Below, piece after piece: positions 1-64,000 of a stretch of DNA of 64,000 nucleotides. Positions within the stretch are counted from its first letter, which is position 1; each line of letters begins with the position of its first letter. This stretch comes from Dioscorea cayenensis subsp. rotundata (taxonomy: Eukaryota > Streptophyta > Magnoliopsida > Dioscoreales > Dioscoreaceae). The translations under genes were made by a program, and so were the position numbers. The stretch is from positions 28,203,916 to 28,267,915 of the forward strand of contig NC_052489.1 of assembly GCF_009730915.1 (NCBI RefSeq), given 5' to 3'. The notes under the pieces were generated by a model. That model was not told the DNA's origin. It worked only from the letters and a program-made list of their open reading frames with translations, and ran no database searches.

Positions 1-97
1 ACATCCCTTTCTCCTCTTCTCTTTCTTGCAAACCTCCATTACTTTCCATTGCTTAACTTGCTAGCTAGCTAGCTAAACAACTAACTAGCTAGCTCTC

Positions 98-442
98 ATG
101 GCCATGGCTAAGCATTCCTACACTTGTGCAGCTCTTTTTCTCATCATGTTCATCCTTGCGTGTGAGCAAACACTGCCATGCAAAGGAAGGAACTTGAGGC
201 TAGAGAATCATAACATCAATGTTGTTGTTCATAATATGAGATGGTTGACGGAAATGGAAGCTAAAAGTGAACATCAAATGGTAAGTGGGACAATTGGAGA
301 GTCTATAGAAGTGCATGATAATTCTTCAAGTAATCTGGTTGACGCTGAGGATGCTCGTCCTACAGCGCCAGGACATAGTCCTGGAGTTGGCCATGTTCTC
401 AATGACAAAGGAGTGGACAAAAACCTCAACAATAGGAATTAA
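98..442 (+). CDS. CEP: CEP-family secreted peptide hormone precursor
   Basis: A 114-residue single-exon precursor. The N-terminus has a hydrophobic stretch (about residues 11-22, rich in A, L, F, I) typical of a secretion signal. The middle is variable. Residues 85-99 read DARPTAPGHSPGVGH, which fits the 15-residue C-TERMINALLY ENCODED PEPTIDE consensus (D-x-RPT-x-PG-x-SPGVGH). In this family the precursor is secreted, the 15-mer is released and its prolines are hydroxylated, and it signals through CEPR-type receptor kinases in nitrogen-demand and root signalling; that role is family knowledge, not visible here. There is one CEP domain, 15 residues from the C-terminus. The start codon is the first ATG of atggccatggct; a second in-frame ATG lies two codons on. 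Decayed relatives of this gene lie at 54397-54620. Confidence 0.88.
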   Translation: MAMAKHSYTCAALFLIMFILACEQTLPCKGRNLRLENHNINVVVHNMRWLTEMEAKSEHQMVSGTIGESIEVHDNSSSNLVDAEDARPTAPGHSPGVGHVLNDKGVDKNLNNRN

Positions 443-670
443 TAGGTAGAGGTACTAGCATATATGTTCTTCTAATATCTAGCTATTCCAATATGCTTTA
501 TTATAGTTTGTTTATGCATTGCTTTCTCTTGTCGCATCGTTGGTTTCTCTCTGTCTTTTTCATATTGAGTTTCTGGTTGTGGTTTAAGTTGTTTGTCAAA
601 TCTTGCTTTGTGTACATATTCTTTTTCAGGTCAATGTTATATGCTTGTTTGCATGGTTCCATATATTCTT

Positions 671-704
<34 letters not shown>

Positions 705-1183
705 GCTCTATATACATATACATAATAGGTTAGTCACAATTTTCCATGCAAAACAACAACAGATGTCATCCTATGATGTGCACGTGAGTTCAGAGGAAAA
801 CACTGCACACCAATCACAATGAACTACAAGTACATTCCTCTGAAATATATATATATATATATAAATACACAGCATTCAATTTAACCAGCAAGTCTAAATG
901 AGCAGACTATTAACCATATATAATTAAATATTATTAAACCTGACTCAATACTCAATAAAATCCTATGTGGGACCTTAAAGATCAAAACCAATGGCTACCG
1001 AGATCCTAATAAAGCAAAAAAGGGGGCTCTCCTAAGACACCGTCCAGCAAAGCAAATAGGAAAAGTGGGGGAAAGTTCCTTGGGTTGAGGAGCCAACGAA
1101 TATAGCTGGATTCCATTGGAATCAAACTGTCACTTTTCTCATAATTTCTTGACATTTTATTGTCCTCTCTTTGGCTCCTTTTA

Positions 1184-1221
<38 letters not shown>

Positions 1222-1473
1222 TGTGTGTTTATCACTCTGGACCTGAAGACAAGCCAGAGCAGGTGAAACTCGCATGCATGCATATATGTGCTTTTTAATC
1301 TCTTTAATTTCCTCTCAAGGCCCCTCTACTCCCACTAATCAAGCTAGTCTTTTGAGTTTTGAAAAGGTTTTTTTTCTCAATCTTAATTAGGTCATGAATA
1401 TAAATATATAATTATGTTCTCTATATATATATATAAAGTTTAGTTTACTAGAGAGCGTGTAAAGGCATGTTCA
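443..1473. other. Intergenic DNA between the CEP gene and the Copia element
   Basis: No gene seen. It holds a (CT)n tract near 670-705 and (TA)n tracts near 845-862 and 1187-1218. Short ORFs here are low-complexity or lack any recognisable domain. The last five bases before the retrotransposon (1469-1473, gttca) would be its target-site duplicate. Confidence 0.6.
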
Positions 1474-2016
1474 TGTAGGAAATATACTACTGAATAGCAT
1501 GCAAATACTATAAACAAGAACTGTAAACCTATAATACAAAATTCACAGTGATATAATAATTCAAAATAATAGTTAGAAATTTCCAGCCTGGGGTAGGCGT
1601 GCGGAAGCACTGCCCTAACGCTGAATTGGCCTCCCTCGTGCAGGATTTTTCCGGCCTCACCCAAGCGCAGGGATACACTAACCCTGGGAAGGAAGAACTC
1701 TCGTAGCCTAGCACGCGTTTGGCTCGAGATATTCCAAAGCGCACCCACAAGGTTCGAGCAAAAGAACCACGGAATGAGAAACAGTAATATTTGGGTTTTC
1801 AGGGCACGCAAAAAAACACCGAGTTCGAGCACGCAAAAAGCACACCCGGAAGAAAGAGAATATGAGAGAAGAAGTAAGCAAGCAAGTGTGTTTTTGGTTC
1901 ATGGTTTAGGCATGTATTTATAGCAAGGAATTCTTTAACAACTATCTCCACTAGGCAATGTGGGACTAAAGGTTTGAGTGTAAAACATGTGGGACCCACA
2001 GGACCCACATCCAACA
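1474..2016 (-). repeat. 3' LTR of the Copia element
   Basis: On the minus strand it begins TGTTGGATGTGGGTCC and ends CCTACA. It matches 7028-7569 along its whole length, with scattered substitutions and indels, most of them in the central 1600-1850 part. The polypurine tract lies at about 2017-2030. Confidence 0.92.
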
Positions 2017-2657
2017 ATCCCCCACTACACTCATAACCTCAAAGTACGACTCAACAATGATAGCGAGATGCAACAAAAGATTTTGGGAAGATAATCAATC
2101 AAAAATATATGATCAAAAAGAATAAGAGATGAACCACTCGAACCTTGGGTTTTCATTTGATCAAGCCAAGGTGTCTTTGAAGACTTGAACCTCAACTTTT
2201 CATTAGAGTTTCCAACTGATAGAGACAGTAGTGAACTGAGTTCTTGAACTACAACTCCTTGAATCAGAATTCAACTTTAATGATGATCTTGTGATTGCTC
2301 TTGGATAAACGGGGTTGGCGCGTTATCGCCATGCGCTCGATATCATTTCATGTAGATTATTAGAGAGTTAGCTCACGACTCTCATAGTCAGGGCTCCCGA
2401 CGACTATCTCCGGATAGGTGAGATCTCCAGAGATATTTGTAGTGTAATATCTCGCTTAACCAGCATTTGATCTCATTAAGAGCTATGCTCAACCTTTACA
2501 CCACTACATGAGAGCACACGTCATAGGAATGGGGTTAAAAGTACATATCTCAAATATGCATACAGTGCTCTCCCAGTCAACCAATCAATAGCTTCCCCTT
2601 GAACTTCTATCCTGGGATCTCCATTCAAAGAAGTAGGGTCACTATTGTTATTGACCT

Positions 2658-5600
2658 TTATGGGCTTAGCCCCATTCCCCTCGACGCCTCGGCTATCATT
2701 TGTCTCGATAAGCCTTTAGTCATGCAATCTGCTAGATTTAGCTCTGACTTTATGTAATCAATGCTCACAACGTTGTGCTTCAGATGTCTCCATACTGACT
2801 TGTGGCGGATCCGCATATGCCTGTTCATTTTATCATTAGTACTTTCACGTTTGCACAGTTCAATAGCAGATTTAGAATCACAATGTATAGCAATAGGAGG
2901 CATAGGAGAACACATAACAGGAATTTTAGAAAGTAAATTTCTAATCCACTCAGCCTTTGTGCATGTAGAATCAAGCGCAATCAATTCAGCTTCCATGGTG
3001 CTCCTAGCATTGAGCTTCTGCTTAGCAGATTTCCATTGGATAGCTCCCCCACCAAGTAAGAATACTTGGCCTGAGGTTGATTTAAGATCTACCGAGTCAG
3101 ATATCCAGTTGGCATCTGTGTATCCCTCTACCACACTAGGGAATCCAGAGTACCTCAGTCCAAAAGTCATAGAACCTTTTAGGAATCTGAGAACCCTCTC
3201 AAGAGCAAACCAATGTTCTTGATTTGGGTTACTGGTATATCTACTCAGTCTAGATACGGAATACGCGATGTTAGGTCTAGTTCTGTTCGATAGATACATC
3301 AAAGATCCTATGATTTGAGCATAGAGATCTTGATTTACAGGTTCACCTTTGTTTTTCTTAAGGTGTACACTGGGGTCAAAAGGTGTAGCAACAGATTTGC
3401 AATCCAGATATCCGTATTTCTCCAACACTTTCTTAGTGTAATGAGATTGGGATAATGTGATGCCATATCATCGATCTCGTAAAGCTTGATTCCTAGGATA
3501 ACATTAGCTTCTCCTAGATCTTTCATATCAAACTTATCGCTCGTGAAAGTTCTTGACATCACATGATAAGATTAAGATCGAAGCAAAGATAAGCAAATCA
3601 TCAACATACAAGCACACAATAACACATTTGCCATCTACTAATTTCTCAGTAAAGACACTCGTCATAGTTGTTTACAACAAATCCATAAGAGATGATTGTA
3701 GAGTCAAACTTGGCATGCCACTGCTTTGGGGCTTGCTTCAGTCCATAAAGAGATTTTAAAAGTTTGCAGACCTTGTGTTCTTGTCCAGGGATAACAAAGC
3801 CTTCAGGTTGCTCCATGTAAATTTCTTCATCTAAATCACCATTTAAGAAAGCAGTCTTTACATCCATTTGATGGATTTCAAGACTGAAAGCAGAGGCAAG
3901 TGCTATAAGGATCCTAATGGTGGTGGTGCGAGCAACTGGTAAGTAGGTGTCAAAGTAATCAAGTCCCTCTTTCTGTTTGAACCCTTTTGCAACTAACCTG
4001 GCCTTGAACTTTTCAATGGATCCATCGGGTCTCAGCTTCTTCCTGAAGACCCATTTACAGCCCAAAGGTTTACTCCCAAGAGGCAAGGAAGTAAGTATCC
4101 AGGTGTGGTTACTCATGATTGAGTGGTACTCATCATCTATAGCTTCTTTCCAAAAAACTGAATCAACAGAAGCCATAGCCTCTTGATAAGTGGTAGGAGT
4201 ATCCTCAATCATGAAGGTGACAAAATCATCACCTAGGTTCCTTTCCACTCTACCTCTTTTGCTTCTTCTAGGTTCCTGTACAGGGATAGGAACTGATCCA
4301 GAAGTAGAGCTAGAGGTCAGAGGTACAGAAGGACTGGGATTGGAGGCTGATCTCATAGGGAAGATGTTCTCAAAGTAGACAGCATCTCTAACTTCAATGA
4401 TAGTGTTTCTAGTTATTTCACTCACCTCTGAGTTAATAACTAGGAATCTTCCAACATTGCTATCTCAGAGCATACCCTACAAACACTGTGATCTAAGGTT
4501 TTAGGGCCTATCTTCCGGGTTCTAAGATCAGGGATCTTAACCTTAGCTAGACACCCCCACACTTTGAAGTAGTTGAGCTGTGGGGCTCTTCCTTTCCAAA
4601 GTTCATATGGTGTTGTGCTACGGTCCTTCAAAGGAATCCTATTCAGGATAAAACAAGCTGAGAGCAAAGCCTCCCCCACAAGTTCTCGTGCACACCGTAA
4701 CTTAATAGCATGGCATTTACCATGTCCATCAATGTCCTGCTTTTTTTCTTTCAAAGAACCCCATTGACTCGGGAGTGTAAGGAGCGATGAACTCATGCAC
4801 AATCCCATTCTGTTCGCAGAATGAAGACATTGCATTAGAAGTATACTCTCCACCTCTATCAGATCTAAGAACCTTAATGGTCTTGCCTAGTCGATTCTCG
4901 ACTTCGGCTTTGAAAAATCATGAACTTGCTAAGGGCTTCATCTTTGGATTTCGACTGTGTAGGTATAAACGTAATCGAGAATGATCATCGATGAAAGTAA
5001 TGAAATAACGGTTTCCCCGCCTCGGTAGGAGGTCTACAAGAATCACAAATATCATCGTGGATCAAATCAAGAACTTCGTAATTACGGTGAATGCGAGGAA
5101 AAGGTTTCTTGGGTAATTTGGCTTGAACACGATTTGACATTTAGAAACTTGATCAATCTTGGATTTAGGAATCAGTTCAAGGTTCATCAACCTTCTAATG
5201 GATCCAAAGTTTATATGACCCAATCTTCCATGCCAAACATCAAAAGATTCAATATTTAAGACAACAGAAGAAGAAGAAAGATAATCAGAACTTTCATTGA
5301 TAGATAAATTAGAAGGTTCACATACATTGAGCTTGAACAGACCACCAGATACAAAACCTTTACCAACAAAAAGATTACTCCTGGAGATTACAAGACGATT
5401 TGACTCAAGTACAATCTTATAACCAGACTGAATCAAAAGGGAACCACTGATAAGATTTTTTCTAATGTCGGGTACATGCTGAACGTCTAACAGAGTGAGA
5501 ACTTTCCCAGATGTCATCTTTAAATCAATCCGTCCTCTCCCTAACACGTGTGCTACTGAGTCATTTCCAAGAGTAACACATCCTCCACTTGAGAGCTGAT

Positions 5601-6037
5601 AAGTGGAGAACCAGAGAATCGGGTCATGCAAAACATGGACGTTAGCACCAGAATCAAGGAACCACTCTAGGTTTTGACAAGTCAAATTGACAGAAGGAAT
5701 GAAAGATACTGACCTAAAGAATGTCCCAGAGGAAGGTTCACCCATCTCAAGTACATTTACTTGCGGTTTGGGTGGACCGGAGTTTTTTGCTGACAGGTTC
5801 AGTCTTACGGAAGAAGCAATCACGAGCAACATGGTTTGTCCTACCACAAACAAAACAGTGTTTAGGACTTTTCTCATAAGGTTTAGAAGCGTAAGATTTG
5901 GGTTCTCGAGAGGTTTGAGAACGAGAATGGGTTGGCTTGCCCTTGGCCTTAAAGGATTTCCCTTTAGGGGAAAACTGACGACCTCTATCAGAAGAGTGGG
6001 TATTCCTAGAGCTTTTTAGAGCTATTAGGGCTATCAC
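2658..6037 (-). pseudogene. Copia gag-pol polyprotein, frameshifted
   Basis: Five blocks, high to low coordinate, in different frames. Gag end at 5747-6037 has a CCHC knuckle (C-x2-C-x4-H-x4-C, CFVCGRTNHVARDC). Protease and GAG-pre-integrase lie at 5062-5877, with the aspartic motif DSGA and the HGRLGH zinc-binding start of integrase. An integrase piece lies at 4440-4853. Reverse transcriptase at 3646-4425 contains WVFRKK and QMDVKTAFLNG; the catalytic YVDDLL is encoded near 3590-3610 but in another frame, after a stop at 3646. RNase H at 2658-3428 has DANW, TMEAE and a late D-x-K. Each domain is recognisable, but no single frame joins them, so the copy cannot make its own polyprotein. Confidence 0.9.
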
Positions 6038-7027
6038 TATGTTCAGTTAGATAAACCCGCCTTTATGAGGATCTACACCCTTAGAGAAGATTCGGTTGGC
6101 TTCCTCAATTCTAATGGTGTTGTAAACTCCTACAAGGTCCAAGGAATCAATCTTGTGTCTAAGTCCATTTGCAAAGCTCCCGACCAAGAAGGTGGTAGCT
6201 TGTTCAGGAGAATGGACACAATGTGGCTCTCATTGATACGCATGCATCACACTTCTCTATGGCACTAAGGTAGTCCCGAAAGGTGTGAATCGTTTCTCCC
6301 ATCTCTACTCCAGCTCTACCATCTTGTAGTTTTCAAACTCTATGCTCGTGTGGCTAATCCTAGTAGCATTATCAGGGCCATACTCCTTTTCTAGGGCACT
6401 CCATATATCCTTAGCAGTCTTATAATCAAAGTATTTGTCATAAATACGATCGTAAAAGAATGCTAAGAATTCTATGGCGAAGTGGGAAATCGATCTCTTC
6501 GGAGTTTTTACTAGGAGCTAAGGAGCTAGATGTTTGGTCTACAAATCGAGATGGATAATCGACTGAAGTCCACTAGGATCAAGATCGGAGGAATCGTAAT
6601 CGTGAGGATAGAGTAAGAGTCTGTGGATACTCCTAAGGTGTACAACCAAAATTCAAACTCGATGTTTCCACCTCCTAAAGTTCACCTTACATCAAACTTG
6701 ACGAGTTTACACAGTGATCGATTGATGCATCCATGTGTGTGTGTAATGTACGTTAATCAGGGTTCAAGGTCTACTAATGTGACACAAGCAAGTTTTTTAA
6801 TGTGCATAAATTGATTTGCGTAAAATACAATCATCGTAGAACTATATGTATAAGAATACGAGATACAGTATTATATGTATGAATATAGTATACATGATAT
6901 CTACGTATAAAGTACAGTCTATAGTATTATGCGTACAAAATATAATATCGCAGAATATGCTTATAAAATACAGAAATATATTTGCAGCTAAACAGTTTAT
7001 TTATAAGACAGCAATTCAGCGTTAGAA

Positions 7028-7569
7028 TGTAGGAAATATACTACTGAATAGTATGCAAATACTATAAACAAGAACTGTAAACCTATAATACAAAATTCAC
7101 AGTGATATAATAATTCAAAATAATAGTTAGAAATTTCCAGACTGGGGTGGGCGTGCGAGAAGCACTGCTAACGTGAATTGGCCTCCCTCGCGTGCAGGAT
7201 TTTCTCGGCCTCACTCCAAGCGCTGAGGATACACTAACTTGGGAAGGAAGAACTCTCGTAGCCCTAGCACGTTTGGGCGTCGAGATATTCAAAACACACC
7301 CACAAGGTTCGAGTGAAAGAACGATAGAATGAGAAACAGAATATTTGGGTTTCCGAGCACGCATACACGCGCAGGGATTCAGGACACCATAGCACTTTGC
7401 AGGAAGAAAGAGAATATGAGAGAAAAGTAAGTAAGCAAGTGTGTTTTTGGTTCATGGTTCTAGGCATGTATTTATAGCGAGGAATTCTTTACTGCTATCT
7501 CCACTAGGCGATGTGGGACTAAAGGTTTGAGTGTAAAACATGTGGGACCCACAGGACCCACATCCAACA
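7028..7569 (-). repeat. 5' LTR of the Copia element
   Basis: Upstream LTR of the minus-strand element, aligned end to end with 1474-2016. Differences include lost or gained single bases in short runs and a diverged block at about 7340-7400. Contig A ends one base beyond this LTR. Confidence 0.92.
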
Positions 7570-7570
7570 G

Positions 7571-8570
7571 NNNNNNNNNNNNNNNNNNNNNNNNNNNNNN
7601 NNNNNNNNNNNNNNNNNNNNNNNNNNNNNNNNNNNNNNNNNNNNNNNNNNNNNNNNNNNNNNNNNNNNNNNNNNNNNNNNNNNNNNNNNNNNNNNNNNNN
7701 NNNNNNNNNNNNNNNNNNNNNNNNNNNNNNNNNNNNNNNNNNNNNNNNNNNNNNNNNNNNNNNNNNNNNNNNNNNNNNNNNNNNNNNNNNNNNNNNNNNN
7801 NNNNNNNNNNNNNNNNNNNNNNNNNNNNNNNNNNNNNNNNNNNNNNNNNNNNNNNNNNNNNNNNNNNNNNNNNNNNNNNNNNNNNNNNNNNNNNNNNNNN
7901 NNNNNNNNNNNNNNNNNNNNNNNNNNNNNNNNNNNNNNNNNNNNNNNNNNNNNNNNNNNNNNNNNNNNNNNNNNNNNNNNNNNNNNNNNNNNNNNNNNNN
8001 NNNNNNNNNNNNNNNNNNNNNNNNNNNNNNNNNNNNNNNNNNNNNNNNNNNNNNNNNNNNNNNNNNNNNNNNNNNNNNNNNNNNNNNNNNNNNNNNNNNN
8101 NNNNNNNNNNNNNNNNNNNNNNNNNNNNNNNNNNNNNNNNNNNNNNNNNNNNNNNNNNNNNNNNNNNNNNNNNNNNNNNNNNNNNNNNNNNNNNNNNNNN
8201 NNNNNNNNNNNNNNNNNNNNNNNNNNNNNNNNNNNNNNNNNNNNNNNNNNNNNNNNNNNNNNNNNNNNNNNNNNNNNNNNNNNNNNNNNNNNNNNNNNNN
8301 NNNNNNNNNNNNNNNNNNNNNNNNNNNNNNNNNNNNNNNNNNNNNNNNNNNNNNNNNNNNNNNNNNNNNNNNNNNNNNNNNNNNNNNNNNNNNNNNNNNN
8401 NNNNNNNNNNNNNNNNNNNNNNNNNNNNNNNNNNNNNNNNNNNNNNNNNNNNNNNNNNNNNNNNNNNNNNNNNNNNNNNNNNNNNNNNNNNNNNNNNNNN
8501 NNNNNNNNNNNNNNNNNNNNNNNNNNNNNNNNNNNNNNNNNNNNNNNNNNNNNNNNNNNNNNNNNNNNNN
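7571..8570. other. Assembly gap, exactly 1000 N
   Basis: A run of 1000 N. The round length indicates a scaffolding placeholder, not a measured distance. It separates the end of a Copia LTR from the start of the left MADS-gene arm. ORFs called through it are meaningless. Confidence 0.99.
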
Positions 8571-9177
8571 CGATTGAAAGTGTTCATAAAATTTTTAAAT
8601 TTTAACTTCTACCCTTTATGAATGATTAAGGTGGATACTTATAATAAGACGTGTGTGTGAGTGAAAATTGAGCCCAAAAATTTGGGCTTATTTTTCACTA
8701 ATATATTTTCAAAGGTGAGATGAATAATTACAACTGACAAAACATGTTACATGACAAAATAAAATTAAGAGTCCTATCATCACCACTTTGTATATAGGTT
8801 ATATCTATGTAAGTGCTAATAATAGGCGTTGCACATCCATTAAAGAGCGTACAAATGAACAGATTAATCTTGAGCGGAGAACATATATAAGTTTATTTGA
8901 AGAATAGTGAGGAACATGCAGTTTGTTTTAGTAACTTATAAAAGCATGATATTTTTGTGGGCCATTATATTGTGTCTTAGTAAGTCCAAGTTCATATATA
9001 TATATATATACGTTCTTGAATGCATTGATTGAGTGTTTAGACTCGCAATCCATGCTTATAATATCATACGATCATAGAGGTTAAAAAAAAACAGAATATA
9101 TATGTTGTAAAGAATAATGAGAAAAATCAAACCACATTGGAAACATGAAAGTCTTGAATTAATCTTTGAAAGAAATT

Positions 9178-9214
<37 letters not shown>

Positions 9215-9364
9215 TAATTTAATATGTTTGAAGACTAATTATGATTTTCTTCATTGTATTGTACCATATATTGTACTATATATATAAGAATGTCTCCCTG
9301 CATTTCTAATTATTGAAATGAGATGGAATTGTTACTGTTTTTTTATTTCATTTTATTTCTTTAG
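8571..9364. other. Intron or upstream part of the left MADS copy
   Basis: No coding exon recognised. The MADS-domain exon and exon 2 should lie 5' of 9365 but are not in this stretch; they may be in or beyond the gap. It contains an imperfect palindrome around 8660-8700 (gagcccaaa / tttgggctta) and (AT)n tracts at about 9000 and 9181-9210. Confidence 0.6.
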
Positions 9365-10413
9365 AAAAACAACAGTGGCTATGCAGCTTTGATGAAAGAT
9401 TATGCTGATCAACTTCGCCAATTGAGGGTTAATTGGTTCTTTCATATTATTTTTGGTATAAATTAACAATCATCAATTTATAATTTTATGTGGGGAACTA
9501 TAATGCTTTAAGCCATTGCAGACAAATGAGAGGGGAAGACCTCCAGGGATTAACTTTGGAGGAGTTAGTGCATCTTGAGAGAACAATTGATATTGGATTA
9601 GCTCGTGTGATTGAAAGAAAGGTATATGTACATGATATTAATCACTTTTATATGAGTATTTATATAATTACATTATTAGCTTTATATAGTTGTTACTTCC
9701 CCTTAGCAATATTGATAGTCTCTGTTGTTAATATGACTATGTTTTTCTCTCTTTCTAATAATGCACATTTACATTATCCAAATATTTTCTAATAACCATC
9801 TGTTTTCAGGGACAACAAATAATGGAAGAGTTAAATAGCCTCCAACAAAAGGTGACAAATATAAGTTTCTCTTAATGCTCTTATTTCTTATTCTCTTTGG
9901 TTTTCCTTTAAATTAAGTATCTATGTATGTATTGATTGTCTGCCATATTGAAGGGAATGCAATTGCTGGAGGAAAAATAAGAGGCTGAAAAGAAAAGGTC
10001 TTCTGTGTTTATTTCTTTTTGCTTGATTTATAATGAGTGTGCATGCATGCATGCATTGTTATATGTATAAAGAAATGCTATAACATGGAGTTTGAAGAAT
10101 TAAATAGATGGAGGAGATGTGCATGGTTGAGAAGCAGGCTGTGATTGATCATGACCCAATGAATGGTTTCCATGAAGATGTCCAATGTTCCTCTGAATCA
10201 GTTCCAGAACATTGTGATCAACCCTCTGATACATCACTTAAACTTGGGTAAGAGCTTGTCAATCATTGAAAGCCCCTTTTGCTTTCTATATATAGAACTG
10301 GAGTACAGGTTTTGGAAAATAAGAAAATTATCAAGTAGTGATGTGTTTATCTTCTTCTCTTTTTTTTTATAATTTGTTTTTGAAGGCTACCAAGCTCTGA
10401 TCACTGGGAGTGA
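9365..10413 (+). pseudogene. SVP-like MIKC MADS-box gene, 3' exons, frame broken (left copy)
   Basis: Exons 3-8 of a type II MADS gene encoding the K box and C-terminus: 9365-9427, 9522-9621, 9810-9851, 9954-9997, 10108-10247, 10386-10413. Exon 4 (100 bp) and exon 5 (42 bp) have the canonical MIKC lengths. K-box text such as QMRGEDLQGLTLEELVHLE and the ending LKLGLPSSDHWE point to the SVP/AGL24 (StMADS11) clade of DNA-binding repressors or activators of flowering and dormancy. Compared with the copy at 61532-62575, exon 3 has one extra G at the splice donor (ttgaggg against ttgagg). Exon 6 has two extra A's, giving a TAA at 9978-9980. All three extra bases lie in short homopolymers next to a contig end, so sequencing error is as likely as true decay. 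The MADS-domain exons are not present. Confidence 0.8.
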
Positions 10414-10889
10414 AGAACAAACAGCATGCAATGCATGGGTATGTCCTTAAGTTCTTAACAGTGATTAATGAAAGCTTTGAGATTTTTTAAGTGGAGCATG
10501 TAATTTGTTGACTTTTCCAGTTGTGCGAATGCTCAGATGGTCCCTACATTTTTGGAATAAAAAAGTTTGTTTCATGAGTTGATGACAACCTGGGCATCAC
10601 TGTTGCCCATGAAACATGTCTGTCATTGAATCTCTCCTTTTTAAGTGGCAATCTTGCTACCATGAAATTGAATGGTTCTTGTTTTTGTTTATTTATTTCT
10701 GAATAAAATTGAATTGAAAGATGGATAAGCAGTGAACTCATCATCATCATCAACATATCTGTATGTATGTGCACTTATATATACTAAATATAAAATATTG
10801 CTTGTCTTTTATTTCAAAAAAGGACTCATATTTGTCTGTTCTTCTGCCAACTTATATATATATATATATATATGTGCGTGTGTGTGTGT

Positions 10890-11062
10890 AAATGATGTTC
10901 TTTGTTAAAAGATGATGTTCTTTGTTAGAAAATGTGTATCCAAAAGTTCTATATATATATATATATATATAAATGATGTTCTTTGTTAGAAAATGTGTAT
11001 CCAAAAGTTCAATATATATATATATATATATAAATGATGTTCTTTGTTAAAGGATATATGTA
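10890..11062. repeat. Minisatellite, about 60-bp unit, three copies
   Basis: Each unit reads aaatgatgttctttgttaga, then aaatgtgtatccaaaagttc, then an (AT)n run. Three successive units differ mainly in (AT)n length. The same array lies inverted at about 60890-61060. Confidence 0.8.
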
Positions 11063-11067
11063 TCCAA

Positions 11068-11168
11068 AAGTTAAAAGCTATCTTTTTTCTGTATTTGGTT
11101 TGTTGTTTGTATAAAGTGTGATTTATCCACTTTCATAAAAATTTAAAAAAAAAGAAGTTAAAAGCTAT
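11068..11168 (+). mobile_element. 5'-truncated LINE tail with 14-bp target-site duplication
   Basis: The sequence aagttaaaagctat occurs at 11068-11081 and again at 11155-11168. Between them lie 73 bp ending in gtgatttatccactttcata and an A-rich tail. A short 3' fragment with a poly-A tail and long direct repeats is the signature of target-primed LINE insertion. The same insertion is present at about 60790-60880 in the other arm, so it predates the split of the two copies. Confidence 0.7.
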
Positions 11169-12337
11169 TGTCTCCATGCAGAGTATTGTAGGTCCAAAGA
11201 TTGAAGGATATTTATGCTGGTAATTAATAAAGAGAGCTTGGATTATATTGTCTTTTGATTTGTAATATGAAAGCATGTATCTGTCTCCATAACTCAAAGG
11301 CGAATATTACAAAGTGGATGAGGATGTCTCATTCATGGGTTTTACCCCCTTCTATTTTGCCCATTCATGGGTTGGGGGTTGTTTTATCTTGTTTGTTGTA
11401 TTTTTTTTTTGGGTTGGGGGGGCCTTGTTTTATCTTGTTTGTTGTATTTTTTTTATTTGTTTCGTACTACACCTAGTGGTTGTTGATGTTTGTACTGATT
11501 TTTCTATTAATTCGAAGTGGTTTATCCATTTTTTCACCCAAAAAAAAAAGTGTAACAGGGAGCAGGCAGTGGATCATATAATTAAATGGTCAAAATAATT
11601 TTTAAAAAAACTTATTTTTATTTTTAAATTTGATGAATTTAAAATAGGTTTTAATTGAGAGTCTTTATTCTACTTAAATTCATGTTCTTTATGCTTTTAA
11701 TTGGTATGGTAGAGGTTTGGAACTATCAAAACAAACATATATTTCTCTTGAAAATTTAATATCATTAATTATATTTCCTGGGCAGTGATGAGGATCGGAC
11801 ATGGGGAATCATATATGCAATATAAAATGCCTTTTTAATAACATCATAAATATCCAAATTGTTCATTTATCTCCAACACCTTAATATATAACGTTAATTT
11901 AAACTGATGGTGACTCATGGGCCATGGTCCAAAAGCCCAATCATAAAAATGTTTTTTTTTTTAAAAAAAATAAACCTAAAAAATCACAACCACAAAAAAA
12001 TAACGTAAGTATTCAATACATATATATACATAGCGAGTATGATTAAATTAATCAAGGAATTTACATCAGTCAAGTTGTTTGACTCCATAACATTACTAGT
12101 GGCTTTTAAAAATTTAAATAAATTCAATAGAAAAACCAACAACCCCAAACATATATATATAAGTAATCAACATAAATCTTAATTCACTATCAAAATAAAA
12201 TAAAAATTAATATAAATCCCTCAAAAAAAAATTTAAGAATACAAGTCCATAGACATACATATACAAATACATATACATACGTATACAAACTTGTTTCCAT
12301 ACCCAACAACAAAAGCAAAACAAACAAGCAATTAAGT

Positions 12338-13108
12338 TCACTTCTTCCTTACAAGAAATATACTGAGCTCCGGCCCGGCGGCGCCGGCGGCAGACCCATC
12401 GGGGTTGATCATATAAAGCGCCTCGGAGTCTTTAGACCCAACAACCTTCTCAAACCGAGCTCTTATATACGTCAACTCACTGTCTGCCACCGCAGCCGCC
12501 GTTGTTGTCTCCCCTTCTGCCGGCCCGGGAAGCACTCCGGCCCCCACAGACACCCACCGGAGCATGGACATGACGTATCTCTCCTCGTCGGACGCCTCTC
12601 TCCTCCTTATTGAGTAGCCTGACTTCCGGCCATTACAATACACTGCCCAAACATGTTCCTCTCTTAGCTTCTTTTTGTTACTTCTAGTCTCACTCTCCAG
12701 TGCAATCTTCATCAAACCAGAAGACATCTCTTTGTGGAGATAACTAGTGTGCATGGGAAGCTCAATGAGGAACACCGGTGATGATCTTGGGTCTTCTTGG
12801 ATGGCAAGGCTGGCTTTGCTTCGCCGGTAACCGAAGAGAGTGATGGTTGTTGTTGGAGTATCAGAGAGAAGAGCTTTAGTTGATTTGTTGAGGAGTTGAG
12901 CTACTTTGCAGCCAGTAGTTAGCATGGGGAGTAACTTGAACATTTTCAGGATTCCGACACCGGTGACTCCACTGCCTTTCTTTTGTCTCTTGCCGGTGCC
13001 GGTGACGGTGTTGGTTTCTGTTGATTGACGGAGCAAGGTCATGAGGACCGGAGGGTCCATCAAGGAAGGCATTGAATGGTTGTTTGGAGGTTTTGGAGAG
13101 GTGATCAA
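12338..13108 (-). CDS. MIZU-KUSSEI1-like (DUF617) protein
   Basis: A single-exon gene for 256 residues. The N-terminal 85 residues are basic and low complexity. Residues about 88-254 are a complete DUF617/MIZ1 domain: TLFGYRR-type start at 90-96, AIQEDPRSSPVFLIELPM at 102-119, the conserved VYCNGRKSGYSIRR block, WVSVGAGVLP, and the ending DGSAAGAAGPELSIFLVRK. Arabidopsis MIZ1 is needed for root hydrotropism and acts at the endoplasmic reticulum; related members are mostly uncharacterised, so this role is only by family. The first Met (13108) is used here; Met13 (13072) is a possible alternative. The gene lies tail-to-tail with the left MADS copy. It is GC-rich compared with its flanks, as is usual for this intronless family. 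A (GT)n(AT)n tract lies just upstream at about 13108-13157. Confidence 0.92.
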   Translation of the reverse strand: MITSPKPPNNHSMPSLMDPPVLMTLLRQSTETNTVTGTGKRQKKGSGVTGVGILKMFKLLPMLTTGCKVAQLLNKSTKALLSDTPTTTITLFGYRRSKASLAIQEDPRSSPVFLIELPMHTSYLHKEMSSGLMKIALESETRSNKKKLREEHVWAVYCNGRKSGYSIRRREASDEERYVMSMLRWVSVGAGVLPGPAEGETTTAAAVADSELTYIRARFEKVVGSKDSEALYMINPDGSAAGAAGPELSIFLVRKK

Positions 13109-17410
<4,302 letters not shown>

Positions 17411-17480
17411 ACTCACAACTCCATCATCTTCAAACCCAAAAGAACTCAAATAAACAACATGACATACCTCTTTATGATCC

Positions 17481-18328
17481 AAAAAACCAAACTTCACACC
17501 ATAAAAAGAACTAATCCACCACCCACATTGACATATCAACTAGCACAATCATCAAACATGCACAAGATTTGAACTAAAACATCTAAATTTACATATATAT
17601 ATATATATATAGATTGATGGCCAATGCAAGAAGTTAACAAACCAATAGCCAAAAAACAAAAGGGCAGAAATTATGCATTTTTACCAGAATCCAACCTTCA
17701 TAAGCTTCATATTTGCCAATAATTATATGGAAAACCCCCCAAGTTCAATCAATCCCAAACAAAAAAAAAATTCCAAAGAAAAAATTGAGAAATTTTCTAA
17801 CTATATTACAGAATTTAAAGCACCAACCTTCCCATATATTCAGAAAGATCACGAGCTAAAACACCAGAAAAGGCCCATAATTCAACAAAGAAACATAGGG
17901 AACACGGATTTCAATCAAAAAACCAAACTTCACACCATAAAAGAACTAATCCACCACCCACATTGACATATCAACTAGCACAAACATCAAACATGTACAA
18001 GATTTGAACTTAAAACATCTAAAATTTCACATATAGATTGATGGCCAATGCAAGAAGTTAACAAACCAATAGCAAAAAGGGGGCAGAAATCATGCATTTT
18101 TACCGGAACCCAACATTCAAAAACTTCATATTTGCCAATAATTATATGGAAAACCCCCCAAGTTCAATCAATCCCAAACAAAAAAAAAATTGCAAAGAAA
18201 AAATTGAGAAATTTTCTAACTATATTACAGAATTCAAAGCACCAACCTTCACACCAATTCAGAAAGATCATGAGCTAAAACACCAGAAAAGGCCCAGAAT
18301 TCAACAAAGAAACAAAGGGAACATTGAT
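17481..18328. repeat. Tandem duplication of about 430 bp upstream of the NDR pseudogene
   Basis: Unit 1 (17481-17916) and unit 2 (17917 to about 18328) are closely similar. Both start aaaaaaccaaacttcacacc and pass through agattgatggccaatgcaag and acttcatatttgccaataat. They differ by substitutions, a (TA)n run present only in unit 1, and short indels. The region is probably the pseudogene's 5'-UTR intron: a splice-donor-like site on the minus strand (ctcaatccag/gtatga) lies at about 18510-18530. Confidence 0.85.
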
Positions 18329-19117
18329 TAAGCTACATTCTAAAGATCAGAACAAGCTCCATAAGCGGCAATCAAAACAACAACTTGCCCCATTGAACTA
18401 AATCAAAGCCTTAATAAAATCCAATAAATGCAAAGAAACCACACATTTAAGAGAGAAAACCTTGTTCCCCAAAGCAAGTTACGCAAGAACAAGATCAAAT
18501 GAGAAGGAATCATACCTGGATTGAGATAAATTCCATTTATTCGTGATTTATCTTGCTTTTATCTTTGGAATTTGTCCCCAAAAATCAGCTTGTTGGAACA
18601 AAAAGCATTGACTCCCCCACAGTGGCTTTCCTCACACCTTCGCCTTCGCCACTTATATTTGAGAATCAGAGGGATGTGCAGTTCTTCTGAAAAAATAAAC
18701 TCTATGTATAAATAAATAAAACTATAATTAAATATTTTTAATGAGACAATTTCTTTTTTAAAAAAAATAAACCCACAAACGAAAATGAGCTGAACAGTGT
18801 AAGCGGCATAAATGACAACATTTGCAAGACAACTGTGAGAGCGACATAAACACTAAGACACTTGATGATAGGTATAATAGATGAAAAGTGTAATGGATGT
18901 GTGGGTAACACCGATTTTGCTCACCCCTAGCAGCACGTGTGGTCAATTTACCTTAAAAATAGGACGCATGACTTCTTTTCTTCCGATTTTTATTTTTATT
19001 ATTGATTTTTATATTTATTTCTGTTTTCTTATTCAGAATCACCTAACTTTATTTTTTTAATAAAAAAAACACTTCTTTTAAGGACTTTGAGGGAAATGTA
19101 TGTATAAATAAATAAGA
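18329..19117. other. Relic 5' region of the NDR pseudogene and spacer
   Basis: No coding sequence seen. The stretch around 18518-18660 looks like an untranslated first exon of the NDR relic on the minus strand. A short copy of its donor-side sequence (tacctggattgagata) recurs at about 21995-22010, on the far side of the Mutator-like element. Confidence 0.45.
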
Positions 19118-19126
19118 TAAAATGTA

Positions 19127-21843
19127 CTGGAAATTGCCAAAAACACCCCCAAAGTTTGCAATATGCACAGATTCTCCCCTAAATTTGAATATCCATAAAA
19201 ACACCTTTTTTTAAATATAATGATTTTTAAACTCCCAAGCATCTAACGGTGATTAACATAGTTAATTTTAATTTTTTTGAACGAAATTGTCCTTTGCGTG
19301 GGAAGTTGTGGCAAGTGTGACATGGTTTGACTTTAATGCCCTTGGGTGCAATGATTTTTTCGCTTTTAAAGGAAGCAGTTTTTTCCTTTGTGTAATCATG
19401 AGAGAACACCATTACTGACACCGGTTATTTGCTCTCATCGCTTCTTCAGCTTTTCCCTTTCCAAAGTTGTTATTGCCTGGGCATCTTGTAAAGGACTAAA
19501 ATTTCGTTCCACCATTATCTCGAAGGAGAACTCTCGCTCAACTCTTCAGCATTTCATCAGTTTGCGCTATAAGGTATTGAGACGAGATGAACGCCGTTGA
19601 AGAAGTTGTGCAGTTTTCTTTTGTTTTTATATTCTGTGTGTTGTTTTTGCAAGTTTGGTTCGTAAAGTATTCTGAAGAGAAATTTTTCGGTTGTTATGCA
19701 ATCTCATTATGCTGTGTAATGTTTATAATGTATGTTTTTCCTTTAATTTTATATGGTTACATTATGTAGTGTTTAATAGTATCAGTTTAAGAAATGAGGT
19801 TTCTGTTTAAAACATGAGATTTCTGTTTAAAAAATGAGGTTTTATTTAAGAAATGAGTTTTCTGTTTAAAAAATGAGGTTTCTGTTTAACAAATGAGTTT
19901 GTTTAAGAAATGAGTATGTGCATTACTCTTCATGCTAACCTAAATTCTTTTGTTTGTAGTTATAAGTTTGTTTCTAGTTATAATGTATGCTAACCTAAAT
20001 TCTTTTCCACAAAATTATTAAATTTTTCATGTAAATATCATTGTCTCCATATAATAAAGAACGACCGTCTTTATGCTTGGTTGCCTTTGTTTAACTATCG
20101 ATGTCTCTGTTTAACATATTGCATTTTACGTTTAAAAAGTGCTTAAATATCATTGTTTCTATTTAAAGATATACGAGTGGTCAAGATTAATTGGTTTTTA
20201 TACCCATGATTAATTTGTCACGTAAATATCGGTTTTTCTAGTTTAAATATCAATATTTATGTTTAAAAAATGAGTATTCTGTTTAAGAAATGAGGTTTCC
20301 GTTTAACGAGTGAGTTTTCTGTTTGAGAAATGAGTACCTGCATTACTCTTCATGCTAACCTAAATTCTTTCATTTGTAGTTTATAAGTTAGTTTGTAGTT
20401 ATAATGTAATCATGCTAACCGAAATTCTTTTCCACAAACTTATTAAATTTCTTATGTAAATATCATTGTCTTCATATAATAAAGAATGGTCGTCTTTATG
20501 CTTGATTGCCTTTGTTTAATTATCAATGTTTCTGTTTAACATATTGCGTTTTACGTTGAAAAAGTGCTTAAATATCGTTGTTTTCATTAATTAAAGATGT
20601 ACGAGTGGTCAGGATTAAGTGGTTTTTATACCCGGGGTTAATTTGTCACGTAAATACAGGTTTTTCTGTTTAAATATCAATATTTCTGTTTAAAAAATGA
20701 GTTGTCTGTTTAAGAAATCAGGTTTCTGTTTAACAAATGAGTTTTTTGTTTAAGAAATGAGTACATACATTACTCTTCATGTTAACCTAAATTCTTCTGT
20801 TTGTAGTTATAATGTAATCATGCTAACCTAAATTCTTTTCCACAAACTTATTAAAATTTTCATGTAAATATCGTTTTCTCCATATAATAATGAATGGTTA
20901 TCTTTATGCTTAGTTGTCTTTTGTGGAAGGAAGGCCTGCCACACCGTTAGGGTCGTTATGAGGTGTAATAAATACGCTCGTAGAATCTTAATACCTGCTA
21001 AAATAAAAAAAACTATACAACAAGAAGAAAATTTAAGCGGAAATACCATCATTTTAAGTGGAAACATAACATTTTAAACAGAAACTAGAAAATTTAAGCG
21101 GAAAAATAACATTTTAAACAAAAACTGGATAATTTTAAACAAAAACTGGGATTGGACAAGGATAACAAAACAAAACTTATGTTTTAAGCGGAAACTAGAA
21201 TAATTAAGCGAAAACATATACATTTAAGAGGAAACTTTGGGTAATTAATCAATAATTAACTTCTACAACTATGCAAACATAAAAAAGAAGAATTTTACAA
21301 CGAGAAGAAATCTACATAAGAAATCTACTTTCATTCCTAAGAAGTCAGCGCCATGAACACTAGCACTCGTTACTCCCCTTTGTATCTAGCAATAGCAAAA
21401 CAACTCTCCATAGTAAACTTATATAAAAAAAAATTTGTTACTCTCTCTCGTAGGATGATCAAGGTAAGAGAAAGGAAGAGATTGTCACCTTATCGGGTAA
21501 TCGGGAGGACTCTAATCGAACACACCAAATAGGGAGGAATTGAAAAACTCCAACAATCCAAGGTGATATGAGTCTTCCAAACTTTGTTTGAGAAAAAACA
21601 AAAAGAAATGCTAAAAGAATAAAAAAAAGTATGCAAAAAAGTTTGACATGATGTGATTGGCGGTTTTTTTTCACCATTTTTAAGGGCAATGATGGAATTT
21701 CATAACATGGACTCAGTCCTAGTGACCTACAGGGGACAAAAAAGAAGTGAAACAATAACGGAAAAGCTGTCCGAGATATTCAAAACTCAAAGGGGCTGTT
21801 TGGGAAGTTTTGAAATTCTTGAGGGGTAAATAATTATTTTCCC
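19127..21843. mobile_element. Non-autonomous Mutator-like element, 2.7 kb
   Basis: The 9-bp direct repeat taaaatgta flanks the element exactly (19118-19126 and 21844-21852); 9 bp is the hallmark target duplication of Mutator-like elements. The ends are weakly inverted: left ctggaaattgccaaaaacac, right (reverse complement) gggaaaataattatttaccc, with further agreement about 65 bp in, where both read tgaatatc. No transposase is recognised; the small ORFs near 19388-19769 have no known domain. The interior is filled by 420-bp tandem repeats and short motif copies on both strands. Confidence 0.62.
19921..20930. repeat. 420-bp tandem repeat, about 2.4 copies
   Basis: Units start with cattactcttcatgctaacc at 19921 and 20341 and with a close variant at 20768. 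The third copy stops after about 160 bp. Every unit ends in a cluster of the short motif tctgtttaaraaatgag, which also occurs several times before the first unit (19780-19920). Confidence 0.88.
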
Positions 21844-21852
21844 TAAAATGTA

Positions 21853-22857
21853 TTTAGGCTCATAATTGTATTAGTTGTTTTACATCACGGTGCAAGCAAT
21901 TAAATATTTTTTATGGGATTTTTTTTATGGAAAAACAAAAATAAACTCCATTAACAGTAATGAACTAGATTAGTGTGAGCAGCATGTGTGACGATACCTG
22001 GATTGAGATAATTAGAATCACTAGCTCACCCTCTCTTGTGAGATCTCAAGAACTCCAAACAATATTTCATTGTATAGATTGGGTCTTTCAATTTAGTTTT
22101 TTATTTTATTTTTTGCTATCAACACTTGTCTGATAGACATATGAGTAATTCTGTGCACAGTGGCAGTCTGTGGCTCTACGATGAGGAGGAATAGTCAACA
22201 TGACTTTCTCCAATGCATGTTGATCATAGTTTCGTTAATGGGTGTCTTGATTAATTTTTTTCAAAATCATTTGAATGAATTTCACTTCAATTTATTTTTT
22301 TATGTTTTTTTTTAATTTCCATCATTCGAGTATATATTTTTTTAATAAATTATAAGTTATATATTTCAGAAAACTAAAAGTAGAAAGTGGATCAAGTCAA
22401 AACCACCCAATTTAAATAATTAATGACACTAACTCTAAACCTTTTAACAGAAAAAAAATGATAATAAGAATTTCAAATCCAATATAAAAGAATTAACTTC
22501 GATAAAAATTGGAATTTATGTAAACTTCAATAATCTAAGGTGAGGATACTTAAGCCAGTAACTCCGTGTCCCTTAACTAATTTAAGGACTTGTTCTTTTT
22601 GTCTCAAAATAGAAAAAATAAATAAATAAATAAATCTCAAGACCCGGATCCGATAACGCTGAAGCGGATGCGGGTTGAAGCTCGTCAAGAGTTGGACCCG
22701 TCTTTCGGACCTCTCTAACTGAGAGAATCGGATCCGTTAAAAGTTAAGCGGATCCTTATCGGAGCTTTGTTCTCGCAAGCTTTCAGGAAATCTAGAAATC
22801 AATCTCTGTGGGTTAAACTAGGACTACGAGTCGATCGAAATTCAAAGCTAATCGGAG
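21853..22857. other. Intergenic DNA and promoter of the mutase-like gene
   Basis: AT-rich until about 22640, then a GC-richer 200-bp stretch (22640-22857) that is the likely promoter and leader of the gene starting at 22858. No other gene seen. Confidence 0.5.
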
Positions 22858-25775
22858 ATGGCTTCCTTGAATGGCTTCGCAGAGATCGTGGTTGTGCGCC
22901 ACGGCGAGACTAGTTGGAACGCTAGCAAGATTATCCAGGTCTTTTTCTTGAGAATTTTTTTGGGGTTTTTTTTTTGGTTGATTTTTTATTCAGTTTTGTT
23001 TGTGATAAGTTATTATGTGTTTCTGGATTGTTTATGTGGATGTTGGTGATACAGAGAATAGTGGTTCTTCCAAGATTTAATTTTTATTATTTGTTTTTTT
23101 TTTATGGGAAAGATGTGATCTTGAATGTGTTATGGTGGTTTCCATGATCAATATTAGGGTTAATAGGGTTCAGATTTTGGCATGTTTGGTTTTGATTGCA
23201 AAAGGAGCTAGATTTCTTTGAGGAAAAAGAAGCAAAATTTAATCAGCCTAGGAATTCAGCTGGTTGATTTCTGTGAACCATAAATTTGGATAAAATTTCG
23301 GTTTTGCAACTTGATCAAACTTCTAATAATCCGGTGATTGTGCTGTTTGTTCTTTTATATATATATGTATATATTTCTTTGGGCACCTTTTATTGTCCCA
23401 TCCTCCACGTATAGAAGAGTAGAAACTTACGTTGTGTTTCTCTTTTATTAGAGCTATCTTCCTCCACTGCTGTGATTCTGCCCTGTATTTGTATGAATTA
23501 TCATAATGCTTGAATCAATTTACCTCCTTGTTATGCTTTATGATGTTTTTTTTTTTTTTTTTTTTTTTAAATTCATTAGGGACACTTGAATTCTGAGCTA
23601 AATGAGATCGGGAGACAACAAGCAACTGCGGTAAGGTGAGCTTTTATGTGACGCTTGAAGTTTTTGGCTGTTTTCTAATAATTGATATTTGCACAATTCT
23701 TTGAAGGTTGCTGTTCGATTATCCAAGGAGCCACAATTTGCTGTCATTTACTCTTCTGATTTGAAGCGAGCTGCTGAGACTGCTGAGGAAATAGCAAACA
23801 GCTGTGGCTTGCGTGAGGTACCAAGGCTATAAATATTTTCGCCTTTGTTCTACCTTTGTTCAACCTCTGTTCATCAATGCATGTGTTATGCATTTTTTTC
23901 TGATGATATACGCACCAATCATATACTTATGTGAAACATCTATTATTATAGTGTTTTCATGTTGCTATAAATTCGATATTATGTATAAGGGGTGATTAAG
24001 ACATCATGAACTCTTAGATTTCAAATCTTTGTCATCCTTTCAAGAGTTGTAGCTTTACCTAGTGCATTGCTATTAGGGCATCATTCTGTTTTGTTCCCCT
24101 TGTGACTGCACCATTGTCCATTAGCATTAGTGAAGGATATCATCATCAGGCTTGCATTTTCTATTTATATTTCTACTCGCTTCTGATGGCATTAGATTTT
24201 AAGTTTCATCTTGGCAGAATAAAATTTTGTAAGAACTCATCGGAATATTTTCTTCAGCAATGTGTACTGATGGTTGATTCACATTTAATTTTGGTAATCC
24301 TGAGAGCGATAACATATGCACTTCATTAAGATACCAGCCTTTGAATATTCATTGAAAAATCTATTGGAATCCAAGCCCCTGTTTTCGCTTTGTGATGTTA
24401 TCTAATCCATGGCCCTTCTACTATAGGTAAATTTTGATCCAGCATTGAGAGAAAGACACCTAGGTGAACTCCAAGGTCTGGCGTTACGTGATGCGGCAAA
24501 GCTCAAAGCTGAGGCTTACCAGTGTTTCCTGTCTAAAAGTAGTGATCAGAACATCCCTGTAATTTTCTGAACTTATTTTCTTCCTATAGAGCTATATAAA
24601 GTATCAATGAAGTTTCATCTTGTTACTTGAACATTAACATTGGTATTCATGGAGTTTGTGAATCAATGTTTATTTTTATTCCTATTTCATATTTTTCTAC
24701 ATTTAATTTTACATGCCAAGTTCATGTCTAAGCACAAGGTTATCCTGATAAAAATTTGTTGTTAGGTCCATGCAAATATACAATTTGCCTCTCTGAGTAT
24801 TTAATCAAAAATCAAGTATCATTGTTTGATCACTTCTCCTTGTCAATTAATTGATAATCATCTTGCTACCCTATGTCACCATTGATCACATTGAGACACA
24901 TGTGATGGAGGTCATTGAGAGGCAATTCTTTCTCCACTGTCATGAACTTACTTTTGTTTAACTTTCTTCATCCTTCTAGATGCATTCACTCATTCTCCAT
25001 TTCTTTGTGATTTAGGGTGGTGGAGAAAGTCTTAACCAGTTATATGACCGTTGTATTTCTTGTGTGGAAAGAATAGCTAAGAAGCACAAAGGTATGGCTT
25101 TTGTTACCATTTTGGCTTTTATATAAGGCTCTTTAGGTATTGTTCCGTAGACAATGGGTCCTTATTCTACATCTTTATAATCTCTTTGAGTGCTAGATCA
25201 CATTTTTTGCAAAATTAGTATTGGTTGTTTTTCGCGTCATGTTGGAGAACTTAAACGAAAAATGATTTATAAGACATTGTCAAGGCCTTATTTGGTTCAT
25301 TTGAATTATTCTTACCCTACAATATTAATACCCAATCTATCTTTGATCTGCAGCCAAAATTTTCTCTTCTACTGAATCTCAAAAATCTTTGCCTCCACAC
25401 TCTTGCTTTCTGATAAACTTTACTCATGTATAGTCTCACTTTGAAAGTACAATACTCTATTAACCTTTACAAAGAAGCCTTACGATTTAGTTACTGTGTA
25501 GGTTAGTCCTTAGTTGATACTTATATATGATTAATTTTTCAGGTGAGAGGGTTATTGTTGTCACTCACGGTGGAGTCTTGAGAGAACTCTACAAACGTGC
25601 TGCGCCAAACAGCAAATTCCCAAATGGTACTATCTTGAACACATCCGTCAACGTGATACAAATCTCAGAAAATGGTAAATGGAGCATCAAAATGTGGGGA
25701 GATATAAGCCATCTTCAAGACATAAGTGTTATCAAGAGTACCATAGCTGAGGATAAGAACTTCTATGCAGTTTAG
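22858..25775 (+). CDS. Phosphoglycerate mutase-like histidine phosphatase
   Basis: Six exons with GT-AG introns: 22858-22938, 23580-23630, 23707-23817, 24427-24558, 25016-25091, 25543-25775. Together they give one continuous frame of 227 residues. The N-terminus carries the RHGE signature (Arg14-His15-Gly16-Glu17 in VVVRHGETSWN); His15 is the expected phosphate acceptor. The second histidine motif VTHGGVLREL (His159) lies in the last exon. The block IYSSDLKRAAETAEEI and RERHLGELQGL complete the branch-1 histidine-phosphatase fold. The length and text resemble the plant phosphoglycerate-mutase-like protein 4 group, which are probably phosphatases of small metabolites and not glycolytic mutases. 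The substrate is unknown. No transit peptide is evident, so it is likely cytosolic. Confidence 0.93.
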
Positions 25776-26149
25776 CCTTACCACTTGTATTATTATTTAC
25801 CAAAAAACTTTTATTAAGAATGTTTCACTTCATGACTTGTATCCGTCTCAAATTTAGAGTGAAAGATAACATAAATTGAAAACACTGCAATGTATTTGCT
25901 TTCACAATTCATATTAAATCTTGTTAAATTGCTGTTTCAGTTGATTTGGTCAAGGATTTCTCTCGGGAAAGAAAAGAGAATATTTATATATATATGTATA
26001 TATATAAATGTATGATGGCAGTTTCAATTTTTAGAAATTTTTTTTAATAAAAAGATTTTTAAAAATAATAAAGAAATATGTAAAAAATATATATATTTTT
26101 AAAAAAATATGATTTTTTTATATATATATAAATGTAAAAATATATTTAA

Positions 26150-28660
26150 ATGGCGCCATGCGTGGCTGCTTCTCCGTTCTCTTCTCTGCTTCGTTCCCTC
26201 TTTTTCTTCTTCATCTTCTTCTCCAAAATCTCCCGCCTTCTCATGTCCAAACGTCTCCTCCCTCGCTTGAAAACCTCAGCAAAATCCTCCCAATCGGACT
26301 CTCGAATCCGAAACCTCGCCTTTACTATTGTTCAAATCCTCAAGTCCCACGAAACCAACCCCAATTGGCCCCAATCCCTTGAAGAAATCTCCCTTAATGA
26401 TGAAGATTTGACACCGATCATCGCGCGGATTCCCGACCCCGATGCGGCTCTCAGTTTCTTCTCCTGGGTTCGCCGCCGCTCCTTCACCGGCTCCCCTGAC
26501 ATCTTTGCTTACTCCGCCCTTCTCCAGGTCCTGTCCAAGTGCAGACGGTTCCCAGATATCGAATTTGTGCTGGAAATAATGAAAAATGAGGAAAAGGCGC
26601 CGACTTGTGAAGCCTTGAGTGCTCTTCTTGATTCTTATTCGACCTCCGGCTTGGAAGATAAGGCTATGAATGTGTATTCTTTGATGAGAAATCAGGGTGA
26701 GGGTTTTCCGAGTGCTGCGGGTTGTAATCCTTTTTTACAGTTACTTGTGAAAAGCCAGCGTTTTGATGTTGCCCGCGAGGTGTATGATGAAATGCTGAAG
26801 AGAGATGGTGGGGCAGATACTTATAGTACTTGTATAATGGTGAAGGGTTTGTGTGTGGAGGGGAGGATGGATGAGGCTAAGAAGTTGATTGAGGATCGGT
26901 GGGGGATTGGTTGCATCCCGAATGTTGTATTTTACAATACACTGATAGATGGGTATTGCAAGAGTGGGGATATTAGGAAGGGATATTTGCTGTTCAGGGA
27001 GATGGAGTCCAACGGGTTCTTGCCAACTTTGTTGACTTATGGAGCTTTGATTAATGGGCTTTGCAAGAAACACAATTTCGAGAAAGTGAAGAAGATATTA
27101 GCACAAATGGAAACACAAGGATTGCATCCGAATGTACAAATTTACAATACTCTTCTGAATGCATGGTGTAAGATTGGTTCATTAGTTGAGGCAAAAGCGG
27201 TTTTCAGACGAATGATTGGAAGTGATTGCCAGCCGGATATTGTAACTTATAACACTTTGATTTGTGGACTTTCAAAAAATGGAAAAATTCGAGATGCCAA
27301 ACATTTTTTGAGGGAGTCCATTAGGAGGGGCTTGGTTCCTAATGCACTTAGCTATACTCCCCTTATACACAGGTATTGTGTTGATGGAGAGGTTGGTCTA
27401 GCATCAAATTTAATTCTAGAAATGATGGAGAAAGGGCACAAGCCTGATCTGGTTACTTTTGGTGCTCTTGTTCATGGGCTTGTGGTTAGAGGGGAGGTCC
27501 ATGAGGCCTTGGTCATTAGAGAAAAGATTATGGAGAGAGGAGTGCTTCCAGATGCATGTATCTATAATGTTTTGATAAGTGGGCTCTGCAAGAAAGGACT
27601 GCTTCGATTTGCTAAAAAGTTGCTTGCTGAGATGCTTGACCATAATATCCTCCCAGATGAATTTGTCTATGCTACACTCATGGACGGATTTATTAGAAGT
27701 GGGAATCTTGATGAAGCGAAGAAGATCTTTGAGTTTTTGAAAGAAAAAGGCATTAGGCCAGGGGTTGTATGTTATAATGCTATGATCAAAGGCTACTGTA
27801 AATTTGGAATGATGAATGATGCTATTTTGTGCTTCCATAGGATGAGGGTGGATGGATTATGTCCTGATAAGTTCACCTATACAACTGTTATGGATGGTTT
27901 TGTGAAGTTCAATGATCTAGATGGAGCTTTAAGGATTTTTGGTGACATGGTGAAGTGTAGATGCAAACCAAATGTAGTTACTTATACTGCACTTATTAAT
28001 GGGTTCTGTAAGTCAGGGAATTTTGACAGGGCAGAACGAATCTTTGAAGAGATGCCATCATGTGGTTTTACCCCTAATGTTGTTACCTATAGCATTCTCA
28101 TTGGCAGCTTTTGTAGAGAAAATATATTTGACAGGGCTGTTGCGTATTTTGAAGAAATGTTGCTTAGGAAATGTATCCCCAACAAGTGTACTTACCATTA
28201 CTTGGTTAATGGCCTGTCAAATGGTGCATCAGTTATTGCTTCTAATGAGAAATATGATCTTCAACAAAATGAAGAACATATGGTTTTGGGCATCTTCAAG
28301 AGTATGACATCTGATGGATGGGATCATAAGACTGCTGCTTATAACACTATTATTCTGTGCCTGTGCAAATATCAGATGGTTGAAAAGGGGATAGAGCTGA
28401 AAAATGAGATGGTTCTAAAAGGATGTGCACCAGATTGTCTCACATTTCTTTTCCTTCTCCATGGAATTTGTGAACAAGGCAGATCAAATGATTGGAGAAA
28501 CATTCTTTCTTGCAATTTTCCAAGAATTGAACTTGAGATCGCATTTAAGTATGCAAAGTTGCTAGATGTATACCTTAATCAAGGAATGAGTTCAGAGGCT
28601 TCATTGATAGTGCAATCACTGCTAGATCAAGGAATGCTTCTAGATATATCAGCTGGTTGA
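26150..28660 (+). CDS. P-class pentatricopeptide repeat protein (At1g52620-like)
   Basis: An intronless ORF of 836 residues. From about residue 115 to 800 it is a run of 35-residue PPR motifs of the P type, with regular pieces such as VVFYNTLIDGYCKSGD, ILPDEFVYATLMDGFIRSG and PNVVTYTALINGFCKSGN. No E, DYW or SMR domain follows, so it is a P-class protein. This class binds organellar RNA and acts in its stabilisation, splicing or processing. By recollection the text resembles the Arabidopsis protein At1g52620; the RNA target is unknown. Two starts are possible: Met1 (26150) puts a very hydrophobic LFFFFIFF stretch first, while Met33 (26246, MSKRLLPRLKTSAKSS) gives a basic, serine-rich presequence typical of mitochondria or plastids. 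I favour Met33. The gene lies 375 bp after the mutase-like gene, same strand. Confidence 0.93.
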   Translation: MAPCVAASPFSSLLRSLFFFFIFFSKISRLLMSKRLLPRLKTSAKSSQSDSRIRNLAFTIVQILKSHETNPNWPQSLEEISLNDEDLTPIIARIPDPDAALSFFSWVRRRSFTGSPDIFAYSALLQVLSKCRRFPDIEFVLEIMKNEEKAPTCEALSALLDSYSTSGLEDKAMNVYSLMRNQGEGFPSAAGCNPFLQLLVKSQRFDVAREVYDEMLKRDGGADTYSTCIMVKGLCVEGRMDEAKKLIEDRWGIGCIPNVVFYNTLIDGYCKSGDIRKGYLLFREMESNGFLPTLLTYGALINGLCKKHNFEKVKKILAQMETQGLHPNVQIYNTLLNAWCKIGSLVEAKAVFRRMIGSDCQPDIVTYNTLICGLSKNGKIRDAKHFLRESIRRGLVPNALSYTPLIHRYCVDGEVGLASNLILEMMEKGHKPDLVTFGALVHGLVVRGEVHEALVIREKIMERGVLPDACIYNVLISGLCKKGLLRFAKKLLAEMLDHNILPDEFVYATLMDGFIRSGNLDEAKKIFEFLKEKGIRPGVVCYNAMIKGYCKFGMMNDAILCFHRMRVDGLCPDKFTYTTVMDGFVKFNDLDGALRIFGDMVKCRCKPNVVTYTALINGFCKSGNFDRAERIFEEMPSCGFTPNVVTYSILIGSFCRENIFDRAVAYFEEMLLRKCIPNKCTYHYLVNGLSNGASVIASNEKYDLQQNEEHMVLGIFKSMTSDGWDHKTAAYNTIILCLCKYQMVEKGIELKNEMVLKGCAPDCLTFLFLLHGICEQGRSNDWRNILSCNFPRIELEIAFKYAKLLDVYLNQGMSSEASLIVQSLLDQGMLLDISAG

Positions 28661-31600
28661 CAAGAGCAATGAGAAACTGCTCTTCTTCTGAGATGAATCA
28701 TACTTGGCTTCAAGCAGAGACGATGGAAGATATCAAGCAATTTTCACCTTATATATTAGTAGAGGGTTTTCTTGAGATAAGTAGCAAATGAGGTGAGCTT
28801 CTTTCTGCAAAGTCAAGAAACGTGCGGTTTTTTTTAGTGACAAGTATTTGACAATCATCCATTTGTTTTGCTTATGCGTCATGGGTTCCCAATATGACAG
28901 TAGTGTGTGTTATATTGTCTTATAAATAGAGACTTCAAAACCACCTGAGGTGCTGCACAAAGATCATTGGTGAAGACTTTAAAACTTTCTTGGTTTGTTA
29001 TTTTGTCTGTGCAATGTAAATCCATTTTATCTTATATATCAGCTTTTCGAAATGGTTGTAGAATACTATGACTAGAAAAGTTCAGAGTTTGAATTCATTT
29101 TGACTTAGGTAGATGGCGACCTTCGTGACTTCTGTAGATGTATCCTGCTAGTGTTCCTCCATATCGCACATTTTAAAATACTAGTTCAACAAAGTGGATA
29201 AGTTACAACCTGTTGATTTATAGAAAATATGAACTTGTACTTCAACTGCTGACTACTTTTACTCTTCTTCAGAGGGCCATCGCACCTGCATATCCAACTG
29301 ATGTCTACTGTAGTCCGACTTCAGACAATTGTAATGGCAACGCTATAACTGTAACAAGTATATAGATGGTGAACTTATGCGGTTCAAGGGAAGAAATGAC
29401 AAGAAATTAATGTGCTGCACCTACTGATAGGCAAGATGGTGGTATCACTACCTGTACTAGTGATAGTGATTTTTCTATGCAATTCATGTGGATGCTGCCT
29501 GTGTGCCAACTTCGTCAACTTCAAGTGAACTGCATTGAGCAAATCTTTTGTGGATATGCATTTAAAGAATAAGCCAAGCTAAAGCTTAGTTACAAGAAGA
29601 GAAGTAGCTCAAGTGGCATGAATTGCAAGAATGAAAGGATACAGTGGGTGAGTCATCATACCACTCTCCTATTTATGCTTTTTTTTATTTTAGCCTTGAA
29701 ATATTTTTGAATAGTGTTTCTTTCCCGGCTAGCATCCACTGATTGATAAATCTAAAGATGCTTATTTAACATTGTGCACAAAAATGCTGAGTTTTATATG
29801 AAATGCAGGTGCACATTCTACGGTGAGCTTAGAGTCATTCTTTGAACAAGAAAGTGAGGTCTGAAAGCCTGCCTTTTCCATCACATATTCTTCTTATAAT
29901 AAAGGTAAGCATTCGTCAAAAGCTGGAATTATAAATAAAGCGAGACCATCAAATGCAATATTTACTGGAGGAGAAGCTCTTGAAGAAATTTTCTTTCTTC
30001 AAATTAAAGCCAGAGGATATATATAATAATTCTCTTCAAAGGGACCGCATTTGGACACCCAAAAATTTTGTTGTAAGCCTATCAGACCAAATCTGCAAAT
30101 TCTGAGCAACCTGTTCATTGTGTAAGTAATAGCAGATTGAGAGCTCAGAGCAGCAGAAGGTAGTATATATGCATCTGAAATCTGATCGTCAAAATTATCG
30201 AATTTATATATTTTTTTGAATGGTTGAATAGAGAAGTTCTAACAAAATTCCACACACTCTCTCAGAGATCCAAGTCAGGTGTGCAGCCACTGGGAAGGTG
30301 TTGTCAAATGTACTCCAATGCCCAAAATCTGAAATCCATCATTTAAGGTTTGGATAATTTATGCATCTCTTTCCATGACATTGACATATTCTATTTGCAT
30401 ATGAATTAATTTACCTCCCCAAAGCTAAAGGTTCATAGTTGGGGACCATGTGCCTCAATTTAGTTGCCAGACAGTTCATGGATAGTGAGATACCACCATC
30501 ACTGGCATCACACAATAAATGCTATAACCGTAACTCCACCCACTATGCTTTTGCTCTAGTGTCATCGGGTCCATGAAACATTAGACCATCAACCTACTTG
30601 ATTGAATCAAAACATTTACTGAAATCAAGCACACATAAATTTCTGTTTCTGAAGACATCTGTATCATGACATATAATATATCTGTGATGGTCAACTGCAA
30701 CTGGTCAATTGTGCTACAACAGAATGGAGTGCAACAATCATGAAAGATTTTAAGTGGTCAGGTCACCAAGAAACTCTGCTTTTTTTAAAAAAATTTAGTG
30801 GCCAAGAGAACACTAGATAATGTCTCCCTATGAGTCTACACACCACTATTTCACAAATTGTGTGACTTTAATGAAATTATGACATGCTAATTGAGGTTTA
30901 GTTATAGCGCTATCAAAAAAAGTCAAAAAGAAGTGTCTGTGCTATTATGGTTCGTGTGGCTTTTTGGGTATTTTTTCTTGTCTTCTCATTTAGTTTCACA
31001 GTCAAACCTTTGGGCCATTGACCTCTCTCTCTCTCTCTCTCTCTCTATTTGTTTCTCTATTATTCCGTATTTTGATATGATGACATTGGTTTGTAACTTT
31101 GTAGTAAGTGTTTATTTATGTAAAATCAATGTGCATTTGGATGGGAGCAACATCATTACTATTGTCTTCATTTGCACCCATTGTTACATGTTTGCTTGTC
31201 TCAATACATTGGGACCAGTGTTTCATGGATCATGGAACTGCCAAATGAACTGTCCTTTTTTTCCCCCTTGTTATTTTAATCATTTTTTTATTTTTTTATT
31301 CTAACATTTATCACGTTTTAAGCTTATGATAAAGTACTAATTAGTTGAGTAAAATTAAAAAAAGAAATATATCTATAATTCGAAGTAATTTTCAAATAAA
31401 ATTAATGTTTGATTTATCTTATTGATATGATATTATATATTTTTTTTCAAATTTTAAAATTTAAAATTTTCATTTAATGCATTCCTATCTTTCCTTGTGA
31501 AGACCAGACCACGCGCCGATCCTATAACTATTCCCGTTTCCCGATGATGAACCGGGAAACGCGCTTTCTAACGGAATCGACGGTGTCAAATTTCGGGTCC

Positions 31601-31906
31601 CATTTTCTGGGTGCCGAAACGTTCCCATTAATCCCGTTCTCCAACAAACGCTATCGCAGTAGCAGTAGCTCTCTCTCCTCTCATTTTCACTCGAATCCTA
31701 TCACCATCCGGTAAGAATACCCCTCACCAACATAATAAACGATACACGCCCTTCAATGGGACTGAGGAGCGGTAAGGTCACCGCTAATGCTCGCCCGCCT
31801 TTACTGCCCTCTTTAACTCCCTCGACGCCAACTCGGGAGCGAGAGCGAAGCCGAGAGCTCCATTGCAATGGCGTGATCTAGGGTTTTGATCTCCGGAGCT
31901 TGGTTG
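28661..31906. other. Intergenic DNA between the PPR and CRK genes
   Basis: No coding gene recognised. The first few hundred bases are the probable PPR 3'-UTR. A (CT)n tract lies at about 31021-31047. About 31500-31906 is GC-richer and is the likely CRK promoter and 5'-UTR; the site ccggtaagaa near 31709 could be a donor of a leader intron. Confidence 0.5.
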
Positions 31907-34900
31907 ATGGGGCTCTGCTATAGCGGTCCTGCGAGATTGGCCACGCCGGAGGAGGAATGCCCACCTTCTCCTCATACGGCGGCTGGTCCGCCCGCTGCTG
32001 CGATGGCGTCGCCTGCTGTGGCGGTTGAGGAGAAGGAGAGTAAGCCGTGGGCATCGCCTTTCTTTCCATTTTATAGTCCTAGCCCTGCTCATAGTCTGTT
32101 TTCGAAGAAATCTCCTGCAGCTGGAGGTGGAGGGACGGCGACGGGGACGCCGAAGAGGTTGTTTAAGAAGCCGTTCCCGCCGCCTTCGCCGGCGAAGCAT
32201 ATTAGGGCAGTGTTGGCTAGACGGCATGGGGTTGTGAAGCCGAATGAAGCGTCGATTCCAGAGGATGGAGGGGAAGCTGGGGCAGTGAGGGATTTGGATA
32301 AGAGTTTTGGGTTCTCGAAGGGTTTTGCAGGGAAGTATGAGCTTGGACAAGAGGTTGGGAGGGGGCATTTTGGGTATACGTGCGCCGCGACGTGCAAGAA
32401 AGGGGAGAACAAGGGACAGCAGGTTGCTGTGAAGGTCATTCCCAAGGCCAAGGTCTGGAAAAGATCTAACTTTCTTCAATTGTCTTCTTGATGTTGATTT
32501 TATTGGATCTCTGATTCTGAAAGAAAAGGGCTCATTTTTATGGAAAAACCAAAGCAATTCTAGAGAAGAAACGGTGCTAACTAAATAGAGTCAGGTTAAA
32601 TACTTGTGGCTATTTGGAGTGGGTTTTAGTTTAGACTTTGAGGACTTTCATATAGATAGGGGTCTTTTCCCTTTTCATTGATGTTCTGAAGCCACATTTT
32701 CGGGCTATGGAGTTGTGAAGTCTGAACTTCGCGAGGGCTTTTCATTGGTGCAAAGTGCTACAGTGGACATGTTTCTGAAGATTATGAGTGGCGTTAATAC
32801 TTTGATGTCAAAATGGAAATTTTGAGGATCTTCTGAGACAAAAGAAGTCTTCCATTGTTACTTCTGCAGTCACTGGCTAATGGGATCTGTGATTGATCAG
32901 GGAAGATCAAATACTATGACTATTTTAATGCATTCATTAACGGGGTAAAAAGAAAACACAGCTCCTTGGCCTCGAAAAGTTGTGTCATATGATACAAGGC
33001 ATTGTATGCGTTATCATTAATTTTACTTCTATAAAGGTGTCTCCCTCTCTTAATTTCAGAAATGCCTTGGTTTTTCTGGGTTGACTTTTTGTGGATTTTT
33101 TAACTTGCTTTGATTACTGAATCTATTGCAGCCATAGCGGGGGTTCTTTGTTTTATCTTTTTTATTTTTTTATTTTATTATTATTATAATTATTGTATTA
33201 TTGTTTGGCTTGTGCAGATATATGAACATCGGGTGAGAGGTGCTAGAAATAGTTTCTATGAGATGTGCATAATAGGATACGGCAACATACCTGTATGAAA
33301 TTGATAGAAAAGAAATGCATACAGAGATTAATGGATTTTAAATATTCTAACACTGAAAATAGATTCAATTTGGCCAGAATGACAAATAGGTAAATAATAT
33401 TTACTCATGTGGTTTCTTGTTTGCTAGTGTATAGAACACTCTCGTCTCTTGTCAACAATGCGCAAAGGCATGTTCTGATGTTCGTGATTTTTGGTGTGGA
33501 TAGATGGGTTATGTTACCAATGTTTATTATATTAATCTTCACATATTCAGACTTGTCTTAGTTATGTCAATACTTTATGCCTGGAGTTGAGGAATTCACT
33601 TATAACAGCAGAAAGGGGATTAGATAATGGCTACATTATAGGACATAGACTGACCCGTCAAAATTACAAACAAGTTCAACTTAGATACTAGACAACTAAA
33701 TAAATATTTATTTACATGATATGGAGTTCAAGAGTGAATGTATACTCTGCATATCTTACTTCTCCTTGAGAGTAGGGAACAAATGAGGATCCTAATGCTA
33801 AGGGCCACTCATAAGCTGATATGCCTGACTTGTCTCGGTGGCATTCTTGAATGAACAAATTACTGTCTTGGTGATATTCTATTACCTGTGTGCTCTGATT
33901 ATCTTAGCCATGTATCTAATATTGACCTTACTGTCTTTGTTTTCTCCTGTATTGTAACTTTTTTTTTCTTTTGCCAGATGACTACACCAATAGCAATTGA
34001 AGATGTTAGGAGAGAAGTGAAGATTTTAAGAGCTTTGACAGGACACAGCAACCTCGTCAAGTTCTATGATTCATATGAAGATAATGAAAATGTTTATATT
34101 ATAATGGAGTAAGTTTTTTGGTTCATTGGCTCCTCTCTTCACTGCTCCTATAACCATATCTCCTTATTTGATGCTCTAACCTTAAGGATTTTATTCATCT
34201 GGTATGGCCTGGACATTTGCCGAACCATAAACTTAGAATATACCTTCTACTTAGGTCCAACCTATATGAATTGCCTAGTTTCTTTTGGTTTGATACTTTA
34301 GTTTAACCTCTTGTTGGCATTGTGGTGTGATGAATAGTTATGTGCTAGATAGCAAGCTGAAGTAGAAGTCCTTGGAGAGCTTATTATATTGCAATAGTAA
34401 TTTTAAGCTTATCTTTAGTAAATTTTGTTGATCTGATGTATATCTACCTCCATTTTCAGATTATGTGAAGGAGGAGAACTCTTAGATAGAATACTTTCAA
34501 GGTAATTTGTCTACCAAATTGCTCTGTGTATTATTAGGGGCAGGCTATTTATCTGCATATTTAATCCTTGAACAGGGGTGGCAAATACTCTGAAGATGAC
34601 GCAAAGGCTGTCATGGTACAGATTTTGAATGTGGTTGCATTCTGTCACCTTCAAGGAGTGGTCCACCGGGATCTCAAACCAGAGGTTATATCTGCCTGCT
34701 GCAAAGTGATATATGTGCATGCTTATGTTCCTAAATTTGCATGTCATTTTGTTTGTCCATTAGCTCTTTCTAAGTGATGACGACTTAGGAAGCAGTACAA
34801 ATAGATGTTGATTTTAGATCTACTTTTATCTGCATGATTGTTTTCTATTCAAATAACCTTAGCATTGATTTTGTTGTATAATTGCAAACTTTACTTAATA

Positions 34901-37089
34901 TTTATAGATTATTTTGTTGTAGAAAAAGTTGGAGTTCTTAAACAACCACTGCAAATTTACTTAGTCTACATTTTGTTAGATTGAAGGAGTAAATCTATAT
35001 TTTGTGATTTATTTTTTTCCTATCTCAATCACCTTTTTCAGTATTCACTGAATTTTCTTTCACTATTTTATTTCCCATTTTTTTTATGCACAAACTTTAT
35101 TATTTCAGATGTATGGTGTTGATTTTTTTTTTTTCTTTCAATGAACTAAACTCATTGTTTTGCATATATTTATTGTTCTGTTCATCTTAATTATTCCAAA
35201 ACTGTTTGTATTTCTTTTCAGAATTTCCTTTTCACTTCCAAGGATGAAAACTCCCAATTAAAGGCTATAGACTTTGGCTTATCTGATTTTGTCAAGCCAG
35301 GTTTGTTGGAACTGGGCAAGACTGAGCTAGAGGTGTTTTGTTACATATATCTTATTATAGGTGCCGGCAGCATCTTAGATTAGCTTCAATTGTTCTCTTG
35401 GGTTTGCAGATGAAAGGCTTAATGACATTGTAGGAAGTGCATATTATGTTGCTCCAGAAGTCCTGCATAGGTCTTACACTACAGAGGCTGATGTATGGAG
35501 CATTGGTGTAATCGCATACATTCTACTATGTGGGAGTCGACCATTTTGGGCTCGAACTGAGTCTGGTATCTTCAGAGCAGTCTTGAAAGCTGATCCAAGT
35601 TTTAGTGAACCCCCTTGGCCTTCCTTGTCTTCTGAAGCAAAAGATTTTGTGAAGCGTTTGTTGAGTAAAGATCCACGTAGAAGAATGACTGCTGCCCAAG
35701 CTTTAAGTATGTGCTGCTGAAATTTTAAAACTTCCTGGTTTTGCATTCTTAATTTTTATAATGATTGATAACTCTGTTCACAGGCCATCCTTGGTTTAGA
35801 AATTATGCTGACATGTCAGTGCCCCTGGATATTCTAATATTTCGAATGATTAAAGCCTATTTACGTTCATCCTCTCTGAGAAAGTCTGCTTTGAGGGTAC
35901 AGATCTTAGATTTTTATATTATTGATTATTTTAGAAGATTTTTTTTATTTGCATCTTTCATTGCTTTTCTAAGTGCACTTATTTATCTCTATTTATTTAT
36001 GGAATAGGCACTCTCCAAAACATTGACCATGGATGAACTCTTTTATCTAAAAGCGCAATTTGATCTCTTGGAGCCCAATAAAAATGGGTGCATAACTCTT
36101 GAGAATGTCAAGATGGTCGGTTAGCTTCACTAATTTAGTTTTAGATGGAGAGTTAGTTTCTTTGCTATGATAATAGACTATTGATGCTGAACATTATTGT
36201 TTCTATGTTCCTTACCAGGCTTTGTTAAAAAATGCAACAGATGCAATGAAGGAATCTCGTGTTCATGATCTTATTGTCTCGGTATTGACTATTTTATCAA
36301 TACCTTTTGTTATTTGTTAGAATTTAAATTGTTTTATCATTTTAATTATGGTACAAATTCCTGTATGTATATTGCCAGCTGAGTGCTCTTCAATACAGAA
36401 GGATGGATTTTGATGAGTTCTGTGCAGCAACATTAAGTGTGCATCAACTGGAAGGCCTTGATAGATGGGAGCAACATGCTCGGTGTGCTTATGAACTCTT
36501 TGAGAAGGATGGGAACCGGGCCATTGTCATTGAGGAGCTTGCTTCAGTAAGTTCTTCAAACGCAGAAAACTCCATTCCAAAATACATATCATTTAAGGAT
36601 GTTACACAAGAATTAAGAATAGTATTAAGTTTTTTTAAAATTTAATATAAAATCTACCAAATTACTAAACTATCCTGTTCTTGGAACCATATCTTTTCTT
36701 GGGATTATAAATATTACTCCTTTTATTTATATAACTTATTAGATTGAATAAAAGTATTGTTGGAAAAATTAAATAAATTTTATCTTGGAACTCTAAAGCC
36801 ACAATTATTTTGACAAAAAAAAATTCTTAGAACAAAACCTAATTCAGAAGGGAGGGAGTACATCATAATTATTTATTTACATTATCATGCCCTTATATAT
36901 ACATATATATATATATATATTCTGACTCATGCTCTTTTGCAATTTTAGGAACTTGGCCTTGGCCCTAATTTGCCTGTGCATGCTGTTCTCCATGATTGGA
37001 TAAGGCACACTGATGGGAAATTGAGCTTCCTTGGATTTGTAAAGTTATTACACGGAGTATCAAGCCGAGCCCTTGCAAAAGCACACTAG
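31907..37089 (+). CDS. CRK: CDPK-related protein kinase (CRK)
   Basis: Eleven exons in one frame: 31907-32452, 33978-34108, 34460-34501, 34576-34684, 35222-35300, 35410-35706, 35784-35896, 36008-36115, 36219-36281, 36379-36546, 36949-37089. The product is 598 residues, the usual CRK size. The start MGLCYS has Gly2 and Cys4, fitting N-myristoylation and palmitoylation at the plasma membrane; it is chosen over the in-frame Met seven codons upstream. A proline/serine-rich variable region precedes the kinase domain (from Tyr144). Kinase residues: GRGHFG loop, Lys176 in VAVKVIP, HRDLKPE at 270-276, DFG from Asp293, APE at 317-319. The C-terminal third has EF-hand-like helices whose loops ([24 protein letters not shown]) lack a full set of calcium ligands, as in CRKs, which are largely calcium-independent. 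Intron 10 holds a small MITE. Confidence 0.95.
36717..36858. mobile_element. Stowaway-like MITE in CRK intron 10
   Basis: About 142 bp, starting ctcc and ending gggaggGAG, flanked by TA on both sides (36715-36716 and 36859-36860). The right end read inward (ctccctcccttctgaatta, then ccaaaataattgtgg-like text) resembles the widespread plant Stowaway pattern. The left end matches only over the first few bases, so this is a decayed or partial copy. Confidence 0.5.
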
Positions 37090-38419
37090 CTAGCAATCTT
37101 GGTTAGATTTACTTGTACAACTTTAGGTGAAGATGGATGAACAAGTCTACTCATTTGGCCAAGTTCTGATTTGGGGCCTGGTTAAAAATGAAACGGTTTT
37201 CCTGTACAATGTGATTTGTTTTTCTCACGTTGTCACCACGAGATCAGTCACACCAGGACTTGGAAGAAATATAAAACCGCAGAACTTGTGTAGTTCTTGG
37301 ATGAGTAAGATAAGGACATTAGTTTAAATTCCTGTAATTTATCTCCTTGTCATTAGATTTCTATGATGCATTGCTTATGATTTTATAGTGTGAAAGTCTC
37401 TGTGGAGTCTAGGGTTCTTACATGTATCTGAACAAGCAAAATTGTATCAGTGGCACTGCACTGCTGTCTTCTGACTTAGGGCATTTGACACTAGAGTATA
37501 TACTCTCTTTCACTGTATTTGCTGTTAATTGTTTGATTTGATGATGTGGAGATAGAAATGCTGTTGGAGTCTTTGAATAATTTTAATAATATTAATATGG
37601 GATTCTCCGCTTTGGTTACCTCTCCCAGTACTCCACTGGATAAAAAAAAAAGGATGTGGCATAATTTATGTAAGAAAGCAGGATGTTGTAATTATTGTTT
37701 TATCAATTATCAATTCAAATTTTCAGACAGAGTACGTTTATGTGAACAGTACAAATATGACTGAGAAAATAGATATGCAGGTTTCACTAATCAAGCCCTT
37801 ACAGTGTCTCGTTGTGTACCGTGTCACAGACTCACAGGCCTACGAGAAAGCTGGGAACATCTGAATATCTGCTTAGAAGTCAGTAGACTGGTTCATAATA
37901 GTTGTCAAGGATACACCCAATACAAACTTTGCAGTGGAACAGAACAGATCATCTTCCTTTTGGAAATTATAATAATGAAAAATAACAATAATAACAATTA
38001 AAAATAGTTTGTACGGTACATAACTTTCTAAAAATTGAAATGAGATCCCATTATGCATATTAATGACAATAATAAAATATAATAAAAGGCTTGTTTAGTA
38101 CATCAGAAAATCAAAAAATGAAACCGTCCCTGATGATATCCATAAATGAACAATAACACATGGTTTGATGTTCTCATCCTGAAAGTCAGTTCATTTAAGC
38201 GAGAACAGCGTACACCCAGCACCACCACCATCATTTTCCAGCATTATCATCCCCACAGTGCACTCAGTAGTCAGTAACCAGTCCATTATTTCAGACGATG
38301 ACGTGTCATTGGTAAAATATGAAGCTTACCATCACTAACAAAACAAAACCAGCCTTCTTTTTCAACAATTAAGAATACAACTACTTTCTAAGGTTGCAGA
38401 GTTACTGCACGCTCCGCAT
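37090..38419. other. Convergent 3' flanks of CRK and UROS
   Basis: The region between two converging genes: the CRK stop at 37089 (plus strand) and the UROS stop at 38420 (minus strand). It should contain both 3'-UTRs. No further gene or repeat of note seen. Confidence 0.6.
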
Positions 38420-41400
38420 TCAAGAAGCAAGGTCCTGAGGAAGAAAAAAGGCAGAGTCTTTTATTTACTCATCCTGAGATTAAAATGTATAAGAATGCTT
38501 CATCTAAAATATCGGCATGTATACATATAACCTTTTGGAGTCGGTCATGAGCTCTCAGAGCTTCAAGAATACTGTCAACCCACCTGCCAACATTAATGTT
38601 CTAGTATGTTAAAGAGATTGCCAAATAAGGATTCTATAATCATCAAAGCATAGATCAATATTGGGATCAGAAAATTTTTATTAAAACTGAGAAGTCATTG
38701 GTACCAAAATTTGTAGATAGTTTGAGCAATACTAATCAAGAAGGGAGTCTTGACATTTAAACGGCTGAATGGAGGCAAGTCAATCATCTAATAAACAAAA
38801 TGAGCTATATTGTGAATTTGTGTTGTGTAATTGTCTTATCTATTTACTCTCTAATTCCTATCGACATGGCTCTTTAAAAGAAAACTTAGAAAAACTAAAA
38901 GATTAAAAGCGCAAAGTTGTTAGAAAAATGTGCCAGTGCCATCAAATATACAGTTATCAGTTCAAGTCCATATAGTCCACTTGAACAAAATCAAAGCTAG
39001 AACGAAAACATACCGGAATCCAATCCCAACACACGAACACAAAAATAAATAAACTTCAGGCAAAGCACAGTATAATCAACAATATGAAAAGTGAAAAAAT
39101 TAAGACTGAGTAATGTACCCTTCAAGACCAGGGTTTGCTGGATAGTATACATTCTTCAGACCAAATTTCTTTGCAGCTACAGCAGTTGTCTCACCAATGC
39201 AAGCAACAGAATTATCCCAATTGCCTAGATTTGATATAAGGTTATTCCAAGCACTGATCAAGGAAAAAAGTTTATCAGAAACATTGCATAAAATTTTACA
39301 ATCAGCAGCCTATCAAGCATACAAAGAGCTCACAGGGTAAGATGACAACAAGACTAGTAACACTGAACTACTAATGAACCAACAGCAAACTAGTAATTTT
39401 TGACGGATAATGACAACCAGACAGATAAATGAACAGAAATAGATATCTTTAAGAACATACAACATATAACATTATATTTACCAATCATTGCATGGCAACA
39501 AGAGGCTTTTATTATTTACCGTATTGCAGAAGGAGAAGCTACAGCAACAACTGGAGTAGAAAGGGCTTGCTTAAGAACCATCGCATCTACCTCTTGAATG
39601 GCTACCTAAACAGGTAAAACAAAATAGATATAGGCGCCATGACACAAGAGGAATCTCTGTCACTTCATCATTTCAAGCTAAAATGAGTTACCTAGGATCA
39701 AGACCTACATACATTACTTCTATGTCCATACTGATCATAAAAGTTAAAATGTCCTGATGAAAGGTAAGGCCATCATGCAAACTATTCTTGTGAGAGCACT
39801 CCATATAAAGTTACAAAACATGGCCTAACAACAAAATGTGCATATTCACAAATTTGTTCAGTCAATAGCTCTAGATCATTCATCAGCAAGGCATGGGGTT
39901 CATCTTGAATATATCAATACAGCACTCAGGAGGACTCGTATATGAATATCAAACACTACGAGTATGAATAGCATGTTTAAAGAAAAAGGCATGGCAATTG
40001 AGATTATACCAAAGAATTACTCTTATAAACAATGATTAAAGATTTACAGTATTATATGTATTCAGCCTTGTGACATGGAATCCCCGATCAGACAAACCTT
40101 TCTCTGCAAAAAGAATCAAATGCAAGGACTCTTAGTAAACAGAATTTGAACAAACTTAGATAAAATGAACCAACAAGCAGCCTAAAACTTGGCTAGTAAA
40201 ACAAATCTCGATTGATGCAAATCTTCCTTAACTGAAATTGTATAAGTCAACATGCAGCCTAGCAGTTGGTTTCTAAAGAACATTTCATGGATACAGTAAA
40301 AAATATTTGCTCCTCTAGAAAGCATGGAAATGTTTTTCTTTGTAGGAAATATTAAAGCCAATCATTAGTTCGACATGGACATGGTTGTTTGAAATAAACA
40401 CAGTAGCCTAAGTCCCATAGTCAACAAAAGAAGATTTATTTAAACTGGCACTGTCAACATGAATAAATGGTGAAAAATGATTCACTATGCCAGTAGCAAA
40501 TGGCTCAGCTTAAGATTCTGGTGATGGAACTGATGCTTTGGGATAAAAAAAAAATTGTCTTCAAATCAATATGATAACACCAGCCATATAGATCTACTCA
40601 TTATAGTTCCCTATTTACTCAGATGAAAGGTTGAAAAAATATAGAAACAAATATCTGAAGATAAAGAAAAATTAACTAGAAAAAGAAGACAGCATCCAAG
40701 GTATTGAATGCAAAAGAATAAATCAAAAGGGTGTAGAAAAAGGAAAATAACTATATATGCCAATAACAAACAAATACTCACCTATATCACTTCCTGCCTT
40801 GACAGAGGCAGGATATAAAACGGTACAGCTTTTGCTTCCAACTTTTGGAAGTTCTGATGCTAATACCTTCCCTGTTGCTGAATGGGGACAGATATTCAGT
40901 ACTAAGAGCAGAGTCAGCAGATGATACATTCTTTACGCCAAGTAAATGGAGTGATTGAACTACCATTGTTCTCCCTCAAAATCTCACCAATAACAAAAAG
41001 AATGGCTATCTTCACTAATTTAATTGCATATCACTTTAACACCCTTGGTATAGCAGGTTTGCTGAATAGACGGAACATATTGCATACCGATGGTGTACTC
41101 TTTATAACTCTTTATACCTAGAAACATACAATACGCATACTTAGTCTAACCCAATACACCAAAGATAATGTATAGCACCTGAATCAATAAGTGTTTTTTG
41201 AAACCAAAATCTAACAAAGGAAAAGGTCAAAATTAATCTGTGGAGAATTGCATTGAAATGTTTGTGCCCCTAATTAGGCCACATCTTATTTCTCGATGAA
41301 AGTGTGAATGTGTAGTATCATATTAAAGCCAGTTACTATATTGAGAGTGGTGAGACAATACATTTGGTTAAAGAACCATATCTGCTAGCCCTCACGGATA

Positions 41401-44400
41401 CATAACTAACATTTCAATAATAAACGGGAAATTTTCTATTTAGACCTTTAAAAATATTAAAATTTTGAAAGAATAAGAACAAATACGCAAGGGAACACTC
41501 GTGCGTAAGGAAAATGACAAATGCTAGATAAAAGTAATAATCACATCTTTATTGTGGGTTAAAAATGCTAATAACCATTACTCTGAATTTTTGTTTTAGC
41601 ACTTCATTCTGAGCATTTTATAGAGAATAAAGTACTACAGTCTACTGTAAAAGGGATGACAACAACAAAAATTGATCCAAGTACCACACTGTAAAGAAGC
41701 AGCTTTCTAATTACTACAGATATACCTATCGTTACACTCATCACATAAATGATGCTTGTCCAAAAACAGTAAGTTGGAATGATGTCAAACATGCTTTCAG
41801 CATATTGCATACCTTTGGATGGAGTAAACCTTATCTCGAGATATTGATTAAGTGACTGCGATATATCATGAAATGTACTTGCTGTACCAGTTCCAACAAC
41901 TCCTAGTTGTACTTTCGGAGTTCCTGCAGCCCTGAGTTGTCACTTCCAATTATCTTCTTCATTTTACATAACATGCGTTGTGTGCATTTAAACTTCTTAT
42001 GCAAGCTGGAAAAAATTTGACATGGAGTAATAGAATAATATAATTGCTTATAATAGTGTTCAAATGTGTCAGAGGCCAATATAAAACAAAACTAGCTTGG
42101 AAGAAGATAAAATGTGGAATGCTTTTCTAAGAAGGATTAGTGACTATATCATGGAATGTTCAAAATAAATATTCCTAAATCTAATAACATTAACAGATTA
42201 TACCAAACGATGGCACATGGTATTTTTACTGTAATATATTTACAGGAACCATTAGAAATTATTTAGTGAGTAAAAATTTAGAATCTGATCACTAAGGTGT
42301 AATTTATCATATAATGTCCAACAAGAACAAAATGCAAGCATTTTTCTTTTCAATTCTATAACACAAATGTTTTCAGGTTGACTGCTATTATGTCACAGGA
42401 AATTGTTTTTAAATATTTAGAGCCTGTTTGCAGAGGCTATGTTCCATGAAAGTTTTATTCTGTTGGAATTGTTCATAAAAAAAGCAGTATATACACAAGC
42501 ATTTGGAAAAATTTAAATTATATATCTAGTATAATTTTAAAAAAAAAAAAAAGACTTCTTTCAAGATTGGCATTATTCCAGATCAATCAGAATAAAATTA
42601 ACTTCATTAATACCATAACACCCCAATATAATCATTATTTTGCATGACCAATTATGATAAACAAGAATGTTAATATCACTCAATAAATTGTGAAAAATAA
42701 ATTGAGAATGCGAGCTCTTACTTCCATGCTTCAAGGAAAACAATAGCAGCTTCTGGAGAAGTTATCACGATCCAATCAAATGTACTTTCTGATAATAAGA
42801 AAAGAGATTTATCATGAATTTCATTCAAATATTACCTTAAATATTGCATGATGGTCAGAAAAAAAAAATGAAGGAGAAGTGTGTTCTAACTAAATTCATA
42901 ATCTCAGTCAACAGCAATTCTTAGGTAGATATTCAAAATGGATCGCAAGACAGCTTCCTGCTTCAATGGTCTATTTAGCACCTAGATAACAAATAATCAT
43001 GAATAGAAGGCCAACATTCCTTCAAAAAACACAACACAAATTAAATAAAACTACAGCAAGGCCAGGTAACAGAAATAGTTAATGGGTGATATACTGAGGA
43101 AAAAATACCGTAGAATTCTGTCAAGAAACTAACAGATAAAGATATTATCAGAAATCCAAATACAAGTTGGCCGTGAAGGGTGTCTGGGCTGACAATCACA
43201 ACTGAATTCCAGGTACATAAGCCATTACAAACACAAACCTACCCCTATCCCAGAACCTCTAACATTAAAAGTCACATGCATCGACAACCTTATATATAAG
43301 GGAAAGATGAATGACCAAAGTCAGCCAAACAACCAGAATGAGAACTTCAAGAAATAGAAGTACAATAAGAGCATAATCCTGCCACTTACCACGTAACAAA
43401 GCAGAAAGCCTATCCGAATCAGGTCCTGGGGCATGCTTGATGAGAGGAACCTCCAAGCAGTTGACATTATGCTTTCCCTACACACAGAATAGGCTGATGA
43501 GTTATATACATAACTCATGCAGAAGATTGGAATAGCATGACGAAGGTATAACCCCCACATGTGATTGGTGCAATCAGGCTGCAGGCATAATAGGGGTTAC
43601 AGATTGAGAGAAAATAACATCTCATGCAACAGTAACTGCTTTTGCACTGCCCCCACTAAATTGTTTCCTATTTAACCTACTACTTTATTAACAAAGAAAA
43701 AGAGTTATAGAAACGAACAAATAATTAAGTTGTCTGAGTGAATATCATTCAGAAACAATAAACTGAATAACGAAGCTACAAAAAACGAGCACAATAAAGT
43801 CAGACACGGTTAACTGAATTGCTTGTTTATCTAGATTAAACAAAGTTACAGACAATAAAAAAAATCAAACGATCAAGGGACAGGGTATAGGATCACATAT
43901 TAACCATAAGAAAATACAATCATGAACTGAACAATAAAAAGATAAAAACTTAAATAAAATGCGTCAGAGAGTATCAGGTACAAAAATTATCAGGAAAAGA
44001 ATGCCCATTCACAAACCCTATTTCATCAAAATTCACCAAATTGGAAGCAGAAAAGATGCAGAGAAGTTACAGTAGCAACCAAAAAAGCCCGAAAAGGTAG
44101 CAGCACAATCGCAACTCCGGTTTTACTCAAACAAACAGATGAATACTTCGAGAAAAACAAGAATCCCGCAAAGAATCCAAGCAATTGAAACCACAATACC
44201 AGAAGAGAAAAACCCCATTTTACAGAACATTGATGCAAAACATACAATTTAAAAAATAAAATTAAAAAAAAAAAAAACCCTAAAAGTTCAGTAGGAGAGG
44301 GCGAGAAATAGAGAACCAGGGCATCGATGAGCTTGGCATTCTTGCCTTTCTCCCTAGTGACCACGACCTTGGGCTTTTGAGAAGTAGTACTAAAGCAAGC

Positions 44401-44529
44401 TTGAGGCTTCCAAAAAGAAACGAGGGATCTACTACTCGTATGTTTAGAAGAAGAAGAAGAAGAACAAGAGAGAACAAGAGAAGGTAGGGATTGGATGGAG
44501 ATGGAGAACATCGCCATCACCATCACCAT
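38420..44529 (-). CDS. UROS: Uroporphyrinogen-III synthase, plastidial
   Basis: Ten exons join in one frame: 44529-44317, 43477-43390, 42788-42722, 41931-41813, 40877-40782, 40103-40048, 39605-39520, 39253-39119, 38583-38532, 38434-38420. The product is 308 residues. Residues 1 to about 50 are serine-rich, as in a chloroplast transit peptide. The mature part starts [19 protein letters not shown] and continues through the HemD fold: [115 protein letters not shown] and [13 protein letters not shown]. The enzyme closes hydroxymethylbilane with inversion of ring D to uroporphyrinogen III, the common precursor of chlorophyll, heme and siroheme. The last exon codes only four residues (DLAS) and the stop; if intron 9 were retained the end would differ. 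Confidence 0.95.
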
Positions 44530-44613
44530 CTCTCAATTCCAATGCAAAAGCCCGAGATGGCCTGAGATGGTGACTGTGTGTGTTCAAATGAAATGAAGCC
44601 TTTTCTTTATTTA

Positions 44614-44655
<42 letters not shown>

Positions 44656-45156
44656 GATAATCACAGACCGGAAATCAAAATCTAACTCTTCACCCTCACG
44701 TATGAATGTGTGACCCAGATTATAAGCCGTACGTCGACAACCCGTTATCACCATTTTATTACTAAGGAGAATTTGTATTCAATACATCTTATATGGGAAA
44801 GAGGAGCGAGGTACTCATAGGGAAAGCAGTACTAGCATCTGAAATCTCGGTGGAGCAAATAGGAGCAGTACGCAAACGTACTGACTTCACGCTGATGAAA
44901 CCACCACGTACATGCCACTATTCGCAACTCCCGAAATGTAGCGCCAGTAATCGAGCTCACCACTCGGTGAGGAGCTTTTCTCGATGACGCTGTCATGCGA
45001 TAGAGCTCGAACATCGTTGGCTATTCAGTACATCTTGCTGTTGTTGATAAGAGTTCCTGTGGCCATGCTTCCTTGCGATCAGATTGTATAAATAGAAATG
45101 CATTAAATGAGGTGGAAATCAAATAATCCCAAATTCATGCGCCGAATACAAACACG

Positions 45157-45195
<39 letters not shown>

Positions 45196-45744
45196 AGGAA
45201 AAAAATTGCACAAGATAAAGTAAATGCTACAATTTGATGTTCTCTACAATGTTTTAATTACAGTGACTACATGTATGAGCTCATCAAAGAATCTGTCAAT
45301 CCATTATATCAAATATAATAACATCGTATTCACAAACAAAAGATCAATTAAAAAGAAAGGCTGGGTTTACATTTCCAAACACCACACACCACTAGATAAT
45401 AGCATCTTCCTCACAAACAATAGAAAAATTCAAGCCAAAATTTATAGCAATGTCTGCAATCTTACTGGAAAAAGAGGCCTGGGTTTACATTGCCAAACAC
45501 CACACCAATAGAATATAAATAGCATAATTCAATCAAGCAATCCAATTTTCTTTAGGGTGACTAGTCAAAATTTATAAAAATAAGACAAAATCTCAGACAG
45601 GAGACAGCAATCAGTCTACTAAAGGGTTTTTTGTTTTACATTTCCAGACATTGGATGGATGGATGGATTGGTGGCTTAATTACCTAGACCGTCTACAATT
45701 TTATCATCGCTCGCTACAACTAAGCCGGTTACGGTAATTCCATT
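44530..45744. other. UROS promoter and RBP45 3' flank
   Basis: Holds an (ATT)n microsatellite (about 44614-44652), an (AT)n run (about 45161-45190), and a GC-richer block of about 230 bp between near-identical 14-mers (attcaatacatctt at about 44777 and attcagtacatctt at about 45023). The short sequence gggtttacattKccaaacac occurs at about 45363 and 45482. No gene recognised. Confidence 0.5.
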
Positions 45745-48700
45745 TCAGCTCACTTGTTGTTGGTTTCCGTAGAAGGAATATCCCCCGTATGGAGCAGCAT
45801 ACATACTGGGATCCTGAGGTGGCATCGCATAACCATATCCATTATAAAGATGCCCTCCATAGTACATGCCATTCCACTGATTGCTATAATCAGCCCTAAA
45901 CTGTCCATAGAATATAAAGAAAAGTGTCAACTTTGTAAAAATAAACAAATGGAATTAGTCTCATTGCATCTTGTTTACTTACTTTCAGTACACAAAAGAA
46001 ATCTACATGGCCCGGGTTTTAAGTGAAACTACTAGTGCAGGTTAATTACAGGTGCCATGCGTATTGTGTTTCAAAATTTTCAATGTTTTGAACTTTAAAT
46101 ACCTGCTTGTTTGCGGGACTGCGACCCCATGAAAGGCGAACAGTCTGCTTTCCAAGAACCTTTCCATGTAGACCCTGCAATGCTTCCTCAGCATTGTTTC
46201 TGCCACATGAAACAGGGTAGATATTTTATTAAAATAAACTCAGTAGTAAAGGACAATCAAATGCAATCAGATGGATGTGTTGTGAGGTGTACTGCACAAT
46301 TACAGAGCATTAAATAGGGAATACCTGTGGACAAATTGCACAAAACCACATTGTTTCCCAACAGGGATTTTGACAGAGGAAATCTCGCCATATTGAGAAA
46401 AGGCCAGCTTAAGGTCATCTTCACTGACATCAGGGTCAAGACCCCCAACAAACACCTAAGCCAAGCATTAGGTCATTGCTTTAATTATATAACTGTATTG
46501 AAATACCAAAAGAACAAGAAACGCTGTGCTTACTGTAGTATTAGTTGTATCTCCCTCTGACTGGGAACCTTGCGTAGGTGCAGCATTAGAACTAAAACCA
46601 CCTAGAAAAAAAAAATAATAGAAAAAGGGACTCAAACAAGGTTAAATCCCCATCTTTCCCCAAAAAATGTTCTTATAATACTTCAATCACCAGAATCCAA
46701 GTGCCAAAAACTAAAGGAAAATGAACAATTAGTATGATAACTACCACCAATATTCTCCAGGATAGGGAGTAAAACAAATTAACATTTTTGTTTCAGAAGA
46801 AACCACATAAACAAAGCCCTTTAATAACCAGGCACTGCATTATCAGTCTAACATTACATTTAGTTGTAAAAAGAAAATGACAACATTCATCAAAAGTGTG
46901 GTCCATAATAAATGTATCAAAAAGTCAATAATAAATGTGTCAAAAAGAATTTGTTTACTTAAGAACATATGGATGGTTCAGATTAAGGCACTTCAAAGCT
47001 ATTCAGATAATGGCTCTGGCGAGGACAATTTTACATTAAATTTTCATGGAAAAACATTACAAATATTAGCCAATCAAGAAAAGTTAATTCAAACTCCAAC
47101 TTAATCACATTCCACGTTTAGATCAAACATTTAGTATAGGCTTCCATTCTAACAAGTAAATACAATGTAAAATTGTGCATCAAGCACAAGGAAATTATTA
47201 GTGGCATTAACTCCTTCCCTATAAATATACTACACCACTCAATGATAATTAGGAATAAGAAAAATATGGGTCGGATATCAATATAACATTCAACCACTTA
47301 ATAAAGAGTCAATGAAGCAAGTCCTCCTGCAACATCAAATAAACCATCCTCTTAATTAATATACATATCATATGGATTAATTCTCAGACACCTTCTAACA
47401 ATTTATACTAGAAACATTCTATAGTCAGTTGAAATGGAACTTCGTTTGCTAGAGTAGATTGGTCAAGAAAATAAACTCATTCTGATCTATTAGAACCAAG
47501 TTCATTGAAATATGTTGAGATACCCAAACCACCAGGTGCCTTATACATTAGATTGTGCATTATTTCATGATGGTTTAAAACCTAAAAGGAATATATATTG
47601 CCAAAAAGAACATGAAAAAGGAAAATTTTGGGGTGCATATATTTTTCATATGAATGTTAGCAGTTAGCATAGGCATATGCATATGCAAGCACATTTAGAT
47701 TTATGCACCTTGAATCTATTTGGTGAGAACAACCCTGTCAAGACATATACAAAATTTCTAGGAATTACATTGTAAAAATTAGACAACTAAGAACAATTTG
47801 TCCATACTCCAACCTAACCCAATAACTCACATATATCAAACATCAAACACAGGCTTCTCAGCCTGCTTCCCAAGAATTGTCCAATTTGTACCAAGACATA
47901 CAATTCATTCCAAGGCAAAGAACCTGATCATTACTATTCCTGAAATAGTAAGTTGAACCATTGTTTTGCTGGAGTTGATTGGTTCAGCAAATGAACCTGA
48001 CTTATCCCAAATTTCTCATTCAATGACTAAACAAACTAGCATAGTCAATGGACCACCAGTTGATGCTATACAGACTAAGGTAGTGTTTGGATGGGGGTAA
48101 TGATTCCCCTCTTATGGGAACCATTACCCATTCCCATGTTTGGCCCATTTTTTAGGATAGTAATCATTACCCATTGGGAGGGTACCATTAACCCCCTACG
48201 GATAATGATTCATTCCCCCCAAATTAGGGGAAATGAAAATTGATTGAGGGTAATGGGTATAAAATACCCATTTTACCCCTACACTATATATTAATATATT
48301 AAATAAATATAAATATATTAATATTAAAGTAATTAATATTTAAATATAATAATCATATAATTATGTTAAATAAATATATTTAATATAAATGTATTAATAT
48401 TTAAATAATTAATTTTTAATTATAATAATCATATAAAAATTATATTAAATAAATATTTATATTTAATATAAATATATTAATATTTAAATATTTAATATTT
48501 AATTATAATAATCATATTAATAATTTTATTAAATAAATATTTATTTCAAATATAAGTCATAAATAATTAATAAGTAATTTAAATAATTAATTATAACAAA
48601 TAAAATTTATTTAAAATATTTTATAAACAACAAAATTAATTTATTTATATTAAGGGCATAAAAATAATTTTACATCATATTTTTTAACCTCTCCAACCAA

Positions 48701-51700
48701 ACACTTTTTCATTATCATCCCATACCCATTCATTTCCCCCCTCTTTCGTTACTTCATTCCCTCTCATTTCTTTACGGTAATCCAAACGCACACTAAATAT
48801 TTTATTATTACATGAAGATGATTTAAAGAGCATAAGAGGAACATTGCTACAGTACAGTACTGAAACTACGAATCTGAAGCACATCTTGTTGAACATGGAT
48901 GTTAAAAATTATAGTCAATTAGGTGACGGCAGAATATGCATAAATGCTATAATCACATACAAAACAACTCGTATTAGAAAGGTCCAAGTTGAAAATGTCA
49001 AAACTAGCATGAGCACTAAAGTAAAGGTTAAATAAAAAATAAATAAAGATATAGTGCCAAATAGGAACTTTTAGACCTGAAAAAAGATAGGTTAACTTTA
49101 TAAGTTCACAAGATATTACATGTAGTTTACTTGACCATCAAAATAGAAAATAGAAGGAAAAAAACCATGGCTAGTAATATTATTTGAACAGATGCTTCTT
49201 TAGTTAACAATCAGTAGCAACACAAATAAATGTTTTTGGATAAATGTTCCTACATTCCTAAACAATCATTTGGAGACATGATAGAAGCTTATTTAGGTTA
49301 GGAAACTAGCTAAATTTGAAGGACATATCACAATATGGAGCATAAAAAATAGAACACAATAGAACAAAACAACCATGCAATAGTAATTTAGACCTTGCGT
49401 GCAAACATGAAAATTAAGCCCACTTTCTTGAGGGAGTGGACAAGTAGGTAGTATAGAGTAGCACAAAGAAGAAAAAAACCATCCAAAAGAAATTAAGATC
49501 TTGAAGTGGTGGAATATGTCTGGTTGAAATGCTCCAAGCACGCTTACATGAAGAGAGATTCAATCACCACACAACCTAAGCTAAGCTAAGACAAGCAAGC
49601 GACCCTACAGAAACCTTGTTAGGCTTTTCTTCAACTGTTCTGAAGTGCTGGTTCGGTTTGTAATGGGACTATATGGCTCGAACTGGCATCAAATAAAGAT
49701 AACTTACATGGTCATGGGCTCAGGACTAGTCTCTCTGATAACTTTTGAGGTCTTGGACAGTTGGACTAGACCTAACTTGCATAGAAGTTCTGATAGTATC
49801 AACTAGGACATAGACTAATTTGTGCGTCATAAATATTCCAAATATATAATAGTAGATAACAGGCTTCAGCAAGATTTATACATATGTATATAAAAACCAA
49901 CAACATCCTTGCTCATAAGACTTTAAAAGAATCAAGTATCTACAGACTAGGATGCCAACTAGGTAGATGTTGGAAAATCTCCTTATGCATGTTGCTTGTG
50001 AAAATTTGGAATACTTAAACTATTGTCTTCATGATGCAAACAACGACAACTCCCACGAGGATCTAGGATTAAGACCTTGAAGTCTATTGTTATGCACAAA
50101 TTATCATACTTTGATTCAGTAAGAAAATAACCAATAGCTAGCAATGAATCAAACAGGCTGCAGTAGCTATTCTGTTCAAAATTGTTAGCATTAGCTAAGA
50201 AATATCAAAATAAACTGAAAGAATAAAGCGTCAGGAACTCTAAAAGGGATATGCCTAAGTCAGGTGAAAGAATTACATACCAGAGGATTTCCTAGGTGTT
50301 GCAGCACCAATTCGCATGGGCCTACTTGAGCAGTATACACCATTCATTTCAGTCATAGCACGTGTTTTTTCTTCATCATCACCAAATCTCACAAACCCAT
50401 AACCTTTTGAACGACCGGTATTTGCATCAATAACAACTTTGGCACCTTTCACTGAGGAATATCTACTGCCAAACGTTTCTTGCAACATGGTATCAGTAAC
50501 ATCAGAAGCTAGATCACCCACAAATATAGAATGATCAGAAGCGGCATCTGAACGCCTATCACCCATGCTAAATGTAGCCCAATTTAAACGGAAAGGCTGA
50601 TCTGTGCTAGGCATAGCAGCGCCATTCAAAGTATGAAGAACTTTTTCAGCCATTGCATGTGATACAAACTCCACAAATCCATATCCCTCTGACTGTCCAG
50701 TCTGCTTATTTCGAATAACTTTAATATTGACAACCTGCAATAATATTGTGACATTATCAAGATGATGACCAAAGATGAATAGAGAAAATGTAGGTTCAAT
50801 AGGTTTATCACCATGCATCATCCTAGGCCATAACCTAACTAGGAAGCAAAAAAGAAAAAGAAGCTTTGGATAAGGATTCAAAAGAAATGATGACATTTCG
50901 ATCATCAATCAGCTTAATCAAAATCACTATGAACTTGTGAAAGGACACAGAATCATGGCCAAGGACACATAGTAAGAGAAAGTTAACTTCAGGTGAGTGA
51001 AAGGGCACAGAATCATCTGTAAGCTCCAGATAATATACTCATAGACAGCCCTTCTAGCATGGACAGGGAACACTGGAAGAATGATAATATGACAACTGTC
51101 AGCACAATCGTATTTCTGTCGTAGAAAGAATTCACAGTCTTCAAACAATAAAATTGAATGAAAAGAATCACAAGGGAACGTAATAACTTTAATTTAGCGA
51201 CTTCTCTAGAGAAAGACCAAGCTGACCAGTAATCAATAATGATTACTGACATTGTATTTCACAACTAAGGCATAAAATCTTTGTATAAGTAAAGGATACC
51301 ATCACCAACTGATATTCACTAGAAACAGCATCATATCATTTTCTCAAGAAGTGCGAACATGGGATCATGTGCATCTACATACTCATGCATATAGTACAGA
51401 TGAAAACTCAGATGTGGCTAACTACACATATATGTAAAACTAGAAGATGATTGAGGCAAATAAAAGAAATTAAGTATTTCCATTGCATCAAATGATACAT
51501 AGATTTACTTGCATAAACATATCTATGAATGATTAGATATATTGCATAGCTGGAGGCAAAACTTGAAAGGCGTAGATTGAATGTTAAGAATCCAGATGAG
51601 GAAAAGGTGATTTTACCGCATTATATGGCATTTACATTTCTTACCATATGGAATTTTGAAATGCAAATATGCAATCACGGGTTAAAATGTAAGCTCTATG

Positions 51701-53194
51701 TTTTCCAAACATAATTCAAAAAAAAAAATGTCGGTGAGTTTGAGAAAACATGTAGACACACAATAGTTAGAAAGTTTGCGATGATAGAAGTTTGCAAGTT
51801 AATGCAACTGTAGGAGATCAAAAACATAGTCAATGACAGTCAACAGAAACTTAGACTAAAAGAATTCCATAGAGTAAAACACTCCACTGGGACAAGAAAA
51901 CAAGACACACATCCAAGAAGTCTTACCCTCTTTAGTCATGTCCTTTGAATATGCAGAAAAAACACTCTAGAATTCCAGAATTATGGCATTAATTACTCAA
52001 TACAAATCAAGAACACCATCTCGTTTGAATTCTATAAATGAGATAAAGGGCATCCAAGACAAACAATAGAACATGAAACATGAATTATGACAAAAAAAAT
52101 ATTAACAGAATGATAGGTATGAGTCTGCCATTGAGAAAGCTAAAAATAAGTCAATCCAACTCCAAAAGCAAGAAATGAGAAATACAGCTTCAAGAAAGCC
52201 TATAAAGAATGAGTTACAAACTACACAAATGTAGAATGAGAGAAGAAAAAAAGATAAGCGGCACTGCTTGAAATTAGAATCACTTCATATAGGTGTTAAC
52301 AGTGTTATCTTCACTTGTTTATTATCTCTTAAAAAAAAGTTTGGAAGGCAACCATTACATTAACAAGATAAAACCAAAAGAATAATTTGTTGCACTAAGA
52401 GAGGATGCAATCATTGTAATGATTAGGATGAATCAGTGAGATATTCTTATCAAAAATCAAGAATGCAAGACTACTTGCGAAAACTTTTGAGAACGATCAG
52501 ATCTTTCTCTAGATTCTACAGTCTATCAAAATTCAAACCTCTCGGACTTCATAGTTTACCATTTCTATTCCGTAGATCTCCAGACCAGAAAATTTGTTGC
52601 TAAATTTCACTGCCAATCAAATAACTAAATCTAACCATCACTGAAAGAAAGCTCATAAAGATTGTATCTTTACTCTTCTACTCAAAACAGCATCAACAAA
52701 GTACGTAAAGAACAGAAAAATATATAAATCCTTCAGATCTAGACATCTCAAAATCAGGAAGAAGACGAGAGAAACTTCCTTCTTCCGTTCTTGAACTTCT
52801 GACTAATTTCCCCCCGAATCAGATCTAGGATCACAATTTTCAAGAAAAACAACTCACAAAAGTTCTCAAGAACCCTAAAACCAAGAAAAACCATCAAAAA
52901 GATATCGAAAGCATCCATCACCTGTCCGATGTAGCCGAAACAGTTCATGAGGTAAGCCTCATCCATCCAGTAATGCAAATCCCCCACCCAGATCGTCTTG
53001 TTCTCCTCCGTCCCACCCACCACAGCTTCCGCCGCTTGCGGCGGCGGTGGGTGGAAGGGCATGAAGTGCGGCCCCCCATAAGGCGGCGGCGGCGGCGCCA
53101 TCATCAACGCCGTCGCCGGATACCTCATCGCTGCCACCCACTGCGGCCTAGGTCCCATCGCCGCCTGCTGCTCTGCCGCCGCCGCCGCCTGCAT
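45745..53194 (-). CDS. RBP45: RBP45-type RNA-binding protein with three RRMs
   Basis: Six exons in one frame: 53194-52922, 50734-50281, 46601-46534, 46455-46325, 46199-46103, 45900-45745, giving 392 residues. The N-terminus is rich in alanine, glutamine and proline, as in the RBP45/RBP47 family. RRM1 (about 67-142) has TIWVGDL and EGYGFVEF and is split by intron 1. RRM2 (about 159-237) has SIFVGDL and KGYGFVRF. RRM3 (about 266-335) has VFVGGL and CGFVQF. The end is tyrosine-, glycine- and methionine-rich. Family members bind U-rich or poly(A) RNA, shuttle to the nucleus and enter stress granules. The start at MQAAAAAEQQ fits the family; the ORF extends upstream only as noncoding leader. Introns 1 (2.2 kb) and 2 (3.7 kb) are long; intron 2 contains a MITE-like element. 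Confidence 0.94.
48081..48795. mobile_element. 715-bp MITE-like element in RBP45 intron 2
   Basis: The ends are inverted: left tagtgtttggatgggggtaa, right (reverse complement) tagtgtgcgtttggattacc. The outer 100-150 bp at each end are G/C-rich with repeated attaccc / gggtaat motifs, while the middle (48280-48660) is almost pure A/T. If the ends are read as gtgttt...aacgcac, the flanking dinucleotide is TA on both sides. There is no ORF. It is a non-autonomous DNA transposon; the superfamily is uncertain. Confidence 0.65.
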
Positions 53195-54396
53195 CGCCGG
53201 TGTTATCCCTAGAGAGAGAAAAGAGATCGAAACCAAAGCGAGAGGAAAGAGAGAGAGAATGGCCAAGCTCGCGGGTTGCCTTCTTAAAACGAGGAGGCGG
53301 CTCAAAGAAAAGGTTTGATCTTGTCCGTCCGATAACTAGATTGAATGATCTCAACCGTTGATTAGGCACGAGGGGTAAGGTTGACCAAATCCCCCTCACG
53401 ATTGAGATGAGATGAGAAAGAGCGGTGATGTTTCCATATAAAAACAACTCTTTTTTGTCATATTTTTCACTCCTTCCGCGTTTTCCGACCGTTGGATCTC
53501 CGCTCCCTCTCATCTTTACCATCTCGCCCCTAGTTTCCATTTTCAGTTTGACGTTTTTGTCAATACCTCCCTGAATTTTTTTCTTATATATATATATATA
53601 TATATATATATCACACTACACTACTCCACAGCTACTGATATATTGATATATATTTAATTTTAAATTTTGGTTTTATATAAATATTGTTTAAAAAAATATA
53701 TATATATATATGTCATAAATATTGTTTGGTTCTTCATTATGGAAAATCAACTGCAATAGGAGTTGAATGCAAATATGAAAGATTTGAAGGAGGGATTTGC
53801 AAATACCAAAATTCATAAACGGTTGGGTTGAATTCCAAATTTCCAATCCTTGATTGGTTGCTTTAATAAAAGAAGAGTAGTTTGTTTAATGATATATATA
53901 CATTGATTCAAAGTTTAGATATTTCTTCCATTTTTTGAGCACGTCAACTTGCATTAATTATAACCTTTAGATGTCTAATTAATTTAAGACAAAAACTTAT
54001 CAGAACAAACCGTGCATTACCAAATGACAATATATATATTTGGTACAAAAGGACCCAGGCATTAATTGTTTTGTTTGGTAGAGTTGAATTTTCATCAATT
54101 TATTCCAATTATTTATTCATAAAAAATGTTTGTTAATTACATTTCTATCTTGCTTGTTATGCACAAAGAAATAAAACAAGTGTCCGTGTGTGTGTCTGTA
54201 TTTATACTTACAATTGAGATTAATGAGAACCAAAAATAATTAATTACCATATTGAGCTTACAGCATTAATTAATTAATTAGTTTAAGATCAAGAACCCAA
54301 AACCATGCATGGTTAAGAAGAAAACTAGCTAATTACCATATATATATATATATATATCAAGCTTAAAATTAAAGGATGATCTTGAACTCATGAGTC
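53195..54396. other. RBP45 promoter side and decayed CEP upstream region
   Basis: 53195-53560 is the RBP45 leader and promoter. An (AT)n run lies at about 53585-53611. From about 53905 to 54345 the text parallels 57150-57770 and leads into the CEP relic at 54397. No gene seen. Confidence 0.55.
53905..54345 (+). repeat. Diverged direct duplicate, copy 1 (CEP upstream region)
   Basis: Shares with 57150-57770 the ordered blocks ttgattcaaagtt, acttgcattaatta, cagaacaaacc, attaattgttttgtttggta, tcaatttattc and accatgcatggt followed by ctagctaatta. Indels separate the blocks. Copy 1 continues into the CEP relic; copy 2 continues into the Copia LTR at 57775. Confidence 0.65.
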
Positions 54397-54512
54397 ATGA
54401 CTTTGGCCAAGCATTCTTACACTTATGCTCATCCATGCTCTTAAAATCAAACCATTTATAAAAGAAGGAACTTGAGGCTAGAGAGCATCATCATGTTGTG
54501 CATGAGAGATGA
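54397..54512 (+). pseudogene. CEP gene relic, plus-strand arm
   Basis: Aligns with the start of the CEP gene at 98-235: tttggccaagcattcttacac against atggctaagcattcctacac, then, after a gap, agaaggaacttgaggctaga, which is nearly identical to the CEP gene at about 187-206. The initiator is damaged, the signal-peptide part has lost bases and stops appear. The CEP-domain part is absent. It pairs with the inverted relic at 54528-54620. Confidence 0.78.
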
Positions 54513-54527
54513 TCACTAAACTTAATT

Positions 54528-54620
54528 AATGATACTCTTTAGTCTCAAGTTCCCTCCCTTAATTACATGCATGATAAGAAGAGCATGAGTGTAAGAATGC
54601 TTGGCCATTGCCATGAGTAG
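54528..54620 (-). pseudogene. CEP gene relic, minus-strand arm
   Basis: On the minus strand this reads atggcaatggccaagcattc and on through a damaged signal-peptide coding region to gggaacttgagactaaagag. That parallels the CEP gene start (Met-Ala-Met-Ala-Lys-His-Ser-Tyr-Thr) and its KGRNLRLEN segment. It is frame-broken and has no CEP domain. With 54397-54512 it forms an inverted repeat with a loop of about 35 nt. Confidence 0.75.
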
Positions 54621-55760
54621 ACAAGAGAGATTAATAGAGACTTAAGAAGGAAGAAGAAGAAGAAGAAGAAGATGGGATGGGCTTTCAGTACCTTGATCAA
54701 GGGTGTATATATAAGGTGATGAAGGGGATGCTTGGCTTGCACCAATTAAGTAAAGTGAGAAAAACAAAGACATTATAAGAGCACCGGTTGTGATACATAC
54801 ATAAATTAACAATGAGGATTAGATATACTATAGAAATAAGGGAAGAAACACAGTAGTGGTTAAACCAAGGATTTCATTAAGTAAAGCAAATATATATAGT
54901 TATTTATTAAGCCACTTGGATATATATATATATAATGGTAAGCATAAGCATAAGCATAAATAGAGAAGACTAATAAAGCACCACCAAAAGAATAAGTTGA
55001 ACGTTAGTCTTTGTTAAGTATTTTTTCCAAAGAAGATGAGCTAAAAAGCAAATCAGAAGAAAGATAAGGCAGTGAAGAGAAGATTCTCAATAAATACTTG
55101 ATATTGGATGTCATGACTAGGATGGCACTAATAGTTTCCATCTCCCGTTTGCTATTTGCCAGAACTAAGAATAAAAAAAGGAAAAACAATAATCACAAGA
55201 ATGAAGGATGATTTGCAAGTAAGAATGATGATTTTGTATACATGAAGATGAAGATGAAGATGAAGATGGGACGATGCTAAGTGTAAGACTCTCTGATTTT
55301 TTTTATGCATATATAAGTGAATATTAATAATACATCAATTGAATATGTTTTTTTTTTTCTGCCAAAGATGCAGATAATGAGAAATCTTACATTGAGAAAC
55401 CCTTTTCTTTTCATAGTGTATCTATAAAAGCAGTCAAAGATATAAGCTATTATTTTATTTTTCTTTAATTAAAATAAATAAACCACCAACAATATATTAA
55501 GGCAAAGAAGAAAACATGCGGAGAAAGTCTTGATGTAAAAGCCAGCAAACAATATTTATGATATTGCAAGAATAAAAAGCAGTTTGAAAACAATCGCATC
55601 AACATTTACATAAAACCTCACTGTTTTTTTAATAAATTACAGTATTTTTCCTTTAACTCAATACATTAATGGTTCGGTTTTTATAATTATTAATATTTTT
55701 GTAGGGGACTTGTGCTTTTAAAAATGTCATGTGTTTAGAAGTAATCTAGCTGGTTTTTAA

Positions 55761-56477
55761 GGGTGTGTTTGTTTGGGTATATTTGGTTTTACGTGTAAAA
55801 CCAAATACTTTACTATATAAAATTTATTATTTGTTTGAGTGTATTTGCAAACCCTGATATAATTGGGATTACATTACAATAGCTTTTTTGGTGTATTTGG
55901 TTTTACACCCAAATTGGGCGTAAAACCAAATTCCAGGAGTTGAAAACCAATGTATATATATACATACATGCATAGATGCACACACACATACACATACACA
56001 TACATATACATTTATATATTTATATAAACATATACATGTATTTTTACACATATACATATACATACTTATATACATATATGTATGTATATACACATATATA
56101 TATACTTATACATACATATATATACTTATATACATATATGTATATACATATATATATACATGCATGTACTTATACAGGTATATATACTCATATACATATA
56201 TGCATATATATATACACATATAAACATATATTTATACATATATATATTCATATACATATATGTATATATACACACATATACACATGCATTTTCCAATTAC
56301 AGATTTACAAATCTTTTCAAACAAACATAAAATTTTTATAATACGATGATATTTCGCTTACATCACAACACAAACACAAGATTTGACTCGCATCGTATTT
56401 TGAAAACCAAGTTTTCTAATTACATTTGAATTAGAAATCCAATCTGCATTTAGAATTACATCCAAACTAAACGGCCC
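55761..56477. mobile_element. MITE-like element interrupted by a microsatellite
   Basis: The ends are inverted: left gggtgtgtttgtttgggtat, right (reverse complement) gggccgtttagtttggatgt. Inner arms carry repeated ggttttac / gtaaaacc and aattacatt motifs. The middle (about 55951-56290) is a 340-bp (TATACA)n-type expansion. I found no clear target-site duplication. Confidence 0.5.
55951..56290. repeat. Complex (TATACA)n microsatellite
   Basis: Alternating tatacatatatg, cacatacaca and catacttata units over about 340 bp. Reading it as protein gives only Tyr/Ile/His repeats, so the ORFs here are artefacts. Confidence 0.9.
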
Positions 56478-57149
56478 ACTTCAGACTAAATTTTCAGTTT
56501 AAAAATCATTTATACATATACTTTTAGAATAATTAAAAATTACTTAATATCTTTTAATATGATCAGCATGTTTATATAGAGACATTCTTTTCATTTTATT
56601 AGGTCATATCAACTATCTCAACAATATTAGAGATAGAAGCTGTTAGTTAGAAAGAGAGAAAAATGAAATACATTAATTTGATAGAATTAGAAAACAGAGA
56701 GAGAAGAGATGAATATTTTAACGGTTAAAAGTTTTAAATGCAACAAAACATAATTTTATTAGTATTATGTAGAAAAAATGAAATTTATGGAATATGCACG
56801 AAATAGCAATAAAGCTTTTCCAAATATTTCTAATTTATGGTCTAATTAAAAAACATGTTGTTTTTAACATAAGAATTGCTAGAAGTAAAAATTCGAGAAA
56901 AGAAATCAATTGTATGAAATACTCAAGAAATTATGCGGGTATATATATATATCTTTAATTTTCTCAAATATTTATCATGTATATGTTTTTAAAATTATGG
57001 AGAATTTTTAGTCATGATTATATTCTAGTTTTAGTACACCACGTTAACTTTTCAAATATCTCTCCACCTTTCAATAGAACTTTGAGAGAGGAGCATAACT
57101 GTTCTCAATGGTCTTGCATTTGGAAGAGAATTGTTTAATGATGGGCACT

Positions 57150-57770
57150 GATTCAAAGTTGAGATTTTTTAATTTTCTTTCAAACTTGCATTAATTAGAA
57201 TCTTTGAATGCGATCTCGTTTAAGACCAAAATAATCAGAACAAACCACCAAATGAACATAATTGGATATTTATTAATGTTGAGTTGATATGGATTAGAAT
57301 TGCTTGGAGCGGGGCAATAATTGTTTTGTTTGGTACTGAATGAAAATTAGAGTTTGCACTTTTATCATTGCAATTTATTAAACCCATATCATGAGTATTA
57401 TAACTATTTCAATTTATTCTAAATATTTATTTTATTATTGTTAATTACCGGTGTTGTTGTCTTGTTGATATGCATAGAGATAAAACAACAAATATATATT
57501 GCCTATATATATTCTATTGATCAACTCTAACGAAACATATAGAGATAAACAATTATTGTATTTAGTGTAGGGAGTTGTTACTTAAATAGTTATAAAAACA
57601 ATTTAAAATCTAACTTTTGTGCTGATAGTATTATTAAACACATGAGCGCTTGTCTTTTTATCAACCACACAAAAGTGAATATATACTTTCCTGGCAAGAT
57701 TGAGAGACCCAAGATAATTAACATGCTCGTACCATGCATGGTCGAGAAGGCAACTAGCTAATTACTATAT
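57150..57770 (+). repeat. Diverged direct duplicate, copy 2 (CEP upstream region)
   Basis: Second copy of the block at 53905-54345. It stops immediately before the Copia LTR at 57775, where a CEP-like gene would be expected by analogy with copy 1. Confidence 0.62.
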
Positions 57771-57774
57771 ATAT

Positions 57775-58125
57775 TGTTATGCCAAACACAACAAACAAAG
57801 TATAATAATAATAGCATTGCGCAGTTATGTGCTAGGTCTATAGCGGCCCTGCGCTCCACGAAAGTGAGAGAGAGAGATAGAGATTCTTAATCTTCTATTT
57901 CGAGAGTACTCATAGAGATGACGATAAAGATCTCTATATATCCGAATTAAAATAAAATAATATAACACATAATGGGATCGATTCTTGCTGGGCAAACTCT
58001 AAGGCAAAACCCACCATAGATCTTCATTGAATTTTCTAATAATTTAGATGAACTCTCTAAATTCGAGATTCAGTCATAATTTAGACCCGATTACATCACA
58101 ATGTCGAATTCAAGGCATCTCAACA
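57775..58125 (-). repeat. 3' LTR of the second Copia element
   Basis: On the minus strand it begins TGTTGAGATGCC and ends GGCATAACA, directly after the polypurine tract. It is unrelated in sequence to the LTRs of the first element. No partner LTR lies in this window. Confidence 0.7.
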
Positions 58126-58869
58126 AATCTCCACCTTGACTCTCAATTTTTCCCATGCATCGGTAAAACTAAAGAACATCCCCGCCATCCACTCAGAAAG
58201 ACTCCTTGTGTCTGTGCGGATATTCAGCAAGTCCAAGCTATGTCGACGAAACTTTTCTCGTAGGTAAAAGGCTTCATCAACATATTCATTGGATTGTTTG
58301 TTGTGGCTATTTTCTCTATGGAAAGCCGCTTTGTCTTCAATAACATCGAATGATATTCAACATGACATCAATATGCTTTGATCTTTCATGATGAGATCGT
58401 GCATTCTTTGCCAAGTTTCAATGCGTCTCGACTATCACACAATAAATAATCTAGATGCTCTTCACATTCAAGCCTAAACTATCAACAAGACTACGTAACT
58501 ACAATGTCTTCCTTCACCTTTCTATCACAGACCGGTATTTATTGTAGATTTAACGATTTTTCAACTCATCTTGTAGCGACGCGGTTCATCAGCGTGCCTC
58601 GCCCGCTGATGCACATTACTCATGCAGTCCGCTCTCATGATAGCTTGATGATTTTTACTCTAAAAGCCTTTCTTCCCTTTGTTCTTCTTCTGCACACTGT
58701 TTGGCCGAACCCTTCTCTCATCCTGTGTAACGTCCTTTCCAGTGAGGTGAACCAAGTGTCCTTTCCCTTACACTCACTCTTGAACTTGGTAGCTTTGGAC
58801 TTTAATGCGTTTTATACCGTATTTTCGTGTTTTAGATAAACCTACTCTCTACTCCATGGATTTAGTTGT
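57775..58869 (-). mobile_element. Second Ty1/Copia element, truncated by the assembly gap
   Basis: A 351-bp LTR (57775-58125) starts TG and ends CA. It is preceded on the minus strand by the polypurine tract aaggtggagatt, then by a decayed RNase H tail at about 58480-58180 with pieces readable as CDSRDALKLGKEC, SKHIDVMLNIIR, NNPMNMLMKPF and LDLLNI in shifting frames. The part from 58500 to the gap is not recognised. The rest of the element would lie in or beyond the gap. Confidence 0.72.
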
Positions 58870-59869
58870 NNNNNNNNNNNNNNNNNNNNNNNNNNNNNNN
58901 NNNNNNNNNNNNNNNNNNNNNNNNNNNNNNNNNNNNNNNNNNNNNNNNNNNNNNNNNNNNNNNNNNNNNNNNNNNNNNNNNNNNNNNNNNNNNNNNNNNN
59001 NNNNNNNNNNNNNNNNNNNNNNNNNNNNNNNNNNNNNNNNNNNNNNNNNNNNNNNNNNNNNNNNNNNNNNNNNNNNNNNNNNNNNNNNNNNNNNNNNNNN
59101 NNNNNNNNNNNNNNNNNNNNNNNNNNNNNNNNNNNNNNNNNNNNNNNNNNNNNNNNNNNNNNNNNNNNNNNNNNNNNNNNNNNNNNNNNNNNNNNNNNNN
59201 NNNNNNNNNNNNNNNNNNNNNNNNNNNNNNNNNNNNNNNNNNNNNNNNNNNNNNNNNNNNNNNNNNNNNNNNNNNNNNNNNNNNNNNNNNNNNNNNNNNN
59301 NNNNNNNNNNNNNNNNNNNNNNNNNNNNNNNNNNNNNNNNNNNNNNNNNNNNNNNNNNNNNNNNNNNNNNNNNNNNNNNNNNNNNNNNNNNNNNNNNNNN
59401 NNNNNNNNNNNNNNNNNNNNNNNNNNNNNNNNNNNNNNNNNNNNNNNNNNNNNNNNNNNNNNNNNNNNNNNNNNNNNNNNNNNNNNNNNNNNNNNNNNNN
59501 NNNNNNNNNNNNNNNNNNNNNNNNNNNNNNNNNNNNNNNNNNNNNNNNNNNNNNNNNNNNNNNNNNNNNNNNNNNNNNNNNNNNNNNNNNNNNNNNNNNN
59601 NNNNNNNNNNNNNNNNNNNNNNNNNNNNNNNNNNNNNNNNNNNNNNNNNNNNNNNNNNNNNNNNNNNNNNNNNNNNNNNNNNNNNNNNNNNNNNNNNNNN
59701 NNNNNNNNNNNNNNNNNNNNNNNNNNNNNNNNNNNNNNNNNNNNNNNNNNNNNNNNNNNNNNNNNNNNNNNNNNNNNNNNNNNNNNNNNNNNNNNNNNNN
59801 NNNNNNNNNNNNNNNNNNNNNNNNNNNNNNNNNNNNNNNNNNNNNNNNNNNNNNNNNNNNNNNNNNNNN
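58870..59869. other. Assembly gap, exactly 1000 N
   Basis: A placeholder gap of 1000 N between the truncated Copia element and the inner end of the right MADS arm. Confidence 0.99.
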
Positions 59870-61066
59870 ATGGAATTATTTAAATTTTGTGCCACCAGTA
59901 ATGTTATGGAGTCAAACAACTTCCGACTGATGTAAATTCTTTGGATTAATTTAATCATACTACGCTATGTATATATATGTATTGAATACTCACGTTAGTG
60001 TGGTTGTGATGGGTTTATACATTTTATGATTGGGCTTTTTGGACCATGGCCCATGAGAGTCACCATCAGTTTAAATTAACGTTATATATTAAGGTGTTGG
60101 AGATAAATGAACAATTTGGATATTTATGATGTTATTAAAAAGGCATTTTATATTGCATATATGATTCCCCATGTCCGATCCTCATCACTGCCCAGGAAAT
60201 ATAATTAATGATATTAAATTTTTCAAGAGAAATATATGTTTGTTTTGATAGTTCCAAACCTCTACCATACCAATTAAAAGCATAAAGAACATGAATTTAA
60301 GTAGAATAAAGACTCTCAATTAAAACCTATTTTAAATTCATCAAATTTAAAAATAAAAATAAGTAAAAATTATTTTTGACCATTTAATTATATGATCCAC
60401 TGCCTGCCCCTGTTACGACTCTCTCTGGGTGATGGATAAACCACGGGCAATTAATAGAAAAATCAGTACAAACATCAACAACCACTAGGTGTAGTACGAA
60501 ACAAATAAAAAAAATACAACAAACAAGATAAAACAAGGCCCCCAACCCAGATACAACAAACAAGATAAAACTAAACCCCCAACCCATGAATGGGCAAATA
60601 GAAGAGGGGTAAAACCCATGAATGAGACATCCTTATCCACTTTGTAATATTCGCCTTTGAGTTATGGAGACAGATACATGCTTTCATATTACAAATCAAA
60701 AGACAATATAATCCAAGCTCTCTTTATTAATTACCAGCATAAATATCCTTCAATCTTTGGACCTACAATACTCTGCATGGAGACAATAGCTTTTAACTTC
60801 TAAAATTTTATGAAAGTGGATAAATCACACTTTATACAAACAACAAACCAAATACAGAAAAAGATAGCTTTTTAACTTTTTGGATACATATATCCTTTAA
60901 CAAAGAACATCATTTATATATATATATATATATATTGAACTTTTGGATACACATTTTCAACAAAGAACATCATTTTATATATATATATATATATATAGAA
61001 CTTTTGGATACACATTTTCTAATACAAGAACACTCATCTTTTAACAAAGAACATCATTTCATTACT

Positions 61067-61097
<31 letters not shown>

Positions 61098-63367
61098 AGT
61101 TGGCAGAAGAACAGACAAATATGAGTCCTTTTTTGAAATAAAAGACAAGCAATATTTTATATTTAGTATATATAAGTGCACATACATACAGATATGTTGA
61201 TGATGATGATGAGTTCACTGCTTATCCATCTTTCAATTCAATTTTATTCAGAAATAAATAAACAAAAACAAGAACCATTCAATTTCATGGTAGCAAGATT
61301 GCCACTTAAAAAGGAGAGATTCAATGACAGACATGTTTCATGGGCAACAGTGATGCCCAGGTTGTCATCAACTCATGAAACAAACTTTTTATTCCAAAAT
61401 GTAGGACCATCTGAGCATTCGCACAACTGGAAAGTCAACAAATTACATGCTCCACTTAAAAATCTCAAAGCTTTCATTAATCACTGTTAAGAACTTAAGG
61501 ACATACCCATGCATTGCATGCTGTTTGTTCTTCACTCCCAGTGATCAGAGCTTGGTAGCCTTCAAAAACAAATTATAAAAAAAAAGAGAAGAAGATAAAC
61601 ACATCACTACTTGATAATTTTCTTATTTTCCAAAACCTGTACTCCAGTTCTATATATAGAAAGCAAAAGGGGCTTTCAATGATTGACAAGCTCTTACCCA
61701 AGTTTAAGTGATGTATCAGAGGGTTGATCACAATGTTCTGGAACTGATTCAGAGGAACATTGGACATCTTCATGGAAACCATTCATTGGGTCATGATCAA
61801 TCACAGCCTGCTTCTCAACCATGCACATCTCCTCCATCTATTTAATTCTTCAAACTCCATGTTATAGCATTTCTTTATACATATAACAATGCATGCATGC
61901 ATGCACACTCATTATAAATCAAGCAAAAGAAATAAACACAGAAAGACCTTTTCTTTCAGCCTCTTATTTTCCTCCAGCAATTGCATTCCCTTCAATATGG
62001 CAGACAATCAATACATACATAGATACTTAATTTAAAGGAAAACCAAAGAGAATAAGAAATAAGAGCATTAAGAGAAACTTATATTTGTCACCTTTTGTTG
62101 GAGGCTATTTAACTCTTCCATTATTTGTTGTCCCTGAAAACAGATGGTTATTAGAAAATATTTGGATAATGTAAATGTGCATTATTAGAAAGAGAGAAAA
62201 AACATAGTCATATTAACAACAGAGACTATCAATATTGCTAAGGGGAAGTAACAACTATATAAAGCAATAATGTAATTATATAAATACTCATATAAAGTAA
62301 TTAATATCATGTACATATACCTTTCTTTCAATCACACGAGCTAATCCAATATCAATTGTTCTCTCAAGATGCACTAACTCCTCCAAAGTTAATCCCTGGA
62401 GGTCTTCCCCTCTCATTTGTCTGCAATGGCTTAAAGCATTATAGTTCCCCACATAAAATTATAAATTGATGATTGTTAATTTATACCAAAATAATATGAA
62501 AGAACTAATTAACCTCAATTGGCGAAGTTGATCAGCATAATCTTTCATCAAAGCTGCATAGCCACTGTTGTTTTTCTAAAGAAATAAAATGAAATAAAAA
62601 AACAGTAACAATTCCATCTCATTTCAATAATTAGAAATGCAGGGAGACATTCTTATATATATAGTACAATATATGGTACAATACAATGAAGAAAATCATA
62701 ATTAGTCTTCAAACATATTAAATTACCGCATATATATATATATATATATATTTGAATTTCTTTCAAAGATTAATTCAAGACTTTCATGTTTCCAATGTGG
62801 TTTGATTTTTCTCATTATTCTTTACAACATATATATTCTGTTTTTTTTTACCCTCTATGATCGTATGATATTATAAGCATGGATTGCGAGTCTAAACACT
62901 CAATCAATGCATTCAAGAACGTATATATATATATATATATATGAACTTGGACTTACTAAGACACAATATAATGGCCCACAAAAATATCATGCTTTTATAA
63001 GTTACTAAAACAAACTGCGTTCCTTCTATTTCAAATAAACTTATATATGTTCTCCGCTCAAGATTAATCTGTTCATTTGACTCGGTTTTAATGAAAAAAA
63101 TGCGCAACGCATACATACGCACATAGATATAACCTATATACAAAGTAATTGATATAGGACTCTTAATTTATTTTGTCATGTAACATGTTTGTCAGTTGTA
63201 ATTATTCATCTCACCTTTGAAAATATATTAGCAAGAAAATAAGCCCAAATTTTTTTGGGTCAATTTTCTTTCACTACCTCCGTCTTATTATAAGTATCCA
63301 CCTTAATCATTCATAAAGGGTAAAAAAAATAGTTAAAATTTAAAATTTTATGAACACTTTCAATCGA
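59870..63367 (-). repeat. Right arm of the inverted MADS duplication
   Basis: The reverse complement of this arm matches 8571-12128. It starts at the first base after the gap and extends to 63367, the exact partner of the first base of contig B. Beyond 63367 the sequence continues for another 630 bp with no counterpart in the window. Confidence 0.93.
61532..62575 (-). CDS. SVP-like MIKC MADS-box gene, exons 3-8, intact frame (right copy)
   Basis: Six exons on the minus strand: 62575-62514 (62 bp), 62420-62321 (100), 62133-62092 (42), 61989-61948 (42), 61837-61698 (140), 61559-61532 (28). The 62/100/42/42 lengths are exactly those of MIKC MADS genes. All phases join, giving 137 residues to the stop. 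They form the end of the I region, the K box (QMRGEDLQGL, LERTIDIGLARVIERK, GQQIMEELNSLQQK, GMQLLEENKRLKEK) and a C-terminus ending LKLGLPSSDHWE. K-box helices mediate dimer and tetramer formation with other MADS factors. The text fits the SVP/AGL24 clade, which regulates flowering time and bud dormancy. The MADS-domain exons are missing and should lie on the minus strand beyond 64000. The last-exon end LGLPSS-DHWE is well preserved. Confidence 0.87.
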
Positions 63368-64000
63368 TCTTGACGAGAACAATACATTTAAATAAATTAA
63401 TAAAGTTAAATTTAAATACATTAATAAGGTTAAATTAATTATGTGGATGAGTAATCTGAGACATGGAAAACTTTTAGAATAGTCATTTATATTTTTTACT
63501 TGGCAACTAATTTTTATAGGTAAATTTGGGTTACTTTTCTTAAACAATATTAATAAAAACTATTACTTTATTAAATAGAATCTAAATAGTTAAATTTGGG
63601 ACTTAGTATTAATTAATAGAGATAAATATGATATATACAACCACGTAAATTATTAATCGATTTTAACACCTAATAGAATATGATATTGGCAACACAAAGA
63701 AATAGTTCCAAGGAGATAGTTGTCATAAAAAAAAAACTGTTATATGAATTTTTTTAAGATAAAAGGGCAAACTACATTAGGGGTGCATAGTGTGTGAAGT
63801 TAATATCTCAACACACCTGTGCTTTCACCCTATATGAGTTGAGGTTTAACCTATTTTTTTTAACAAGACATAAAAACCCTACACAAAATACCCGATGTTA
63901 ATAGACCAAAAGGTGATTTGGCCATATGAATCATTTCATTTGGTTTGGTTTTAATAAAAAAACTTTAAATTAACTTGTTACCAAAGTAGTTTAAATCTAT
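62576..64000. other. Intron or upstream DNA of the right MADS copy
   Basis: AT-rich with no recognised exon. The part to 63367 mirrors 8571-9364; 63368-64000 is unique in the window. A Stowaway-like border (ctacctccgtcttattataa) lies at about 63276-63296. Confidence 0.5.

Follow-up and report, generated by a model that had tools for sequence, protein, structure and literature searches.

The stretch of DNA analysed here (the window; 64,000 nucleotides of Dioscorea cayenensis subsp. rotundata, C19:28203916-28267915) contains an intact CEP gene, CEP1, and an inverted pair of CEP fragments at 54395-54617, the presence of which we confirmed. Homologues were sought in a genome of 584,211,761 bases in 2249 contigs, and the match counts given below are lower bounds. 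The genes of the C19 cluster with open frames are:

98-442, plus strand: CEP1, open frame for a 114-aa CEP precursor with DARPTAPGHSPGVGH
C19:28193890-28194237, minus strand: CEP2 (L005), 80% amino acid identity to CEP1

CEP family members have a secretion signal at the N-terminus and a CEP domain of 15 aa, and the peptides have roles in the growth of lateral roots, in nodulation and in signalling at low nitrogen (PMC6056668). No Pfam model scored over its cut-off with CEP1. The predicted protein carries both family features, namely a secretion signal at the N-terminus (judged by eye) and DARPTAPGHSPGVGH, which we take to be the CEP domain from its core motif. In CEP2 the frame is still open and the CEP domain is eroded to LASPTAPGHSPAVGH; CEP1 may thus be the one CEP gene of this cluster that still works. 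A DNA search with CEP1 as the query recovered at least CEP1 and CEP2 and no other locus, and the genome search located at least three further CEP-like genes on C18. CEP1 is the presumed target of any small RNA made from the inverted pair, whose parts are as follows:

54395-54499, plus strand (sense): left arm L, inverted CEP 5' fragment, recognised by blastn to CEP1 and by its match to a second relic (L002)
54500-54528: loop region separating the arms, from predicted folds and arm spacing
54529-54617, minus strand (sense): right arm R, CEP 5' fragment, recognised by blastn to CEP1 and by predicted folds
54404-54430: stem block A, pairing with 54581-54607 on the plus strand; one difference between L and R in 25 positions
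54459-54493: stem block B, pairing with 54527-54561; 18 + 3 + 12 bp on the minus strand
54522-54614, minus strand: residual ORF of 30 aa, MAMAKHSYTHALLIMHVIKGGNLRLKSIIN, without a CEP peptide

A preliminary description had read this place as two decayed copies of the 5' part of a CEP gene that face each other across a loop of about 35 nt and fold into a hairpin of about 220 nt, and our data bear this out. The blastn comparison with window 1-500 (CEP1) matched both arms, R with CEP 95-149 (80%, E 3e-7) and 182-211 (81%, E 0.09), and L with CEP 96-129 (82%, E 6e-4) and 182-225 (86%, E 4e-6). The outer arms (54395-54433/54578-54616) are 87% complementary and the inner arms (54459-54491/54529-54561), which are spaced 37 nt apart, 82%; the inner arms and block B account for the second strong block that had been noticed near the loop. 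The foldback measures 223 nt. The perfect 20-bp block 54404-54423:54588-54607 of the same description recurs in the predicted folds, where it extends to 27 pairs on the plus strand and to 29 pairs with a 10-nt bulge on the minus strand.

Refolding of 54380-54640 on the plus strand gave -106.6 kcal/mol, compared with -55.6 on average for shuffled sequences (z -12.8; 0/200 shuffles as good), and 54380-54680 on the minus strand gave -108.8 against -64 (z -8.1; 0/100 shuffles as good). In a scan of 2045 segments of 240 bases each, the hairpin lay 8.5 s.d. under the G+C trend; the six segments that scored below it after G+C correction all cover an AT/AC simple repeat at about 55.9-56.3 kb. The minus strand of this AT/AC-rich repeat (55979-56289) folds very stably, and sub-threshold matches to animal miRNA families at 55943-56000, on the edge of the repeat, were taken as chance. 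The in-frame 30-aa peptide of the R arm retains the CEP start and GGNLRL and lacks the CEP domain. Small ORFs have been described from the 5' portion of primary miRNA transcripts (PMC6056668), and we draw no link from these to the R-arm ORF.

How the pair arose can be read from its relatives in the cluster. The relic L002 (C19:28181084-28181206), 77 kb away, matches the L arm and loop (54401-54524) at 85% and is without 54525 to about 54940, that is, without the R arm and the promoter. The right-hand promoter region is present at a third place, C19:28191705-28191960, where a CEP arm was looked for and none was seen. That a mobile element had brought the R arm was considered and dropped, as the promoter region also occurs at this third place. 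Moreover, a deletion of 20 nt, which would shift the frame, is common to L, R and L002; neither CEP1 nor CEP2 shows it in either of the two MAFFT alignments. This shared gap suggests that one broken CEP copy most likely gave rise to both arms by inverted duplication, in keeping with the inverted-duplication model invoked in the preliminary description.

Blocks A and B conflict over the nearest relationships. Within block A, the two arms are separated by 1/25 differences, and L and R are separated from CEP1 by 3 and 4 respectively (3-6/25 to CEP1 and CEP2 overall); within block B, L is closer to CEP1 (1/22) than to R (4/22), and R has 3/22 differences from CEP1. Arm-to-arm conversion in A or faster decay of R in B would explain the conflict. 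The block B distances would also fit two separate CEP relics that were brought face to face, as would a resemblance of the left flank to the CEP2 leader (score 41, reached by 1/500 shuffles, falling to 27 once an AT run is masked), and MIR846 consists of two juxtaposed related sequences (PMC1790633). The 20-nt gap common to L, R and L002 and the closeness of the arms in block A both speak against such an encounter, which we consider improbable. An assembly artefact, in which a read or haplotype was folded back, is very improbable indeed: scaffold gaps of 1000 bases do occur in the region, the nearest 4.2 kb from the hairpin, but the arms align at only 68% over 237 columns and hence are not one sequence read twice, and both the left relic and the promoter region on the right have further copies in the cluster. 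We consider it highly probable, from the sequence comparisons, that the hairpin has the anatomy given above and originated from one duplicated copy. On a larger scale, the window contains an inverted pair of 3.6 kb (8571-12121 and 59876-63366; 94.7% identical), each copy of which begins at or a few bases from a 1000-base assembly gap, and the orientation of the 48 kb between these copies may be uncertain.

The region to the right of the hairpin resembles the promoters of the intact genes:

54706-54713, minus strand: TATATATA box, CEP-type core promoter, by colinear homology to the CEP1 and CEP2 promoters
54618-54690, minus strand: CT-rich leader of the putative transcript, aligning with the CEP1 leader
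54650-54960, minus strand: promoter and upstream region, homologous to C19:28191705-28191960
L017 1501-1737, L018 1447-1665, L019 1501-1620 and L020 1501-1535: dispersed copies of the upstream region

Compared with CEP1 and CEP2, the promoter beside R scored 48 and 51, values that 0/500 shuffles reached (best shuffle 43 in each case), and TATATATA stands 99 bases upstream of the former start codon on the minus strand. Transcription would thus be expected to start near 54680 on that strand. For the left flank, the score to the CEP1 promoter was reached by 299/500 shuffles. Since a CEP promoter lies beside R and the likeness of the left flank to the CEP2 leader depends on the AT run, the minus strand is more likely to be transcribed. 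Transcription of the plus strand, which folds nearly as well, is less favoured, its flank being without a CEP1-like promoter. In a minus-strand RNA, L would lie on the 3' side, antisense to CEP, and R would form the 5' arm of the precursor. A minus-strand ORF with RRM motifs lies at 50273-50905, downstream on the strand of the putative transcript.

Parts of 54687-55001 recur on C14 (89%), C6, C15 and C1943. Loci L017-L020 share additional sequence among themselves, and L017 shares the upstream region to just beyond the TATA box. The dispersed upstream copies look like a fragment of the CEP locus that was captured and spread by a mobile element.

Every 21-mer on either strand of 54380-54640 was given a target penalty by the rules customary for plants. 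The sequences that matter for targeting are:

54464-54484, minus strand: candidate guide 21-mer UCUCUAGCCUCAAGUUCCUUC, block B, 3' arm; penalty 0 to CEP1 and 5 to CEP2
54460-54480, minus strand: shifted 21-mer UAGCCUCAAGUUCCUUCUUUU, four bases on; penalty 0.5 to CEP1 and 1.0 to CEP2
186-206, plus strand: CEP1 site opposite block B (GRNLR codons), perfect complementarity
105-125, plus strand: CEP1 site facing block A, differing from the left arm at 2 positions

The best minus-strand 21-mer, UCUCUAGCCUCAAGUUCCUUC, is the perfect complement of CEP1 186-206, and the minus-strand 21-mers of block A have penalties of at least 2.5 to CEP1. The lowest penalty to CEP1 among plus-strand 21-mers was 2.0 (54595-54616, in the 3' arm of that strand). 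The preliminary description had found the 20 bases of the perfect block in CEP1 with two mismatches, and CEP1 105-125 and the corresponding left-arm 21-mer indeed show 2 differences. Its proposal of complementarity to the intact gene therefore stands, with the amendment that it named block A and left the better match, the perfect 21 nt of block B, unused.

The block B site occurs exactly at three places found in the genome (a lower bound), namely CEP1, the hairpin itself and L002. With up to 3 mismatches there are 14 genome sites, compared with 15 for the reversed pattern; therefore, the inexact sites are background except CEP2 and the R arm. Block A, at the same tolerance, has 13 genome sites, compared with 0 for its reversed pattern, and 4 of these lie within the C19 CEP cluster. 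The CEP genes on C18 were rejected as targets, with penalties of at least 6.5 among the 21-mers that score 5 or less to CEP1 or CEP2.

We compared the locus with known hairpin classes. The duplex criteria for MIRNA loci allow up to 5 mismatches and up to 3 asymmetric bulged bases in a foldback under 300 nt. Under these limits, 84/241 of the 21-mers on the minus strand and 63/241 on the plus strand of the 223-nt foldback form a qualifying duplex, and both arms resemble one protein-coding family. For inverted-duplication MIRNA loci a target-score limit of 4 has been used (PMC1790633), and the scores to the parent family are 0 to CEP1 and, in the shifted register, 0.5 and 1.0 to CEP1 and CEP2. 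A known miRNA family was rejected, as an Rfam miRNA search of 53000-56000 gave no match at the gathering score (over the hairpin, SpF43 reached 22.9 bits against 70 and MIR5048 15.9 against 160). A MITE was likewise rejected: only the hairpin and the one-arm relic were found, with no second whole copy (a lower bound), and dispersed copies are confined to the upstream part 54687-55001. MITE hairpins are also short folding inverted repeats, but the yam arms are derived from a gene.

Sixteen Arabidopsis MIRNA loci arose by inverted duplication of genes (PMC1790633). MIR163 and MIR161 are young loci of this type (Allen et al. 2004, as cited in PMC1790633), and at MIR163 the promoter of the parent was duplicated too (PMC1790633). 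Like these two loci, the yam hairpin has arms that are gene-like beyond the target site and a predicted target in the parent family, and, as at MIR163, the parental promoter was carried along. It differs in that it is known from DNA, its parent was already a pseudogene and its putative target is a peptide-hormone gene. In A. thaliana, one miRNA gene overlaps two adjacent inverted paralogous pseudogenes (PMC3237417); there, too, two adjacent pseudogene pieces are inverted and the parent gene is the target (presumed in yam), but that locus is an annotated miRNA gene whereas the yam hairpin is a prediction.

Rice Lgc1 and maize Muk are endogenous inverted-repeat silencing loci. Soybean CHS provides a further such locus (PMC8306516), and in all three cases, as in yam, inverted gene fragments are homologous to intact genes. 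In soybean the inverted repeats that produce siRNAs are long and the phenotype is visible, whereas the yam arms are short and decayed. The yam locus is a new candidate of a known kind, either an inverted-duplication MIRNA or a hairpin-siRNA locus. As a hairpin-siRNA source, its stem would be cut to mixed siRNAs, which may methylate the locus and CEP1, with no single miRNA. The two long stem blocks with few mismatches agree with this, as does the finding that most gene-similar Arabidopsis foldback loci gave complex siRNAs (PMC1790633), but the stem is split by internal loops and a 10-nt bulge, and we regard this outcome as unlikely.

Divergence from L002 provides a measure of age. The relic and loop carry 9/124 substitutions relative to L002 and the right flank carries 51/244 in the MAFFT alignment (relic slower, p 0.0006). 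With columns near gaps dropped, the values were 8/100 and 40/196 (p 0.007, MAFFT), and three pairwise scorings gave 37/231 to 44/233 for the right flank, the relic again being slower (p 0.003-0.02). The near-left flank has 20/74 substitutions in MAFFT (p 0.0003), 10-13/74 in the pairwise alignments (p 0.03-0.21) and 11-14/96 when the AT run is kept in these (p 0.12-0.35). The relic is therefore slower than the right flank and, less surely and depending on the alignment, slower than the left. Within it, block A has 2/27 substitutions, the middle 2/28, block B 0/25 and the loop 3/35. As the stem does not evolve clearly more slowly than the loop, selection explains the data no better than conversion of the tract or a more recent origin of the piece. 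Conversion would equally account for the slow relic, as would constraint that lasted long at L002 before its partner arm was lost.

The preliminary description had called the locus young, which is doubtful. With a divergence of 16-21% between its right flank and that of L002, the locus is probably not very young, and is old on the scale of a single species; it should accordingly be shared with related species.

The hairpin may be a silent relic, that is, inverted pieces of a CEP pseudogene in a cluster of broken copies, decaying neutrally and without effective transcription. Consistent with this, partial copies lie nearby (L002 with one arm, the 28191705 place with the promoter region only), L002, now without a hairpin, keeps the perfect match to CEP1, and the loop is conserved equally to the stem; drift and death are perhaps the commonest fate of such loci (PMC1790633). 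On the other hand, the TATA box and the colinear promoter persist here, whereas at 28191705 the box is altered and the resemblance to the CEP promoters is weaker (3/500 shuffles reach its score to CEP1 and 1/500 its score to CEP2), and blocks A and B keep long, near-perfect pairing. We give silence nearly an even chance, and the choice between a silent relic and a small-RNA source is about even.

A CEP pseudogene hairpin that acts as a source of small RNAs on CEP1 is, in our view, the best explanation, and we put it forward tentatively, at somewhat less than an even chance. We propose the following sequence of events. A CEP copy would have lost 20 nt of its signal-peptide codons and become a pseudogene, and the 5' part of this pseudogene would then have been duplicated into an inverted, converging pair, both steps being supported by sequence. 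The R copy retained a CEP core promoter, from which RNA polymerase II would most likely read the minus strand from about 54680 across both arms. The RNA would fold into the hairpin of about 223 nt, and Dicer-like enzymes might cut its two well-paired blocks into 21-24-nt RNAs. The RNAs from the 3' arm would be antisense to CEP, and those from block B would match CEP1 perfectly and CEP2 nearly. The block B RNAs would repress CEP1 wherever the related promoters are active. Production of a small RNA in some tissue is a real possibility that we hold at a little below even, and repression of CEP1 that is of consequence to the plant is rather improbable.

An unlikely but far-reaching extension is that the locus is a working CEP silencer with a promoter sister to those of its targets, whose 21-nt RNA trims CEP1 and CEP2. 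As part of this sister-promoter reading, the same signals (such as low nitrogen) might switch on CEP1 and its silencer together, which we would likewise not expect. If true, a small-RNA brake would act on a CEP hormone, and a dead gene copy would have given rise to a built-in, self-limiting circuit.

In the open-access literature searched, we came across no small RNA directed against a CEP gene, and miR2111 acts downstream of CEP, not on CEP (PMC8306516, PMC6056668). Small RNAs of D. opposita include 50 novel miRNAs, and the main text of that paper does not contain the term 'CEP' (PMC6998100). Searches for yam CEP literature gave general yam papers only, among the first 15 of 4,131 matches. 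A full-text search for printed small RNAs with six pieces of 14-17 bases gave a match to one piece, in a paper about a human gene.

If the hairpin works, it would be a natural example of a hormone gene under the control of its own pseudogene. Moreover, the cluster brings together a relic with one arm, an inverted pair and a copy with the promoter region only, which makes the steps of MIRNA birth comparable within one place.
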